From: Geobacter sp. DSM 9736
GTDB lineage: Bacteria; Desulfobacterota; Desulfuromonadia; Geobacterales; Geobacteraceae
Reading direction: 5' to 3'
DNA length: 64,000 nucleotides
Assembly (NCBI RefSeq): GCF_900187405.1
Contig: NZ_LT896716.1
Coordinates: forward strand, 1,116,001 to 1,180,000
The notes below the pieces were generated by a model. That model did no database searches. It worked only from the letters and a program-made list of their open reading frames with translations, and had not been told where the DNA came from. Below, one piece after another: positions 1 to 64,000 of the stretch (positions within the stretch are counted from its first letter, which is position 1; the number at the start of each line of letters is the position of its first letter). A program made the translations under genes and the position numbers.

Positions 1-1137
1 GCGTTTCTCAAGGGTCTCGGGAGCGTCAGGAGTCGACTCTAGCATCTCGTCAAGATCCACCGCCACGTTTTCGATTTCATACCCGAAATCCGCAGCAAGA
101 ATCACGGCGGTATCGTAATCGAGGGGATGATTGATGGTGACCATCATTCCCATCTTCATCAGGTTCCTGATCAGATCAGTGGCTTTGATACCCATCCTCT
201 TGGCGAGCTCACCGACTGTGATTGTTTCCGTAATCTTGATAATACGCTTGATTGCTTTAGGGACTGTGATTTCAGTTTTTCTACCTTCAGGCATGCGAAG
301 AGACTTGTCCTTGCGCTTTCCTTTCGCTCGGGGTCCGGGTTCGAATATGCGCTCACGCTTTTCCAGAAGTTCCGCTTTTTTGAATGCCTCCTTTTTCTTG
401 GAGGTACTGGCTCCCTTCTTGGCACCCTTGGCGGTATCCGATACGACAGGGACCTCTTTCCCTTTTCGTGCTCCTTTTTTACGATCATCCGACGGCATCT
501 CCTGGGGAGGCGTCATTACACGCTCCTGACGTCCGGGAGCCGGTCGATCTCCTTGAGGACGAGGCGCACCAGGTCGCTCGGGAGCACGTGAAGGCGCAGG
601 CCGATCGGTTACCCGGGCAGCGGGACGAGGCGTATCGCGGCGCTCGGGCTGCCGCTCAGGTTTTGGTTGCAGACCGGGGATTTCGACTCTTCCGAGAATG
701 ACTGCCCTGTTGGCAGTGGCACGCTGAGGTTCTTCGGCCTTGGGCGGCGCAGCAGGTATTGCGGGCGGCGCAGCAGGTTGAGGTTCAACCACTGGTGGTG
801 CGGGTGCCTCCTCAGGAGCGGCTGCTACAGGTTCAGGTTTTTCTTCTTTGACCTCTTCGACAAGGGGAGCGGGTTCTTCCGGCTTCGGAGGTTCCGCCTC
901 TACTGCCTTCGGACGCCGGCGGATAATAGTGCTGGTAACCCTTACCTCTTCCTTCGCGACCTCTTTAACCGGAGCAGCAGCTTTAGGCGGGGCTTCCGTC
1001 AGCTTTTTCGCATCCGCTTCATCAATAACGGCCATGTGATTCTTCACCTCGACGCCGACAGCCTGCAGCTTGGCCATAAGCTCCTTATTATCGATACCCA
1101 TCTTTTGGGCTAGTTCGTATACGCGGATTTTACTCAT
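1..1137 (-). CDS. infB: translation initiation factor IF-2, N-terminal part (cut by window edge)
   Basis: Encodes the GTPase that places initiator fMet-tRNA on the 30S subunit. Only the first 379 codons are inside the window; the G domain lies beyond base 1. The first residues ([13 protein letters not shown]) form the usual IF2_N helical module. A long Pro/Ala/Glu-rich and then Lys/Arg-rich linker follows, and a second IF2_N-like module ([20 protein letters not shown]) sits near residue 320. The ATG at 1137-1135 overlaps the TGA of the upstream ylxR-like gene (ATGA), so the genes are translationally coupled. The order rimP, nusA, ylxR, infB is the conserved bacterial operon. Confidence 0.95.
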
Positions 1138-1733
1138 CTTCCCTGCGCCCCTCCCTCGAAGAAGTTCCTGTATTTTTGCATTTCCCTGTTTACCGTTTGA
1201 GCGATGCCGCCTTTGTCGATCGCCGCGACGCTTCTCAATTCCTTGCCGAGCAAATCTCCGAGATGCTCCTTGTCGAGCAGACGATAACATTCCGCGCCGG
1301 ACCGCCGTGCTGCGTTCGCCAGCTTTTCTCCGATGTCTGGTGAAATATCGCAGGCGAGGACCACGACACCGGCGCGCTGTTTTCTTAGGGTGTCTGTCAC
1401 CATGTCTCCACCGGAGGTTACCTGCCCGGCTTTTTTTGCGAGAGCAAGGTACGACGCGATCCGTTTTTCGAGCAAAGCCCTGATGCGGCCAATAACCTCA
1501 CCGGGGGTCCCACAGACGACCTCACCCTTAAAAGCACGATTGAATTGCCGCCGTTCAACCGCAGTGCCCAAGCATTTCGTGTCCCTGCATGTGTAGGCAC
1601 CACGACCCGGCAGCTTCCCCTGAAGATCTGGCACCAGTTCCCGATCAGGGGAGAGCACGAACCTGAGAAGGTCCTTCTTGTCCCGAACGACACGGCATCC
1701 GAGACAGCTCCTTTGAGGTTCCTGTTTAGGCAT
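1134..1733 (-). CDS. YlxR (DUF448) / L7Ae-like RNA-binding fusion protein
   Basis: 199 residues. Residues 1-75 match the YlxR family ([18 protein letters not shown], then GRGAYTC), a small protein usually encoded between nusA and infB. Residues about 90-180 match an L7Ae/L30e-type RNA-binding fold ([14 protein letters not shown], then VLACDIS). Many Firmicutes encode the two parts as separate genes (ylxR, ylxQ); here they form one polypeptide. It starts 3 bp after nusA and overlaps infB by 4 bp. A role in RNA binding or translation is inferred from family and position. Confidence 0.9.
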
Positions 1734-1736
1734 TTC

Positions 1737-2894
1737 TTACTCTTCCACGCCCTCCTCGGACGCAGCAACCACCGGCTCTACCTGTCCAGCTTCCTCTTCT
1801 GACTGCTCCTCATCAGCAGAACCGTCGAAGGAAGCATACTGCATGAGCTCGGTTTCGGCAGCCTTCGTTTCACTCTTGATATCTATTTTCCAGCCCGTCA
1901 ATTTAGCAGCGAGACGAACGTTCTGCCCGCGTTTTCCGATAGCGAGAGAAAGCTGATCATCAGCCACTATGATTTCCATCGCTCGATTCTCCTCGTCCAC
2001 ATACACCTTCGAAACCACTGCGGGCGCCAGGGCATTGCAGGCAAAGCGCGCGATGTCTTCGGACCAGGGGATGATATCTATTTTCTCGCCGCGAAGCTCA
2101 GACACAACATTCTGGACACGACTGCCTCGCATACCGACGCATGCGCCCACCGGATCAACGTCTGATTCATGCGAATAAACAGCGATCTTCGCTCGGCTTC
2201 CCGGCTCCCTGACCACTCCCATAATCTCGACTATACCTTCCGCTATCTCCGGCACCTCAGCTTCGAACAGCTTTTCGAGAAGACCTGGATTAACCCGTGA
2301 GAGAATGATCTGCGGTCCCTTGGTTGTAAGACGGATGTCAAGTATGAGAGCCTTTACGCGGTCTCCCTGCCGGTACACTTCGCGAGGAGCCTGCTCCTTA
2401 TGGGGAAGGAGCGCTTCGGCTCTGCCAAGGTCAATAACCAGATCACCCTTTTCGAAACGCCGGACTATCCCGTTGATCAACTCGCCAACACGGTCTTTAT
2501 ACTCATTGAAGATCGTCTCGCGCTCCGCTTCACGAACTCTCTGTATGATTACCTGCTTTGCCGTCTGTGCAGCTATTCGGGAAAAATCGCTCGCATCTAT
2601 CTTCATGCCTATTGAATCACCGATTTCGACTTCAGGGTCTTCTTCGCGCGCTTCCTCCAGGCTGATTTCCTTATAAGAGTCATTAACTTCTTCCACGACA
2701 GTGACGAACTCGAAAACCTCTACCTCACCGATCTCCTCGTTGAAGTGCGCTTCCAGATCCCGTGTATTGCGGTATTTTTTGTTGGCAGCGGTTAGGACCG
2801 CCTGTTCCAGCGCTTCCAGAACGATCGTCTTGTCGATGGACTTCTCCTTGACGATCTGATCGATGGTGTGCTTGAGATTGAAGTTCGTTTCCAC
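1737..2894 (-). CDS. nusA: transcription termination/antitermination factor NusA
   Basis: 385 residues, the short bacterial form without the enterobacterial C-terminal repeats. The N-terminal RNA-polymerase-binding domain (about 1-125) is followed by S1 (about 130-200, [19 protein letters not shown]) and two KH domains (about 200-345; [15 protein letters not shown] and [17 protein letters not shown]). The C-terminus is acidic (EEQSEEE). NusA modulates pausing, intrinsic termination and rRNA antitermination. It lies 37 bp downstream of rimP and 3 bp upstream of the ylxR-like gene. Confidence 0.97.
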
Positions 2895-2931
2895 GTCCCG
2901 TCTCCTTCGGCAACAATATGAATAGATTTAT

Positions 2932-3411
2932 CTAGAATTCGAATTCAAGATTCGCCTTAGCGATCTTAGCGAGAGGAATGGCTGCGCCCTGCCCTTCCGT
3001 TAGCTTCACATGAACAATGCCGCCGCCGCAGCTGACAAGCTCTCCGAGGAAAGTCTTGCGCGGGTTCCCGGCATCATCAGGCAGCAGATCGAATGTCTTT
3101 ATCCGAACAAGCTTACCTTTATAACGAAGAAAATCCTGCTCCTTACGGAGTGGACGGTTCAGTCCAGGGGACGAGACCTCAAGACTGTAATGCCCTTGTA
3201 TAAGGTCTTCCACATCAAGTATTTCTGATAACTCCCTGCTGACTGCAGCACAGTCGTCAAGGGTTATACCCCCTTCCCTATCAAGAAAGAGGCGAAGCAC
3301 CATTGAACGGCCTTCTCTTTTGTACTCGACATCGACCAGTTCAAGGCCGAGATCGGCAACGAGCGGCTCTGCCAGTGCTCTAACCTGCTCAGCAACATCT
3401 TTCTGTGGCAT
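2932..3411 (-). CDS. rimP: ribosome maturation factor RimP
   Basis: 159 residues from the chosen ATG. RimP assists 30S subunit maturation. Hallmarks are LGLELVDVEYKREGRSMVLRLFLD, a DDCAAVSREL segment and LEVSSPGLNRPL. I chose the ATG at 3411 (MPQKDVAEQ) because the family begins at this point; an in-frame ATG at 3423 is also possible. A longer reading frame reaches GTG 3489 but runs straight through a terminator hairpin, so it is unlikely. Neither ATG has a good Shine-Dalgarno sequence because a U-tract lies directly upstream. First gene of the nusA-infB operon. Confidence 0.93.
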   Translation of the reverse strand: MPQKDVAEQVRALAEPLVADLGLELVDVEYKREGRSMVLRLFLDREGGITLDDCAAVSRELSEILDVEDLIQGHYSLEVSSPGLNRPLRKEQDFLRYKGKLVRIKTFDLLPDDAGNPRKTFLGELVSCGGGIVHVKLTEGQGAAIPLAKIAKANLEFEF

Positions 3412-3422
3412 GGATAGACCCA

Positions 3423-3454
3423 TAAAAAAAAGTGAGCTGAGGAGCTCACTTTTT
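3423..3454 (-). terminator. intrinsic terminator directly in front of rimP (possible attenuator)
   Basis: Read on the minus strand, an 8-bp stem (AGTGAGCT / AGCTCACT) with a CCTC loop is followed by eight T residues that run into the rimP ATG codons. Flanking A and T runs can lengthen the stem. It sits between the candidate promoter at 3480-3508 and rimP, so it would end transcription before the operon unless read through. Confidence 0.8.
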
Positions 3455-3479
3455 AGGTGAACATTAACTTGTAGAGGTA

Positions 3480-3508
3480 CTATTACCACGGGGGTGGTGC
3501 AATGGCAA
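3480..3508 (-). promoter_or_regulatory. candidate sigma70 promoter of the rimP-nusA-infB operon
   Basis: On the minus strand TTGCCA (5/6 to consensus) is followed by a 17-bp spacer and TAATAG (weak -10). The spacer contains a small dyad, ACCAC-CCCC-GTGGT. Transcription would start near 3473, giving a leader of about 60 nt that contains the terminator at 3423-3454. Confidence 0.45.
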
Positions 3509-3549
3509 GATTTTTTTTATATTTTAGCAGCAGAAATGGAGCTGTCACA

Positions 3550-4362
3550 TCAATTGCCTGAGCGGTATGAGTCAAGGTGGATATACCAGTAGGAGAAACC
3601 GACGAAAACCACCCCTCCAACTACATTTCCGATGGTTACCGGGAGAAGGTTCCCGACGAAAAAATTGTACCAGGTAAGAGCGTGAGCCTCTTGTCCCATC
3701 TCCCCGGCAAGAAGCAAGCCGGCCGGAATGAAATACATGTTGGCGACGGAGTGTTCGAACCCGCTGGCAACAAATGCGGTGATTGGTACATAGCACGCAA
3801 GAATCTTTCCGGCGACATCCCGTGCAGCCGTCGCCATGAACACTGCAAGACAGACAAGCCAGTTGCACAGGATGCCCCGAACGAAGGCTACCGTGAAGGG
3901 AAGCTCGCATTTGGCAGTAGCGATGGCAATTGCATGCTCCGCTACCGCACCGTTAGCCCATAAGCGGGAACTGAACATCAGCCATGCAAAAACAAGGGAT
4001 CCTGCAAAATTTCCGATTATTACTAATAGCCAGTTCTCCAGCAGCTTCCTACATGTTATTTCTCCATGAAGGACCGAGTTTGCCAGGAGGCTGTTTCCTG
4101 TAAAAAGCTCAGCGCCGCAGATCACCACTAGCATAAGTCCAACGGAAAAGACACTACCCCCCAGCAGAGCGGAAAGCCCGCGCCCAACGACAGTGACCGT
4201 ATCTTGTGTGACTACTGTGGCCAACTGTGCGCCGCAGGCGATATAAAAGCCGGCAAGAATACTAAGGAGCAAAGTCCTTGAACGGGACTGGGTGATCACG
4301 CGCCGGCCGTTTTCGACAATAGCCCGGACTGTCTCTACCGGGGTGAGAAACCTCCTATCCAT
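3550..4362 (-). CDS. formate/nitrite transporter (FNT/FocA-NirC) family channel
   Basis: 270 residues with about six hydrophobic segments typical of pentameric FNT inner-membrane channels for small monovalent anions. Recognisable motifs are LAGFYIACGAQLA near residue 35, CGAELFTGNSL near 100, a conserved GNF, GILCNWLVCLAVFMA near 165 and FEHSVANMYFIPAG near 205. The ATG at 4362 has GGGAG eight bases upstream. It stands alone upstream of the rimP leader. The sequence does not show whether it carries formate, nitrite or hydrosulfide. Confidence 0.92.
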   Translation of the reverse strand: MDRRFLTPVETVRAIVENGRRVITQSRSRTLLLSILAGFYIACGAQLATVVTQDTVTVVGRGLSALLGGSVFSVGLMLVVICGAELFTGNSLLANSVLHGEITCRKLLENWLLVIIGNFAGSLVFAWLMFSSRLWANGAVAEHAIAIATAKCELPFTVAFVRGILCNWLVCLAVFMATAARDVAGKILACYVPITAFVASGFEHSVANMYFIPAGLLLAGEMGQEAHALTWYNFFVGNLLPVTIGNVVGGVVFVGFSYWYIHLDSYRSGN

Positions 4363-4412
4363 GCGTTACTCCCATGCAATTGCTTGCCTCAGACTGCAGA
4401 AACGGGAGCATA

Positions 4413-5423
4413 TCAACTCCTGCCGGTAAAGATGCCGGAGATTATCCCAGCACCATTCGGAAGATCGATCGGGAGCCGTTTTACATCGACCAAACCAGCA
4501 GCTTCAAGCATTCTGAAAAGCTGGCCCTGGGAATAGGCCTGACCAGAAGGTGTATTGAGTAGCATATTGAGGGAGAAGAGCGCCGGAAATAGTGGCCCAT
4601 CCATGGCATCATCAAGGATAAACTCCTGGATCAGCACCAATGCTCCAGGCTCAAGCACCCCTATGGTTTTGCCAAGCAGAACCGCGCATCCCTCAGGCCC
4701 TTCACTGTGCAGCACGTGAGAGAGCCATACAACGTCATAGCTTCCCGTAATTTCATCCTCTATAAAATCTCCTTGCTGAAAAGTGATCCGATTGGAAAGG
4801 CCGAACCGGCTTACAGTACCCTCGGCAAATTTACGGGTTGTGGGCAGATCGAATATTACAGCTTCCAGTGTCGGGTTGTGAAGACAGAACTGGATGGCAT
4901 ATGTCCCCGGACCACCTCCCATATCGAGAAGCTTTCTTCGTCCAGAAAGATCGACAGCTGAGACGATACGGGGCGCAAGCTGCATCGCAAGATTGAACAT
5001 TCCCATCAGGAAGCTCTCCCGGGCAATGTCGTCATCGTTGTGCGAAACCCTGTCACGGACAGGCCCACCTTGCCTTATTCCCTCGTCGAGCCGCGACCAG
5101 CTCTCCATGAGATGATGATGATGAAGGATGATGTGACCGAGATACTCGTCCGACAAACGGGACAAAAAGCGATCGGCAAAAGCGGATGCGGAGTAACTCC
5201 CTTCCTCTTTCTCAGTCAGCTTCATGGCAGTCAAGGCATCAAGCAGCATTGCAGTGCCGCGCGGGTCGCATGCAAGCAAGATCGCAAGCTCATTGGCAGT
5301 CTGCCGTTTCCCCGCCAGCTTGGTAAATACGTCGAGCTTTACCCCGGCATGAAGGGCACAAGCACTCCAATAGCTGCCGGAAAGCTGGAGCAGGTCAGCA
5401 GGTGTCCACTGTTTCTGTTCCAT
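4413..5423 (-). CDS. SAM-dependent O-methyltransferase (acetylserotonin/hydroxyneurosporene type)
   Basis: 336 residues. The N-terminal winged-helix/dimerisation region (about 1-100; LDVFTKLAGKRQTANELA) matches the plant-type O-methyltransferase architecture. The Rossmann part begins at LLDMGGGPGTYAIQF (SAM motif I, near 165), followed by VIFDLPTT (acidic end of motif II) and DVVWLSHVLHSEG (motif IV). The ATG at 5423 has GGAGG five bases upstream, so it is preferred over the in-frame GTG at 5429. The substrate cannot be read from sequence. No biosynthetic partners are adjacent, so the role is open. Confidence 0.85.
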   Translation of the reverse strand: MEQKQWTPADLLQLSGSYWSACALHAGVKLDVFTKLAGKRQTANELAILLACDPRGTAMLLDALTAMKLTEKEEGSYSASAFADRFLSRLSDEYLGHIILHHHHLMESWSRLDEGIRQGGPVRDRVSHNDDDIARESFLMGMFNLAMQLAPRIVSAVDLSGRRKLLDMGGGPGTYAIQFCLHNPTLEAVIFDLPTTRKFAEGTVSRFGLSNRITFQQGDFIEDEITGSYDVVWLSHVLHSEGPEGCAVLLGKTIGVLEPGALVLIQEFILDDAMDGPLFPALFSLNMLLNTPSGQAYSQGQLFRMLEAAGLVDVKRLPIDLPNGAGIISGIFTGRS

Positions 5424-5460
5424 TGTCACCTCCGATGCGTATTATGAATGTAATGGGATT

Positions 5461-5802
5461 TTATGTAACAAGCAGGAGGGTAAGCACCAGAGAAACTGCC
5501 GCAAATACCCCCGAAATTACCTGGAACGTTCGGACCCTCCCCTGAAGTGCTTGATTCGTTTCCGCAAGAAGTGCGAGTTGCTCATCCTGTTCGCGGATGC
5601 GCGATTCACGCTGCCGTACGGCTTCTTCAAGCTCACGGATACGCACATTTACTTCATCAGCGAACCGTTCAAGCTCTTGCTCTCCCGGTGCCGCACACAT
5701 CTGCTCTTTCACTTTTTTCAGAAGCTCCGGCCCGTAATTCATGGCAAGAGAACCCCAGGGAACCCTCTTCAGGCCAGCCAGAACAATGCTCCCAATCCCC
5801 AT
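5461..5802 (-). CDS. small coiled-coil protein with C-terminal membrane anchor
   Basis: 113 residues. Residues about 35-90 form a charged coiled coil (ELEEAVRQRESRIREQDEQL). The last 20 residues are hydrophobic (VISGVFAAVSLVLTLLLV), giving a tail anchor. The start ATG has GAGGAGG eight bases upstream. It ends 37 bp before the methyltransferase gene and begins 13 bp after the hybrid kinase gene, so it is probably in the same transcription unit. I do not recognise a family. Confidence 0.75.
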   Translation of the reverse strand: MGIGSIVLAGLKRVPWGSLAMNYGPELLKKVKEQMCAAPGEQELERFADEVNVRIRELEEAVRQRESRIREQDEQLALLAETNQALQGRVRTFQVISGVFAAVSLVLTLLLVT

Positions 5803-5815
5803 CAGTAAAACCTCC

Positions 5816-7369
5816 TCAGGAATGAACTGCCGAAACAGATTCCGCTGCGGCTACCATTACTTCATCAATCGTCGCCAGGAGCTCGGTGGGTTTGAGAGGC
5901 TTCGCAAGAAACCTTTCTATTTCCCCTCCGTTCAGGGCGTGATACTCGTTAGGATAGCCGCTCATGAAGATCACTGGCAATCCTTTCTTTATGTTTAAAA
6001 TTTCACGGTACAAGTCAAGCCCCCCCATTTTCGGCATAACCACATCCGATAGAAGCAGATCGATTGGATCGACTGCTCCTCTAAAAATGGAAAGAGCCGA
6101 TTCACCGTCCTCAGCCTCGATCACACGATAGCCGAACTTCTCAAGCAGTTCGCGAGTCACCAGCCGCAATGCCTCTTCATCCTCCACGAGCAGAACGGTC
6201 TCGCAACCTTGTCGTGCCGGCCGAGCAGTTTCGCGTTCGGTTTTAGGCTTGATCAGCGGCAAGAAGATCCTGAATGTCGTTCCGCTGCCGGGATCGCTTG
6301 AGAGAGTGATGTAGCCGTTATGCTTTCGTATGATACCATATGCAGTGGATAACCCTAGTCCGGTCCCTTTACCTACATCTTTAGTAGAGAAGAAAGGTTC
6401 GAAAGCCCTTTCTCGGGTGTGTTTATCCATGCCGACACCTTCGTCAGCAATAGTGATCAGAGCGTACGGTCCAGGCACTCCAACTCCTAAGGGTCCTGCC
6501 TGCGCAGCGGCAATGTCGATCCTGTCGGTCGTGATGCTCAGCTTCCCTCCCGACGGCATGGCGTCCCTTGAGTTCGATGTCAGGTTTATCAGCACCTGCT
6601 CCAGTTGACCGGCATCACCCTCAACCGGCAGGCTCTCGGAGCAGAGTAGAAGAGTAAAAACGACATCTTCACCAATGAAGCGACCGATGGTCCGATAAAA
6701 TCCGCCGAGTATTTCATTCAGGTCTATCGGCTTCATGTCTGCAGGCTGCTTGCTGCTAAAGGCTTGCAAACTTTTCGTCAGATTGGCTGCGCGATTCCCC
6801 GCTTGAATTATCGATTCAGCGAGCCCTGTGATTCGCTCATCTTCACGCGCGTGGAGCTGTATCAATCCGGCGTAATTCATTATCGCCATCATTATATTGT
6901 TGAAATCGTGAGCGACACCTTTGGCTAGCGCCCCCACCGCCTCCATCTTTTGCGACTGACGAAGCTGCTCCTCAAGTAGTCTCTGCCCGCTTATGTCCAT
7001 TCCCATGCCGATAAGCCAGCGCTCTCCCTCGTTTTGCACTGCGCGGCCCGTCAGAAAGCAGGGGGTTCGCCTGCCGTTCTTGGCTACAAGTTCAACTTCC
7101 GCGTGAGCTTCCCCCTCGGCCAGAGCCTTGTCGATGCTCAGCCTCATCAACTCGCGGTCACTGGCGACAAAGAGGTCGAGAAGAGAGAGCCTTTGAATCT
7201 CTTCGCCACTGTAGCCGCAGAGCCTCTCGAAGCTGGTGTTCCATCTAAAGAAAGTGCCTGCTCCGTCCAACATGAAAAATAAGGCCGGAAGTGCATTCAA
7301 AGCAGACATGAAAAAATGGCAGAGGCTTTCGTTTTCCCGCCTCAATCTCTCTTCCATTTGATTAACCAT
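5816..7369 (-). CDS. PAS-containing hybrid histidine kinase with C-terminal receiver
   Basis: 517 residues with no obvious membrane segment, so probably cytoplasmic. A PAS domain (about 20-135; FFMLDGAGTFFRWN, LFVASDRELMRLSI) precedes HisKA with the phospho-acceptor His in KGVAHDFNNIM. HATPase_c follows with N box NLTSNSRDAM, G1 DEGVGMD and G2 GKGTGLGLSTA. A CheY-like receiver ends the protein (VLLVEDEEALRLV, acceptor Asp in LLLSDVVMPKMGG). The start is ATG 7369 with GGAG eight bases upstream. It follows the PilT-like gene by 38 bp on the same strand. Its output partner is not visible. Confidence 0.93.
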   Translation of the reverse strand: MVNQMEERLRRENESLCHFFMSALNALPALFFMLDGAGTFFRWNTSFERLCGYSGEEIQRLSLLDLFVASDRELMRLSIDKALAEGEAHAEVELVAKNGRRTPCFLTGRAVQNEGERWLIGMGMDISGQRLLEEQLRQSQKMEAVGALAKGVAHDFNNIMMAIMNYAGLIQLHAREDERITGLAESIIQAGNRAANLTKSLQAFSSKQPADMKPIDLNEILGGFYRTIGRFIGEDVVFTLLLCSESLPVEGDAGQLEQVLINLTSNSRDAMPSGGKLSITTDRIDIAAAQAGPLGVGVPGPYALITIADEGVGMDKHTRERAFEPFFSTKDVGKGTGLGLSTAYGIIRKHNGYITLSSDPGSGTTFRIFLPLIKPKTERETARPARQGCETVLLVEDEEALRLVTRELLEKFGYRVIEAEDGESALSIFRGAVDPIDLLLSDVVMPKMGGLDLYREILNIKKGLPVIFMSGYPNEYHALNGGEIERFLAKPLKPTELLATIDEVMVAAAESVSAVHS

Positions 7370-7407
7370 CAACCGTCTCCTAAATCACTCCACCAGTAGA
7401 GCGTATG

Positions 7408-8481
7408 TCATTCGCTAGTGAAGATAAGTTGACGCTCAAAATCAGTGGAAGGGGTGATGCGCTTCGCAGCTTCCACGGTAATAAGATCCTGCCTGCATAG
7501 CTGCAGCAAGTGCTGATCGAGTGTCTGCATCTGATACTGCGACCTGCCATTTTCAATGTGCTTTTCGATCTCATCGAGACGGCCGTCTCGGATGCAGGCC
7601 TGAATGGTCGTCGTGGTGCGCATCACCTCCACGACCGGAAGAATGCTTTCTCCGGTCTTATCCTTTATGAGACGCAGCGAGACAGTTGCAACAAGGATAT
7701 CGGCAAGGCGATGGCGTATGATTTCCTGCCCTTCGGGGGGGAAATGGCCTATGATCCGGTTTATGGTCGATACAGCGCCCTGCGTGTGCAGTGAAGAGAA
7801 CACCAGATGTCCGGTTTCGGCTGCCTTTATGCACGCATCTATGGTCTCGCGATCCCGCATTTCTCCTACAAGTATCACGTCCGGATCCATCCGTAACGCT
7901 GCTCTCAGCGCCGAATTGAAGCTATCGGTATCATTCCCTACTTCTCGCTGGATTATGCAGCTTTTTTGGGAAGGAAAAAGAAATTCGATCGGGTCTTCAA
8001 TGGTGATAAGGTTATAGCTGAAGTTTTCGTTGATAAATCTTACCATGGACGCGAGCGTTGTCGATTTGCCATTTCCTGTCGGCCCGGTCACCAGAATGAG
8101 CCCATTTGGAGCCTGAACTATCTCCCCGAGAACTGGAGGGAGGTTCAACTCGTCAAATGTTCCGATGTGTGGAGGGATGAGACGCATGACAATCCCGAAG
8201 CACCCTTTTTGCCGGAAGATGCTCACACGGAATCGTGCACCGCTGGGCAATGAGAATGACGTATCGAATTCCTTGAGATCTTCGCCCAGTGACTTGCCGT
8301 TGTGGGCCAGGATTTGACGGGTTATGAATTCGGTGTCACCGGGACTGAGCTTGGGGAGCTTCGAACGGAGAAACTGCCCTCTAGCCCGGAAGAAGGGGGG
8401 GTTATCTACTTCGAAGTGTATATCGGAGACCTTCTTCTGGAAAGCGATGTCGAGAATCTGCGTAAGGATCTTGTCGTCCAT
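7408..8481 (-). CDS. PilT/PilU-type pilus retraction ATPase-like protein
   Basis: 357 residues, the standard PilT length. Walker A is GPTGNGKST at 133-141, with Asn where Ser is usual. The Asp box is ITIEDPIEFLF, Walker B lies in DPDVILVGEMRDRETI, and the His box in TGHLVFSSLHTQGA. The region TIQACIRDGRLDEI is in the place of the PilT AIRNLIRE motif but differs. Known family members power type IV pilus retraction. Pilus structural genes are absent here; its neighbours are a PATAN protein and a hybrid kinase, so a regulatory role is possible. ATG 8481 is chosen for GGAG eight bases upstream. Confidence 0.88.
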   Translation of the reverse strand: MDDKILTQILDIAFQKKVSDIHFEVDNPPFFRARGQFLRSKLPKLSPGDTEFITRQILAHNGKSLGEDLKEFDTSFSLPSGARFRVSIFRQKGCFGIVMRLIPPHIGTFDELNLPPVLGEIVQAPNGLILVTGPTGNGKSTTLASMVRFINENFSYNLITIEDPIEFLFPSQKSCIIQREVGNDTDSFNSALRAALRMDPDVILVGEMRDRETIDACIKAAETGHLVFSSLHTQGAVSTINRIIGHFPPEGQEIIRHRLADILVATVSLRLIKDKTGESILPVVEVMRTTTTIQACIRDGRLDEIEKHIENGRSQYQMQTLDQHLLQLCRQDLITVEAAKRITPSTDFERQLIFTSE

Positions 8482-8500
8482 AGGCACTACTCCATTTCTC

Positions 8501-9733
8501 TCACGGTTTCTTCATCACCCTGGTTCGCATGAACGCGTTGTCAAGCACGAGACGAGCATGACTCATTGCGATATTGAACGGTTCAGCAGGCGGATAATTT
8601 CCCCGGTTATCTCCGTAATCAGCGTATATCAGAGCTATCGTCCGCTCCCAGGCGAGAAGGGGCATGAGGAGCACTGTCCCTGCTGCCGGGGCCGTGATCT
8701 CATTAAAAAGAACCTTATGCAGCATCTCATCCCGGCTCTCACCCAGAAAGAGCCTACCGCTCCGAACCGTGTCCGCGAACAGGGAGGGCTGGGACAGGGG
8801 AAGCGAAAAACGAAGTGTTCCCTCACCGATAATGCCGACACTTCTTTCGGGAATCAACTCTGCACCTTTTACCACAAGCACAAGACAACGCCCGAACATA
8901 CCTGTTGTCATTCTCAACAGACCATGTGCGACTTCCCGCGCAGTTGAGGCATCGCGAACATTATCAACGAAATCACCCAGCAGTGCCAGTGGCGGGCGCT
9001 CCTCCCGCTCCAGGGGCTTTAAACACTGTTCGCTACTTTCCTCCCCTGAAGAATTGTCGCGCAGTCCTGTGAAAACACCTGGTATCTTTCGTTCGAGTCG
9101 ATCGATCTCATCAAGGCCCAGATCAGCAGCTGAAACCGAAGACCGGGCCTCTGGAAGACCTGGTCCATCTCCTGAAAAGAAACTTCTGTCATCGAGCCAT
9201 TCTTCGTCCCATGTCTCGCCGTCTCTATTGCGTTCATCATAGATGCGCAACGCATCCATCAGAGCACCCTGAGCGTCGAGCGCCAGCTCCTGGTTTAGGT
9301 TTGAGGGGAAATACCGGTACTCGTCGCATATTTCTCCGGTATCAGCGTTGAAAGAAAACGCCCCCTCATTCCAGGAGAGCACCTCCACAATGGTCAGCTG
9401 AATAAGGGTTTCCAACCCTTTATATGCCGCCTCCTTGTTCACCACGCCGCTTTCGATCAGCACCGCCACAAGGGGCTTCCCTAGAGCCCGTGCCTGCTCT
9501 CCTAGAACCCTGCGCAGGTCCTCCTCGTCGAGAGCCCCCATTTCAACGAGGATACGCCCGATTTTAACATGAATGTTATGGTGGTTCGCGCTGACGATAT
9601 AGCCATCCCTGAAAACGAGCTGGCTTTCCCCCCTGCTCCCCGAAAGATTGAGTGTTCCTGTCTTCCGGGTAGAGTGGAGAAGTTGAACGATATCTACAAC
9701 TGGGAAATGTCCTAGATCGCCGCTGAACGACAT
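8501..9733 (-). CDS. DUF4388 (PATAN) domain protein with GAF-like C-terminal region
   Basis: 410 residues. Residues 1-100 match DUF4388/PATAN (MSFSGDLGHFPVVDIVQLLHS, then TGTLNLSG), a domain found in signalling proteins linked to gliding and pili in delta-proteobacteria and cyanobacteria. A middle helical part (LVEMGALDEEDLRRVL) resembles the type II secretion ATPase N-terminal fold. The C-terminal half (about 240-405) has a GAF-like look (VVKGAELIPERSVGI, LLMPLLAWERTIALIYAD). It precedes the PilT-like gene by 19 bp and is probably functionally tied to it. RBS GGAG precedes ATG 9733. Confidence 0.8.
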   Translation of the reverse strand: MSFSGDLGHFPVVDIVQLLHSTRKTGTLNLSGSRGESQLVFRDGYIVSANHHNIHVKIGRILVEMGALDEEDLRRVLGEQARALGKPLVAVLIESGVVNKEAAYKGLETLIQLTIVEVLSWNEGAFSFNADTGEICDEYRYFPSNLNQELALDAQGALMDALRIYDERNRDGETWDEEWLDDRSFFSGDGPGLPEARSSVSAADLGLDEIDRLERKIPGVFTGLRDNSSGEESSEQCLKPLEREERPPLALLGDFVDNVRDASTAREVAHGLLRMTTGMFGRCLVLVVKGAELIPERSVGIIGEGTLRFSLPLSQPSLFADTVRSGRLFLGESRDEMLHKVLFNEITAPAAGTVLLMPLLAWERTIALIYADYGDNRGNYPPAEPFNIAMSHARLVLDNAFMRTRVMKKP

Positions 9734-9924
9734 GCTTTAGCTCCGGTTTTACTGGATGGAGGAGGCTTGGGATGGACGAGCACAGAGAACCGGTCCTGAA
9801 GCCGCATCAGGTTACCTTTTCGGTACCGAAGGTGAAATCTTCAAGAGAGCGAAAAAATTTCCCTGCTTACTCACCTGCCCGGCGGCAGCTAAAATTGAAA
9901 AACCGGCTACCGCATTGCAAAGAA

Positions 9925-10635
9925 TCAGGGGGAGATGTTCAACAACAACGGGTGATTCAGTCCGTATTCCTCTGCAGTTTCGAGAATCGCATCGAGCTCC
10001 GTTGCCCCTTTTCGTGACCTGTGCTCATTCACCAAGAAGACCGACACCGGAAAGTGACCGTAGACGGAGCGGCCGAATATATCCGCCATTTTGCGCAATG
10101 CAGCTTTCTCCATGTCTGAACCCATCTCCTTAAGTGCTGCTACATAATGGCTCGGGAAATCGACCACGCGAACGTCGAGCCTCTCAATGAACTTCTGTTT
10201 TTCGCTCTTAGCCACTGCCGCGAAATCGACAGAGCACCAGTAGCTATCGGTTGTAGAGATCAGTCCTCGACAGGGAAGCGGGCGCCGCGAATAAATTATG
10301 CAGGAGCCTTCGGTATCGAGGAAAGGACATGTGCCCATCTCCCGCCTGTACATGGTGAACAGATCTTTCATATTACCAATGCAATGGAGCCGCTTACTCA
10401 GACGATCCACAAATTCAGCAACGCGAGTAACCACCTCGGGGGTGAGAGACAGGGCAACTGCAACTGCCTCAGTAAATGTAGCATAGACGGGAAGGGTGCA
10501 GCAGCCGCTGCACCCTTTGCGGCAAAATGTCACTCCACCCGATGCTGCATACTCAGAAATCCACCTTTGGGTGAACATATCAAAAAAAGAATGCTGCTGC
10601 CGTGTTTCCTCTATGAGAGATTCCCACCGGTGCAT
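9925..10635 (-). CDS. YkgJ-family cysteine-cluster (metal-chelating) protein
   Basis: 236 residues. The family signature is a cysteine cluster: FCRKGCSGCCTLPVY near residue 40, then GTCPFLDTEGSCIIYSRRPLPCRG near 110, and a further Cys in YWCSVDF. The family is annotated as a zinc- or iron-chelating domain; no reaction is established. ATG 10635 is preferred because GGAGG lies seven bases upstream; in-frame starts further upstream lack this. It stands alone with about 190 bp to the next gene on the same strand. Confidence 0.8.
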   Translation of the reverse strand: MHRWESLIEETRQQHSFFDMFTQRWISEYAASGGVTFCRKGCSGCCTLPVYATFTEAVAVALSLTPEVVTRVAEFVDRLSKRLHCIGNMKDLFTMYRREMGTCPFLDTEGSCIIYSRRPLPCRGLISTTDSYWCSVDFAAVAKSEKQKFIERLDVRVVDFPSHYVAALKEMGSDMEKAALRKMADIFGRSVYGHFPVSVFLVNEHRSRKGATELDAILETAEEYGLNHPLLLNISP

Positions 10636-10757
10636 TCTCAACCCTCCATGCATTGCCATTCCTTCAGACACGACCAGTGCCAGAAAGACCCCACTTTCAT
10701 TTTTTAAAAAGAAGGTAGCAGGAAGCGCAGCTGATTCGTAGCGATCACTTCTTTGTG

Positions 10758-11066
10758 CTACAACAGCTGAATCTCACTCACTCTGACGATCAGCATGTCC
10801 TGGCGGAAACGGGCTGACAGCTTCAGCCGGTACGCGTGCCACCATGGCCTGTCCAATCGCTCGGTCATTACTTCATAAATGACTATGTCGTCCCTGACGG
10901 TAAGCGAAGGGGTTTCTCTCCAGACACCTTCCGCAGGCGACCGGAGAAATGAGGTCACTCCGCCGAATTGCTCGGTAAGCTCGTCCCTAACGCGGTGATA
11001 TTCTGAATGAGGAAACGAATGTCCCGCATTGTCGTAGAGAGGAAGCAAAATCTGTACAAGGTGCAT
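10758..11066 (-). CDS. conserved hypothetical protein (102 aa)
   Basis: Predicted soluble protein beginning MHLVQILLPLYDN. It includes a Gly/Thr-rich segment FGGVTSFLRSPAEGVW and a C-terminal part with WWHAYRLKLSARFRQD. The ATG at 11066 has GGAG seven bases upstream; the longer in-frame extension to 11198 lacks a clear start. It looks like a compact single-domain alpha/beta protein, but I cannot name a function. Confidence 0.65.
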   Translation of the reverse strand: MHLVQILLPLYDNAGHSFPHSEYHRVRDELTEQFGGVTSFLRSPAEGVWRETPSLTVRDDIVIYEVMTERLDRPWWHAYRLKLSARFRQDMLIVRVSEIQLL

Positions 11067-11346
11067 GAACTTGCTCCGCAACTTTTCTACAGCGTGCAAC
11101 TCTAGCCGATTTGCAGGTAGGCTGCTACACCTTTCTTGACTGGAATTGCTCGGGGGGCTGAAAGCTAAACCTCGACAGGAAGACCCGACTGTCGCCAACC
11201 CGCAATATGCCCTTCCAGAAGATGGTGATTCCCGAACCCGACCATTCCCAACCCCCTACGGGCAAATTCTGCCGGCGGCCCACCGCAAGTCAACACGAGC
11301 CGCGCTTCTTTGTCGGAAGGAACTGCCTTGTCCACCTTGGCGGATA

Positions 11347-11712
11347 CTATATTTCCAACCTGTGCGCCAGACGATGGACTGTCTGCTCAGCTGTATCGTT
11401 GATGTTCTGGAAGATGGGGAGATAGAGCCGCATGAACTCCAGAAACTCCGGGAAACTCCGGCACGCGACATACTGGCTGTACAAGTGGTTACTTATCGTA
11501 ACAAGGAATTCGTACTCGTTATTGCCTATGTTCTTGTAAACACTTATCCAATAGACATAATCCGGGGAGTAGAGTTTCAGGTCCTGGTTTCTATACCCGA
11601 GTCGTTCGAAAGCTGCATCGTTCTGTTCCCCTTCGCCACCCTCACCTTCACTCCACACAAAGTTGAGGATTTCCAGAAGCCCGTCCTTGCAGTTGAATTC
11701 GTACAGGGTCAT
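11347..11712 (-). CDS. hypothetical protein (121 aa)
   Basis: Acidic, aromatic-rich protein (FNCKDGLLEILNFVWSEGEG, then LYSPDYVYWISVYKNIG). No signal peptide, membrane segment or known motif is visible. About 280 bp without a convincing gene separate its end from the next minus-strand gene. The function is unknown. Confidence 0.5.
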   Translation of the reverse strand: MTLYEFNCKDGLLEILNFVWSEGEGGEGEQNDAAFERLGYRNQDLKLYSPDYVYWISVYKNIGNNEYEFLVTISNHLYSQYVACRSFPEFLEFMRLYLPIFQNINDTAEQTVHRLAHRLEI

Positions 11713-11833
11713 AATGCCTCCCCCACAGCCGCTGTCTCACTACATCTACCAGAATAGTATCAGCAATCGGGACAGACGCACGTCCTGGTGAGAGATGAAG
11801 AGCAGCGTTGCAGAAGATGCAGGAGGAAACAGG

Positions 11834-12139
11834 TTAGTGCCCCAATTCCTCACCCCGCCTGCTGATGATGAGTTGCACCAGGATATCCCCGAGAAGCAAC
11901 AGCGAAATCAGTGCGAGGTAGCCGGGATTGGCAAATGAATGGGCATAACAGGTAAGGATAACGTAGAAGGCAACCAGAAAAGGAAGAAGCGATCTCAATG
12001 TTTTCACCCACGACTCACGCCCTTCCGAATCCGGATTGAGCGCCGCCACAATTCTGGGGGCTCTAATATAAGCAACAGCGGCGTCGACAATAGATAGGAT
12101 GATGTTCAATCCGAAAAGAAGAGAGAGCAGTAGGTCCAT
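11834..12139 (-). CDS. small membrane protein (101 aa)
   Basis: Three hydrophobic segments are visible: residues 3-24 (LLLSLLFGLNIILSIVDAAV), about 50-68 (LLPFLVAFYVILTCYA) and 75-93. The ATG at 12139 follows AAGGGAAG. It is predicted to sit in the inner membrane. It lies 45 bp downstream of the RRM protein gene on the same strand. No family is recognised. Confidence 0.65.
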   Translation of the reverse strand: MDLLLSLLFGLNIILSIVDAAVAYIRAPRIVAALNPDSEGRESWVKTLRSLLPFLVAFYVILTCYAHSFANPGYLALISLLLLGDILVQLIISRRGEELGH

Positions 12140-12184
12140 TAAGCTTCCCTTTACCACCGTAGTAATTGCTGAAAAGCAGCAATG

Positions 12185-12508
12185 TCAGCGCCGGTTGCTT
12201 TTTCGGTCGCGTCCCCCGTCCCCAGACCGGCGCCGCGTGCCTGCAGCCTTGGGTTGCTGTTTCTGCGGGGTCGCGATGCTCACTGTGATGAGCCGACCCT
12301 CCACCAGCGCTCCATCAAGCGACTCTATTGCATCCTTCAATTCATCTACGCTCGACATGCGTACATACGCGCAACCCTTCGATTTACCGCTGACCGGATC
12401 GGTAATAATGTGGACAGATGTCACAGTTCCGGCAACAGAAAAAAGACGGCGAAGATCCTGCTCCGATATCTCGTACGGCAGATGCCCTACATAAAGTTCT
12501 TTAGCCAT
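12185..12508 (-). CDS. RRM-domain RNA-binding protein
   Basis: 107 residues with a single RRM: RNP2-like LYVGHL at 5-10 and RNP1-like KGCAYVRM near 45, then a short basic tail (RRRSGDGGRDRKSNRR) suited to RNA binding. Such small RRM proteins occur in cyanobacteria and delta-proteobacteria and are often cold- or stress-linked; here that is only inference. AAGGA precedes ATG 12508. About 250 bp upstream contains no gene. Confidence 0.9.
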   Translation of the reverse strand: MAKELYVGHLPYEISEQDLRRLFSVAGTVTSVHIITDPVSGKSKGCAYVRMSSVDELKDAIESLDGALVEGRLITVSIATPQKQQPKAAGTRRRSGDGGRDRKSNRR

Positions 12509-12756
12509 GATAACTCATCCTTTCCATTAACAAATTGCTATACCCAGTTGCGGCAAGACTGTATGCGTTTAGTTGGTGCCTTCAGAGCTTGTTTACTGTG
12601 CGCTGGAGCCGATCAAAAGGGGCATTGAAAACTCGGTATCTTTGCTGCGCGCGCTAAGGTAAGCTGATTTTTACACAAAACCGGGTCATACCTCCTATCG
12701 TCGAGGCGAGTGAATTCCCGCCTCAGCTCTGTATCAACACTCCGGATTGCTTCCAC

Positions 12757-13404
12757 TCATCGTCGGCTCTCCTGACAACTACTTCTCTCTTCCTCCACAG
12801 TCCGCATCAGGAATGCCTGAACTGTCTTCCTCGACACGCTCGCCAGCTTCATCATCAGCTGAAACGGCACTTCACCCAGGCCATACTTCAGTTTCAGATC
12901 TTCAGTCATACCGGACCATAGATGCGCAGTCATTTCGGCGTCAGCAAGAGCCCGATGAAAGACGCCTCCATTTTCTATTCGGCAGAACCTGACAAGATCG
13001 CCGAGCTTATGACTCGGAGCATCCGGATAAACCCTTCGTGACACTAGCATCGAGCAGGCCATTTCCTGCCGTCGGCTGCAGCCGATGCGCTTCAGTTCGC
13101 AATCGAGAAACCTGCGGTCGAAGCTGGCATTGTGGGCAATAAGATAGTGATCGCCCAAGAACTCGGCAAGACGCACAATCACCTCCACGCTATCCGGAGC
13201 ATCAGCAAGCATTGCATTCGTGATCCCTGTATATTCCTCTATGAACCTGCTGACCTTTCTGCCAGGATTCACGAGGCTTTGGAAGCTGTCGGTCACACGG
13301 TTGTCGCGAAGCAGCACGGCTCCTACCTCAATAACCCTATCGCCATACTCTGGGGAAAGGCCGGTGGTTTCAAAGTCGATGACGACAGCAGTGTAGTTTC
13401 CCAT
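12757..13404 (-). CDS. 3'-5' exonuclease of the DNA polymerase III epsilon/DnaQ family
   Basis: 215 residues with the DEDDh exonuclease motifs: Exo I VVIDFETTGLSPE near residue 7, Exo II IAHNASFDRRFLD near 95, and Exo III FHRALADAEMTAHLW near 150 with the catalytic His. It could be a proofreading subunit homologue or a stand-alone repair exonuclease; no polymerase gene is nearby. ATG 13404 follows AAAGGA. Confidence 0.88.
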   Translation of the reverse strand: MGNYTAVVIDFETTGLSPEYGDRVIEVGAVLLRDNRVTDSFQSLVNPGRKVSRFIEEYTGITNAMLADAPDSVEVIVRLAEFLGDHYLIAHNASFDRRFLDCELKRIGCSRRQEMACSMLVSRRVYPDAPSHKLGDLVRFCRIENGGVFHRALADAEMTAHLWSGMTEDLKLKYGLGEVPFQLMMKLASVSRKTVQAFLMRTVEEERSSCQESRR

Positions 13405-13427
13405 CAATTCCTTTCATATGCCTGCGA

Positions 13428-13455
13428 TTGCGCGTTTCGTCCGCTGCATTATAAT
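13428..13455 (+). promoter_or_regulatory. candidate sigma70 promoter for the 13499 gene
   Basis: TTGCGC, a 16-bp spacer and a perfect TATAAT lie 44 bp upstream of the ATG at 13499, whose ribosome binding site is GGAGGG. Confidence 0.6.
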
Positions 13456-13498
13456 GATATTGATCGGAGAGACAAGATAAAGAACCAAAGGAGGGACA

Positions 13499-13885
13499 AT
13501 GATCAGGTATATCACAATTGCTGCCGCCATCATCATAACACTCACCCCCTTGTCCGTATTTGCCGCCGATGCCGACGGAAAAGAATCCCGTCAAAAGGAA
13601 ACGCGGGACGAACAACTCGAACGGAAAGTCGATGAAGTTGGGAAGCAGCTGGATAGGCTCGAGCAGGAACTTAGTAAGGCGCGGCAACGCACCCAGGATG
13701 ACCTGAAAAAAAGGCTTCCAGAACTGCGCCAGCGGCAGCAGGAGTTGAAGGCGCAATTTGCGGAACTTCAGAAATCTGGAGGAAAAGCTTGGAAAGAGGT
13801 CGCAGAAGGGGCGCAGCGTGCCATCGAAGAACTTAACAAGGCACTTGAGCGGGCTCAGACCAGGATCCAGGAAGAGTCAAAATAG
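13499..13885 (+). CDS. secreted coiled-coil protein (128 aa)
   Basis: A signal peptide (MIRYITIAAAIIITLTPLSVFAA, cleavage near residue 22) is followed by an almost continuous charged coiled coil to the end (QLERKVDEVGKQLDRLEQEL and onwards). It is probably periplasmic. AGGAGGG precedes the ATG at the right spacing. It is a single plus-strand gene between minus-strand neighbours with its own promoter candidate. Its function is unknown. Confidence 0.75.
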   Translation: MIRYITIAAAIIITLTPLSVFAADADGKESRQKETRDEQLERKVDEVGKQLDRLEQELSKARQRTQDDLKKRLPELRQRQQELKAQFAELQKSGGKAWKEVAEGAQRAIEELNKALERAQTRIQEESK

Positions 13886-13896
13886 TTGACTCACCG

Positions 13897-14697
13897 TTAG
13901 GACCGTGATTTATAACAGGCAAGAACCAGCTTGTTCTGCCTTGTGAAAGGTGAGGCATAATCCTTTGATATGACAAGATCCTTTTCCTCAAGTACTTTGA
14001 ATAATTGCCTTCTGGTGAAGATCTGCTTGTGGCGGAAGGGCTGCGGCGAATAGAGGGATTCAAGCAAACTTGTGCCTCCCCCGCCCCCTGCACGGTATGC
14101 CCACTCTGCAAGCCGATAGAAGAGAGAATCACGGCAAGGAGTGTCGAGAAAGAGCCATCCTCCCGGCTTTAAAAGTTTTGCTGCACATCTGAGAGTCTCT
14201 GCGGGAAAATTTACGTGCTCAAGAACGTCCCACAAGGTTATGACATCAAAATATCCGGCGAAGCCATCCTGCCACTGGGGATGTTCGAGGGTAGAACCAC
14301 TGAGGGTCAAGCCGAATCTCATAAGGGCGAACTCCCGAAAAACCTGTTGCGGTTCGATCCCATGCACCTCAGCGCATTCAGGTGCGAGAAGAGCGGAGAA
14401 AACTCCAGCTCCCGCCCCGATATCCAGGCAGCAAGCATCCGACAGTCGACAGTGCCGTTTCACTAAGGCTAGGTTCTTGCGGTGCTGCCTCTGGTTTGGA
14501 GGAAGGTTTCTCTCAATGTAGCACAACGACTTATCATCAAGGACAGAGTCTGCGGAGGCATCAGCGGGCATGATATCGAGATGATCGATGAAATGAAAAT
14601 CGCAGGCAGCGCAGGCATAGACAGTAGTTTTGCTGAGCCGGTAAACAGGTGCTGCTTCGTGAAGGCCACAGAGCTTGCAACGGCTGAAGTCGTACAT
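13897..14697 (-). CDS. SAM-dependent methyltransferase with N-terminal zinc-ribbon-like segment
   Basis: 266 residues. The N-terminus holds two CxxC pairs (CKLCG near 8, CAACDF near 30) suggesting a zinc ribbon. The methyltransferase core starts at CLDIGAGAGVFSALLA (motif I, near 110), with FDVITLWDVLEHVNFP (motif IV/V) and LLKPGGWLFLDTP (motif VI), typical of methyltransferase types 11/12/23. AGGAG sits seven bases before ATG 14697. The substrate is unknown; homologues often modify sugars or lipids. Confidence 0.82.
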   Translation of the reverse strand: MYDFSRCKLCGLHEAAPVYRLSKTTVYACAACDFHFIDHLDIMPADASADSVLDDKSLCYIERNLPPNQRQHRKNLALVKRHCRLSDACCLDIGAGAGVFSALLAPECAEVHGIEPQQVFREFALMRFGLTLSGSTLEHPQWQDGFAGYFDVITLWDVLEHVNFPAETLRCAAKLLKPGGWLFLDTPCRDSLFYRLAEWAYRAGGGGGTSLLESLYSPQPFRHKQIFTRRQLFKVLEEKDLVISKDYASPFTRQNKLVLACYKSRS

Positions 14698-14791
14698 GAA
14701 CAATCTCCTTCCATTTATCTCTTGGTAGCGTTTTGGGGGGCAGGACGTCAACCTCTTTCTCAATTTCTTCTTGAATACGGAGGAGTCTAAG

Positions 14792-16771
14792 GTGAAAAAA
14801 GCATTAAAAATTGCAGGAATCATCGCCGCTGTGGCTGTAGCGCTTCTTCTAGTGCTGATCGTCGCAGTCAAGATCGTCGTTACGCCGGAACGTGTGAAGC
14901 GGACGGTGCTCCCGCTGGTGGAGAAAAAACTTCATCGGAAGGTCCTCCTGCAGGAGGTTGATGTGAGCATCTTTTCCGGAATCGTTCTCAAAGGGCTTAC
15001 AGTCAAGGAGCGTGAGGAGGAAGAAGTTTTCGTGAAGGCGGATCGGGTAAAGCTCCGCTACCAGTTCTGGCCTCTCCTGCGAAAACGTGTGGTGATAGAT
15101 GAAGTTATGCTTGATGCACCTCAAATTCGGGTCGTGCGCCTTTCGGACGGCACGTTCAACTACTCCGATATAATGAAAAAAGAACCGAAAGCAGAGCCAA
15201 AGCCTGAAGAAAAAGAGCCGGTCGATCTGCTTGTCTCCAGCATTTCACTGACCGGAGGAGAGGTGCGATTCGAGGACAGGGCCGTAAAGTCAGGTTCTGC
15301 AGCGATCTACAACATCAGCGGCATCAAATTCTCCTCACGAAATATAGCCCTGGACTCCTCCTTCCCTTTTACTGCAGAAGCCACAATTTTCGGTGCCACC
15401 ATCGAGGTAGAGGGAAAGGCAGCAAATCTGGGAGCAAAGCCCTCTATCGATGCAACAATCAATGTAAAGAATGCGGATCTTGCGAAAATCGCTGCTTCGC
15501 TGCCTCCAAACTACGCCGCAAAAGCGAAACCTTTTGCGCCCTCCGGGAAAATTACTGCACGACTTCACCTTGCAGGAATATTGGCTACTCCGAAGCAGCT
15601 TCTGAAGGAAGGAAGCGTAAAACTGGAACAGGTACAGGTGAATGCCTCAGGACAGCGTCCCTCACTCTCCGGTGAAATAGCGTTACAAGGCGACAATCTC
15701 TCCTCAAAAGATCTGACCCTTACCTCGGGAAAGAATTCCCTTCTCATTCAAATGGCTGCTTCCGGCCTGTTGGGCAAGCAACTTTCGATCAAAAGCACTG
15801 TCACCTCGGAGAACTTCGATCTCGACCCCTTTCTGGCAAAGGGGGAGAAAACGTCTGGCGGAGTCCGCACAGCGGCTGCCAAACCTGAGCCGGGACCGCT
15901 CAAGCTACCGGTTAATGCTGCAGGGACATTCCAGATAGGACGCACCAAATACAAGGGTTTGCCGCTGACGCGGCTCCTCCTCAAGTATCGCCTTTCGGAC
16001 AACATTCTCACAATCGAGCAGCTAAGCGGTAACGTTGCCGATGGCTCCTTTGCAGGCTCGGCAAGAGTAGATTTATCTCAAAAAGGGTTCGCCTACTCGA
16101 GCAGCCTGAAACTGCAGGAAATACAGGCCAACCCACTTGTATCCGCATTCGCACCCAAGGCTGCAGGAACAGTCTACGGCGCCCTCTCCCTCAACGCAGC
16201 ACTGGGCGGAAAAGGCACACAGCCGAACAGTCTGAAGAAGAACCTCTCCGGGAATGGTGATTTCACAATCTCGAACGGAAAACTGACTGGAGCAGGACTT
16301 GTTCAGGCCCTGGCAACCTTTATAAACGTTGAGCAGTTGCGCGTCTTGCAATTCACTAAATTCGCGGGTACGTACAGGATAGCAAACGAAAAGGTTTTCC
16401 TCGACAGCGGTATAAGCGGCAGAGACGCCCAAATTACTCCAAAGGGGAGCGCCGGCTTCGATAAGAGCCTCGACATGTCGCTCATGACACGGCTGTCTCC
16501 CGAATTGACAGGAAGAATAGCGAAGGGGGGAGTGACTCGATTTATTACGGACGACAAAGGGTGGGGAACGCTTCCGTTGAAGGTGACCGGAACATTTTCA
16601 TCACCGAACTTCAGGCTGGATTCCGCCGCTGTCCGTGAACAGTTCAAGTTAAAGACAAGGGAAACATTGCAGAAAACAATCGAGGAGAGATTGAAGCGGA
16701 AGGAAGGCGAACCGCAGCGCCCTGAGCGGGAGCTGCTGGAAAAGGGACTGCGAGGGATATTAGGTAACTAA
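14792..16771 (+). CDS. AsmA-family protein
   Basis: 659 residues. One N-terminal membrane helix (IAGIIAAVAVALLLVLIVAV) is followed by KRTVLPLVEKKLHRKVLLQEVDVS, the usual AsmA start, and a long beta-rich periplasmic region. The C-terminal part includes the AsmA_2-like stretch (GNGDFTISNGKLTGAGLVQAL), then FITDDKGWGTLPLKVTGTFSSP. The family bridges inner and outer membranes and is linked to phospholipid transport. The start is GTG 14792, six bases after GGAGGAG; the in-frame TTG upstream is less likely. Confidence 0.88.
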   Translation: MKKALKIAGIIAAVAVALLLVLIVAVKIVVTPERVKRTVLPLVEKKLHRKVLLQEVDVSIFSGIVLKGLTVKEREEEEVFVKADRVKLRYQFWPLLRKRVVIDEVMLDAPQIRVVRLSDGTFNYSDIMKKEPKAEPKPEEKEPVDLLVSSISLTGGEVRFEDRAVKSGSAAIYNISGIKFSSRNIALDSSFPFTAEATIFGATIEVEGKAANLGAKPSIDATINVKNADLAKIAASLPPNYAAKAKPFAPSGKITARLHLAGILATPKQLLKEGSVKLEQVQVNASGQRPSLSGEIALQGDNLSSKDLTLTSGKNSLLIQMAASGLLGKQLSIKSTVTSENFDLDPFLAKGEKTSGGVRTAAAKPEPGPLKLPVNAAGTFQIGRTKYKGLPLTRLLLKYRLSDNILTIEQLSGNVADGSFAGSARVDLSQKGFAYSSSLKLQEIQANPLVSAFAPKAAGTVYGALSLNAALGGKGTQPNSLKKNLSGNGDFTISNGKLTGAGLVQALATFINVEQLRVLQFTKFAGTYRIANEKVFLDSGISGRDAQITPKGSAGFDKSLDMSLMTRLSPELTGRIAKGGVTRFITDDKGWGTLPLKVTGTFSSPNFRLDSAAVREQFKLKTRETLQKTIEERLKRKEGEPQRPERELLEKGLRGILGN

Positions 16772-16777
16772 ATCTGC

Positions 16778-17527
16778 CTACTGCTCCTTACGCCAGCGGG
16801 TAACCAGGCGCGTAAGCTCAGCGCCGTCGCTCACCCGGACAAGCTGGTGAAGAAATGTAGCTCCGGTATCGTCAGACAATCTGCTGGTGCGGGCACAAAC
16901 CGAATCGCCGTAAAATACCTCTGCGCGATATGCGATCTCTATATCTGTCGCTAGATATTCTTCAACAACCTCCTGGGGTACCGTTTCCAGTGCCCATCCG
17001 ACGTACGCCACGTTATTTGCGTGGCGATTCACGTCAAGGTCTCCCCTGCTCACTCGAAATACAAGTTCGGTATCCGCATCGGAAAGCCGGGGAAGGGATG
17101 GAAAATCATCGACAATGGCACGGCGAGGATTGAGAGGATATTCCGGGAGATGATCGGAAATAGTGACGGGTTTTCGTGTAGCTAGATCGAGCGCTGCAAA
17201 AGAACATGTGGCAACGGCGATGAGACGACCACCGGCAGTGCTGATCTCGAATTCGCGACACGAGAAACGCCCTTCCCTGGAGGAGGGCCATGTGCGGACA
17301 GTGAGCTCGTCACGGGAATGGGCTGTACCGAAGCAGGAAACATGCGTGCGGGAGAGGACCCATGTGAGGCCGCGATGCATCAGATCTCGCACCGATACGC
17401 CAAGGAGTCGCGCATGATCGCCGGCTGCCTCCTGGAGGTAATTAAGAATCGCAGTAGGTCGTAGCCTACCCGTCAGGTCTACCTCGTAAGAACGGACGGA
17501 GTATGTTTTTTCAAAAGTATGTTCCAT
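16778..17527 (-). CDS. acyl-ACP thioesterase-like double hotdog protein
   Basis: 249 residues with two hotdog halves: YEVDLTGRLRPTAILNYLQEAAGDHARLLG near the start and DLDVNRHANNVAYVGWALETVP near 165. The latter contains the Asn/His pair of the FatA/FatB family (DxNxHxNN). The expected reaction is hydrolysis of fatty acyl-ACP to free fatty acid. It converges with the AsmA gene, with six bases between the stops. Chain-length preference cannot be read. Confidence 0.87.
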   Translation of the reverse strand: MEHTFEKTYSVRSYEVDLTGRLRPTAILNYLQEAAGDHARLLGVSVRDLMHRGLTWVLSRTHVSCFGTAHSRDELTVRTWPSSREGRFSCREFEISTAGGRLIAVATCSFAALDLATRKPVTISDHLPEYPLNPRRAIVDDFPSLPRLSDADTELVFRVSRGDLDVNRHANNVAYVGWALETVPQEVVEEYLATDIEIAYRAEVFYGDSVCARTSRLSDDTGATFLHQLVRVSDGAELTRLVTRWRKEQ

Positions 17528-17599
17528 CTTCCTGAAACCTCTTGCTGTGCCTGCAGAAACAAAAACATTGTAAGGAACTCAATGAAGAGGGTCAGGTCT

Positions 17600-17950
17600 T
17601 TACGGTCCCCATTCACCAGCCTCCCATCGCTCCAGAGCCACACTTGCCCTGAATCCGAGGAGATCATGCTTCTCGGACAACCGGCGCAATATCGCCACCG
17701 AGTTTTCGGTATGGGAACGGATGAAGCAGACCGCCGCCATGCCGGCGACTGCGTCCTCGTCGCACGCCAAGAGCGCCATTACAGCTCCATGACCAGCATC
17801 TCCCAACTGGCGCAAGGAACAGGCCAGACCCTCAATAAGCCTGGCATGCGAAACCGCACGCACCTCATCCATTGACTCAATCGCATCATGATGAGCTTTC
17901 GCTGCGGCAGTGAAACGGATTTGAAGGCGACTGACTTTTTCATCGCTCAT
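17600..17950 (-). CDS. small helical protein, DUF2019/HEAT-like
   Basis: 116 residues, all-helical in appearance (RFTAAAKAHHDAIESMDEVR, then LLACDEDAVAGMAAVCFI). It resembles DUF2019 proteins, which carry HEAT-like repeats and are often found near toxin-immunity genes; I cannot confirm this without a search. ATG 17950 has GGAG eight bases upstream. It lies 29 bp downstream of the Sel1-repeat lipoprotein gene and is probably cotranscribed. Confidence 0.6.
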   Translation of the reverse strand: MSDEKVSRLQIRFTAAAKAHHDAIESMDEVRAVSHARLIEGLACSLRQLGDAGHGAVMALLACDEDAVAGMAAVCFIRSHTENSVAILRRLSEKHDLLGFRASVALERWEAGEWGP

Positions 17951-17979
17951 GGTCGGCTCTCCATACTTCCAGGATCGTC

Positions 17980-18735
17980 TCATCCCTCAGTTCCATTTTC
18001 CGCTTTTCCGGCCAGAGATTCCAGGTACTTCTTTGCCCGCGATGAACCTTGCTTAGCCGCCTTTCCAAGCCATTTCATTGCTTCGTAGCGGTCCTTCGAA
18101 ACACCGTCGCCTTTTGCATACATGACTCCAAGGTATACTTGAGCCTCTACGACACCCTGCTCCGCAGCCATCCTGAACCAGCGTGCAGCTTCCCGACGGT
18201 CCTTCTCGACCCCTTCTCCTTTTGCATACATCCCGCCCAGATATATCTGGGCCTTTGCGTAACCATTATCGGCAGCCATTCGGAACCAGCGTGCAGCCTC
18301 CCTTCGGTCATTCGGCACACCGTCACCACGGGCAGCCATTAGTCCCATGTTCATCTGAGCGCGGATGTCTCCTTGTTCGGCAGCTTTTCGAAACCAACGG
18401 GACGCCTCCCGGGAATCCTTAGCAACACCCTCCCCTTTAAGGAAAAGCAGTCCCAGGTTGTACTGCGCACCAGAATGTCCTTTTTCTGCAGCCATGTGGA
18501 ACCAGTGCGATGCTTCCGTTGCGTCAGCCAAAACTCCTTCTCCCTTGTAGTGCATCACTCCCAGGGCAAACTCGGCTTCAGGCCCTTTACTTGCCTCAAA
18601 CGCGCGGAGAGCCATGCTGTAGTCCCCCCTCTTATAGGCGGAGAGGCCGGGGTCACGGACACAGCCCGCAAAAAGGAGAACACCTATTCCAGCAAGTGGG
18701 ACAAGGCGGCGTATCCTCGTGGATTTTTCGCGCAT
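17980..18735 (-). CDS. Sel1-repeat lipoprotein
   Basis: 251 residues. A lipoprotein signal peptide ends in the lipobox LLFAGC (Cys25). At least five tandem Sel1 repeats of 36 residues follow, each with the pattern A..WFRKAAEQG...AQ..LG.MYA.G.GV..D..EA. Sel1-like proteins are alpha/alpha superhelical scaffolds for protein contacts. RBS AGGAG precedes ATG 18735. The next gene downstream (17600-17950) may be its partner. Confidence 0.9.
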   Translation of the reverse strand: MREKSTRIRRLVPLAGIGVLLFAGCVRDPGLSAYKRGDYSMALRAFEASKGPEAEFALGVMHYKGEGVLADATEASHWFHMAAEKGHSGAQYNLGLLFLKGEGVAKDSREASRWFRKAAEQGDIRAQMNMGLMAARGDGVPNDRREAARWFRMAADNGYAKAQIYLGGMYAKGEGVEKDRREAARWFRMAAEQGVVEAQVYLGVMYAKGDGVSKDRYEAMKWLGKAAKQGSSRAKKYLESLAGKAENGTEG

Positions 18736-18826
18736 ACTTACTCCTGTTTCGACTCAGCTCATGGAAACGTGGCACACGAAAAGTATAGGCTGAAAGGGGG
18801 AAAGATCCTGCATGCTGGAAGCCTGA

Positions 18827-18860
18827 AATAAAAAAAGGTGCCGAGTTCCGGCACCTTTCT
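18827..18860 (-). terminator. intrinsic terminator of the 18882 gene
   Basis: The minus-strand stem GGTGCCG / CGGCACC with a 5-nt loop is followed by a run of T residues. It lies just after the stop of the minus-strand gene at 18882. Confidence 0.85.
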
Positions 18861-18881
18861 CAATAGTGGTTGCAATGGCAA

Positions 18882-19274
18882 CTAGAACTTGCCGCGGATC
18901 AGCTCTGCTGTAATCACGACCGGATTCTTACCACGAACGCTGTCATCGGGAAAGTCCGGCATTATGGTCGGCAGTGCAAACTTCACTTTTCCATCTTCTA
19001 CTTCTGCAAGAGCCCGTGTAGATTTCACCACACCGTAGGCCACTCCACCGATGGCCCCCACAGCTCCGCCCACAGCAATGTAATCCAGATGTTTTCCCGG
19101 TTTATGTGTAAAGGCCAGGGCAGCGGCACCGAGGAGGGCACCGGTCAACGCACCATATATACCATCCTCGAACATCTCCTTGAGAGCACTATCGGCCGCC
19201 CGGCAAGGGGTTATCGTAACAGAAATGAGCGCTACTGCTATAAAAAGAGTGGTTATGCTTTTAAACAACTTCAT
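18882..19274 (-). CDS. exported glycine-rich protein (130 aa)
   Basis: A signal peptide (residues 1-26, ending PCRAAD) is followed by a Gly/Ala-rich hydrophobic stretch (GALTGALLGAAALAF, GGAVGAIGGVAYGVV) that looks like a glycine zipper, so it may insert in the outer membrane. AAGGAG sits seven bases before ATG 19274, and a strong terminator follows. Its function is unknown. Confidence 0.7.
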   Translation of the reverse strand: MKLFKSITTLFIAVALISVTITPCRAADSALKEMFEDGIYGALTGALLGAAALAFTHKPGKHLDYIAVGGAVGAIGGVAYGVVKSTRALAEVEDGKVKFALPTIMPDFPDDSVRGKNPVVITAELIRGKF

Positions 19275-19460
19275 GAAGGAGCTCCTTTGCCGAAGTGGAT
19301 GTTTCACGTACACTAGCAAAAAGCAAACCACAGGAGTACATAAATATACTTGTTTAAAAAAAGGTGGTTAAAACAAGAAGTTAGGAGTCAATGTAAATGA
19401 GAAAGGGCTCACTTGCCCCCGATGCAGGTCAGGCTGGTGACAGTTTTTGTTATTTCGCTG

Positions 19461-22103
19461 TTACTTCTGTTGCAATTTCACCACACCAGGGTACGCCCGT
19501 ACGAGCCGAATTTCATCCTCCCGAGTCGACGCCTCCCCGTTAAGCCGCGCGGCCAGCAGCATATCGAGCAGCTCACGATAAAGCGGCCCCTCCGGCACTC
19601 CCAGCTTCTTGAGGTCATCACCGGTCGTGAGACAACTGATGTTTTTCAGCTGCGTCATATAGAGGGAAAGATACTTCTTTACCTGATCGCTCGAACTCTT
19701 CGCCATCATATACAGCAGAATTTCGGGTGCAAGCTCCCGCAGCGAAAAATAGAGTTCACTGCGTCGCACCATGCGTTGCCGTGCAGCCGCTTTCTGAAGC
19801 ATATCCAGAACCTGCACGCCTCGCTTCCGCATCTCGAAAAGTCTCACCTTGTAACGCTCATTCACCGATAGTCGCGTACACGTTCCCCAGAACTGATCAT
19901 GGTTAAGCTGGTCCGTGAGAACCAGCAGAAAGAGCGTCCACTGTTCTGATTTCTCATCAAGATATAGGAGGTCGAACCAATCCATGGTCTTTCGCGCCTC
20001 TTCGAAAAGATGACGTATCGTCATGTTGTAACGCAGATCGGGATGTATGAAACGCAACAGCCCCAGCCCTGCCATGCGCTCTACACCACGCAGCGGCTCT
20101 TTTTCCCGCAATATTAGGATAAGCTCGTTCAACAGCCTCTTCCCTCCGAGCCTGTCCAAAAAATTCATCTTCACGGCATTCTTGATCAGATTCTCCGTGT
20201 GCTTCGCTATGTGGAACTCCAGGCGCTGCTCGAATCGTATCGCACGGAACACGCGCGTCGGGTCCTCAACGAAGGAAAGGTTGTGCAGAACACGTATCAC
20301 CCGCTCCTGAAGATCCCGCTGTGCGCCGAAGTAGTCGATGAGCGTCCCGAAACTGTCTGTATTGAGGCATATGGCGAGGGTATTTATTGTGAAGTCGCGG
20401 CGGTAAAGATCCATCTTCAGTGAAGACCGCTCCACCGTAGGCAGCGCCCCCGGTGATGCATAATACTCGAGCCTGGTGCTTGCCACATCGAGTTTGAAAC
20501 CGTCGGGGAAAATGAGGACCGCGGTGCCGAACTTCTGATGGCTTTTGCACCGGCAACCGAACTGGCGGGCGAAGTTTTCGGCGAAAAGTATTCCATCCCC
20601 TTCCACGGTGACGTCGATGTCGTAGTTGCCTATGTCGAGCAGCAGATCCCGAACAAATCCACCCACGGCATAAACAGAAAGATTGAGTTCATCCCCCGCT
20701 TTTCCGAGGTCGCGGAGAATGCTTACAACTCTTTCCGACAGGTGCTTGTGCATCTTCCGTTCAAGTGATTTGCTGCTGAGAGGCTCGACGTGCCTCGCAA
20801 GGTCATACAGCTCTTCTTTCTCGTGCATCGTCCGCATGATATCGGTGCGGGTGACCGCCCCAACCAATTTCCCCTTGTCGAAGATAGGAACGAAACGGCG
20901 GTTGCGTCCCACGAAATAGTCCCTTATATGGGAAACGGGGGTTTCTGGAGTGGCGCGCATGAACTCGGTATGCATATATTCACTCACCGGAAGATCACCG
21001 AGATCGTGATACAGCGCCTTTTCCACTATCCTCCGAGAGATGATACCAGCCATCTCTCCTCGGTCCATTACCGCCAGAGCGTTCACATTGTAACGGGTAA
21101 GAAGACGCCGCGCCTTTGCTATGGAGGTGGACGCCGCTATCGTCTTAACGGGCGAAGACATGATTGTAGCGGCAGTGCGCCGAGGATTGACCCGCAGACG
21201 AAGGATTTCTTCCAGCCTGGCCAGCACCTGTATCGCCGTCAGCTCCTTAATGGTAGCCGATGCTGCGGTGGCATGTCCTCCGCCACCCATTTCCCGAAGG
21301 ATCTCTCCTACATCGACTTCCGCCACTCGGCTTCGCGCAACTATATAGACACGATTGGCCATCGCCACGACCATGAACAGTGCCTCAAGGTTTTCCATGT
21401 CCATAAGCATGTGAGCAAGTGCAGCCACGTCGCCGACGTAGTAATCCACGAAGGCATGGGTAATGGACACATCAACACCATTGAGGACCGTAGTCTTAAG
21501 TGATTTGATCAGATCGTTGAGGAGCGATACCTGCTCCGCTGTGAGCTCCCGCGTCATCAGGTCGGCAACCGTGTTGAGGCTGGCACCCTGCTGCAGAAGC
21601 CATGCGGCAGCATGGAAGTCGTCAGGTGTGGTGGAAGGAAACATGAGGCTCCCGGTATCTTCGTAAATACCGAGCATCATGAGGGTGGCTTCGGTGGGAT
21701 CAACCGTAATGCCCTTTTCGCGAAGGATCTGAGCAAGAATCGCGGTCGATGAACCACAATCCCTGATAAGACCATCGGTTTTAGCGATGTCTCCCGAGGC
21801 CTCGGGATGATGGTCGTATATATGCACCTCCACTCCCGGCTTGCCCACAAGATCGGCGAAACGGCCGATCCTAGACGAATGCTGGCAATCCACAAGAATA
21901 AGCCGCGTAACCTTTGTCAAATCCACATCTTTAAGTCGTGTAAAATTCAGGACATAGATCGTGGATTTGAGAAAGAAGTCCCGCATGCTTTTTTCCTGGG
22001 AGCCGGGAAAAACCATGAGCGCGTCGGAGTACAGTTTTTTCGCTGCGACCATGGCACCGAGGCAGTCGAAATCCGCATTGAGATGTGTTGTTATTACGTC
22101 CAT
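19461..22103 (-). CDS. DHH-CBS-nucleotidyltransferase fusion; A-adding tRNA nucleotidyltransferase type
   Basis: 880 residues in four parts. Residues 1-305 are DHH/DHHA1 phosphoesterase (HLNADFDCLGAMVAAKKL; IYDHHPE; GGGGHATAASATIK). Residues about 310-430 hold two CBS domains. Residues about 450-600 are the class II nucleotidyltransferase (AVGGFVRDLLLDIGNYDIDVTVEGD with catalytic DxD; RRDFTINTLA; DPTRVFRAIRFE). A helical RNA-binding region completes the protein. Known work in Geobacter sulfurreducens separates C-adding, A-adding and poly(A) polymerase activities; this architecture matches the A-adding type, but I infer that from layout. The DHH part could be a nanoRNase or phosphatase. Confidence 0.88.
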   Translation of the reverse strand: MDVITTHLNADFDCLGAMVAAKKLYSDALMVFPGSQEKSMRDFFLKSTIYVLNFTRLKDVDLTKVTRLILVDCQHSSRIGRFADLVGKPGVEVHIYDHHPEASGDIAKTDGLIRDCGSSTAILAQILREKGITVDPTEATLMMLGIYEDTGSLMFPSTTPDDFHAAAWLLQQGASLNTVADLMTRELTAEQVSLLNDLIKSLKTTVLNGVDVSITHAFVDYYVGDVAALAHMLMDMENLEALFMVVAMANRVYIVARSRVAEVDVGEILREMGGGGHATAASATIKELTAIQVLARLEEILRLRVNPRRTAATIMSSPVKTIAASTSIAKARRLLTRYNVNALAVMDRGEMAGIISRRIVEKALYHDLGDLPVSEYMHTEFMRATPETPVSHIRDYFVGRNRRFVPIFDKGKLVGAVTRTDIMRTMHEKEELYDLARHVEPLSSKSLERKMHKHLSERVVSILRDLGKAGDELNLSVYAVGGFVRDLLLDIGNYDIDVTVEGDGILFAENFARQFGCRCKSHQKFGTAVLIFPDGFKLDVASTRLEYYASPGALPTVERSSLKMDLYRRDFTINTLAICLNTDSFGTLIDYFGAQRDLQERVIRVLHNLSFVEDPTRVFRAIRFEQRLEFHIAKHTENLIKNAVKMNFLDRLGGKRLLNELILILREKEPLRGVERMAGLGLLRFIHPDLRYNMTIRHLFEEARKTMDWFDLLYLDEKSEQWTLFLLVLTDQLNHDQFWGTCTRLSVNERYKVRLFEMRKRGVQVLDMLQKAAARQRMVRRSELYFSLRELAPEILLYMMAKSSSDQVKKYLSLYMTQLKNISCLTTGDDLKKLGVPEGPLYRELLDMLLAARLNGEASTREDEIRLVRAYPGVVKLQQK

Positions 22104-22199
22104 GGGTTATGTGATCCGAGGGGTGGATTGGGATGATAATATGACCGCAGGTTATAGACGAGGACGCAAGTGGATCAGCCTCTGTCGTGCCAGGATGTA

Positions 22200-23003
22200 T
22201 CAATTGACCGTAAGTGCAGCATATGCCACGACCTGCTTCTTATCGCCTGTCACGTCGCCGCTCGTGGCGTAGCGCTCCAGGGAGGCTCCGACAGCCCCAA
22301 GTTCAAGAGCCGCCACCAGCATGACAGTAGCGGGAATGACGCCGCACATGGTGACACCTCTCGTGCGGCAAACATTCAACAGTCCCTCAGGATTAAGGGC
22401 AAGCACCTCGTTCAGTGCCAGTTCGTCCTTGGCCCGTGCAATGTCCGCTGATTCGTAGTGGGTCATATCAGAGCTGGCGACGATAAGCACCTCCTCGCGG
22501 TACTCCTCGATCGCCCTGGCAAGGCCGGTGCCAAGCTGACGGCAACTGGCGTAGTCGGAAAATCCGAGACAAAGGGGAAGAATGGAAACATCGGGCCGCA
22601 CGTACTGAAGGAATGGCACCTGAACCTCCAGCGAGTGCTCGTAATGATGGGCTGCCGGATCTTCCTCGACGAGGGGGGCGTGACGCTTCAGTATCTGACT
22701 AAGGCGTTCGGCTATCGGTACGTTCCCCAAAGGAGTCGCCCATTCACCTTCAGGAAATGATGCAGCGCGAGCCCCGACACCGTGGTGATTCGGCCCGAGG
22801 ATTACCACCGTCCGCGGCACCTCGATCAACCCGTACAGGGATCCTGCGACGGCACCAGAGTACATGTACCCGGCGTGCGGGGAGATGATTCCTATTGCTC
22901 TTTTGAGCAGGTCCGCGGTGACAATCAGACGGGAGAGATCCTCCCGCAGCACGTTTCCGTTCCTTGGATAGAATTGCCCTGCAACAGCAGGCTGGCGGAT
23001 CAT
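22200..23003 (-). CDS. MEMO1 / AmmeMemoRadiSam system protein B
   Basis: 267 residues. Signature segments are RQPAVAGQFYPRN at the start, ISPHAGYMYSGAVAG near 40, ILGPNHHGVGA near 70, HHYEHSLEVQVPFLQ near 115 and ASSDMTHYES near 180. These hold the conserved His/Cys pocket of the MEMO family, related to extradiol dioxygenases. In bacteria it often accompanies AMMECR1 and a radical SAM protein; neither is within this window. GGGGAGGAG precedes the ATG. Confidence 0.9.
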   Translation of the reverse strand: MIRQPAVAGQFYPRNGNVLREDLSRLIVTADLLKRAIGIISPHAGYMYSGAVAGSLYGLIEVPRTVVILGPNHHGVGARAASFPEGEWATPLGNVPIAERLSQILKRHAPLVEEDPAAHHYEHSLEVQVPFLQYVRPDVSILPLCLGFSDYASCRQLGTGLARAIEEYREEVLIVASSDMTHYESADIARAKDELALNEVLALNPEGLLNVCRTRGVTMCGVIPATVMLVAALELGAVGASLERYATSGDVTGDKKQVVAYAALTVN

Positions 23004-23120
23004 GGCACTCCTCCCCCGATATACTTTCGCACCGAGTGCTAATGGTGGAGAAAAAGCAGTCCGATGTAGATAGTTACAAGTATAGCAGGCATATGCGCAG
23101 CGTCCGGGGAGCGAGGTGAA

Positions 23121-23687
23121 TCAAGCTTCGTCAAGAGGCAGGGGGCACTGAAGATCATCTTCCCCCGTCAGCTCCTGTATCTCCTTGAGGGTAGGCAAGC
23201 TCGCCAGATCCTTCAAATTGAAGACTTCGAGAAAATCCCTCGTCGTGCCGTATATCAGAGGCTTCCCAGGTATATCCTTCTTGCCGAGAATCCGAATGAG
23301 CTTCTTGTCGAGGAGATTCTTGACGACCCCTCCGGAATCGACCCCCCTTAGGTACTCGATCTCGGCTCGGGTAATCGGCTGCCGATATGCGATGATGGCA
23401 AGGGTTTCAAGTGAAGACTGGCTGAATTTTGCGATTTTCCCGCGAGTGAGGCGCCGCAGGTAGTCGGCATTTTCCGGTCGGGTCCGGAACTGGTACCCTC
23501 CTGCCACCTCCGCAAGGAAAACACCCCGCCCCGCCCCGTTGTATTCATCCTGAAGGTCTTCGACCGCCTTCCGGATATCACTCCGTTCGTGCTCTTCAAG
23601 AATAGCGGAAAGACGATCGATGGTGAGCGGCGCTTCAGAAACGAAAAGAAGGCTCTCCACGACTGACTTGAGAGAAGCGGCAGTCAT
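23121..23687 (-). CDS. scpB: segregation and condensation protein B
   Basis: 188 residues with the ScpB double winged-helix pattern (VVESLLFVSEAPLTIDRLSAIL; LAIIAYRQPITRAEIEYLRGVDS; YGTTRDFLEVFNLKDLASLP). It forms the SMC-ScpA-ScpB condensin in the nucleoid. Its ATG overlaps the scpA stop (ATGA), so the two are translated together. Confidence 0.96.
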   Translation of the reverse strand: MTAASLKSVVESLLFVSEAPLTIDRLSAILEEHERSDIRKAVEDLQDEYNGAGRGVFLAEVAGGYQFRTRPENADYLRRLTRGKIAKFSQSSLETLAIIAYRQPITRAEIEYLRGVDSGGVVKNLLDKKLIRILGKKDIPGKPLIYGTTRDFLEVFNLKDLASLPTLKEIQELTGEDDLQCPLPLDEA

Positions 23688-24472
23688 TGCTCGATCTCCT
23701 GCGGATCAAGGACGGCCCGCAGTATCCATATAGTGCCGAAACTGGTGGCCTGGACTACCTTGATCATCCGCAGTTTGCAGAGCTCCAGAATGGCAAGGAA
23801 TGTAGCTATAAAAAACTCGCGGCTCAAAGGAGCAGCAAAGAGTTCCTCGAACATGAGAGACTCCCGGTCCTGCAGCCTGTCAAGGATATCAGTTATACGG
23901 TCTGCAATGCTGATGTTCTCCGCTCCCACCTCATGGAAGGTCTCGACAGGTACCTTGGCCAGAACCCGCTGGAAAGCCTCGATCAGCTCGAACAGCTCAA
24001 CCTCGACCGGTTCCTCTTCAGGGCGCAGTTCCTCGAGCTCCGGAGCCTGGACGCTGCGGGCGAACACTTCCCGGCCCAACAGCTCCCGTGCCCCGAGAAC
24101 AAGACCTGCCTCCTTATATTTCTGATACTCAAGGAGCCTGCGAACCAGTTCGGCACGAGGATCCTGTTCCTCTTCTTCTCCGCTGTCGGGGTCCTCCGCC
24201 GGAGGTAGAAGCATCTTCGATTTTATCTGTACGAGAGTGGACGCCATTACGAGGAACTCACCCGCCACATCCAGGTTGAGCTCCTTCATCAGGTCCACAT
24301 AATCCAGGTATTGGCGGGTGATATTGGCGATGGGGATATTGTAGATATCGACTTCGTTCTTCTTGATGAGGTGGAGCAGCAGGTCGAGGGGCCCTTCGAA
24401 CGCCTCGATGCTTACCCGGTAGCCATCGTGGTCCGCATCCCCGAAAAGGCTCTCGGTAGTACCGGAAATCAT
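23684..24472 (-). CDS. scpA: segregation and condensation protein A (kleisin)
   Basis: 262 residues. The N-terminal kleisin part is FEGPLDLLLHLIKKNEVDIYNIPI. An acidic middle follows (DPDSGEEEEQDPRAELVRRLLEYQKYKEA), and the C-terminal winged helix contains FLAILELCKLRMIKVVQ. It bridges the SMC heads and binds ScpB. AGGAG precedes ATG 24472. It follows trpS by 70 bp on the same strand. Confidence 0.96.
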   Translation of the reverse strand: MISGTTESLFGDADHDGYRVSIEAFEGPLDLLLHLIKKNEVDIYNIPIANITRQYLDYVDLMKELNLDVAGEFLVMASTLVQIKSKMLLPPAEDPDSGEEEEQDPRAELVRRLLEYQKYKEAGLVLGARELLGREVFARSVQAPELEELRPEEEPVEVELFELIEAFQRVLAKVPVETFHEVGAENISIADRITDILDRLQDRESLMFEELFAAPLSREFFIATFLAILELCKLRMIKVVQATSFGTIWILRAVLDPQEIEQ

Positions 24473-24542
24473 GGTCGTCTCCTGCTTCGATCGGTGTCCC
24501 GTCCAAAAGGGTCAACTGCAACGCCGGAATGTATGTGCGGGT

Positions 24543-25523
24543 CTACATCTTGATTGCGCGTCTGACTTCCTCCATCGTCGCCGCAGCGCTCTCGGTAGCT
24601 CTTCGGCTCCCCTCCAGAAGCACATCATCCACAAGCCCTTCCTGAGCAGCAAGTTCGGCACGCTTGGCGCGCAACGGGGCGAGGAAAGAGACGAGGGCTT
24701 CCGCCTGTTTACGTTTGCACTCCACGCACCCGATCTGAGCGTTGCGGCATGACTCCTCGATCTCGGCGCGATCTTCAGCGCCGAGGTACATGCGGTTGAG
24801 GGAATAGGCGACACAACGGTCGGGTTCGCCCGGGTCCGAGCGACGAGGCCGCTGTACGTCGGTCACCATGGACATCACCTTCTTGCGCGTCTCCTCTTCA
24901 CCTTCGGAGAGGAAAATGGCATTGCCATATGACTTGCTCATCTTGCGTCCATCGAGACCGAGGACCTTCGGGGTCTCGGTGAGAAGCGCCTCCGGCTCCG
25001 GGAAGACGTTCCCATAAAGGTAGTTGAACCGCCGGGCAATCTCCCGGGTTATCTCAAGATGCGGAAGCTGGTCGTGCCCGACCGGAACCCGTGCCGCCTT
25101 GTAAACTATTATGTCCGCAGCCATGAGAACGGGATAGCCAAGGAACCCGAAGGTAGAGAGATCCTTCGTCGTCAGGTTTTCCTGCATCTCCTTGTATGTA
25201 GGATTTCGCTCAAGCCACGACACCGGGGTTATCATCGACAGAATCAGGTTGAGTTCTGCATGCTGCGGTACCTTGCTCTGACAGAAGATGACGCTCTTGC
25301 GGTGGTCGATACCGAAGGCGAGCCAGTCCAGAACCATCTCTCTGATACTGTCGCCTATCCCCGATGTGTCGGCGTATTCAGTGGTGAGGGAGTGCCAGTC
25401 GGCAGCGAAGAAGAAGCATTCATAGGCTTTCTGCAGTTCAAGCCAGTTCGAAAGAACCCCATGAAAATGACCGAGGTGAAGCTTTCCAGTAGGCCTCATG
25501 CCGCTGACGATTCGATTGTTCAT
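24543..25523 (-). CDS. trpS: tryptophanyl-tRNA synthetase
   Basis: 326 residues, the normal bacterial length. It is a class I synthetase with the HIGH motif as HLGH in RPTGKLHLGHFHG (near residue 15) and the KMSKS loop as GRKMSKSYGNAI (near 192). VGHDQLPHLEITREIARRFN is typical of TrpRS. It lies between the M50 protease gene and scpA on the same strand. A ribosome site AAAGGA lies rather far (about 12 nt) from the ATG. Confidence 0.96.
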   Translation of the reverse strand: MNNRIVSGMRPTGKLHLGHFHGVLSNWLELQKAYECFFFAADWHSLTTEYADTSGIGDSIREMVLDWLAFGIDHRKSVIFCQSKVPQHAELNLILSMITPVSWLERNPTYKEMQENLTTKDLSTFGFLGYPVLMAADIIVYKAARVPVGHDQLPHLEITREIARRFNYLYGNVFPEPEALLTETPKVLGLDGRKMSKSYGNAIFLSEGEEETRKKVMSMVTDVQRPRRSDPGEPDRCVAYSLNRMYLGAEDRAEIEESCRNAQIGCVECKRKQAEALVSFLAPLRAKRAELAAQEGLVDDVLLEGSRRATESAAATMEEVRRAIKM

Positions 25524-25568
25524 GTCGTACCAGTCCTTTTGCTGAAGTGGAGAAACTTTATATCTACC

Positions 25569-26246
25569 CTACCTCATTAGGAAGCGTGTCACGGTGTAGA
25601 CGAGATTGCTCTGGGGGCCTGCCAGCAGGTGGATCCCCACCTCCAGGATAGGAGAAATGACTTTCCCGAAAATATTTGTGAAAAAAACCAGAAGAATTAT
25701 GATGATCATTCCGAAGGGTTCGATCCGGGAGTAGGCTTCCGCCTGACGGTACGGGAGAAGCCCTGTCATGACACGCCCCCCGTCGAGAGGAGGGACAGGG
25801 ATCAGGTTGAAAATAGCAAGCAGCAGATTTATGTATACTGAAAAGGCCAGCATCAGAAGGATCGGCTCCAGCAATGCATTGGCGCCTCCCCCCGCAAGTC
25901 CGCTGCCAATGCTGTATACTCCCCGCATCGCTATGGCCGAGATAGCCGCGAGACTGAAATTGGTCACCGGCCCCGCCGCAGCGACCCACATCATGTCCCG
26001 CTTCGGGTGGCGCAGATTGTTGTAATTCACAGGAACCGGCTTGGCCCACCCGATACCTACAATGAAGATCATCAACGTACCGAAAATGTCCAGGTGCTTG
26101 AGAGGGTTGAGAGTAAGCCGCCCCAGGGAGCGTGCGGTACTGTCACCCAGCCTGTTGGCTACGTAACCGTGGCTTACCTCATGGCAGGTGATGGCCATAA
26201 GTGCAGGCACCAGCATGACTGAAAGCTTCAGAAAAAAATTTTCCAT
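25569..26246 (-). CDS. site-2 protease family (M50) membrane metalloprotease
   Basis: 225 residues with five or six hydrophobic segments. The zinc motif HExxH is in ITCHEVSHGYVANRLGD near residue 23, and the third ligand region is NLIPVPPLDGGRVMTG near 145. This short family without a PDZ domain is often encoded beside trpS and scpAB, as here. Its substrate is unknown. Confidence 0.92.
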   Translation of the reverse strand: MENFFLKLSVMLVPALMAITCHEVSHGYVANRLGDSTARSLGRLTLNPLKHLDIFGTLMIFIVGIGWAKPVPVNYNNLRHPKRDMMWVAAAGPVTNFSLAAISAIAMRGVYSIGSGLAGGGANALLEPILLMLAFSVYINLLLAIFNLIPVPPLDGGRVMTGLLPYRQAEAYSRIEPFGMIIIILLVFFTNIFGKVISPILEVGIHLLAGPQSNLVYTVTRFLMR

Positions 26247-26405
26247 GGGGATCTCTTGGTAGCGGTGCTCGCAGATGTTGTCAGCAACCTGTCGGGCTTT
26301 GGAATCCGGTACCTTTAACAGATACCGGTTCGAAAGTCAACGGAAGGGGGGGCGGGAAAGGAGCCGGCAGGGGTACCTAACGGAATGGAATTCGCCGCTA
26401 CCATG

Positions 26406-27350
26406 TCAGTGGGGGAACTTTTCCGCGAGGACACGGTCGACCGCAGTGTAGGGATCAGTGCGGCGTTCTGCGAGATCATCCATGATTCGGCGAAAGGTAC
26501 CGTCTATATGGAGATGGCCGTACACCTCGGTGAATAACCGCTCTTTAAGCATTTCGATAAACATCCGCGAATACTTCTCCTCAAGCAGGTGCTTCATGCT
26601 TCCCGAACCGAAGAGATGAGCACGATGACTCTCCATCTCCTCCACCAGTTCGTGAATACCGACATTGCGAGCAGCTTCGGTTTTGAGAACTTTGGGACGC
26701 CAATCCCCCTGTCTCGCCTGGTTCATCTCCAGCATCACAGCAAGCTCGCGTACCGTGCGGTCAGTGTCGGGCCGGTCTGCCTTGTTTACGACAAAGACAT
26801 CACCGATCTCGAGAATTCCCGCCTTAATGGCCTGTATGTCATCCCCAAGCCCTGGGACCATGACGACCACGGTAGTGTGAGCCATCCTCACGATATCAAT
26901 TTCGTCCTGCCCCACTCCCACCGTTTCGATGATGACGACGTCCATCCCCATTGCGTCCATGACATTTACCACATCCCCGGTAGAGCGGGATATTCCTCCC
27001 AAATGCCCTCGGGTAGCAAGACTTCGGATGAAAACTCCGTCATCGTCGGCGTGGCGGTTCATTCTGATCCTGTCGCCGAGAATGGCTCCGCCGGTGAAGG
27101 GGCTCGTGGGATCCACAGCTACGATGCCGATCCTCTTCCCCCTTCTCCGGTACTCTGCAGTGATCTGGTCGACCAGGGTAGATTTACCGGCACCGGGAGG
27201 CCCGGTGATGCCGATTACGAAGGCGTTGCCGGTCCGCGGAAAGAGGACCTTAAGCTCTTCCATCGCGCTTTTTGCTCCATCGTCGATATCACGCATTAGA
27301 CGGGCGGCAGCACGAATATTTCCCTGCAAAATCTGTTCGGCTAGAGACAT
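26406..27350 (-). CDS. meaB: methylmalonyl-CoA mutase-associated GTPase MeaB/ArgK
   Basis: 314 residues. Walker A is GITGPPGAGKSTLVDQI near 48-63, and switch/NKxD features are VIIETVGVGQDEIDI and VNKADRPD. The DPTSPFTGGAILGDRIRM stretch is diagnostic of MeaB. It protects and loads adenosylcobalamin into mutases. It lies downstream of cobO and the B12-binding subunit gene, so the cluster forms a B12-mutase support unit. The large mutase subunit is not in the window. Confidence 0.95.
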   Translation of the reverse strand: MSLAEQILQGNIRAAARLMRDIDDGAKSAMEELKVLFPRTGNAFVIGITGPPGAGKSTLVDQITAEYRRRGKRIGIVAVDPTSPFTGGAILGDRIRMNRHADDDGVFIRSLATRGHLGGISRSTGDVVNVMDAMGMDVVIIETVGVGQDEIDIVRMAHTTVVVMVPGLGDDIQAIKAGILEIGDVFVVNKADRPDTDRTVRELAVMLEMNQARQGDWRPKVLKTEAARNVGIHELVEEMESHRAHLFGSGSMKHLLEEKYSRMFIEMLKERLFTEVYGHLHIDGTFRRIMDDLAERRTDPYTAVDRVLAEKFPH

Positions 27351-27395
27351 CTCAGATACCCTTCTACAAACTGCTCGACGGCATGCAGGCCCGCA

Positions 27396-27800
27396 CTAAG
27401 CCCGCGGTATGACATTCTCTTTAACCCAGGCTACGATTGCCTCGGTGGATGTCCCAGGGGTGAATATTTCTTTTATGCCGGCTGCCTTTAGCCCGGGAAT
27501 GTCGTCATCCGGGATCACACCGCCGCCGAACACCACGATATCCTCCGCTTGCTTCTCCCGCAGTACTTCGCAAACACGCGGAAGGAGGGTATTATGCGCG
27601 CCGGAGAGGATGGAAAGGCCGACGCAGTCCACATCTTCCTGAATGGCCGCACTAACTATCTGCTCTGGAGTCTGGTGTAGACCCGTGTAAATAACCTCGA
27701 ACCCGGCGTCGCGGAACGCCCTCGCTATTATCTTCGCACCACGGTCGTGGCCATCCAGACCTGGTTTTCCAACGAGTACGCGCATTCTTCTTTCAGTCAT
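27396..27800 (-). CDS. cobalamin-binding subunit of a methylmalonyl-CoA mutase-type enzyme
   Basis: 134 residues, a stand-alone B12-binding domain. The His ligand motif DxHxxG is in [15 protein letters not shown] near the start, followed by [12 protein letters not shown] and [19 protein letters not shown]. Such small subunits pair with a separate catalytic subunit of methylmalonyl- or isobutyryl-CoA mutase. ATG 27800 has GGGAG five bases upstream. It is followed by meaB after 45 bp. Confidence 0.92.
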
Positions 27801-27838
27801 CTTTTCTCCCTTCCTCACGTTTAATAAACAAAAAATCG

Positions 27839-28369
27839 TTATTTTTCTATCCCGATCCTTGCAGGCATTCCGGCTTTGTAGTAATGCTTGACCTCCCGCA
27901 TCTCGGTAACCAGGTCGGCCGCGGAGACGATACGTTCGTCAGCGTTGCGGCCCGTCAGTACGAGTTCTACTCCAGGAAGCTTCGCAGCGATGACTCCGAG
28001 CACTTCGTCAACATCGAGCAGCCCGAAGGAGATAGCTCCGTTGACCTCATCGAGTATCACCAGGTCGTAAAGCCCCGACGTCACGGCGTCCCGTGCCGTC
28101 TGAAGCGCCTCCCTGGCAAGCCGTTTATCTTCAGGATCGGGATTGTGCCTGTCGACCCACCCTTCCCTGCCGGTTTGAACGATGGTGAGGAACGGAGCGA
28201 GCTTCTGAGCGGCGAAGTGCTCCCCGTATGGTCCGCCCCCCTTGATGAATTGGACCATACAGACCATCATCTCCCGCCCGACCGCGCGTAGAGCCAGCCC
28301 CAAAGCCGCAGTAGTTTTTCCTTTGCCGTTCCCGGTGTAGACCTGTATCTGCCCTTTATTGAGCTTCAT
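27839..28369 (-). CDS. cobO: cob(I)yrinic acid a,c-diamide adenosyltransferase
   Basis: 176 residues of the CobA/CobO/BtuR family. The P-loop [19 protein letters not shown] lies at residues 14-32, with [11 protein letters not shown] and [16 protein letters not shown] downstream. It adenosylates corrinoids with ATP, either in biosynthesis or for recycling to coenzyme B12. It sits directly upstream of the B12-binding mutase subunit, which fits supply of adenosylcobalamin to that enzyme. Confidence 0.94.
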
Positions 28370-28392
28370 CCTGACCGTTGTTCCTTCTAGGG

Positions 28393-29170
28393 CTACCGCC
28401 CCTGAAATCTGGGGGCCCGTTTTTCAAGGAAGGCACCCATTCCTTCATCCTGATCATTGGTGGAAAAGCAGAGCGCAAATGCATCCAGCTCCATCCGACA
28501 AGCGTTGTTAAGGTCGACGTCGAAGCCGGCGTCGATGATGCTTTTCACTAGACGGACCGAAAAGGGGCCGTTTCGGCATATCTCCTTGAGGATAATCATT
28601 GCGCCATCCAGCAGATCTGCATCAGGCATAACACTATTAACAAGTCCAATAGCAAGGGCTTCGGACGCCCGTACCCTGTTGCCTCTGAATATCATCTCCT
28701 TGGCCCTGGATTTCCCCACAAGCCGTGGCAGACGCTGAGTTCCTCCGAAACCGGGAATGATCCCAAGCCGGACCCGGAGCGGCGAACTGAGCCGATTCGG
28801 CTGCCACAATGAAATCACAGGCAAGTGCTAATTCAAGCCCCCCGCCCAGTGCATACCCATTAACGGCGGCAATGACAGGTTTTCCCACGTTTTCAATAGC
28901 GGACATGACCCTCTGCCCCAGATCGGCAAAGGCAGCCGCATCCTTAGTCGTCATCGGCTGCATCGCCGAGATGTCGGCCCCTGCACAAAAACTCTTCCCT
29001 TCGCCAGTGAGAAGAATGCCTAACACTGTTTCATCCTCACTAAACCGAGCGAAGATCCCCAGCAATTCCCGGAGCACCTCCACCGACAGGGAATTGTGCG
29101 CCTCAGGTCGGTTCAGAGTTACCGTCGCGAGACCCGCATCGACATGAACCTTCAAGAATGTATTCGACAC
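28393..29170 (-). pseudogene. enoyl-CoA hydratase/isomerase, interrupted by a 2-nt frameshift
   Basis: Two frames together make a full crotonase of about 259 residues. The 5' frame (from ATG 29170) gives VTLNRPEAHNSLS, the oxyanion-hole segment GKSFCAGADISAM, and GGGLELALACDFIVAAESAQFAAP. It then turns into nonsense. The 3' frame resumes with VRLGIIPGFGGTQRLPRLVG and runs to the stop at 28393. Family members read P-E-V-x-L-G-I at the break, so two bases are missing near 28774-28777. This may be a true lesion, a programmed event or a sequencing error. It heads the cobO-mutase-meaB cluster. Confidence 0.85.
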
Positions 29171-29336
29171 GCTTATCTCCGAGTTTTAGCCGCACTAAAG
29201 CCAGGCGAGGGAGGAACTATATCAAGCGCCCCGTTTAAGTGTCAAGGTGAATTAGGGAAGGATATATAACTGCTTTTTATATGGTAGAAGAACGCCGTGA
29301 GAGGGCTTCCCGCTGGGCAGATTGCCAGAAACTTGC

Positions 29337-29365
29337 TTGACATGCCACAGAGCATCTGATATTTC
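29337..29365 (+). promoter_or_regulatory. sigma70 promoter of the tRNA-Val gene
   Basis: A perfect TTGACA, a 17-bp spacer and TATTTC lie 15 bp upstream of the mature tRNA 5' end. Confidence 0.65.
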
Positions 29366-29379
29366 AGTTTTCACACTCA

Positions 29380-29454
29380 GGGCGATTAACTCAGCGGGAG
29401 AGTGCTACCTTCACACGGTAGAAGCCACTGGTTCGATCCCAGTATCGCCCACCA
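29380..29454 (+). tRNA. tRNA-Val (anticodon CAC), island integration target
   Basis: A full cloverleaf is visible: 7-bp acceptor stem GGGCGAT / ATCGCCC, D stem ACTC / GAGT, anticodon stem CTACC / GGTAG with loop TTCACAC (anticodon CAC, reading GUG), and T stem ACTGG / CCAGT with TTCGATC loop. The 3' CCA is encoded. Its last 17 bases are repeated at 38612-38628 and form the attachment core of the island. Confidence 0.96.
29438..29454 (+). repeat. attachment core attL (17-bp direct repeat, left)
   Basis: CCCAGTATCGCCCACCA, the 3' end of the tRNA-Val gene, matches 38612-38628 exactly. The copy keeps the tRNA intact on the integrase side. Confidence 0.9.
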
Positions 29455-29467
29455 CTTTCACTTGAAA

Positions 29468-29504
29468 GACGCTCTAACTGTTCTTGGTTAGGGCGTTTTC
29501 TTTT
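29468..29504 (+). terminator. intrinsic terminator after tRNA-Val (island-supplied)
   Basis: A 10-bp stem (ACGCTCTAAC / GTTAGGGCGT, one G-U pair) with an 8-nt loop is followed by TTTTCTTTT. It lies 15 bp past the tRNA and shields the integrase gene from tRNA transcription. Confidence 0.8.
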
Positions 29505-29550
29505 ATACCGCCCCACTCTCAAGCTTCTGCCTTTCTGGGTGTCCCTTGAT

Positions 29551-29560
29551 GTTGCCACAA
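29551..29560 (+). repeat. arm-type repeat near attL
   Basis: GTTGCCACAA recurs at 38480-38489 with a near copy at 38492-38501, about 100 bp inside each end of the island. The placement suits integrase arm-binding sites. Confidence 0.5.
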
Positions 29561-29571
29561 GGGAAAACTCC

Positions 29572-31446
29572 ATGCCCCAGAATACCCCGTCATGTTCACT
29601 TGCCCACCTACGAAGAAACAGCCTAACAACAGAAGCTAGTAATAGCTGCCTAAACCACAACCCGCGGGCATCCGCAACCGTTTCAGGACGTTTACTCCGC
29701 CACCTAAGAGAAAACGACCCACCGCGCCGATTGTCTACCACACACCTCTATGAGTTCCGAGGGGTCTACTACTGGCGGACAAGAATCCCAAGAGACCTAA
29801 TGTCCTACTTCGGGGGAAAGGAGGATTTTAAGCGGTCACTACACACGAAGAACCTGAAGCAAGCTAAGAGGCTCCTGAGGATATGGAGCGGGAGAACTGA
29901 GGAGGTGTTTACCACAATAAGGAGCGGCGTATTGACCCAAGATCAGATGTTTCAGCTTGCACAGTCGTACATGCACGACACCTTGAGGGACGCTGAAGAG
30001 AACAGAGCAAACGGAATAGGCATACCCCAAGGGCCGGGGGAACTGAGGTATCGCCTGAAGGAGAATGAAGAGGCAAGAGGGATGCTTCAGACTGCCCTCA
30101 CATATAACCATATCGGCATAGTTGCTGCCGAGGTGGCGGCGTATCTCTCAGAACGACACGGAATACAGGCAGACACCGAGTCACCCGAGTTCCGGCAGCT
30201 GACAAGGGAAATACTGAAGACCAAGATTGATGTGCTTCAGATAGAGGGTGAGCGGATGCAGGGCAACTATAGGCACCATCAGGTCTTACCACTCGAATCC
30301 CCTCATGTCCGTGGTTCTCAAGCATTCCCCCCGGCAGTCCCTCCCCGGCGTGTTCTCCCCCTATCCAAGGTCGTGGATGAGTATATCAAGGTTGAGTACA
30401 CCAGAACAGGTAAGGCCTCAAACCACAGCGTGAGGGAATACGAATACCATTGCCGTTTATTTCAGGAAGGGTTGAACAACAAGGACATTCAGGACGTTAC
30501 AAGAGAAAACATAAGGGAATACCTTGAGCTTCTGAAGAAATACCCCTCGAATGCCCGAAAGCTGAAACCTTACCGGGACAAAACAGTTGCCGAGATAGCA
30601 GCAATGAACGTTCCCGCCGAGCACAGAATGAGCGATACGACCATAGATAAATACTTGGCAAGGGTTCATGCGCTTCTCAAGTGGGCAACCAACGAGGGGT
30701 ATATTGAGAAGAACCCAGGGGCGGGAATCCAACACGTGAAGAAGAAACAAACGGCTTGTAAACAGGAGCATTACCTACCTTTCGACAGAGAAGACATAAA
30801 CGGGATGGTGCAGGGTCTTCTGGCGGTCGCAGAGAAGGGGGAGCTTGAGGGGAAACCTGAGCGGCTATGGCTTCCTTTGATTGGCCTCTTCACAGGTGCT
30901 AGGGCAAATGAGCTTGCACAACTCCACATTGAGGACGTTCAACAGGATCAGAAAAGCGGGGTGTGGTTCTTCAAGATCGAGTCGGATGAAGAGAAGTCTA
31001 AGAGGGTGAAGAACGCTTCTTCAAACCGGGAGGTTCCTATCCACCCCACTCTGCTTGAACTTGGCTTCCTTGAGTATTACCAGAAGGTCAAGAAAAGTGG
31101 TGCTCCGCGTCTGTGGATGAACCTCACGCACACCAACAAAGGATATTACCGGAACTTCTCAAACTGGTTCCTGAAGTCACCCCTAGGGGATGGCTTCAAG
31201 AATCTGTACATGACCACGCACAGAAAGAAGGTCTTTCACTCTTTCCGGGGTACCCTCATCAATGAGCTGAAACACAGACTTGTCCCGGAATCGGTAATAC
31301 AAGACATCGTAGGTCATACCCACAAGACTGTTACCTTTGATACCTACGCCCTTCCTCACCGCTTGGAAACCATGCTTGGGGCAATGCTGAAGATTGATTA
31401 TGGCGTTGACCTCAATGCGCTCAAAGCCCTTACCCGTCCCGAGTGA
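29572..31446 (+). CDS. tyrosine recombinase / phage-type integrase
   Basis: 624 residues from ATG 29572 (AAGGG eight bases upstream; a GTG at 29539 is also open). The N-terminal part has the YEFRGVYYWRTRIPRDL arm-binding-like motif, then a SAM-like core-binding domain (about 270-350). The catalytic domain holds ArgI in LFTGARANELAQLH, the HxxR box in HSFRGTLINEL, GHTHKTVTFDTYA and the nucleophile Tyr in that last segment. It is next to attL, so it is the integrase of the island. It is longer than most integrases because of the N-terminal part. Confidence 0.93.
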   Translation: MPQNTPSCSLAHLRRNSLTTEASNSCLNHNPRASATVSGRLLRHLRENDPPRRLSTTHLYEFRGVYYWRTRIPRDLMSYFGGKEDFKRSLHTKNLKQAKRLLRIWSGRTEEVFTTIRSGVLTQDQMFQLAQSYMHDTLRDAEENRANGIGIPQGPGELRYRLKENEEARGMLQTALTYNHIGIVAAEVAAYLSERHGIQADTESPEFRQLTREILKTKIDVLQIEGERMQGNYRHHQVLPLESPHVRGSQAFPPAVPPRRVLPLSKVVDEYIKVEYTRTGKASNHSVREYEYHCRLFQEGLNNKDIQDVTRENIREYLELLKKYPSNARKLKPYRDKTVAEIAAMNVPAEHRMSDTTIDKYLARVHALLKWATNEGYIEKNPGAGIQHVKKKQTACKQEHYLPFDREDINGMVQGLLAVAEKGELEGKPERLWLPLIGLFTGARANELAQLHIEDVQQDQKSGVWFFKIESDEEKSKRVKNASSNREVPIHPTLLELGFLEYYQKVKKSGAPRLWMNLTHTNKGYYRNFSNWFLKSPLGDGFKNLYMTTHRKKVFHSFRGTLINELKHRLVPESVIQDIVGHTHKTVTFDTYALPHRLETMLGAMLKIDYGVDLNALKALTRPE

Positions 31447-31913
31447 AAAAATACAGATGATCAGAAAGGAGGACCGTCAACCACAAAGCCGGACATGGTT
31501 AACGAAAAAAAGGACCGATAGCATTACGCTACCGGCCCTAGTGTTGGACTGCTGTATATTGATCAGGAGTAACTGAGGAGATAGGCCCCCCTCTGTTCTA
31601 GTCCCTGGAATTGATCAGAAGTAAGGGGGATACTTTAGTGCAACCTAAAGGAGCACTTTAGGTACCACCTCAGGTAATACCTTAGGTATTATACCTTAGG
31701 TATGTCTCTTGAGCTATTTATACCTTGGCCCTCTTGCTCTCTTCTCAAGTGGGCGTGTATTCGCACAATTTCTACCTATTCCCGAATAATCCTCAATACC
31801 TAACCCCATTTTAAAAGCTGAAATAAGCAGCCTACCGTATCAACAGCAATTCCGACATATGACACCCGGTGAAGAGCAACAAGAGAAACCACGTTCAGCA
31901 ACGTAGGAGGACT
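31447..31913 (+). other. 467-bp island intergenic region with operator-like repeats
   Basis: No convincing gene is seen. The region holds the palindrome cluster at 31631-31703, then an AT-rich stretch leading to the small genes at 31914 and 32014. It is the likely control region of the rightward operon. Confidence 0.6.
31631..31703 (+). repeat. cluster of palindromic AGGTA/TACCT elements
   Basis: Two exact copies of the 13-bp palindrome ATACCTTAGGTAT lie at 31677-31689 and 31691-31703. Two further AGGTA half-sites lie at 31660 and 31672, giving spacings of 12, 12 and 14 bp. CCTAAAG at 31644 faces CTTTAGG at 31656. The arrangement suits cooperative binding of a small dimeric repressor or an excision/replication factor. 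Confidence 0.75.
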
Positions 31914-31991
31914 ATGGAGACGTTTTCTTGCTTCCCCCCTACCCTTCCTATTCCCTTAGGTCTTAAACACTGCCGAACACGCTTTAAATGA
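31914..31991 (+). CDS. possible 25-aa peptide, island
   Basis: A strong ribosome site (AGGAGG, three bases before ATG) precedes a 25-codon frame beginning METFSCFPP and ending CRTRFK. It stops 22 bp before the next start. It could be a leader peptide or a small phage gene; only the start signal supports it. Confidence 0.35.
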   Translation: METFSCFPPTLPIPLGLKHCRTRFK

Positions 31992-32013
31992 AACAACACA
32001 AGGAGAACACCAC

Positions 32014-32184
32014 ATGTACAAAGAGCTTGTAACCATGATCCGCGAAGAGTTCATTGACAAAGCCCTCCAAGAGAAGACCAATTGGGGCAGAGTCCAGTTA
32101 ACAGAGGCTTTCGATAAGGCCGTACAGATCGCTCAGGCCCGCTTGCTTGATTCCGTCCCGTGCCTCAACAGGAGCGGCAGGTAA
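32014..32184 (+). CDS. small island protein (56 aa)
   Basis: AGGAG lies eight bases before ATG 32014. The product is helical (MYKELVTMIREEFIDKALQE) and ends in RSGR. Its stop overlaps the next start as TAATG at 32182-32186, so the two genes are translationally coupled. No family is recognised. Confidence 0.6.
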   Translation: MYKELVTMIREEFIDKALQEKTNWGRVQLTEAFDKAVQIAQARLLDSVPCLNRSGR

Positions 32185-33902
32185 TGCCCGAGTTCGGAAA
32201 AGCACAGCCGTCCACCCGTAAGCAGGTTGACGCCCGTGATACCTTCAGTTGGACTACTCCTAATTTAAAAATTACCGCAAGGCCAACTGATCCTTACGAG
32301 AAGCAAGGCGGTGGACCTGACCCCTCAGTAACCTCTTTCGTAGAGACCCTGAAGAACATTGAGGGTATCACGAACGGATTCATCTCAATCCAGAAGGCCT
32401 ACAAGGAAGAGAACGCTCAGAAGGGTAAGGCTGATGCCGTTCAGGGTAAACCCTACGAGGAACCTGAAGGCTTCCTCAACACAGGGTACGGCTACAGGGA
32501 GGCCTACGAGGTCACCCAAGGTGAAGCCAAAGGCCTTGAGTTCAGGAAGGAGTACCTCACCAAGCTGAAGGAGAACAACTACTTTCAGAATGACCCTGAG
32601 CCGCAGAAGGCACACGACAAGTTCTTCCAAGAGCTTTACGGTCATCATTTCTCTTCAGTAGGAACCAATAGCACCATCATGTTTGGTGCCTCAGAGCAAC
32701 TGAAGCAGGCACAGGTGGAAGGCTCCATTGAGTTCCAGAAGGCTTCCTATGATACTGCCAAGACCTCATTCACCAACTCGATAAGCCAGATGCAGCAGGA
32801 CCACCTGTTCACCTATGCCAGGGGCGCAAGGACCGAAGAGGACATCGCCAACCTGAGACGCCTGATGAACGATGATTGGGCCTTGAAGGTCAAGCCTACC
32901 AACTTCGTGACTCGTGACGAATATTCCAGGATGGTGGTAGCCAACATCGGAGCGGTGGCAGTGAAGATCGCTCAAGACCCCAACAAGACATCCTCAGAGG
33001 CACTCTCGGAAGCACATAGACTCCTTTCGCTGTACGACTCTCCCGACCCCGACACCAAGCAGAGTTGGAGTACGATGGTGGACGCTGAGGGGAAACTGAA
33101 GTTCAGGGGTGACATTGAGCACATTGAGAAGAGAATAACTGACATTCAGCACGAGAGAGAAAAGCTAGACCATGAGTGGCTGAAGAAGAAGCAGGACGCA
33201 GAGGAGAAAGACCTTTTTATCAACACGGTCCTGAATCCGCAGACGCCCTACACGGAGAAGTTGGCAGCTATCAAGGGGGCAAAGTTCCTCTCAGGTAACC
33301 AAGTTGAAGACCTTGTGGCGAAGGCATACACCTACCACCACGAGGAACGGAATATCATTGAGGACTACCCGGCAATAACAGACCTTAGGGAGCGTATCGA
33401 GATGGCTTCAAGCGTCCCGCAGCTTCAACGCCTCAGGTCATCCGTAAGTAAGTCCTATGGTTTCCAACTCAATGCTGCCACTGCTAAGGAGCTGTTCACG
33501 CGGATTACCTCCAGGATTGACGGTATTGAATCAGACCTCAGGGCGAACCGTTCCATAAATCTGCAAGAGCGTCAATTTTGGTGGGAGCGTGTAAAGGGTG
33601 TTGTGGGGGAGAAGACTTTGATTGACATGGACAACGTGAACGGCCCGCTACGCGTCAATGAATACGGCAAGCTATTCTTCAACAGATTAGGAACCGGCGA
33701 AGCGCCCCATAAGGTAGCTGAAGACCTACTCAAGCACTATAAGGAAAGCATAAATACTGATGCCGCTCAGGTCTTTGGCCCCTCTAAGTACACCTCAGCT
33801 GAAGCGATATTGAGAGACGCCGAAAGCGGAAAGATACAATGGGACGTAGCAAACCAAGAACTCGAACGATTTATAGCCACGCAGAAGAGGAAGAAACAAT
33901 GA
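32184..33902 (+). CDS. phage structural-like protein resembling podophage internal virion protein
   Basis: 572 residues, highly charged, helical, no signal or membrane segment. An early disordered part (RPTDPYEKQGGGPDP) precedes a region ENAQKGKADAVQGKPYEEPE, then GYGYREAYEVTQGEAKG and FFQELYGHHFSSVGTNST. This resembles internal core/virion proteins (gp15-like) of podophages in composition and order; the resemblance is by eye and moderate. The start at 32184 is set by TAATG coupling and AGGAG upstream. No capsid, portal or terminase genes are nearby. Confidence 0.55.
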   Translation: MPEFGKAQPSTRKQVDARDTFSWTTPNLKITARPTDPYEKQGGGPDPSVTSFVETLKNIEGITNGFISIQKAYKEENAQKGKADAVQGKPYEEPEGFLNTGYGYREAYEVTQGEAKGLEFRKEYLTKLKENNYFQNDPEPQKAHDKFFQELYGHHFSSVGTNSTIMFGASEQLKQAQVEGSIEFQKASYDTAKTSFTNSISQMQQDHLFTYARGARTEEDIANLRRLMNDDWALKVKPTNFVTRDEYSRMVVANIGAVAVKIAQDPNKTSSEALSEAHRLLSLYDSPDPDTKQSWSTMVDAEGKLKFRGDIEHIEKRITDIQHEREKLDHEWLKKKQDAEEKDLFINTVLNPQTPYTEKLAAIKGAKFLSGNQVEDLVAKAYTYHHEERNIIEDYPAITDLRERIEMASSVPQLQRLRSSVSKSYGFQLNAATAKELFTRITSRIDGIESDLRANRSINLQERQFWWERVKGVVGEKTLIDMDNVNGPLRVNEYGKLFFNRLGTGEAPHKVAEDLLKHYKESINTDAAQVFGPSKYTSAEAILRDAESGKIQWDVANQELERFIATQKRKKQ

Positions 33903-34153
33903 CAGAACCGCAGAAAGGCGTATCCCGGAATAAAGGGACCACCTACCACGTCAACCTTGACAGGCACTCCCTGAGATCACTGAAGGGATGCCACGAGATT
34001 AACAACGCACACGGAAACGACCACAGCCACAGCGTGATAATCAGGCGCGCCCTCAGGGTCTATTATGCACGTCTCAAGAAGCTGAAGAAGCAGCCCTCCC
34101 GGTATGAAGATGAGGCGTTGCACCTTGATCGAGCTGCAAAGGGAGTCGTTTAG
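33899..34153 (+). CDS. ribbon-helix-helix-like small protein (84 aa)
   Basis: The pattern TTYHVNLDRHSLRSLKGCHE, then HSHSVIIRRALRVYYARL, fits a short beta strand followed by two helices as in CopG/Arc repressors. ATG 33899 overlaps the previous stop (ATGA) with AGAGGA upstream. If it is a DNA-binding protein, the palindromes at 31631-31703 are its natural target; this is inference. Confidence 0.5.
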   Translation: MTEPQKGVSRNKGTTYHVNLDRHSLRSLKGCHEINNAHGNDHSHSVIIRRALRVYYARLKKLKKQPSRYEDEALHLDRAAKGVV

Positions 34154-34525
34154 ATGGTAGGCGGCAAGACTGTTCCCGCCTCTGCTGAAGAATTGGCAAA
34201 GAGGCAGCTTGAAAGAAAGATCAGAGAAGTTCAGAAGGGCGGACACTTCAAGGGCAAAAAGGAGCTGCTGAAATTCCTGCACGGGGAACAGCTCTCACCA
34301 CGGCAGAGCATCGCTGCACACTGCTATGAGTGCATGGGGTACTATGCTGATGGGAAGGACGCCTTTCCAGATAGAAAGCTAGATTGCCGCTCAACACTCT
34401 GCCCCTCTTACCCCTACAACCCTTACCGCGAGGGCGGGAGTCAGAAAAGACGGAGCCTTTCACCGGAAACCCGTCAGAAGCTTTCGGAACGCATGAAGCA
34501 GATGAGGACTACAAGAAGCTCCTGA
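34154..34525 (+). CDS. phage-type cysteine-motif protein (123 aa)
   Basis: A zinc-binding pattern is visible: CYECMG near residue 57, then LDCRSTLCPSYPYNPYR near 77. Phage genomes often encode small proteins with CxxCMG...C....CPLYPYR of unknown role. The ATG follows the previous stop directly, with GGGAG upstream. The last gene of the rightward operon, ended by the terminator at 34644. Confidence 0.65.
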   Translation: MVGGKTVPASAEELAKRQLERKIREVQKGGHFKGKKELLKFLHGEQLSPRQSIAAHCYECMGYYADGKDAFPDRKLDCRSTLCPSYPYNPYREGGSQKRRSLSPETRQKLSERMKQMRTTRSS

Positions 34526-34643
34526 GCTACTTTCAAGGGGTATTCTCTGGTCTTTACGGGTTGCCCCATGCTATCCCCTTACCCGACCATGTGCAGCCGG
34601 TTGTAGACCATTGAAACGCAGTAGACACCGCCATGCCCACAAG

Positions 34644-34694
34644 AACAGAGAAGGTTCTCCCCTAAGGATCACGGGAAGCCTTCTCTGTTTTTTT
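34644..34694 (+). terminator. intrinsic terminator of the phage-like operon
   Basis: An 11-bp stem AACAGAGAAGG / CCTTCTCTGTT with a 24-nt loop (itself partly foldable) is followed by seven T residues. The minus-strand gene at 34694 ends at the same place. Confidence 0.85.
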
Positions 34695-34933
34695 CAAATC
34701 CCATTGAGGTTGATCAATCTCCGCTTAAGATCGGCCTTGACCGCTGTAGCCTCTCCCCCTGTCCATGCTGTACTTGAAGCGAGGAACATGACAACACCTT
34801 CAACCCGCGTCTGTTGGTCTGTGTCCTTCATAAGCTGAAGCGCCCCAAGCGCCCCCCTTAGCTCCGGGGCGTATTGTCTGGAAATGTAGGAGGCCAACTC
34901 AGGAACGGGCATCACTGATATATCCTTTCCCAT
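34694..34933 (-). CDS. hypothetical island protein (79 aa)
   Basis: Begins MGKDISVMPVPELASYISRQ. It is soluble and helical, with no known motif. AGGAGG lies eight bases before ATG 34933, overlapping the end of the serine recombinase gene, so it is cotranscribed with it. Confidence 0.55.
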   Translation of the reverse strand: MGKDISVMPVPELASYISRQYAPELRGALGALQLMKDTDQQTRVEGVVMFLASSTAWTGGEATAVKADLKRRLINLNGI

Positions 34934-34935
34934 TG

Positions 34936-35496
34936 CTAAGCCTCCTGCCGGATGTACTGGTACAGGGTTTCACGGCTAATCCCAAAGTCCCGCGCTACCT
35001 GTGCTTTACTCTCTCCATTCCCTACCCGTTGACGTAAGGTTTCTACCTGAGTATCCGAGAGGGACGGCTTACGCCCCTTATAGACGCCCTTCTGTTTTGC
35101 TATCGCTATTCCCTCCCTCTGCCGTTCCTTGATCAATGCTCTTTCAAATTCGGCAAATGCCCCCATGACGGAAAGAAGTAGCGTTGCCATGGGTGAATCA
35201 TCACCGGTGAAGGTAAGACCCTCCTTGACAAACTGAACGCGGACCCCACGTCCCGTCAACTCGTTCACAATCCTCCTAAGATCATCTAGGTTCCGCGCTA
35301 ACCGGTCCATCGAGTGAACAAGGACCGTGTCACCCTGCCTCAGAAAACGCAGCATCTCAGCCAATGCCGGTCTGTTAGTATCCTTTCCAGACACCTTATC
35401 TGTGAAGAATCGGTCTAGCTCCACCCCCTCCAGCTGTCTCCCCGTGTCCTGATCTACCGTGGATACCCTCAGGTAACCTATCCGCTGCCCGTTCAT
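34936..35496 (-). CDS. serine recombinase (resolvase/invertase type)
   Basis: 186 residues. The catalytic Ser is in IGYLRVSTVDQDTGRQ (near 12), with the family segments FFTDKVSGKDTNRPAL, DRLARNLDDL and FAEFERALIKERQREGI. The C-terminal helix-turn-helix is KAQVARDFGISRETLYQYI. It resembles Tn3-type resolvases and Hin/Pin invertases. GGAGGAGGG precedes the ATG. It may resolve dimers or invert a segment of the island; upstream TGTCA repeats may be its sites. Confidence 0.93.
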   Translation of the reverse strand: MNGQRIGYLRVSTVDQDTGRQLEGVELDRFFTDKVSGKDTNRPALAEMLRFLRQGDTVLVHSMDRLARNLDDLRRIVNELTGRGVRVQFVKEGLTFTGDDSPMATLLLSVMGAFAEFERALIKERQREGIAIAKQKGVYKGRKPSLSDTQVETLRQRVGNGESKAQVARDFGISRETLYQYIRQEA

Positions 35497-35932
35497 GGTG
35501 TCCCTCCTCCATCAGTGATAGTGTCAGGTTAGACTCTAAGACTTAAGTGGAAATGTGTCAAGAAATAAATTTGCTGACCCTATCCTGACGCTAATAAAGA
35601 GACTGCCTGACGTGGTGCTAAGGTATACCCCAGGTTGACACACCTCCCATTCCTCCTCGCACTGGACATCACCAAGGCTGTCGGTTGCGTCCGAGGATAC
35701 GAGGTGCCATGTCCCCTTCACTGTCACAATGGAACGGCGGCTCAACTTCAGGAGTCCTGGAAGTATATCCCGCCTGTGTGCCTTTCGAGACCCCCACGGG
35801 GGAAAACGCAAACAGCCGGGATAACACACACCCTTTCACATTTTTGCAGCATTTTGGTCCGAGTTGCATTTTCTAAAGTGCTTTATTTGGAGCGGTTAAC
35901 GGTGATATAGTAGCATACCCCATGTTTCAGGC
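35497..35932. other. 436-bp region with recombinase-site-like repeats and the sieB promoter
   Basis: Four TGTCA/TGACA-type boxes (near 35522, 35555, 35574 and 35635) lie upstream of the recombinase gene in both orientations, as in res sites. A weak minus-strand frame at 35536-35829 lacks a good start and is not called. Near the right end, TATAGT at 35906-35911 is a plausible -10 for the next gene. Confidence 0.4.
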
Positions 35933-35938
35933 ATGGGG
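35918..35938 (+). promoter_or_regulatory. hairpin over the translation start of the SieB-like gene
   Basis: CCCCATG / CATGGGG with a 7-nt loop. The 3' arm runs into the G-rich ribosome site in front of GTG 35945. It may be an operator or an RNA hairpin that hides the ribosome site. Confidence 0.5.
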
Positions 35939-35944
35939 GGAGTT

Positions 35945-36586
35945 GTGAAGGTTACCTTAGATATCAACGGCAGTGAGGATACTGGAATGTTAAAGGAAGC
36001 TTTAGGGAACATTCTTGACATACTGAAGTCACCAAAGCTTGTTACCTGGATTGCTATAAGTTCTGCCGCTGTCTTATATATTCCTGACCGATACGCACCT
36101 TTTCTAATACCCTTCAGAGAGTCATATGGTGTTTACACCACGGTTACCCTTGTTTCTGCCTGTGTGTATCTGCTTATTGATGGTGTACTGTGGCTCATAA
36201 ATAAAGTTCAAACACGGCGCAAGCTAAAGAAGGCAGTGCAAAGGTTGTTAAATAGGCTTTATGACTTATCCTATGAAGAGAAAATCATAATGCGTGAGTT
36301 TATCTTTCAGGACAGTAAGAATATCAAGTTCCCCATTGAACAGAGAGTGGTAAACGGACTTGCAAGGGATGGCTTGATTCAGTTAGTACAGAGACTACCT
36401 CAGTTTTCCTCAGGAAGCTTTGTAGGTGTCTTCAGGCTTACACCCACCATTGATGGCCTACTTACTGAGGAGGTTGTGGGGTTGCCTGTAGGGGAAATTA
36501 CGCGGGAAGAACGGCAGCGTATTATCAATGAGCGGCCTTACTTCGTTCACAAGATTACCGAAAGGGAGAGGATATGGGAATGGTAA
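35945..36586 (+). CDS. SieB-like superinfection exclusion membrane protein
   Basis: 213 residues from GTG 35945 (MKVTLDINGSED; a G-run lies 5 nt upstream). ATG 35933 and ATG 35987 (GAGGA seven bases upstream) are alternatives. Two membrane helices (LVTWIAISSAAVLYI and TTVTLVSACVYLLIDGVLWLI) are followed by a basic stretch. The cytoplasmic domain LSYEEKIIMREFIFQDSKNI, then GLARDGLIQLV, matches the SieB family, which in lambda-type prophages blocks superinfecting phage. Its codons are more AT-rich than the chromosomal genes. The nuclease-like gene follows after 16 bp. Confidence 0.75.
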   Translation: MKVTLDINGSEDTGMLKEALGNILDILKSPKLVTWIAISSAAVLYIPDRYAPFLIPFRESYGVYTTVTLVSACVYLLIDGVLWLINKVQTRRKLKKAVQRLLNRLYDLSYEEKIIMREFIFQDSKNIKFPIEQRVVNGLARDGLIQLVQRLPQFSSGSFVGVFRLTPTIDGLLTEEVVGLPVGEITREERQRIINERPYFVHKITERERIWEW

Positions 36587-36602
36587 GTAAGGGGGAAACG
36601 CT

Positions 36603-37457
36603 ATGAGCAAACTCACCGAAAAGGACGCACCCCTTACCCGTGAAGAAGTTCAACAATACCTTGAGAGTTACTCAGATTTTTCTTTCGAGGTAAAGGTACT
36701 GTCCACCCTTACTGCACAGGGTTTTGATTGTTCCCATTCCCGTGTCTATAGTGATCCAATTACGGCTAAAACACGACAATACGACATTAGAGCTGCTCGT
36801 TTCACTCCTACATCTGATTCGGTTTTCCATGAGCTTTTATTACCGGTAGAGTGCAAGAATATCCGGCCCGAATATCCATTGGTGGTTCACTGTCTCCCGA
36901 GAAGACGCGAGGAGGCAACTCATGATGTGGTTGTCACTGTAAACGGGAAAAGGAGGGGAACGATTACTGTACCTCCCCAATTTTCATGGTACCGAGAACG
37001 CACACTAACAGGGAAGGCTATTGACCAATTACGCCGTAAGGAAGTGGACAAGAAAACACCCCCAGTAATAACCGGCTCAGATGCTGAGGTTTTCGATAAG
37101 GTCACACAGGCACTCTCCTCAGCCTACGGAGTAATCGAGAATGCTGGCAAAAATATGGGTGGTTTAAAGCTGTTAGTTTCGTCAGTAGTGCCTATACTAG
37201 TTATACCCTCAGGCACTCTCTGGAAACTTAGCTATGATGATACAGGCAAGGTCTGTGAAGGTCCGGAGTGTGTACAACAGGTGTCTTATTACTGCGGTAA
37301 AACCTGGAGCTTTGCCGGAGACCTCGTCAGTAAGTATAATATCAGCCACCTGGAAATCGTAACGTTTGATTATCTCGCGGACTTCCTCAAGCTGCTTTAC
37401 CTGGACAGGGACGACCTTATAGACCTACTGACCAAAGAGGGGTTTTTGGCCCGATAA
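36603..37457 (+). CDS. PD-(D/E)XK-type nuclease-like protein (284 aa)
   Basis: Soluble protein. The pattern YSDFSFEVKVLSTLTAQGF (helix Glu29), QYDIRAAR (Asp61), then LLLPVECKNI (Glu83, Lys85) fits the catalytic core of restriction-like endonucleases. The remaining 180 residues (including VSYYCGKTWSFAGDLVSKY) match no domain I know. A good ribosome site (AAGGGGGA) precedes the ATG. The gene is paired with the SieB-like gene. A methyltransferase is absent, so this is not a classical restriction-modification system. Confidence 0.65.
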   Translation: MSKLTEKDAPLTREEVQQYLESYSDFSFEVKVLSTLTAQGFDCSHSRVYSDPITAKTRQYDIRAARFTPTSDSVFHELLLPVECKNIRPEYPLVVHCLPRRREEATHDVVVTVNGKRRGTITVPPQFSWYRERTLTGKAIDQLRRKEVDKKTPPVITGSDAEVFDKVTQALSSAYGVIENAGKNMGGLKLLVSSVVPILVIPSGTLWKLSYDDTGKVCEGPECVQQVSYYCGKTWSFAGDLVSKYNISHLEIVTFDYLADFLKLLYLDRDDLIDLLTKEGFLAR

Positions 37458-37496
37458 GCGTAGTTACTACGGTGGGAGGAAGGGGAAAAGAAACAC

Positions 37497-37561
37497 AAAG
37501 CGCCCCCCGGTGGCCTTCCGGGGCAACGTGACAGCACCTAAAGTGGTACTGGAGGCGCTTT
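37497..37561. repeat. nested inverted repeats after the nuclease gene
   Basis: The outer arms AAAGCGCC / GGCGCTTT enclose an inner hairpin CCCCGG / CCGGGG with a 7-nt loop. There is no T-run after it. It may be a terminator remnant or a recombination/processing structure between convergent genes. Confidence 0.5.
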
Positions 37562-37631
37562 GCGTCAGTGTTCAAAGGAAGTGGCCTATAGCACCCCCGT
37601 GCGACCGGTCACGGGTACGCCTACAAAACTG

Positions 37632-38000
37632 TCAACGGTCGGCAAGATGATTAGCCGTAAATCTTCCGCCACGAGAGAAGCCACCCGCACGGAGGGGGAC
37701 ACCTGAGGCGCTACTGAAGAGTTTTTCAGCCTCCTCAGCGGCCTCCTTTCCCGTGTAACCGCGTACCGTGCAGGTACACTCGGGATCAGCCCCCGCTCTT
37801 AATGCTCCCACCCTGGCGCGGTCTGCTAGGTGCTCCCCGCGTCTTGCTATGTCCTCAGCAAACTGATTAAGAACAGCTTTGAAGGTAGGCTCCAAGTTCT
37901 CATAGTCTGCAAAGATCGCGCGCTGTGCATCCTTATAAAAGAAGTAACCCTCCCCGACTTCTAGAATGACGCCACCTGTCCCACGAAATTCAAGCCTCAT
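37632..38000 (-). CDS. hypothetical island protein (122 aa)
   Basis: Begins MRLEFRGTGGVILEVGEGYF. A helical middle (AVLNQFAEDIARRGEHLADRAR) is followed by a Cys pair (CTCTVRGY) and a Gly/Arg-rich end. GGGAGGGG precedes ATG 38000. No family is recognised. It is transcribed towards the nuclease gene. Confidence 0.6.
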   Translation of the reverse strand: MRLEFRGTGGVILEVGEGYFFYKDAQRAIFADYENLEPTFKAVLNQFAEDIARRGEHLADRARVGALRAGADPECTCTVRGYTGKEAAEEAEKLFSSASGVPLRAGGFSRGGRFTANHLADR

Positions 38001-38210
38001 TAGCCCCTCCCGTTACAGTGAGATGAGGGTAATATGGCTGTGAAAATGAAAAAGAACTAGACTTATAGTTATTTTTTATGCATTGTCTCATACGAAACAG
38101 AGACTAATCGTTGCAGATCAGAAACGATTTCCGTTTGGAAACGGTTTGGCTACCTGAACTATTCGGGGTTTCAAATAGTATGGGCTGTCACTTTAGCAGG
38201 AGGTGCAACA

Positions 38211-38408
38211 GTGGAGGACAAACAAGGCTTTGTGTTAAAAGTCGTTTTTCTCATGCTTATTGCTTCTATTCTGTCCGCGTTCATCGTCAAAGAGTTGCCC
38301 GGACGTTACCAGATTTCAGGACCATTCGTAATTGACACAACAACTGGGATTATAAAGAGACTGACGCCGCTAAACCAGTATCCTATCACCTTTGATAAGC
38401 TGCCATAA
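38211..38408 (+). CDS. small single-span membrane protein (65 aa), island
   Basis: Starts at GTG 38211 with AGGAGG seven bases upstream. A hydrophobic helix (VLKVVFLMLIASILSAFIV) near the N-terminus is followed by a short soluble part. It may be exported or membrane-anchored. Small membrane proteins like this are common next to phage exclusion genes, but no function can be assigned. Confidence 0.55.
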   Translation: MEDKQGFVLKVVFLMLIASILSAFIVKELPGRYQISGPFVIDTTTGIIKRLTPLNQYPITFDKLP

Positions 38409-38611
38409 CCCACGTACCTGAACCTTAAAAGATCAGAGGGAAAATGAGCTTGACGCGCCTTCCCTTCAGTGCTACCGTTGTTGCCACAAATGTTGCCACT
38501 TCAACCGGCACCAAAGGGACAACCTGAGCAAAGGCAGATAGAACAGTTATAGCGTCACTTCAAGAACTTAGGGCGTTGCACGAGGACTAACAGGGTTAAG
38601 CCTAGAGAGTC
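38409..38611 (+). other. right-end non-coding segment of the island with arm-type repeats
   Basis: GTTGCCACAA at 38480-38489 and GTTGCCACTT at 38492-38501 (12 bp apart) mirror the copy at 29551. No gene is seen between the small membrane protein gene and attR. Confidence 0.5.
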
Positions 38612-38628
38612 CCCAGTATCGCCCACCA
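38612..38628 (+). repeat. attachment core attR (17-bp direct repeat, right)
   Basis: An exact copy of the tRNA-Val 3' end at 29438-29454. It is followed by chromosomal sequence containing what was probably the original tRNA terminator. Confidence 0.9.
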
Positions 38629-38641
38629 TTCAAAACATCTA

Positions 38642-38671
38642 GGGGTCAGCGCAGATATGCCTGACCCCTTT
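38642..38671 (+). terminator. terminator-like hairpin beyond attR (probably the original tRNA terminator)
   Basis: GGGGTCAG / CTGACCCC with an 11-nt loop, followed by TTT. Before integration it would have lain about 13 bp after the tRNA. The stretch from here to 38856 holds no gene. Confidence 0.55.
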
Positions 38672-38856
38672 GCAGTTTATGCTCCTCTGAGTTCTAGATG
38701 GCAGACGTCTCTGCGGTTATTCAATTGTCGGTCATTCGGAACTCCGGTTACCTTGGCACTGCACCCCACGCTTTCACTCATCGCGGGGTGTTGAAGAGGA
38801 ATCTGGTCATGTATCCAGCTAGATGCTGTATGACCCTTTATGGAGGTAGGAAATTC

Positions 38857-40035
38857 CTACAGCCTGAACTGCCCCACCAGCTTCTGCAGGTGTTCCGCCT
38901 GTGAGGAAAGATCGGAGGATGCTGAAGCGGTACTTGAGGTGCCTTTTGCCGTTCCTTCAACTTCTTCGGTTATACGCTGGATGTTATTGGAGATTTCCAC
39001 AGTTGTAGACGACTGTTGTTCAGCTGCCGTTGCAATCTCGTTCACCTGCGCGGTCACCTCGGTGATCTGTTGCAATATCTCGGATAGAGCGTCCCCGGCC
39101 CTTCCTGAATAGTCCGTTCCCTTCTCGACCTCGACAACCCCCTCTTCGATCGCTGCGACCGCCTCGCTTGTCTCCTTCTGAATAGTCCTGATCATCTCGC
39201 TTATTTCTCGGGTCGCTCTCGTTGTCCTTTCTGCCAAGGCTCTAACTTCATCAGCAACCACGGCAAAACCTCGCCCCTGCTCACCAGCGCGGGCTGCTTC
39301 GATGGCGGCATTCAACGCCAGCAGGTTGGTCTGATCCGCTATGTCTTCAATGGTCGTGACTATTTCGCCGATCTGATTGGACCTTGCACCGAGTTCCTTT
39401 ACCGTCCGTGCGACATTGTTGACGCGCGTTGAAATGGAATCTATGCATTCGGTTGTTTTGAGAACAATATCTGCCCCCGAACGGGCGGTGCCACTTGCCC
39501 GCGATGAGCTCTCCGCTGCATGAAGACAGTTGGTGGCTATCTCCGCGGAGGTGGCTGCCATCTCCTCACTTGCTACGGCGACTGTGTTGGCTTGGGTTGC
39601 AACGTTCTCAGTTCCGGTGGCTATCTGATCCGCGCTGTCCTGCAGTAGGCCAGAGGCAGTTGAAACTTTCGAGGAAGTCTCGGAAATCTGGAGAAGGATG
39701 TTGCGCATGGTGGACTGAAGCATGCCAATTGATCGTATGATACTGCTGATCTCATTGTTTCTCTTGGGAGCGATGTTCTGCGTGAGGTCCCCTTCCGTCA
39801 TCTTCGAGAGGTACCCCATGATGCGGTTTAGAGCCTCGTTGACGGACCAGAATAACAGACCGCTGAAAAATATTCCCGTAGCGACGAAGACCGATGTTGA
39901 GACAACGGCCAGAGCCGGGGAAAACATTCTTCCAGCAACAACGGCAACGATTATGCAGAGGCTGTAGCAAACACACAACAGGATAATCCTGGTCCGTACC
40001 TTCAGCCTTCTATACAGGTCGAGTATATCTAACAT
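38857..40035 (-). CDS. methyl-accepting chemotaxis protein
   Basis: 392 residues. Two adjacent N-terminal membrane helices (about 15-36 and 40-66) have almost no periplasmic loop, so it probably senses an internal or membrane signal. A HAMP-like segment ([15 protein letters not shown]) follows. The signalling hairpin is complete, with its tip at [19 protein letters not shown] and [17 protein letters not shown]. It lacks the C-terminal CheR-binding pentapeptide. It is alone outside the island. Confidence 0.94.
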
Positions 40036-40433
40036 CCTCCCCTCCAGCGCTCAATCCATGATTTTATAGCTGCTTATCGAACAAAACCTATAATTCTTGA
40101 GGAGGTTTATTTTTTCTTGTCATTTCGATGAACATGAATCTGCTTAGAGCCCATACTCGGCGCGATTGTGGTTGGCGAAAGGTCTCAGTTCTTAAGAAAG
40201 TACAACGCGAAGAATGCCTCCAAGCTTATTTAGATTAGGCTAACTACATGTGGACCTACATATGTTTTTTCCATTGACGCATGCAACTTCTTCTCTATAG
40301 TACCTCTCATATATGACTACGGTTATGCTCTCAGTCGACTGCGGAGGCTAATATCTATCGCAGCAGCGTTCTTTCTACCCCTCTTGCTGCTGTACGGCCA
40401 TGGCTAAATGCGGCTGCATCTCGGATCTGACAA
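40036..40433. other. 398-bp intergenic region between divergent genes
   Basis: Holds the start region of the chemotaxis receptor (minus) and the promoter candidate at 40274 for the histidine kinase (plus). No gene is seen within it. Confidence 0.6.
40274..40301 (+). promoter_or_regulatory. candidate sigma70 promoter of the NtrB/NtrC-type operon
   Basis: TTGACG, a 16-bp spacer and TATAGT (each 5/6 to consensus) lie about 130 bp upstream of the histidine kinase start. Confidence 0.55.
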
Positions 40434-41660
40434 ATGCAAAAAGCACTCATTCTGACGTTTGGGATTCTCCTCACACTCGCACTGGTCTGGTTTTCTATGA
40501 GCAATTACCGTGCAGCGTCTCCCCTGGCCGAAGAAAGTCTCCGAGGCATCGCCCTTTCAATCACTGCTGCGGTGGAGAGTGCTGCAGCATCCGATCATGG
40601 CCTTCTTTCACTTGCGAACTTGCGTACGAGAGATCTGGCGTTTCTTAGTATCGTAGACAGGAATGGTCGAATCCGCTTCCATTCAAACCCGGATCTCATC
40701 GGAACCAAGGCCGACGATGTCCGCTACGGCAAAATGCTTGGATCTGGTCGATCCGTTGACGGCCGGGTTCTGCTGCGGACGGGAGAGCGGGCCTACGAGT
40801 TCCTTGCTCCGGTTCATCTTCCCGGCGGCACGACACTCCTACATCTCACCCTCCATACTTACCGTGCTGACGCCGTTGTCCGGAGAGCCAGACTAAACAT
40901 CTCGATCATTCTTCTGCTTCTCATCGGCGGATGGGCAGCATCCCTGGTAATTTACCGCCTTTCGGTACGGGAAGAGAAGCATCAGCGGAGGATGGCGCAT
41001 CAGGAAAATATGGCCCGACTGGGGGAAATGGGAGCGGTTCTTGCCCACGAGATCAGGAACCCCTTGGGCGGCATCAAAGGTTTTGCGCAGGTCATCGAAA
41101 AAAGACCGGTGGATGAAAGGAACAGTAAATTTGCCAGCCGGATCGTCGCAGAAACGATTCGGCTCGAAAACTTGGTCGCCGACCTTCTCAGTTACGCGCA
41201 TAACAATAGATTGAAGTCGGAAAGGGTAAACCTTTGCGATGTTATCGAACATTCCGTATCGCTACTGCGTCCCGAGGCGAACCAGCACGCGATCGAGCTG
41301 TCGGTTTCGTGCGGAGACTCCATGTACCTGCTCGGCAGACGCGACCACCTGGAACAGGTGCTTCTCAACATCATCCGGAACGGCATCCAGTCCATGCACC
41401 AAGGGGGGGTACTGGCTATCGAAACCGGCCGCACCGGCACGACCCTGGTTGTAACCATAACAGACACGGGGGAAGGTATACGTGAGGAGGATGCTGAGAG
41501 AATATTCGATCCTTTCTTCACCACGAAGGCAAAGGGCACTGGGCTCGGGCTCCCACTCTGCAAGAAAATCATCGAGGAGCATGAAGGTTCCATAGAGGCG
41601 AAATGTTCATCCGGCAAAGGGACTTCGATCATCATTAAACTGCCGGGTCTTACCGAATAA
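40434..41660 (+). CDS. membrane sensor histidine kinase (NtrB/ZraS type)
   Basis: 408 residues. Two membrane helices (residues 4-22 and about 157-178) enclose a periplasmic sensor of about 130 residues (LAFLSIVDRNGRIRFHSNPDLIG, a Cache/PAS-like start). HisKA has the acceptor His in GAVLAHEIRNPLGGIKGFA. HATPase_c shows NIIRNGIQSM, DTGEGI and KGTGLGLPLCKKI. The response regulator gene begins 18 bp downstream. The ribosome site is weak. Confidence 0.93.
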   Translation: MQKALILTFGILLTLALVWFSMSNYRAASPLAEESLRGIALSITAAVESAAASDHGLLSLANLRTRDLAFLSIVDRNGRIRFHSNPDLIGTKADDVRYGKMLGSGRSVDGRVLLRTGERAYEFLAPVHLPGGTTLLHLTLHTYRADAVVRRARLNISIILLLLIGGWAASLVIYRLSVREEKHQRRMAHQENMARLGEMGAVLAHEIRNPLGGIKGFAQVIEKRPVDERNSKFASRIVAETIRLENLVADLLSYAHNNRLKSERVNLCDVIEHSVSLLRPEANQHAIELSVSCGDSMYLLGRRDHLEQVLLNIIRNGIQSMHQGGVLAIETGRTGTTLVVTITDTGEGIREEDAERIFDPFFTTKAKGTGLGLPLCKKIIEEHEGSIEAKCSSGKGTSIIIKLPGLTE

Positions 41661-41678
41661 AAGGAGATAAATCCGGGT

Positions 41679-43025
41679 ATGAAGGGATATGTGCTTCTTG
41701 CAGAAGACGATGAAACGTTTAGGTCCTTTCTTCAGACCATATTGGAGGATGAAGGGTACAAGGTAACGCTGGCCGGTGACGGTCGGCACGCGGCGCAACT
41801 TCTCGCACGGGAGAGCTTCGACCTCGTGATATCGGACCTTAAGATGCCGGGGAAAGGAGGCCTCGAGCTCTTCCGGGAGACGCGGAACGCCCCCTCGGCG
41901 CCCCCCTTCATCTTTCTCACGGCCTTCGGAACGGTCGATGAAGCAGTCGCCGCCATGAAAGAAGGAGCGGTGGATTTTCTCACCAAACCCCTCCCCTCCC
42001 CCAATGCGCTCACAGCCGTGCTCGACCGGGTGATGGAGACGAGACTGCGGGCTAAAACGCTAGTATCAATGAGGGAATCAGAGATCGCGGGTCTTCCACC
42101 CGAAGAACTGATCTTTGCAGGCATGGCAATGAGGTCGGTCCATAAATTGGTACATGATGTCGCCGGAACCACGGCAAACGTCCTAATTTATGGGGAAAGC
42201 GGTACCGGCAAAGAACTCGTGGCCCGGTCGATCCACCTGCTCAGCCAAAGGAGCTCGGCTCCTTTCATCCCACTGAATTGCGCGGCGATTCCGGAAAACC
42301 TGCTGGAAAGCGAGCTTTTCGGGCATGAGAAAGGCGCATTCACCGGAGCAATCCACGCGAGGCAGGGAAAATTCGAACTAGCGGGGGGCGGCACCATCTT
42401 TCTCGACGAGATCGGCGAGATGCCGCCGGCGCTCCAGGCAAAGCTGCTACGTGTGCTGCAGGAACGTACATTCGAGCGTGTGGGAGGAAGCCGTGAGATC
42501 CGTGCGGACATGCGGGTCATCGCTGCCACCAATCGAAACCTGGAAGAAGAGGTCTCCGAGCGACGTTTCCGGGAAGACCTTTTTTACCGCCTCAATGTTT
42601 TCCCCCTCAATCTCCCACCACTTAGGGAACGGCGGGATGCAATCCCGCTCCTGGTGGAGTATTTCCTCGACCGCTTCAGCCGTCAGTTGGGGAAAACCGT
42701 GCGCGGACTGGACCCGGCGGCCATGGAAATCCTGTCGGTCTACCCTTGGCCGGGTAACGTCCGTGAATTGCAGAACGTCATTGAGCGGGGGGTGATCCTC
42801 GCCCAGGGAGTGGTGAGGTGCGAGAACCTGCCGAATGCGATGCTGCAGGCCTCTGCCATCGAAGGACGGGACAGCCGGGAGGTTCTCAGGGGGGTCGAAC
42901 GAGATATCATCGTGCGAGCATTGGAAAAGCATAAGGGGAACCGGCGTCTTGCAGCGGAAGAACTTGGAATTTCCCGCCGCTCGCTCCAGTACAAGCTGAA
43001 AGATTTCGGTCTCGTTGGTGAATGA
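41679..43025 (+). CDS. NtrC-family sigma54-dependent response regulator
   Basis: 448 residues. The receiver (VLLAEDDETFRSFL; acceptor Asp in VISDLKMPGKGG) precedes the AAA+ domain with Walker A GESGTGKELVAR, the sigma54 loop GAFTGA and Walker B GGTIFLDEIGEMP. The C-terminal Fis-type helix-turn-helix is NRRLAAEELGISRRSLQYKL. It activates sigma54 promoters. AAGGAG sits upstream. The perfect dyad at 43048-43079 just downstream is a likely binding site for it, controlling the secreted-protein genes that follow. Confidence 0.95.
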   Translation: MKGYVLLAEDDETFRSFLQTILEDEGYKVTLAGDGRHAAQLLARESFDLVISDLKMPGKGGLELFRETRNAPSAPPFIFLTAFGTVDEAVAAMKEGAVDFLTKPLPSPNALTAVLDRVMETRLRAKTLVSMRESEIAGLPPEELIFAGMAMRSVHKLVHDVAGTTANVLIYGESGTGKELVARSIHLLSQRSSAPFIPLNCAAIPENLLESELFGHEKGAFTGAIHARQGKFELAGGGTIFLDEIGEMPPALQAKLLRVLQERTFERVGGSREIRADMRVIAATNRNLEEEVSERRFREDLFYRLNVFPLNLPPLRERRDAIPLLVEYFLDRFSRQLGKTVRGLDPAAMEILSVYPWPGNVRELQNVIERGVILAQGVVRCENLPNAMLQASAIEGRDSREVLRGVERDIIVRALEKHKGNRRLAAEELGISRRSLQYKLKDFGLVGE

Positions 43026-43031
43026 AGAATG

Positions 43032-43079
43032 ATGGTGCAAACCTTTTCTCACATGGTGCAGAAAATTGCACCATGTGAG
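43032..43079. promoter_or_regulatory. perfect 13-bp dyad plus extra half-site (enhancer-like)
   Basis: CTCACATGGTGCA and TGCACCATGTGAG face each other across a 6-nt spacer. Another ATGGTGCA lies 21 bp (two helical turns) before the left arm's copy. There is no T-run, so a DNA-binding site for the adjacent NtrC-like regulator is more likely than a terminator. Confidence 0.6.
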
Positions 43080-43144
43080 GAGACAGGACCAAATCAGTTG
43101 AATGAATACCTTTAAGTTACAGCAACATGCACTACACCTTGATT

Positions 43145-43161
43145 CCGGCACGTTCCGTGGA
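43145..43161 (+). promoter_or_regulatory. weak sigma54 promoter candidate for the 43202 gene
   Basis: CCGGCACGTTCCGTGGA keeps GGCACG of the -24 element, but the -12 element reads TGG rather than TGC. It lies 66 bp after the dyad and 41 bp before the ATG. Confidence 0.3.
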
Positions 43162-43201
43162 ATGCCCTCCTTCAACCATTACAGGAAAGGAGGTAATACA
43201 G

Positions 43202-43486
43202 ATGAAGGAAATGAAGAAAACGGCTCTGTATGCAACAACGGCTCTCACGCTGGTGGCCCTGTCGGCCCCGGCTTTCGGGAGAGGGGGTAACCAGGGCAGC
43301 GGCAGGGGCAACGGCAATTGCAGCAACTGCTCCAAGCAGCACCAGGTTAACCCCAAATGCGACGGCACCGGAATGCGTCAACGACAGAGGGACGGTTCCG
43401 GCACGCGGCACAACGTGAACGTGGGCACGACGACGGCGCCCCAAACCACACCGATGACTACCGAAACGACTCCGGCAACTCCATAG
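43202..43486 (+). CDS. small secreted Cys-motif, Gly/Thr-rich protein (94 aa)
   Basis: A signal peptide (residues 1-26, ending SAPAFG) precedes a Gly/Asn-rich stretch, a CSNCSKQHQVNPKC motif with three Cys residues, and a Thr-rich tail (TTTAPQTTPMTTETTPATP). GGAGG lies eight bases before the ATG. It is the first of four consecutive exported-protein genes after the NtrC-type regulator. No family is recognised. Confidence 0.7.
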   Translation: MKEMKKTALYATTALTLVALSAPAFGRGGNQGSGRGNGNCSNCSKQHQVNPKCDGTGMRQRQRDGSGTRHNVNVGTTTAPQTTPMTTETTPATP

Positions 43487-43507
43487 ACAGCAAGGAGCAT
43501 CAACCGC

Positions 43508-44038
43508 ATGAAAAGAGGCCGCCATATCCCCCGTCTCCTCTTCCTGGCACTGGCAGGAAACTTCCTGTTCCTCGTGCCGGTCTACGCCGGTTTTTTCGGT
43601 GGGGATGAGAATGGGAGAAGCGGCCTCGACCTGAATTATGGCTATGATATCAATACTGTCACCACCATTACGGGTAAGGCGGCTTCGCCTCCCCGGCAGA
43701 TTGAACTGGAGCATGTAGTTATCGAGCTTAATACCGCCGGCGAGCCCGTAAACGTCTGTGTCGGTCCCGCCTCGTACTGGCAGGAAAGCGGAATTTCAGT
43801 CAACGTAAACGACGAAATCACCGCAAAGGGTTCAATGGCCCAGGGAAAGGATGGGAAGAACTATCTGATGGCTCAGAAAGTCATCAACCAGACATCGGGA
43901 GCGACCGTAGAACTCCGGTCCGACAGGGGAAACCCGGCATGGTCCGGCCGAGGCATGAATCGCTCCGGGCGCCCCGAAGGTGGAATGCGAATTCGGGGTG
44001 GCGGAATGATGCGCGGCGGAGGGATGATGCGCAGGTGA
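43508..44038 (+). CDS. exported protein with Met/Arg/Gly-rich C-terminal tail (176 aa)
   Basis: A signal peptide (residues 1-27, ending VYAG) is followed by a beta-rich domain (ITGKAASPPRQIELEHVVIE; ITAKGSMAQGKDGKNYLMAQ) that resembles a small OB/barrel domain. The C-terminus has repeated RGGGMMRGGGMMRR. A similar tail ends the product of the gene at 44930. The gap to the previous gene is 21 bp. Confidence 0.7.
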   Translation: MKRGRHIPRLLFLALAGNFLFLVPVYAGFFGGDENGRSGLDLNYGYDINTVTTITGKAASPPRQIELEHVVIELNTAGEPVNVCVGPASYWQESGISVNVNDEITAKGSMAQGKDGKNYLMAQKVINQTSGATVELRSDRGNPAWSGRGMNRSGRPEGGMRIRGGGMMRGGGMMRR

Positions 44039-44061
44039 ACGTGCGCTACACCAGGAGAAAC

Positions 44062-44910
44062 ATGATCACTCAGATTCTAAGACCTCTCGCTCTGTCGATC
44101 TTCATATCAGTGACCCTCCTCCCGTTTAAGAGGGCGCATGGCGAGATTCTGCCCTTCCTAGGTCTCGGTTTCGAATTTACTTCCGGCGACTATGGAACCG
44201 GCACGCGCACAAATACCGTTTTCGTCCCGGTCACGATCGGGGCGGACCTGACGGACCGCTGGGGGGTACTGCTCGAAATCCCCTATATTTACCAGGACAA
44301 CACCAACGTCATCGGCAGACAGTACAACCAGATGCAGATGCAGACAACCAGGATGAAGACGGCGGCTGCGATGGTTCCGGGCTCCGGAAGCATGGGGCGC
44401 ACGGCCTCATCGAATCCGTCTGCCGGCCGGGGAGGACTTGGGGACCTCACGCTCCGTATCGGGTATGTAGCTATTGAGGAGACACGCGCACTTCCCCGGA
44501 TCAAGCCGGTCGCATCCGTGAAGCTCCCAACCGCAGATAAAGATCACGGTCTGGGGACGGGAAAATTCGAGGAAAGCCTCTCTGTAGAATTCTCAAAATG
44601 GATGGGAGACTGGTATGGGTTCATCGAGCCGGGTTACACGTTCCAGGGAAGCTCACCTGCCCTTGCACTGAAGGACTATCCTTTCCTTGACGCAGGTATC
44701 GGATACCAACTGACGAACCGGTTTCGTCCCCTCCTAATTGTGAAATCTTCCGGAGCTCCGCAAGAAGGGGCAACTGCACTTCTGGATGCACGAATCAAAG
44801 GAAAGTATCAGACCACGGCTCAAACCGGCATAGAGGCTTACGGGGCCAAGGGAATCACAACATCGAGCCCCGATTACGCAGTAGGACTTACCATTTACTA
44901 CGATTTCTGA
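44062..44910 (+). CDS. predicted outer-membrane beta-barrel protein (282 aa)
   Basis: A signal peptide (residues 1-28, ending AHGE) precedes alternating amphipathic strands (FLGLGFEFTSGDYG; VFVPVTIGADLTDRWGVLLEIPY; YGFIEPGYTFQG), with the usual final aromatic (YYDF). AGGAG precedes ATG 44062. It resembles the transporter-like barrel proteins common in Geobacter. It may form a channel for the neighbouring secreted proteins, but only position suggests that. Confidence 0.7.
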   Translation: MITQILRPLALSIFISVTLLPFKRAHGEILPFLGLGFEFTSGDYGTGTRTNTVFVPVTIGADLTDRWGVLLEIPYIYQDNTNVIGRQYNQMQMQTTRMKTAAAMVPGSGSMGRTASSNPSAGRGGLGDLTLRIGYVAIEETRALPRIKPVASVKLPTADKDHGLGTGKFEESLSVEFSKWMGDWYGFIEPGYTFQGSSPALALKDYPFLDAGIGYQLTNRFRPLLIVKSSGAPQEGATALLDARIKGKYQTTAQTGIEAYGAKGITTSSPDYAVGLTIYYDF

Positions 44911-44929
44911 AACTACCAAGGAGAATTGC

Positions 44930-45820
44930 ATGAAAAAAAAAGCAGCTCTTACACTCATCGGCGTACTTTTCATTGCGGGTTGCAGCGGCTCAGGCAGCAC
45001 CGGTTCTGCAACACAGATAAGCGGGGCCGTGGCGGATGGCTACCTGCAGAATGCCCTGGTATTCCTCGACAAGAACAGAAATTACCAGCTCGATCCGGGT
45101 GAGCCTTCCACGACCACCGACGCAAACGGAGCATATACTCTCAATGTCGCTCCCGAAGATGTTGGTATTTATCCAATTGTCGCGCTTGCCATCGAAGGAC
45201 AAACCATCGACGCTGACACACCCGGGGTCCCCCTGACCAGCACCTACGTCCTATGCACCCCCGGCGCCGCAGTGTCCGGCACGGTCAATAACTTCATCAG
45301 CCCTTTTTCTACACTTATCCGCGAAAAGCTCGAAGCCAATCCTGGCATGACGGTGGCGGATGCAATAACGCAACTGCGTAACCAACTAAACATGCCCGCC
45401 GGTGTCAACATGATGGGGAACTATGTTGCCGGATCCGCATCAGGGCTGCATGGAACAGAATACCAGGAGATGCACCAGGTAGCCCGTCAGATGGCGGGGC
45501 TGATGGCTGAGCAGTCGGCTCTCGTGATGAACGGAAGAAGCGTCAACACCAACAACTTCCGGAGCATGATGGGGGAAATAAACGATTACCTCCCACAGAT
45601 TGCGGATAATGCCATCGGAGGGGAGGGAATGAACAGCGTGTTCATGAACACCATGCGAGCACGAATGCAGACAGCAATGGAATCACTGCCTGCTTACGGC
45701 GGATTCAGAAACTACTCCGCAACCTTCCGCAGCATGACGAGTGTCACGTATTTCTGGAATTTTTCTGGTGGACGCATGCAACCTCGTGGGGGAACAATGC
45801 GTGGTGGCATGGGAAGATAG
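44930..45820 (+). CDS. exported lipoprotein with carboxypeptidase-like repeat and RGG-Met tail (296 aa)
   Basis: The lipobox LFIAGC (Cys18) marks lipid anchoring. Residues about 27-110 form an Ig-like domain (ISGAVADGYLQNALVFLDKN; DANGAYTLNV). The helical rest contains Met-rich segments, and the C-terminus GGRMQPRGGTMRGGMGR resembles the tail of the 43508 product. AAGGAG precedes the ATG. A terminator follows, so it ends the four-gene run. Confidence 0.75.
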   Translation: MKKKAALTLIGVLFIAGCSGSGSTGSATQISGAVADGYLQNALVFLDKNRNYQLDPGEPSTTTDANGAYTLNVAPEDVGIYPIVALAIEGQTIDADTPGVPLTSTYVLCTPGAAVSGTVNNFISPFSTLIREKLEANPGMTVADAITQLRNQLNMPAGVNMMGNYVAGSASGLHGTEYQEMHQVARQMAGLMAEQSALVMNGRSVNTNNFRSMMGEINDYLPQIADNAIGGEGMNSVFMNTMRARMQTAMESLPAYGGFRNYSATFRSMTSVTYFWNFSGGRMQPRGGTMRGGMGR

Positions 45821-45832
45821 TGAACAAAACAG

Positions 45833-45862
45833 GCGGCCGCTCCAATACGAGCGGCCGCTTTC
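45833..45862 (+). terminator. intrinsic terminator of the secreted-protein gene run
   Basis: The stem GCGGCCGCT / AGCGGCCGC with an 8-nt loop is followed by TTT. It lies just after the 44930 gene stop. Confidence 0.8.
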
Positions 45863-45921
45863 CGGTTCCGAGCGGATAAGTTGGCTTAAGTTTGCGGATT
45901 CAAGTATTGCGCGTTTCGGTG

Positions 45922-46086
45922 CTATTTTCCGGCTTCATCTTTTTCAATTTTCTCTTTCTTGACACCCCGGGCCCCGGGGCTGCATGTGTCGGACATTCAG
46001 GTGGGAACACCGAGGCGGGGCAGGACGTACTTTTGCAGAATAATCCATACTGCGAGAATCCCGAACATTACTAGCAGGTCTTTCAT
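45922..46086 (-). CDS. probable 54-aa selenoprotein (in-frame UGA), membrane-anchored
   Basis: The ATG at 46086 has GGAGGG six bases upstream and a promoter at 46106-46134. One hydrophobic helix (residues 4-23) is followed by YVLPRLGVPT, then UGA at 45999-45997. The frame stays open for 24 more codons (MSDTCSPGARGV, then a Lys/Glu-rich tail) to TAG at 45924-45922. With UGA read as selenocysteine the motif is U-x4-C, like a redox pair. A foldable hairpin lies just after the UGA. If UGA is a stop, a 29-residue peptide results. It would be missed by ordinary gene finders. Confidence 0.6.
45958..45990 (-). promoter_or_regulatory. SECIS-like hairpin after the UGA
   Basis: On the minus strand, GACAC (starting 7 nt after the UGA) pairs with GTGTC. 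A 6-nt bulge and an inner CCC/GGG stem lead to a loop with several G residues. This spacing suits a bacterial selenocysteine insertion element within the coding region. Confidence 0.45.
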
Positions 46087-46105
46087 AGCGCTCCCTCCGC
46101 GTATG

Positions 46106-46134
46106 AATATAGTAAGAATATATAGCATAATCAA
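46106..46134 (-). promoter_or_regulatory. sigma70 promoter for the UGA-containing small gene
   Basis: The minus strand reads TTGATT, a 17-bp spacer and TATATT (5/6), placing the transcription start about 13 nt before the ATG at 46086. Confidence 0.55.
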
Positions 46135-46236
46135 TATATTTTTATCAGACCTCTCCGCGCCTCCTCTTCCTCCCCAATATGCTCAATGCTAAATTCCCAA
46201 TCCATCCCCGCCGCATTTTATTGACAATAAGTTAAT

Positions 46237-46264
46237 TTGTAATTCTTTATTATACGTTTATACT
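46237..46264 (+). promoter_or_regulatory. candidate promoter for the 46323 gene
   Basis: TTGTAA, a 16-bp spacer and TATACT (5/6). The spacer and flanks are strongly AT-rich. Confidence 0.45.
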
Positions 46265-46322
46265 TTTCTGTAAATTGCGCCGATGCACGCGGCGCCCACA
46301 TTCAGCTACAGGAGGAGCAACG

Positions 46323-46853
46323 ATGAAGAACGCAAAACGGTTAATATGTGCCGCAGCAGTTGTGGTTGCTCTGTCAGGAATGGCATGTACCAGCGGCAGA
46401 AGCAGCAGCATGGGAGGGGCAACGGGAGGAAGCACTGGCTCCGGCACAGGCGGCGCAATGTACAATTACACGAGTTCTTCTGGAGGTACGGGGGCAGGCG
46501 GAATCGGCGGAGGCAGTTATGACACCGGCGGAACCATGCAGAACGACACGACGGGTTACGGCGGTCAGAAAGGGTACGATCCTGGCGGCTCAACAGCAAA
46601 CGAGTCTACCGCCCCTGGAGGTCCGAGCAGCAGGCGTGGACCATACGGTGAGAGCAGTGGGTTCGACCCTGCCCGGATGGGTAATTTCACAAGTGCAACA
46701 AGCGGCTCCGGCGCCGGTGGTACGGGCACCGATCAGGACGCGGCTCTTCGCAACTACACCAGTTCGACCAGAGGATACAACGCAGGAGGAACCATGAGGT
46801 CCTATTCCAGCGCATCAGGCCACAGCACAGGAGGAGGGACGGCTGGCTGGTAG
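46323..46853 (+). CDS. exported Gly/Ser/Thr-rich repeat protein (176 aa)
   Basis: A signal peptide (residues 1-21, possible lipobox SGMAC with an atypical -3 residue) precedes a low-complexity region. Imperfect repeats of the type [NR]-[YF]-T-S-[SA]...G...AGG-T occur at least three times (YNYTSSSGG, GNFTSATSG, RNYTSSTRG). AGGAGGAG precedes the ATG. A terminator follows. It has its own promoter. It may be a cell-surface or matrix protein, but no family is known to me. Confidence 0.7.
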   Translation: MKNAKRLICAAAVVVALSGMACTSGRSSSMGGATGGSTGSGTGGAMYNYTSSSGGTGAGGIGGGSYDTGGTMQNDTTGYGGQKGYDPGGSTANESTAPGGPSSRRGPYGESSGFDPARMGNFTSATSGSGAGGTGTDQDAALRNYTSSTRGYNAGGTMRSYSSASGHSTGGGTAGW

Positions 46854-46875
46854 TTGACCGAAAAAGAATGCTAAA

Positions 46876-46912
46876 AGGCCGCTGCCCGGATAGAGCAGCG
46901 GCTTTATTTTTA
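46876..46912 (+). terminator. intrinsic terminator of the 46323 gene
   Basis: The stem GCCGCTGC / GCAGCGGC with a 9-nt loop is followed by TTTATTTTT. Confidence 0.85.
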
Positions 46913-46924
46913 GGGTGTATCTTA

Positions 46925-47428
46925 TTATCTTTCCGCTCTCGGCTGTCTCGGCTGAGAGATTTTCCCCTGTGCCGTCTGGGGAGCACGCTGCTTCTCAGAC
47001 ATGATCTGATCAGTGATCTGCCTGACCTGGTCCTGGCTCAAGAGCTCGATAGCCTGAGGAAACACCTCGTTCTCCTCGGTATCGACATGATCTTCCTTCG
47101 CGTCCTCAAGAGCAAGGAAGTTCGATTCCCACTCCTCCGATCCGACATCCTGGTCCGCCATCTGCTCGAGAATGTCCTTCAGGTCGTCATGATCCGTGTA
47201 TGCATCCTGAATAAGCTCAGAGAGTTCCTCGAAATCGAGGAGGATAGGATAGACATATTTTTCTTCAAGATTCATGTGTTGGTTCAGTTCATTCTCAAGA
47301 CGGCTGCAGAGTGCTTCCTTCTGGGCCTGCTCCGCGTCGCGTATTTCCTCCATAATGCTCGTCACCGTTCGATGGTCCTGTTTAAGGATCTGGAAGACAT
47401 CCTGTCCCTGTGCTTGTCTGGTAGCCAT
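46925..47428 (-). CDS. hemerythrin-domain protein (167 aa)
   Basis: A four-helix bundle with the family ligands: LKQDHRTVTSIMEEI (first His), NELNQHMNLEEKYVYPIL (HxxxE type), DHDDLKDIL, and KEDHVDTEENEVFPQAIELL (second HxxxE). It resembles regulators or scavengers of the DUF2249/YtfE-like hemerythrin group with a non-haem di-iron site. Possible roles are oxygen or nitric oxide sensing. ATG 47428 follows GGGGG. Confidence 0.88.
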   Translation of the reverse strand: MATRQAQGQDVFQILKQDHRTVTSIMEEIRDAEQAQKEALCSRLENELNQHMNLEEKYVYPILLDFEELSELIQDAYTDHDDLKDILEQMADQDVGSEEWESNFLALEDAKEDHVDTEENEVFPQAIELLSQDQVRQITDQIMSEKQRAPQTAQGKISQPRQPRAER

Positions 47429-47609
47429 AGTCACCCCCTTGGGTTAGAGATCTATAACAAATCCTAGCTGATAATCGGCCCTAGGCAAGCAGTTTAGCCA
47501 ACTTGCAGAGGGTGCCGGAGAAAATATTGGTTTGCATGGTGACGAGGAAATGTTACAGTGGCCGGGCTTTCAGACGACAGATGTTTCCTTCCCTCAGGCC
47601 GAGCATAGC

Positions 47610-49202
47610 ATGTACTGCAGCTATTACGGATTCCGCGAAAAACCGTTCAACCTTACTCCCGATCCGGGATTCATCTTTCTCGGTGAACAGCATCGCGAAG
47701 CATTCGCTCATCTCCTCTACGGCATCGACAGCCATACCGGATTTATCTCCCTTACGGGAGAGGTGGGAACCGGAAAGACAACCGTCATTCGCACCCTCCT
47801 CGGCCAGCTCTCAGCCGACAGGTACCGCACTGCGATCATCTTCAATCCCTCCCTCTCCACAATCGGACTGATGCAGGCCATCACCAAAGAGTTCGGTCTC
47901 CCCGTTTCCTTCTCCGATACGACGGAACATCTTCTGGACCGGCTGAACAATTTTCTATTACAAGAGAACGAGTCAGGAAGGACCGTAGTGCTCGTGATCG
48001 ACGAGGCTCAGAACCTGGCTCCGCAAGTCCTGGAGCAGGTTCGTCTCATCTCCAACCTGGAAACGGAGCGGCACAAGCTCATCCAGATCGTGCTCGTAGG
48101 CCAGCCTGAACTGCGCGACCTGCTCTCCCGGCGCGAGTTGCGACAGTTGAAGCAGCGGATTGGTGTGAGCTGTCACCTCAACCCGATGAAATTCCAGGAC
48201 ACAAGGTCGTACGTCGACCATAGACTCGGCATCGCCGGACGCAGCGACGGCGGTCTCTTTTCCCCCGCCTCGCTCCGAAGGATACACCGTTTTTCCGGCG
48301 GAATTCCGCGTCTGGTCAATCTGGCCTGCGACCGCGCTCTGCTTCTCGGTTACAGCAGGGGGAAAGTGCCGATTACCGGCAAAATGGCGGACATAGCCAT
48401 AACCGATCTTAGGAAGACCGATAAAAGGCGGATATGGCATAGGAGAGGTCTGGCCTGGGGTGGAGCAGTGCTCTGTATTGCTCTGGCAACAGCTTTTTTG
48501 CCAGACTTTTTGTGGAATAGAGAGACTTCAACGCCGGCTGAAGCGGTAATACCTGACAGGACTGCCGACCTGCAAAGGATTTTGGCAGCCATGACTGCAA
48601 ATGAAAGCGCGGCAGTAGCTTTCAATGCCATGGCCACGTGCTGGAGCGTTCAACCTCTCATGAATCCATCAAATGATGTGGTGCCGGAGCAGCTGGCACG
48701 GGAGCGAGGACTGAGGTCGATGAAATTTACCGGAGACCTGGCCACACTCGAACGCCTCGACTCCCCCGCCCTCCTTGAACTGTCCCTCCCCACGGCGGGC
48801 ACACGCTACCTGGCGCTGACCAACATGGATGACAGCGATCTTCTTACGGTTCCCCAGCTTCCCGGCAACAATCGGCTTACAAAAGCGGATTTAGCCGAGC
48901 TTTGGACCGGACGCGCGTTCATCTTCTGGAGGAACTACCTGGAAATTCCGACAGGGCTCAAGGAGGGCGCACGTCCCGATCTGATCTCACGGCTTCAGGG
49001 CCTTCTTAAGGGAAGCGGCACTTATTCCGGACCGCTGAACGGCAAATTCGACTCCGAAACCATCTCCGCAATCAAGACGTTCCAGCGACAGAATAATATA
49101 GAGGAGACCGGAACAGCCGGACAGCAGACACTGATCCTGCTCTACAGAAGTGGCGGAGGCTTCTCGGTTCCATCGTTGCACCGCAAGGAGAAGGTGTCGT
49201 GA
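47610..49202 (+). CDS. ExeA/GspA-type ATPase with C-terminal peptidoglycan-binding domain
   Basis: 530 residues from ATG 47610 (MYCSYYGFREKPFNLTPDP, the family start; upstream in-frame ATGs at 47532 and 47550 exist). The AAA ATPase has Walker A GEVGTGKTT near 50 and Walker B VVLVIDEAQNL. One membrane helix near 290 (GGAVLCIALATAFLPDF) leads to a periplasmic part, ending with a peptidoglycan-binding module (GPLNGKFDSETISAIKTFQRQ). GspA works with GspB to place the type II secretin in the cell wall. Its stop overlaps the next gene. Confidence 0.88.
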   Translation: MYCSYYGFREKPFNLTPDPGFIFLGEQHREAFAHLLYGIDSHTGFISLTGEVGTGKTTVIRTLLGQLSADRYRTAIIFNPSLSTIGLMQAITKEFGLPVSFSDTTEHLLDRLNNFLLQENESGRTVVLVIDEAQNLAPQVLEQVRLISNLETERHKLIQIVLVGQPELRDLLSRRELRQLKQRIGVSCHLNPMKFQDTRSYVDHRLGIAGRSDGGLFSPASLRRIHRFSGGIPRLVNLACDRALLLGYSRGKVPITGKMADIAITDLRKTDKRRIWHRRGLAWGGAVLCIALATAFLPDFLWNRETSTPAEAVIPDRTADLQRILAAMTANESAAVAFNAMATCWSVQPLMNPSNDVVPEQLARERGLRSMKFTGDLATLERLDSPALLELSLPTAGTRYLALTNMDDSDLLTVPQLPGNNRLTKADLAELWTGRAFIFWRNYLEIPTGLKEGARPDLISRLQGLLKGSGTYSGPLNGKFDSETISAIKTFQRQNNIEETGTAGQQTLILLYRSGGGFSVPSLHRKEKVS

Positions 49203-49792
49203 GCCTTATACTCGATGCGCTAAAAAAACTGGAACAGGAAAAAGTACGCCAGGAAAGAGGTCAGAAACTCGGCGCTGCCATCGTCGCGCCCGTGCCTCGG
49301 CACTCGTCCCGTACTCCGGTGATTGCTCTCGTTCTGGCAGCCGTTTCAGTCACAGCCGTAGCAACCGCGCTTATAGTCAAGGGTATCGGCAACAGAACAA
49401 TCGATGCAGTATCCACTCAGCAACCTCTCGAAAAAACTTCTGCCGGTATCGTTGTTTCTCCGCTTCCTGAGCCGACTTCAGCCTCGCCTGCTACACCATT
49501 GCAGCCAACTGCTATTTTAAAAGAGGTCGCGCCCAAACAACACACCTTGCCCTCACCCATCCTGCCCCCCATTTCACACTCTATGAATAGCCCCGAGTCC
49601 CCCGAACTGAATGTAAGCGGCATTGCATGGCAGGATGAGAAAAGTGCCCGGCGCGCAGTGGTTAACGGCGCATTGGTTGCGGAGGGAGCCACTATCGCAG
49701 GTGCTCGGCTCATCGAGATCCTTCCCGACAAGGTCCGCTTCAGCTTCGAAGGCCGCACCATCGACGTTACCAATTCGACTCCCTTCCCCTGA
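49199..49792 (+). CDS. GspB-like type II secretion assembly protein
   Basis: 197 residues. SLILDALKKLEQEKVRQERG is the GspB N-terminal signature. A membrane helix (about 40-60) and a Pro-rich linker precede a C-terminal domain (LNVSGIAWQDEKSARRAVVNG) typical of T2SS protein B, which resembles GspC/PilP-type modules. The GTG start overlaps the upstream TGA (GTGA) with AAGGAG upstream. No other secretion genes are nearby. Confidence 0.85.
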   Translation: MSLILDALKKLEQEKVRQERGQKLGAAIVAPVPRHSSRTPVIALVLAAVSVTAVATALIVKGIGNRTIDAVSTQQPLEKTSAGIVVSPLPEPTSASPATPLQPTAILKEVAPKQHTLPSPILPPISHSMNSPESPELNVSGIAWQDEKSARRAVVNGALVAEGATIAGARLIEILPDKVRFSFEGRTIDVTNSTPFP

Positions 49793-50028
49793 TTCCCTCT
49801 CTCAAAAGCCATCCAAACACTATTATTAATTAAATTTTTTTATTTATAGGTATTATATTTGCATTTATATGAAGATTCGTATTGATCCATGTCCAAAACC
49901 AAAGTAATCAAGCCGAGTTCCGCTCAGGAGCGATTCCCGCTCTTGCCCTTTGACCGGAAAACCCCGGCTATATGACTGCCGATTAGAAGGAGATTCTTCA
50001 GAAAAAGTAGAAATAAAAGGAGGGGGCG

Positions 50029-53000
50029 ATGGCCGGATGTGTGCGGTTCGTAAACCGGTTGCACAGCTGCTGGTTTCTCGTGGCAATACTTTTTCTGCTG
50101 TTCATACCCTATCCGCCTCCAGAAGCATCTGCTGACGGGTTTTCATCGGCGGCCCCAATGGGAGCGGCTCGCTCCTACCATACGGCAACCATCCTGGGTA
50201 CAGGCAATATCCTCATCTGCGGAGGCCTGGGCACAGGATACCTGAGTTCCACCGAGCTTTATGACCCGGTACGTAATGTCTTTCGCCCCTCCCCCCCGCT
50301 TTCCACTCCCCGCTACTACCATTCCGCTACCCTTCTCCCCAACGGTAAGGTTCTCATAGCAGGAGGGAGCGTCAACGCCTCTGAGTATTTCAGAAGCACG
50401 GAACTGTATGATCCCTCTACCAATACCATCTCTGCTGCAGCCGAAATGGCTGACCCCCGCAACGCTCATACGGCGACGCTTCTTTCAGACGGCAGAGTCC
50501 TTATCGCCGGAGGGTATACAGGGACCGCAACCTTAAGCCGCGCCGAGCTGTACGATCCAGGAACTAATTCGTTCTCCCGCACAGCCGGCGACATGGGCTC
50601 ACAACGCAACGCCCATACCGCCACACTCTTGCCCGGAGGAAAAATCCTCATAGCCGGAGGATACGTCGGCTCCTCCGCTCACCGTTCGACGGAAGTTTAC
50701 GACCCGGCAACAAACACCTTCACTAACCTCAATCAGATGAACACTGCTCGCTTCTATCACACCGCGACACTGCTTCCAAACGGTAAAGTCCTTATTGCGG
50801 GTGGAGCCAACGATACGGCAGTACTCAGCAGTGCAGAGCTTTTCGATCCCGTCACGGGGACCTTCACAGCCGTGGGGAGTATGTCTTTTGCCCGTCAGTT
50901 TCACTCAGCCGTACTTCTCCCAAACGGAAAAGTCCTTATCGCTGGAGGTCGCTACGGCAACACCTTCTTGAACAGCGCCGAGATTTTCGATCCCGATACG
51001 AATCTGTTTACTAACGTACCGGGAATGCTGGCCCCTCGGCACGCGCACACAGCCGCACTAATGGCTAACGGAAAGGTCATGATCGCCGGAGGAAGCAATA
51101 TGACCGGAGCCGTACGCAGTACGGAGGTCTATAATGCAGCCACCGGCTCGTTCTCGCCGCTTTCCGCCATGACAGATCCGCGCACAGGTCACGTCTCCGT
51201 GCTCCTTCCAAACGGAATGATCCTTACAGCAGGCGGCGATGGCGGCTCAGGGGCAGTCAACACAGCGGAGACATTCGATCCCTCCACCGGCAGCTCAACG
51301 AGCACGGGTATCATGGGGGCACGACGAAAAGCACTCACTGCAACGCTTCTGGCTTCCGGTCAGATTCTGATTGCTGGCGGCAATGACGGATCGAGCAGTC
51401 TTTCTTCTGCTGAGCTCTACGATCCCGCAGCCCGCACCTTCACCCACGCATCCGCCATGCATACGCCACGGCAGAACCATACAGCGACGCTGCTTCCCGA
51501 CGGGAAGGTCCTATTAGCAGGAGGATTAAATAACGGAGCCCCCTTGCGCGAAGCCGAACTTTATGATCCGGCCACCAATTCATTCGCCCCTGCCCCCAGC
51601 ATCAACACAGAGCGTCATTCCCATTCCGCCGTCCTTCTCCCTTCCGGAAAGGTCCTGATTTCAGGAGGAACAAATTCATCCCCTCTTAGATCGAGTGAAC
51701 TGTTTGATCCGGCAACGGCAACCTTTTCTCCCACGGGGAACATGCTCGACATACGCTCTGAACATAGCGCACTCCTGCTTCCCGACGGAAAGGTGCTTGT
51801 AACAGGCGGTACGAATGGTGTTGCAGCACTCTCCTCAGCCGAGCTGTACGATCCTGATACCGGCTTCTTCAGCGCCACTGGCTCTCTTGCCGCTGCCCGG
51901 CATTCTCATACATCCACCCTGCTCAACAATGGAGAAGTTATTGTCAGCGGTGGCATAAACGCAGGAGCGTCAGTCAGTTCCGCAGAGACATACAGTTCTG
52001 TGACAAATAACTTTTCCCCAGCTCCTTCCATGACCTCTCCCAGAAGTTCTCACACTGCTGTTCCGTTGCTGGATGGGAGAGTCTACGTCGCCGGCGGCCG
52101 AAGTGCGGCCCCTCTTGCGTCGGCGGAAGTGTACGATCCCGGGCTCGGGGTGTCCGAGACCCGCCGGCCTGTCATTTCGACAGTCGAACCGGTGCCGTTT
52201 AAACCTAACCAGCTGGTTATTTCCGGGACAGGATTCACGGGAACCACTGAAAGTTCGGGAGGTTCGACCAACAACTCCTCCTCCGATTTTCCGATCTTTC
52301 AGTTGCAGCGAGTAGAAGGGGGTCTGACCAGCATTGTAACTTCCGACTCAACGGCCCCTTGGAGCTATAACTTGTTTGCTTCGGCACCCTTCCCCCCCCT
52401 TCAGATGGGACACTATCGGGCAAGCATACGTAACAGCAGTATCCCGTCGAAAGAAAAAATCATTCTACTTGCTCCCGCCGTCTCCGCTGCCCCGGGTTCA
52501 CACGATTTTTCCACCGTCCATGTGAATCATCAGAGCGCGCCACAGCCTTTCACCATCTCCAACACAGGTTCCGCCGACCTCAGCATCACCACGATGCAGA
52601 TCACTGGTCCTGATGCCGCCATGTTTTCCGCTACCCCAGAACCGGGTTGCAGGCTCTCCGGCATCTGGGGAGTGGAGGAAGCCTGCGACGTAGCAGTCAC
52701 CTTCGCACCAACATCGGAAGGAATAAAACAGGCGACTATGAGCATAACCTCCAATGATCCCGAAACGCCTGTCATCACACTCTATTTCTCCGGAAGCGGA
52801 GCGATTGCTACCTACACCCTTACTGCAGGCTCCGACGGGACAGGAAGCGGAACTTTCAGCCTTTCCACAGGGGAAAGCTGCTCGGGACCCTGCAGTAATT
52901 CATATGCCGAAGGCACATCGATAACGATCACCGCCAATCCGGACCAAACATCTTTATTCACCGGCTGGACCGGCTGTGATTCGACTGTCGGCTCCGAATG

Positions 53001-54492
53001 TACGATGACCGTGAATTCAGCCAGAAGCATCATAGCCACTTTCGTCCATGCTTTTCCTCTCAATGTGACACTCAGCGGGGGCGCAAGCGGCACGGTAAAT
53101 CTCTCTACGGGAGCAACCTGCAGCGGAAACTGCAATATTCTGATCGGCGATGGAGCGCTTGTTACCCTCACCCCCCTCCCCGGTACATCCTCATTCTTTT
53201 CCGGCTGGGAGGGATGTGACACGGTCACGGGCAACTTATGCACCGTTAACATGTCAGCCGCTCGAAATATAATCGCCACCTTTGGAGCGGTCTACCCTCT
53301 GACAGTTTCTCTTTCCGGCACAGGAACAGGCTACGTCAACTTGTCGACCGGCCAGACCTGCTCCGGCACCTGCAGTTACCCCTTCAACAGTGGAAGTACC
53401 ATTACTCTCGCAGCAAGTCCCGAGGCCGGATCGACATTCAATGGGTGGAGTGGCTGCGATTACATAAACGGCTCCTCATGCACCGTAACGATTGCTGCTA
53501 CAAGACAGGTGACTGCAATCTTTTCCCCTACCTTTCCCCTTGCACTCGAAGTATCGGGAGAAGGACGCGGCACCGTCAACTTCTCCACAGGTCAAAGCTG
53601 TTCGAGTACCTGCAGCCACAATTTCGGCAGCGGATCGGTAGTTGTACTTACCGCAGCACCGGAGTCCTCCTTCAGCTTCGGGGGCTGGACAGGCTGTGAT
53701 ACCGTGGTGGGCAACGCATGCACGGTAGCGATATCGGCAGCGCGCAATGTCACCGCCACCTTCACCTCCTCGCCTCTCTCGCTGAATCTGAATTTCAACG
53801 GCTCCGGCACGGGTACTGTGACTTTCTCAACCGGAGAGATTTGTACCGGTACATGCAGCCATCCCTTTGGCCCAGGAACAGAAATAAGCCTTACCCCGGC
53901 CCCAGGTAGCGATTCGATCTTCAGCGGCTGGTCAGGTTGTGATTCCGTTGGGGGAAATGTCTGCACAGTCACCATAAACCGCGTCCGGCAAGTTACGGCA
54001 ACGTTCTACAGGGCGTACAACCTCTCATTATCAGTGCTTGGCCCCGGGATAGTGCTGCTTCCCACTGGAGGAATCTGTTCCGGCACCTGCAATCAGACAG
54101 TCATCGCCGGTACAACCACCACGTTCACAGCTTTACCGGAAAGTAGTGCCGTCACCGAATGGAACGGGTGCGATTCGCAGACAGATAACACCTGCACCGT
54201 TACCATTAACAGCCAAAAAAGCGTAAGTGCCGGTTTCGGTTACCTCGTTAAACTGGGCGAGCGTGTTTTTACCACCATCCAATCAGCATATAACGATGCA
54301 GGGGATGGTGACCGGGTACTCATACGCAACAGGGAGTTCCCGGAAATTCTCACCTGCAGCCGGGCGATCACCGTCACCATCTCAGGTGGCTATGACAGGG
54401 AGTTCAGCAGCATTGCCGGTCAAACTTCTGTCCTCTCACCTCTGATAATAGGGAAAGGTAGCGTGGTAATAGAAAACGTGGTGATTCGTTAG
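50029..54492 (+). CDS. giant secreted kelch-repeat protein with Cys-rich beta repeats
   Basis: 1487 residues. An N-terminal hydrophobic signal (FLVAILFLLFIPYP) ends near residue 35. About 14 kelch/galactose-oxidase repeats of about 48 residues (NGKVLIAGG, then AELYDPAT) fill residues 38-720. A choice-of-anchor-like domain with NTGSADLSI lies near 840-920. Six repeats of about 75 residues follow, each with CSGTC, GWSGCD and CTVTI, four Cys per repeat. A short beta-helix-like end closes the protein. AGGAGGGGG precedes the ATG. Predicted surface or extracellular protein; it follows the GspA/GspB pair. Confidence 0.85.
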   Translation: MAGCVRFVNRLHSCWFLVAILFLLFIPYPPPEASADGFSSAAPMGAARSYHTATILGTGNILICGGLGTGYLSSTELYDPVRNVFRPSPPLSTPRYYHSATLLPNGKVLIAGGSVNASEYFRSTELYDPSTNTISAAAEMADPRNAHTATLLSDGRVLIAGGYTGTATLSRAELYDPGTNSFSRTAGDMGSQRNAHTATLLPGGKILIAGGYVGSSAHRSTEVYDPATNTFTNLNQMNTARFYHTATLLPNGKVLIAGGANDTAVLSSAELFDPVTGTFTAVGSMSFARQFHSAVLLPNGKVLIAGGRYGNTFLNSAEIFDPDTNLFTNVPGMLAPRHAHTAALMANGKVMIAGGSNMTGAVRSTEVYNAATGSFSPLSAMTDPRTGHVSVLLPNGMILTAGGDGGSGAVNTAETFDPSTGSSTSTGIMGARRKALTATLLASGQILIAGGNDGSSSLSSAELYDPAARTFTHASAMHTPRQNHTATLLPDGKVLLAGGLNNGAPLREAELYDPATNSFAPAPSINTERHSHSAVLLPSGKVLISGGTNSSPLRSSELFDPATATFSPTGNMLDIRSEHSALLLPDGKVLVTGGTNGVAALSSAELYDPDTGFFSATGSLAAARHSHTSTLLNNGEVIVSGGINAGASVSSAETYSSVTNNFSPAPSMTSPRSSHTAVPLLDGRVYVAGGRSAAPLASAEVYDPGLGVSETRRPVISTVEPVPFKPNQLVISGTGFTGTTESSGGSTNNSSSDFPIFQLQRVEGGLTSIVTSDSTAPWSYNLFASAPFPPLQMGHYRASIRNSSIPSKEKIILLAPAVSAAPGSHDFSTVHVNHQSAPQPFTISNTGSADLSITTMQITGPDAAMFSATPEPGCRLSGIWGVEEACDVAVTFAPTSEGIKQATMSITSNDPETPVITLYFSGSGAIATYTLTAGSDGTGSGTFSLSTGESCSGPCSNSYAEGTSITITANPDQTSLFTGWTGCDSTVGSECTMTVNSARSIIATFVHAFPLNVTLSGGASGTVNLSTGATCSGNCNILIGDGALVTLTPLPGTSSFFSGWEGCDTVTGNLCTVNMSAARNIIATFGAVYPLTVSLSGTGTGYVNLSTGQTCSGTCSYPFNSGSTITLAASPEAGSTFNGWSGCDYINGSSCTVTIAATRQVTAIFSPTFPLALEVSGEGRGTVNFSTGQSCSSTCSHNFGSGSVVVLTAAPESSFSFGGWTGCDTVVGNACTVAISAARNVTATFTSSPLSLNLNFNGSGTGTVTFSTGEICTGTCSHPFGPGTEISLTPAPGSDSIFSGWSGCDSVGGNVCTVTINRVRQVTATFYRAYNLSLSVLGPGIVLLPTGGICSGTCNQTVIAGTTTTFTALPESSAVTEWNGCDSQTDNTCTVTINSQKSVSAGFGYLVKLGERVFTTIQSAYNDAGDGDRVLIRNREFPEILTCSRAITVTISGGYDREFSSIAGQTSVLSPLIIGKGSVVIENVVIR

Positions 54493-54684
54493 TGAACTTT
54501 GGTTTGGAGGGGGGAGGTCAGCTTGGAAGGCGGCTATGGAACATGCTGAGCGGGGGAACAACAGATGCCCTGACTCCCTCTTTTCTGACGGTGGAACGGA
54601 GACGTCGGCGAACGCAGTGTTATCTGGATTTTTAGTGGGGTGGGTTTCCATTGGTTATTGAGGGAGGCCTGTCGTCATTGACAG

Positions 54685-55437
54685 CTAACTTGCCCCGGAA
54701 ACCTGCATCCGCTGGCGGACGATTTCAAAAAGCACGATCCCTCCGGCAACAGAGGCGTTGAGGGAGTTTACTCCACCCTTGAGCGGTATACTCACCATCG
54801 CGTCGCACGATTTGCGCACCAATGGCCGCACTCCTTCCCCTTCGCTACCGATGACAATCGCTATATTCCCTGTCATTCTCTGGCTATAGATTGAATCGGA
54901 TGCCTCGTCGGAAGTCCCATAGATCCAGAAACCCTCATCTTTAAGTCGCTGCAGTGCCTGAACCAGATTAGTAACCTGGGCCACCGGTATAGTCTCTACG
55001 GCTCCGGCAGATGCCTTTTCAACCGTGGCGGTTACGCCGGCAGCCCGGTCCCGGGGAATGACAACACCGTGTGCGCCCGCACAAGCGGCACTTCTTACGA
55101 GGGCACCAAGGTTGTGCGGGTCCTGGATGCTGTCGAGTACAAGCAGAAGGCCCGGCTCACTACTTTTCCGCCAGATGGTGACAATCTCCTCCAGATCTGT
55201 GTAGGCGAAAGCCTCCATCCTTAGGGCAACACCCTGATGATGTGGTGTTCCACAGAGCCTGACGAGATCGTCCCGTTCGCGTCTCCGGACAGGAACTCCC
55301 CTTTCCGCAGCCAGTGCCACTAGTTTTTCAACCCGCCGTTCCTTTTCGTGAGCAACTATAAAAAGCTCGAAGGCCCTCCGTTTTCCGCGGAGGGCCTCCA
55401 TGACAGGATTAATGCCGTAAACGAACTCATCTTTCAT
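54685..55437 (-). CDS. rlmB: 23S rRNA (guanosine-2'-O)-methyltransferase of the TrmH/RlmB family
   Basis: 250 residues. The N-terminal L30e-like domain (YGINPVMEALRG; LVALAAERGVPVRR) precedes the SpoU fold with the knot motifs LVLDSIQDPHNLGALVRSAA, IVIGSEGEGVRPLV and IPLKGGVNSLNASVAGGI. It is the RlmB type, which modifies G2251 in E. coli. A 10-bp hairpin overlaps its early codons. It is last in the ispG-proS-pyrF-rlmB run. Confidence 0.92.
   Translation of the reverse strand: MKDEFVYGINPVMEALRGKRRAFELFIVAHEKERRVEKLVALAAERGVPVRRRERDDLVRLCGTPHHQGVALRMEAFAYTDLEEIVTIWRKSSEPGLLLVLDSIQDPHNLGALVRSAACAGAHGVVIPRDRAAGVTATVEKASAGAVETIPVAQVTNLVQALQRLKDEGFWIYGTSDEASDSIYSQRMTGNIAIVIGSEGEGVRPLVRKSCDAMVSIPLKGGVNSLNASVAGGIVLFEIVRQRMQVSGAS
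55371..55397 (-). promoter_or_regulatory. terminator-like hairpin inside the start of rlmB
   Basis: AGGCCCTCCG / CGGAGGGCCT with a 7-nt loop, perfect, followed by TCGAGCTTTTT. It spans rlmB codons of about 14-22. Confidence 0.5.
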
Positions 55438-55458
55438 GGCTTTTCCTCAATTCAGGCT

Positions 55459-56181
55459 TCAAGCTCCAACAGCTGCAACTTCGTCGACAATGGCAGCACA
55501 TGCACTCAGCGGATCGGAAGCAGCGCTGATCGGTCTCCCTATTACAAGGTAGTCTGCGCCGGCCTTCACTGCTTCACCAGGGGTCATGATCCGCTTCTGA
55601 TCGTCCACACCGGCAAAGACAGGTCGAACTCCCGGAGTCACAATAAGAAAATCGGTGCCGCACTCCTCCCGAATGGCTCCGACCTCCTGGGGAGACGCGA
55701 CAACGCCATCAATTCCGGCTTTTTGGGCTAAGCGAGCAAGCCTTACGACCATTTCCTGCAGCGGCCTCTCGATACCTACCTCCTGCAGAGTCTGCTCCGT
55801 TGAAGAGGTCAGAATTGTCACTGCCAGCACTCGTGTGCTGCGCGATTGTGAAGCTTTGTCCAGCTCTTCCCGCGTGCGCGCCATCATCTCGTAACCGCCG
55901 AGAGCGTGCAGGTTGAACAGCGTTACCCCCAGCCGGGCGGCCTCTATGGCGGCCATGGCTACAGTGTTTGGAATATCGTGATACTTAAGATCGAGAAAGA
56001 CCTCGATCCCCCGGTCGAGAATTGTCCTGACGGCGGCGGGTCCGCTTGCAGTAAAAAGCTGCTTTCCAACCTTGAACATCCCAACGTGCCCGGAGAGCAG
56101 AGACGCCCACTTCTCTATCTCTTCATAACGATCTACATCAAGAGCAAATATGATTTTTTTCAGAGCTTCATCACGGGTCAT
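55459..56181 (-). CDS. pyrF: orotidine 5'-phosphate decarboxylase
   Basis: 240 residues. The catalytic DxKxxD signature is FLDLKYHDIPNTV near residue 65. IIFALDVDRYEE is at the start and FLIVTPGVRP near 180, with VIGRPISAASDPL at the phosphate site. It makes UMP from OMP. It lies between proS and rlmB on the same strand, 21 bp upstream of rlmB. Confidence 0.96.
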   Translation of the reverse strand: MTRDEALKKIIFALDVDRYEEIEKWASLLSGHVGMFKVGKQLFTASGPAAVRTILDRGIEVFLDLKYHDIPNTVAMAAIEAARLGVTLFNLHALGGYEMMARTREELDKASQSRSTRVLAVTILTSSTEQTLQEVGIERPLQEMVVRLARLAQKAGIDGVVASPQEVGAIREECGTDFLIVTPGVRPVFAGVDDQKRIMTPGEAVKAGADYLVIGRPISAASDPLSACAAIVDEVAAVGA

Positions 56182-56202
56182 GTCTCAACCTTTGCATTAT
56201 AT

Positions 56203-57918
56203 TCAGGACGAAAGCGCCTGTTTTACCGTAGCTACAACAGTCTCTACCGCATCGTTCATCGGCAGGAGCCGAACCTCTCCGGTTTTGCGGTCTTTGAGCT
56301 CAACTTTTCCTTCTGCCAGATTCTTGCTCCCCACCACCAGGCGGAGCGGTATGCCTATAAGGTCGGCATCCTTAAATTTGACTCCGGGTCGCTCATCACG
56401 GTCATCGAGAAGCACTTCGACTCCTGCAGCCGAAAGTTGCTCATACAACGACTCCGCAGCGATACGCACCTCATCCTTCTTCGGATCGAGAGCCGATACG
56501 ATGCAGTGAAAGGGTGCAATCGGAAGAGGGAAGATAATCCCGTTGTCATCATGGTTCTGTTCGATGCATGCAGCCACGGTCCGGCTGACGCCGATGCCGT
56601 AGCACCCCATAAAGATCGTCTGTTCTTTACCCTCTGCATCAAGAAAAGTCGCCTTGAGAGCCTTTGAGTACTTCATGCCTAACTTGAAGACGTGACCGAC
56701 CTCAATTCCGCGCCACATTTCCAGGCTGCCGCCGCTGCACCGTGGGCATGGATCTCCCTGCACTACGTTGCGGATATCGGCCCACATGGTGGGAGTGAAA
56801 TCCCTGTCAAACCTGACATTTTTATAATGGAGGTCCTTGGCATTGGCACCGGTCACAAAGTTATTCATGCCGCGGACGGCAACATCGGCGATGATTTTCA
56901 CTGAAAGACCGACAGGCCCGGCAAACCCCACCGGAGCCCCCGTAATACTTTCAACCTGTTCGTCGGAAGCCATCTCCACATGATCGCATCCGAGGGCATT
57001 CCTCAGCTTGATCTCATTCAGATCGTGGTCCCCCCGCAGAAGCGCAACCACCTGCTCACCATCCGCCAGTAGAACAAGAGTCTTCAGTAAGGCCGAACTC
57101 TGCACCCCGAGAAAACTCGACACTTCTTCGATGCTGCGCCTGTCCGGAGTGAGGACCTTTTCAAGTGGACCATTTTCAGCGCTGACGACACACTCCACCT
57201 GACGCGCCTCTGCCTTTTCAACGTTGGCGGCATATTCACAGGCGGAGCATGATACTATGGCATCCTCCCCCGATTCGGCAAGCACCATGAATTCGTGCGA
57301 TGAAGTCCCGCCTATGGAGCCCGTATCCGCTTCAACCGCCCGGAATTTAAGACCGCACCGCTCGAATATGCGACGGTAGGCTTTATACATCTTTTCGTAA
57401 GCGTTGTCGGCGCCAGCTTCATCCACATCAAAGGAATAAGCATCCTTCATGATGAACTCTCGCCCCCGCATCAGCCCGAATCGGGGCCTTATCTCGTCAC
57501 GGAACTTTCCCTGTATCTGGTAAAGGTTCAGGGGCATCTGACGGTAGCTTTTAACTTCCCGGCGAACCAGGTCGGTGATGACCTCCTCGTGGGTCGGTCC
57601 AAGGCAAAATTCGGCATCCTTGCGATCTTTGAATCGCAGCAACTCCTTGCCATACTGCTCCCAGCGCCCCGATTCCTGCCACAGCTCGGCCGGTTGTACC
57701 GTCGGCATGAGAAGCTCGATTGCTCCCGCCCTGTTCATCTCCTCTCGGATTATATTCTCTACCTTCCTGATGGATCGGAGCCCCAGGGGAAGGTAGTTGT
57801 AAATTCCGGCAGCGAGCTTGCGGATCATGCCTGCGCGCAGCATGAGCTGGTGAGAGATCACTTCCGCATCCGCAGGGGTCTCCTTGACCGTCGGAATGAA
57901 ATACTGGGAATATCGCAT
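56203..57918 (-). CDS. proS: prolyl-tRNA synthetase (bacterial type with editing domain)
   Basis: 571 residues, the bacterial ProRS length. Class II motifs are visible: motif 1 near [16 protein letters not shown], motif 2 in [22 protein letters not shown], and motif 3 in [17 protein letters not shown]. The INS editing domain (about 225-400) is present, including [21 protein letters not shown]. It charges tRNA-Pro and clears Ala-tRNA-Pro. It follows ispG by 61 bp. Confidence 0.97.
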
Positions 57919-57979
57919 CGTCTACCTCGATCGGATGCGTCCTTGGGGGACGCTAAGGATTATCTTCTAGAATACTTGC

Positions 57980-59038
57980 CTACAGCTTCCGCATCATCTG
58001 CTCGACCTCAGCAACAAGAGCATCCGCAAGTTCCTTCTCCGGCACCTTGCGAACAACCTCACCCTGCCTGAACAGAAGCCCCTCTCCCTTGCCGCCGGCT
58101 ATCCCGACGTCAGCCTCACGGGCTTCCCCCGGACCGTTGACCACGCAGCCCATCACGGCTATCGTCAATGGGGCTTTTACCTCGCGCAATCGCCGCTCAA
58201 CCTCTTCAGCCACACTGATAAGATCTACCTGGCAACGGCCGCATGTGGGACAGGAAACCAGGTTTACACCATGCTGGCGAAGCCCGAGGCTCTTGAGAAT
58301 CTCATAACCTACCCGCACTTCGTCTACGGGATCGCCGGTGAGGGACACACGGAGGGTATCCCCTATCCCCTCAGCCAGCAGAATCCCAAGTCCGACCGCT
58401 GATTTGATCGTACCCGAAAAAGTGGTCCCCGCTTCTGTAATGCCTATATGGAGCGGATAGTCCACCGCCTGTGCGAGAAGCCGATATGCATCGACAGTCC
58501 TCACAACGTCGGAAGCCTTGAGCGAAATCTTGATCTGGTCGTAGCCGAGATCCTCAAGAATGCGGACGTGCCCCAGCGCCGACTCCACCATTGCCTCGGC
58601 CGTCGGATGTCCGTATTTCTCAAGAAGCTCTTTTTCCAGAGAACCTGCGTTCACGCCTATACGAATCGGGATACATCGGTCACGAGCCGCCTGTACGACT
58701 TCCGCAACCTTCCATCTCTCACCGATGTTGCCGGGATTGAGGCGCAGACCGTCGACACCCTCATCGAGCACCCTGAGGGCGAGACGGTAGTCGAAATGAA
58801 TATCGGCCACTACGGGAATGGGACTCTGCCGCTTGATGACACCAAGAGCCTCCGCCGCTTCCATGTCTGGGACTGCGCATCTCACGATCTCACACCCCGC
58901 AGTCGAGAGATCGTTTATCTGGGCAAGGGTTGCGGCTACAGCACGAGTGTCGGTGTTGCACATCGACTGGACGCTGCAGGGAGCGCCGCCACCGATCTTA
59001 ACTGCACCAATGGCTATCTGTCGGGTCGGTTTTTTCAT
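57980..59038 (-). CDS. ispG: 4-hydroxy-3-methylbut-2-enyl diphosphate synthase
   Basis: 352 residues. The start RQIAIGAVKIGGGAPCSVQSMCNTDT and VADIHFDYRLALRVL identify it. The 4Fe-4S ligands lie in LVSCPTCGRCQVDL, with the third Cys region MGCVVNGPGEA. It performs the penultimate step of the MEP isoprenoid pathway with ferredoxin or flavodoxin as donor. It heads the ispG-proS-pyrF-rlmB run, with a terminator of gdhA upstream. Confidence 0.96.
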   Translation of the reverse strand: MKKPTRQIAIGAVKIGGGAPCSVQSMCNTDTRAVAATLAQINDLSTAGCEIVRCAVPDMEAAEALGVIKRQSPIPVVADIHFDYRLALRVLDEGVDGLRLNPGNIGERWKVAEVVQAARDRCIPIRIGVNAGSLEKELLEKYGHPTAEAMVESALGHVRILEDLGYDQIKISLKASDVVRTVDAYRLLAQAVDYPLHIGITEAGTTFSGTIKSAVGLGILLAEGIGDTLRVSLTGDPVDEVRVGYEILKSLGLRQHGVNLVSCPTCGRCQVDLISVAEEVERRLREVKAPLTIAVMGCVVNGPGEAREADVGIAGGKGEGLLFRQGEVVRKVPEKELADALVAEVEQMMRKL

Positions 59039-59102
59039 GGCCGGGGCATAGTAGCCAGTTCATCTGATAAAGTCAAGGAGGGAGCGGAACCGGGAGCTGA
59101 AC

Positions 59103-59139
59103 GAGAAAAAGGCGGGGATGGTTCCCCGCCTTTTTTATA
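59103..59139 (-). terminator. bidirectional intrinsic terminator between gdhA and ispG
   Basis: AAGGCGGGGA / TCCCCGCCTT with a short loop, T-runs on both strands. It ends gdhA transcription before ispG. Confidence 0.85.
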
Positions 59140-59157
59140 GCATCGTCAAATGAATGG

Positions 59158-60630
<1,473 letters not shown>

Positions 60631-60640
60631 TTATTATGCC

Positions 60641-60703
60641 CACAAAATGTGCACCCAAAAACATCATGTCAGGTTTCGACACTTCATCTGATTACATTTT
60701 GTG
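60641..60703. promoter_or_regulatory. inverted repeat upstream of gdhA (activator-site candidate)
   Basis: CACAAAATGT (60641-60650) and ACATTTTGTG (60694-60703) are perfect inverses, 53 bp apart (about five helical turns). They lie about 50-125 bp upstream of the -24 element, where sigma54 activators bind. Confidence 0.5.
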
Positions 60704-60786
60704 CTTCAACTTCTACTCATTGACGACTCAGTGAGTTTTAAAAAAGTAACATTGACAGTACAGACATTTTAAGGTCTATTGACCAA

Positions 60787-62163
60787 ATGGATAAGAAAAG
60801 GCAGCCAGCGATAAATGGAGCGCAGGTCGGGCAATCACTTGATGTGACTATTACATCACTTGACAGGGACGGATATGGCCGTGGGACTGTAGAGAGCCAA
60901 CAGGTTAAAGTCGCGGGGGGGCTGCCGGGAGAAACCGCACGAGTAAAGGTGACCCATTGCTCCCGTAACATCATTCACGCGGACCTTATCCGGGTCCTGA
61001 GACATTCCCCCGATCGCCTTATAACCAAGAACTGCGCCATCTCATCGGAATGCGAGGGGTGCCCTATCCTGCCTATGAAATATTCGGCACAGCTGGCATG
61101 GAAGCAGGCGATGGTGAAAGCGGAGCTGGAGAAGGTGCTTCCTCCCGGCGCGGTATCGTTGTCTCCAACCACACCTTCGCCTTCCCCGTTCAACTATCGG
61201 AATTCGGCAAAACTTGTTGTGGCTGGGAAACATGCACTACCGCAGATAGGGATTTACAAGCGCAACAGTCACGATGTGATCGATATTGAAAACTGCGCCC
61301 TCCACCACCCGCTTATCAATACGATAATAAAGACAGTAAAACAGGGGATCAAGAAGGGAAAGGTGCCTATCTACAGTCCGAGAACCGGATCCGGGCTCCT
61401 GCGTTATCTCGTCATCCGTGTCTCCAGCTCCGAAAATCGGGCGATGGTCATCTTCGTTACTGCTGATCGCAGCTACAATGAAATACACCATCTTGCACGC
61501 CACCTTCAGGCAGCCGTTCCGGAAGTTGCAGTAGTTGCGCAGAACGTCAACTCTTCCACTGGGAATATCATACTAGGTCCTCGTGACCATTTTCTTACCC
61601 GTCAACAAACCCTCATCGATGCCATCGGGAATATCCGCTTTTCTATCTCGCCTCACTCCTTTTTTCAGGTGAACAGCGGCTGCGCAGCCATCCTCTACAA
61701 AAAAGTGAGGGAGTACGCGGATCTGAATGGAACCGAACGAGTACTCGATCTTTATTGCGGAGTAGGAGGTATTTCTCTTTTCCTCGCAGATCAAGCCAGG
61801 GAAGTAATGGGGATTGAATCGGTTCAGGCTGCGGTTGCTGATGCCGAACGTAATGCAAAGCTCAACGGAGTAAGCAACTGCCGGTTCCTTGCCGGAGATG
61901 TGGCTGAACTACTTGAAGATGCTGGACGGGCAGATGTGGTTATACTTAATCCGCCCCGTAAAGGGTGTGACGAGGTGGTATTGCGGAAAGCGGCACAATT
62001 GGAGCCGGATAGAATGATCTATGTTTCCTGTTCACCGATTTCCCTCGCTCGTGACCTGAAACTCCTTCATGAACTGGGGTACGTAGCCACTTCGGTTCAG
62101 CCGGTTGACATGTTTCCGCAAACCCCACATGTAGAAAACGTGACGCTTATAATAAAGAAGTAA
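60787..62163 (+). CDS. rlmD: 23S rRNA (uracil-C5)-methyltransferase RlmD/RumA family
   Basis: 458 residues. An N-terminal TRAM domain (SLDVTITSLDRDGYGRGTVE) precedes a 4Fe-4S motif (CAISSECEGC plus a fourth Cys). The SAM domain has VLDLYCGVGGISLFLA, then AGDVAELL, and the catalytic Cys in YVSCSPISLARDL, with NPPRKGCDEVV. In E. coli RlmD acts on U1939; other members act on different uridines. The ribosome site is poor. A TTGACA box ends 31 bp before the ATG. Confidence 0.88.
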   Translation: MDKKRQPAINGAQVGQSLDVTITSLDRDGYGRGTVESQQVKVAGGLPGETARVKVTHCSRNIIHADLIRVLRHSPDRLITKNCAISSECEGCPILPMKYSAQLAWKQAMVKAELEKVLPPGAVSLSPTTPSPSPFNYRNSAKLVVAGKHALPQIGIYKRNSHDVIDIENCALHHPLINTIIKTVKQGIKKGKVPIYSPRTGSGLLRYLVIRVSSSENRAMVIFVTADRSYNEIHHLARHLQAAVPEVAVVAQNVNSSTGNIILGPRDHFLTRQQTLIDAIGNIRFSISPHSFFQVNSGCAAILYKKVREYADLNGTERVLDLYCGVGGISLFLADQAREVMGIESVQAAVADAERNAKLNGVSNCRFLAGDVAELLEDAGRADVVILNPPRKGCDEVVLRKAAQLEPDRMIYVSCSPISLARDLKLLHELGYVATSVQPVDMFPQTPHVENVTLIIKK

Positions 62164-62182
62164 CCGCAGCTTCGAGGAAAAG

Positions 62183-62210
62183 AAAAAGGCGCTCGGTTGA
62201 GCGCCTTTGA
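62183..62210. terminator. bidirectional terminator between rlmD and the dehydrogenase gene
   Basis: The stem AGGCGCTC / GAGCGCCT with a 4-nt loop has A/T runs on both sides, serving the two convergent genes. Confidence 0.85.
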
Positions 62211-62232
62211 AGTGTTTGATTACATCCGGGTG

Positions 62233-63099
62233 CTACTTTCTCAGGACCTTTACCACGGCTGAGAAGTCTTCCTCCCCTCTTCCGTCCTTCACCGCCTGCT
62301 CGTAAGACGCACAGACAACTTCAGCAGCAGGCAACTCAAGGTTAACCTTCTTTGCAGCCTCCATCACGAGAAGCAACTGCTCATGAACGTACTTCAACGC
62401 CAGGTTCCGAGTGAAGTCCCCACGGGCTATGGTTCGCCCCTTAGAGTGGAAGAGAGGAGAAGCAACCCCGCCGGAGTCGAGCACCTCCAGAATCTTGTCT
62501 ACGTTGAAGCCCAGTTTCTCGCCGAAGACCAGTCCTTCTGCCAGAGCCTGCATCAGCTCAGCCTGCACGAGGTTCACCAGGAACTTCATTCTGGTGGCAT
62601 CTCCTATCTCGCCAATGTGTATGATGTTCAGGCCGAAATAGGAGAAGAGTTCGCGACAGCGGCCTACCAGAGACTGGTCCCCCCCGGTGAGAATAGTCAT
62701 AAGTCCGTTGGCTGCATGTTCCTTGGTGCCCCAGACAGGAGCGTCGAGAAACATTACGCGTCTGCGGGCTGCCTCATCTGCCATCTCCATGGTGCTTTCG
62801 AGGGAATGGGTTCCCATATCGACGAGTATCGTGCCTGGATCGATTCCGGCGAAGATTCCCTGCGGACCATAGAGGTCGGGGCGCAGACGCTCCTTTTCAG
62901 GCCTGATGATGATGACGACGTCTTTCCCTTTGGCGGCAACCATCGGGTTCTCCGCTGCAACAGCGCCTTTGCCTACCAGCTCATTTACGGGTTCGGAGTC
63001 GCTGTCGTACACCATCAGCTTGTAGTTCCCCTTCAGCAGGTTTGCTGCCATATACCTGCCGACCGTTCCCAACCCGATGAATCCGACGTTCCTCAACAT
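62233..63099 (-). CDS. beta-hydroxyacid dehydrogenase family (3-hydroxyisobutyrate dehydrogenase-like)
   Basis: 288 residues. The N-terminal Rossmann motif GFIGLGTVGRYMAANLLKG is followed by VDMGTHSLESTMEMADEA and FLDAPVWGTKEHAANG (substrate-site region). The catalytic Lys is in ATRMKFLVNLVQAELMQALAEG. The C-terminal helical domain completes the family fold. Members include glyoxylate/succinic semialdehyde reductases and 3-hydroxyisobutyrate dehydrogenases; specificity cannot be read. AGGAGG precedes ATG 63099. Confidence 0.88.
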   Translation of the reverse strand: MLRNVGFIGLGTVGRYMAANLLKGNYKLMVYDSDSEPVNELVGKGAVAAENPMVAAKGKDVVIIIRPEKERLRPDLYGPQGIFAGIDPGTILVDMGTHSLESTMEMADEAARRRVMFLDAPVWGTKEHAANGLMTILTGGDQSLVGRCRELFSYFGLNIIHIGEIGDATRMKFLVNLVQAELMQALAEGLVFGEKLGFNVDKILEVLDSGGVASPLFHSKGRTIARGDFTRNLALKYVHEQLLLVMEAAKKVNLELPAAEVVCASYEQAVKDGRGEEDFSAVVKVLRK

Positions 63100-63129
63100 A
63101 TCCGGCCTCCTGAAGTATCAAATAAAAGT

Positions 63130-63158
63130 GTTATGCGTAATAATACATCTCTCGGCAA
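63130..63158 (-). promoter_or_regulatory. candidate promoter of the dehydrogenase gene
   Basis: The minus strand reads TTGCCG, a 17-bp spacer and CATAAC, about 30 bp upstream of the start. Confidence 0.4.
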
Positions 63159-63191
63159 AAGAAACAATAACATTATTTTAAAACGAAACGA

Positions 63192-63848
63192 TCAGCGGGA
63201 TTTTTTCACTCCTATACGGTCGCAGACGGAGAAGAGCGGACAAGTGGAACACTTGGGAGAGGTCGGCAAACAGAGGTTCTGACCGAAGGTAACAAGCCAA
63301 TCATTGATTACCGGCCAGTAGCGGACAGGCAGCTTAGCACGTAGTACAGCTTCAGTATGGTCAGGACTGGTTGTAGACAAATACCCCCACCGATTGCAGA
63401 TGCGATGAACATGGGTATCCACACAGATACCAGGTTTTCCGAATCCGAGGGTCACTACCAGGTTTGCAGTCTTACGCCCGACCCCTTTCAGCTTGAGGAG
63501 TTCGTCTATTTCATCCGGAACCCTCTCCTGGTACTCCTCGGCAAGAATCCGGCAGATCTCTTTTATCTGCGCAGCTTTGTTCCTATAGAAGCCCACGGGG
63601 TAAATTGCTTTCTCCAAGACCGCTAGCGGCAACTCTGCCATTGCAGAAGGGGTATCAGCGAGAGCGAAGAGGCGCTCGGATGCAGCCCCGGTCGTCTTGT
63701 CCCTGGTGCGGAGGGAAAGAATACAGGAGATAAGCACCTTGAATGGGCTTCCTTCACGCTGTGATACGATTGTTACAGCGGGGGATTGCCACTGACTGAC
63801 TGCTTCACCAAGCACCCCCATGGCATAATCGATATCGGTATCCTTCAC
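63192..63848 (-). CDS. nth: endonuclease III family DNA glycosylase
   Basis: 218 residues from GTG 63848. The helix-hairpin-helix is LLKLKGVGRKTANLVV with the catalytic Lys in its neighbourhood, and GICVDTHVHRICNRWGY carries the catalytic Asp (VDTH). The C-terminal 4Fe-4S cluster has Cys spaced 6-2-5 (CLPTSPKCSTCPLFSVC). It removes oxidised pyrimidines. The GTG overlaps the stop of the small membrane frame upstream (GTGA). A longer in-frame start at 63953 would collide with that frame. Confidence 0.92.
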   Translation of the reverse strand: MKDTDIDYAMGVLGEAVSQWQSPAVTIVSQREGSPFKVLISCILSLRTRDKTTGAASERLFALADTPSAMAELPLAVLEKAIYPVGFYRNKAAQIKEICRILAEEYQERVPDEIDELLKLKGVGRKTANLVVTLGFGKPGICVDTHVHRICNRWGYLSTTSPDHTEAVLRAKLPVRYWPVINDWLVTFGQNLCLPTSPKCSTCPLFSVCDRIGVKKSR

Positions 63849-63988
63849 CGGAGTCCCCGGTTTCGGAAAATTCGCATGAAAAGAACACCAATGATCGACA
63901 GGCAGAGGCCGACGCAAAAAAAGAGGTAGCCGATGCTTCGTCCCTCTCCCCATCCAAGGAAATCACGTCCTTTCATAAAAGCAATCAT
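63845..63988 (-). CDS. small membrane protein (47 aa), possibly longer beyond the window
   Basis: The frame from ATG 63988 gives MIAFMKGRDFLGWGEGRSIG, then a hydrophobic helix (YLFFCVGLCLSIIGVLFM) and a basic tail (RIFRNRGLR). The TGA overlaps the nth GTG. The frame remains open to the window edge, so a longer gene is possible. Support is the coupling and the clear membrane helix. Confidence 0.45.
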   Translation of the reverse strand: MIAFMKGRDFLGWGEGRSIGYLFFCVGLCLSIIGVLFMRIFRNRGLR

Positions 63989-64000
63989 TGCTAAACCGGC

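Follow-up and report, generated by a model that had tools for sequence, protein, structure and literature searches.

A UGA-interrupted gene of Geobacter sp. DSM 9736 as a probable member of an uncatalogued family of membrane-anchored selenopeptides

Gene organization at the locus

The window, by which we mean the whole 64,000-nucleotide stretch of Geobacter sp. DSM 9736 DNA analysed here, carries on its minus strand (46086–45922) a candidate selenoprotein gene for a product of 54 residues with U30 and C35. The start codon ATG lies at 46086–46084, six bases downstream of a Shine–Dalgarno sequence, GGAGGG (46098–46093). The first 29 codons encode MKDLLVMFGILAVWIILQKYVLPRLGVPT; after the TGA at 45999–45997, which would be read as selenocysteine (Sec) at residue 30, the frame continues as MSDTCSPGARGVKKEKIEKDEAGK and closes with the stop codon TAG (45924–45922). 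The product would thus consist of a single membrane helix, U30, the segment MSDTC ending in Cys35 (codon 45984–45982), the putative partner thiol in a U-x4-C motif, and a charged tail. The original prediction, made from the sequence of this locus, had described a hidden 54-residue selenoprotein with these parts and a ribosome site; all of them are present, on the minus strand, which it had left unstated. An in-frame TTG also occurs upstream within 45922–46134, and relatives keep the ATG at 46086 as their start.

The transcription signals are of uneven value. The promoter that had been claimed for the gene did not hold up well: the sigma-70-like site TTGATT-17-TATATT (46134–46106, minus strand) matches at 9 of 12 positions, 1.2 such sites are expected by chance in the scanned stretch, and the match is no evidence by itself. 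Downstream of the gene, a consensus scan located an intrinsic-terminator-like stem of ten pairs, nine of them GC (45858–45833, minus strand), which is common to the convergent plus-strand gene; the latter belongs to a series of small Gly/Met-rich secreted or lipoprotein-like frames at 43127–45820.

AlphaFold2 predicts one helix for the peptide, residues 2–24 (46083–46015), with pLDDT values of 86–87 in this block and 67.7 overall; the tail after the helix is of low confidence, and the model is confident for the helix only. W14, L22, P23, G26 and T29 are invariant among the aligned members, and the motif W..(V/L)(L/I)Q(K/R)..LPR.G..T around the helix end is strongly conserved. By charge pattern and the positive-inside rule, the tail and the selenolate would face the cytoplasm.

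Distribution and conservation through the UGA codon

The 54-residue query has a match, with TGA in frame inside it, in 121 of the 147 related genomes, and the loci inspected among these relatives have the same UGA, flanked as in LPRLGVPT-U-MSDSC, mostly with the same spacing to the Cys. A profile of 20 diverse members (A2), used for a phylum-wide search, matches 141 of 345 genomes and 99 of 225 genera. Pattern matching against 84,980 species genomes located members in Geobacter, Geomonas, Oryzomonas, Citrifermentans and Geomobilimonas, and also in Desulfobacteraceae, Krumholzibacteriia, Chthonomonadales and Planctomycetales; among sampled genomes, the family is present in 31 of 343 Planctomycetota and 23 of 284 Myxococcota. 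Overall, about 200 of the bacterial genomes sampled, representing at least five phyla, carry the hidden gene, and a search for its spread on viruses or plasmids found none. Seven genomes (G048, G051, G056, G079, G080, G112 and G139) have two copies each.

The identity of the aligned codon was counted with every stop read as X, so that TGA was not preferred to TAA or TAG. At 170 distinct loci the codon is TGA in 166, TGT in two, TGC in one and GGG in one, with TAA and TAG at zero. One TGT locus is a junk alignment and the other a Myxococcota Cys form (L083), while the GGG reflects a one-residue alignment shift at a locus (L132) that has UGA adjacent. Divergent members clipped by the profile (L115–L120, L130 and L134) likewise have UGA there, and reading of the Planctomycetota and Myxococcota loci added 29 further TGA codons as well as Cys forms. 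The spacing to the following Cys is U-x4-C in 147 of the 166 loci and U-x5-C in ten; in nine loci, about 5% of members, no Cys lies nearby. The Cys codon at +5 in the U-x4-C members is TGC in 85 and TGT in 62. Between close sequences, third positions account for 61% of the differences before the UGA and 50% after it, compared with 36% past the final stop, a figure that denotes no bias and is drawn from few pairs.

These observations lie far above chance because conservation of the UGA, of the frame after it and of the hairpin extends over hundreds of genomes, and chance read-through of a stop is ruled out by the codon counts together with the downstream conservation. Two readings without Sec have to be weighed. 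Under the standard code the gene would be an ordinary membrane peptide of 29 residues ending at the UGA, with the rest untranslated; ORF callers find nothing longer, as the original prediction had anticipated, and function is conceivable for a peptide that ends in PT. However, TAA or TAG, which had been named beforehand as the result that would speak against a selenoprotein, occupies the codon at none of about 200 loci, protein-like conservation runs past the UGA, and natural Cys forms read through it, some into a DUF302 domain, which makes the 29-residue peptide highly improbable. The other reading involves two cistrons, with a stop at the UGA and re-initiation at the next AUG (UGAAUG). The codon after the UGA is indeed ATG in 105 of 147 aligned loci, but the others have CTG, CTC, GCT, GCC, GTG, ATC and so on, several of which are not usable as starts; moreover, both halves are fused in the Cys forms, and the stop is always TGA, never one of its two synonyms. 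We therefore give re-initiation almost no weight.

Cysteine forms and variant members

Cys homologues, the search for which had been proposed as a check on the prediction, do exist but are rare. Cys stands at the aligned site in about eight members, namely in Planctomycetota (L072/L247, L255, L257, L260 and L262) and Myxococcota (L278 and L281), so that the sample has more than 20 Sec forms for each Cys form. The genome of the Cys form L072 has no selB over the cut-off; selB is present in the genomes of the Sec forms L074, L080 and L081. Two Myxococcota Cys forms, L278 and L281, are fused to DUF302. A Sec form of the same phylum (L283) lies directly before a DUF302 frame and, together with the two fusions, links the two families.

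Several variants depart from the common layout. Four loci (L117, L118, L130 and L134) encode a double-Sec form, ..LPKLGLPS-U-GAPV..(K)RP(I/V)PT-U-DGPSCSIGGQSKK, in which each UGA has its own hairpin, that of the second UGA with a similar G-rich loop. In one genus (g51) there is a second paralogue per genome (L121–L125), FKWVVPRLKPP(T)SFSCPT-UGA-ATKRPHSAGRRNNK-UGA, which is conserved beyond the first UGA and could be a 39-residue protein with a plain stop. The Myxococcota Sec forms L274–L277, L282, L283 and L286 share U(A/M/T).P.PRRS(A/T/V)R, and in several of them a Cys at the extreme C-terminus replaces U-x4-C.

The hairpin downstream of the UGA

A SECIS-like hairpin starting about 7 nt after the UGA had been predicted, and the hairpin is real, with an MFE of −13.9 kcal/mol in the window. 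Its outer stem, GACAC/GTGTC, which begins at that distance, is nevertheless peculiar to the window sequence; what is conserved instead is the core GCCCCGG-GGC-CCGGGGU (45980–45964, minus strand; 17–36 nt past the UGA), a bSECIS-type hairpin of seven pairs with a G-rich apical loop in the conserved register i + j = 54 counted from the UGA.

A hairpin behind the UGA folds in most members. The bSECIS model (PMC13188914) asks for a loop of 3–9 nt, a stem of at least 4 bp, a G in the first two loop bases, a distance of 16–37 nt from the UGA and an MFE of −7.5 kcal/mol or lower. With a slightly looser distance rule (12–37 nt), 92% of 163 sequences conform, and the MFE is −7.5 kcal/mol or lower in 94%. 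Synonymous shuffles yield some hairpin in 49%, against the 92% observed; a single hairpin alone would prove little, as shuffles often give one. Another comparison swapped synonymous codons between sequences at each site, thereby keeping protein and codon usage: a perfect 6-bp stem is found in 120 of 143 U-x4-C sequences, compared with 59.7 ± 4.6 after permutation (maximum 71 in 100 trials).

A fixed-register RNAalifold run over all U-x4-C sequences gave no consensus because the clades use different hairpin registers, and the registers were then analysed singly. In the main register, 73 sequences pair at five or six of six positions, whereas 1000 shuffles of the 3' columns give 20 such sequences on average and never more than 31. 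The paired fraction is 0.70, compared with 0.52 for the 1000 shuffles, which have a maximum of 0.56. A single position can have as many as five pair types; for example, one position has C–G in 43, A–U in 16, G–C in seven, G–U in five and U–G in two sequences, so that 73 of 73 are paired. The register was picked from folds, and hence the paired percentage within it is partly selected, but neither the variety of pair types nor the shuffle controls over all sequences are explained by this selection. The hairpin keeps its pairs through compensatory changes.

Selenocysteine machinery and co-loss with selB

All four genes of the Sec pathway, which the original prediction had suggested looking for, are in the genome: selA (609 bits), selB (379 bits), selC, that is, tRNA-Sec (76 bits), and selD (352 bits), the last of which itself has an in-frame TGA. 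Among the 147 relatives, the gene is present in 115 of 127 genomes with selB over the cut-off, compared with six of 20 without (Fisher p = 1.6e-8, a value that overstates the case as the genomes are related). Twelve selB-positive genomes are without the gene, and most of the six genomes with the gene but no selB over the cut-off are incomplete. One of the genomes with the UGA gene and no selB over the cut-off (G085) is 99% complete and may reflect an assembly gap or a recent loss. Several near-complete genomes of one genus group (g17) are without both the gene and selB. The gene is mostly lost together with selB.

Neighbouring genes and function

Neighbours within 1.5 kb, with identities assigned by Pfam, were collected at 105 flanked loci and lie nearly all on the same strand. 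The commonest is an FmdB-type zinc ribbon (25 loci), followed by ArsR (13), Trx/TlpA (12), YgaP-like TM proteins (seven) and CcdA (six). All 25 FmdB-type genes are on the same strand within about 1 kb, with none elsewhere in the flanks; as genomes contain 2–12 genes of this type, chance would place one beside the selenoprotein gene in no more than about 1% of loci. The FmdB family is reported to include a Sec form (PMC2398784), and in M. tuberculosis a zinc ribbon protein of similar make-up, Rv0991c (Ruc), acts as a redox-regulated chaperone (PMC7448276). Judged from its described architecture, Ruc seems to be a relative of this neighbour; the likeness does not extend to the selenopeptide as a homologue.

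Linkage to putative sulfur genes (SQR-like, persulfide-dioxygenase-like, rhodanese and DsrE) is seen in Planctomycetota and partly in Desulfuromonadaceae. The Planctomycetota members are the most informative in this respect. Three of their Cys forms (L255, L257 and L260) and one Sec form (L251) come right after a metallo-beta-lactamase/rhodanese gene that is persulfide-dioxygenase-like, and precede a gene for an SQR-like flavoprotein, either directly or with a single gene in between. Behind the Cys form L072 lie DsrE, rhodanese-YgaP and TauE genes. In Desulfuromonadaceae (L050–L063 and L069), the gene often occurs with an RND efflux operon, ArsR, YgaP-like TM and MBL genes, and also with rhodanese, thioredoxin and CcdA genes. 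None of the recurring neighbours is present at the window locus, and the sulfur assignment therefore comes from the relatives, with function assigned by homology only. Taken together, the neighbours suggest membrane-tethered thiol or persulfide redox chemistry. A redox function, which had been read from the U-x4-C pair beside a membrane helix, is plausible; we regard sulfur or thiol redox at the membrane as somewhat favoured, and a specific persulfide relay as a more tentative proposal.

Two other functions for a true selenoprotein would also fit part of these data. In the first, Sec and Cys would bind or transfer a metal or metalloid (Hg, As, Cu or Ag) rather than take part in sulfur redox. 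The ArsR-family regulators adjoining 13 loci and the RND efflux operon in Desulfuromonadaceae are consistent with this, as are the soft U/C ligands and the adjoining FmdB zinc ribbon. Nevertheless, ArsR proteins are also reported to sense sulfane sulfur (PMC12423496); the thioredoxin, CcdA, rhodanese, DsrE, SQR-like and persulfide-dioxygenase-like neighbours indicate sulfur/thiol redox, and a metal-binding fold is absent from the peptide. A metal-handling role is accordingly unlikely, although it fares best among the alternatives. In the second, the peptide would serve a larger redox complex in the membrane, as a small subunit or as an assembly factor, with Sec as a structural or cofactor ligand. 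Single-helix small proteins are commonly accessory subunits, and the conserved motif at the helix end would suit such a role, but no one complex is constantly adjacent and the context differs between clades; this possibility appears still more remote.

Relation to known families

We found no credible match for the members scanned in Pfam or NCBIfam (June 2026), no homology in PDB, and no such entry among the 119 families and subfamilies in Table 1 of the May 2026 prokaryotic catalogue (PMC13188914). The family is absent from the 2006 selenoprotein lists of G. sulfurreducens, G. metallireducens and G. uraniumreducens; a 2007 survey of stop codons, with two Geobacter genomes in its set, gave other candidates only, and no earlier description was found in the open-access literature. 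The family is very probably new to the catalogues.

It resembles bacterial selenoproteins in general (PMC13188914) in its in-frame UGA, selABCD and Cys homologues, and in a hairpin right behind the UGA with the loop at 16–37 nt and a G at the loop start. Unlike them, it is a predicted single-pass membrane peptide with no Trx-like fold, and its Sec forms greatly outnumber its Cys forms. The UxxC thioredoxin-fold selenoproteins (Trx, Prx-like and DsbG-like) similarly have Sec and Cys close together and a probable thiol redox function, but the present family has U-x4-C in place of UxxC or CxxU and no Trx domain, only one predicted helix and a short tail. YgaP-like TM proteins (PF11127, DUF2892) resemble the family in their small size, their place in the inner membrane and their K(L)GVP..C tail, and are sometimes encoded adjacent, but have two helices; homology to them, which the shared KLGVP..C tail had prompted us to consider, is not supported by profile comparison (hhalign probability 1.3%). 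The small selenoproteins of NCBIfam (KCU-star NF033934, CC/Se motif NF041239, SaoC NF040734 and TsoA NF045695) are also short and were long unannotated; their motifs differ, and 20 members gave no match to these four models at E ≤ 1.

Conclusions

The original prediction was largely right, given the conserved UGA, the Cys forms, the hairpin and the Sec machinery: the locus almost certainly holds a genuine selenoprotein gene. None of the outcomes that had been named as refuting the prediction was observed, and the family reaches well beyond what had been claimed. Insertion of Sec at the UGA is very likely; it is a step that we infer, as we do the topology, the substrate and the reductant. On the reading that we consider likely as a whole, the gene belongs to an uncatalogued selenopeptide family in which Sec30 and Cys35 form a redox pair for reactive sulfur or disulfides at the membrane. 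SelB would act with tRNA-Sec and the hairpin behind the UGA at 45999 to place Sec at residue 30 of a 54-residue peptide anchored in the inner membrane by its N-terminal helix. The selenolate would lie on the cytoplasmic side and pair with Cys35 for redox, and the most likely substrates of the pair at the membrane would be reactive sulfur species (persulfides, polysulfides or sulfane sulfur) or else disulfides; Sec would attack the oxidized substrate, Cys35 would resolve it as a selenenylsulfide, and thioredoxin or electron flow through CcdA/TlpA could re-reduce the pair.

The deep-Sep paper (PMC12013277) states that all known selenoproteins have Cys homologues and warns that the method may filter out selenoproteins that do not. 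A family with such a ratio of Sec to Cys forms is of the kind that Cys-reliant methods would miss. A broader view, to which we give about even chances, is that these membrane-tethered selenopeptides make up a large and ancient family, dominated by Sec forms, that occurs in most Desulfuromonadia and in scattered members of at least five phyla and that would link thioredoxin with the membrane through a selenium-based persulfide/disulfide relay. The family would have been missed earlier as its genes are short, the UGA lies mid-gene and search methods need abundant Cys homologues. The selenoproteome would gain a family that most of the sampled Desulfuromonadia carry and that neither the newest catalogue nor NCBIfam includes. 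If the sulfur link is true, the family would be a new entry point for selenium into reactive-sulfur metabolism and into bacteria that perform extracellular electron transfer.
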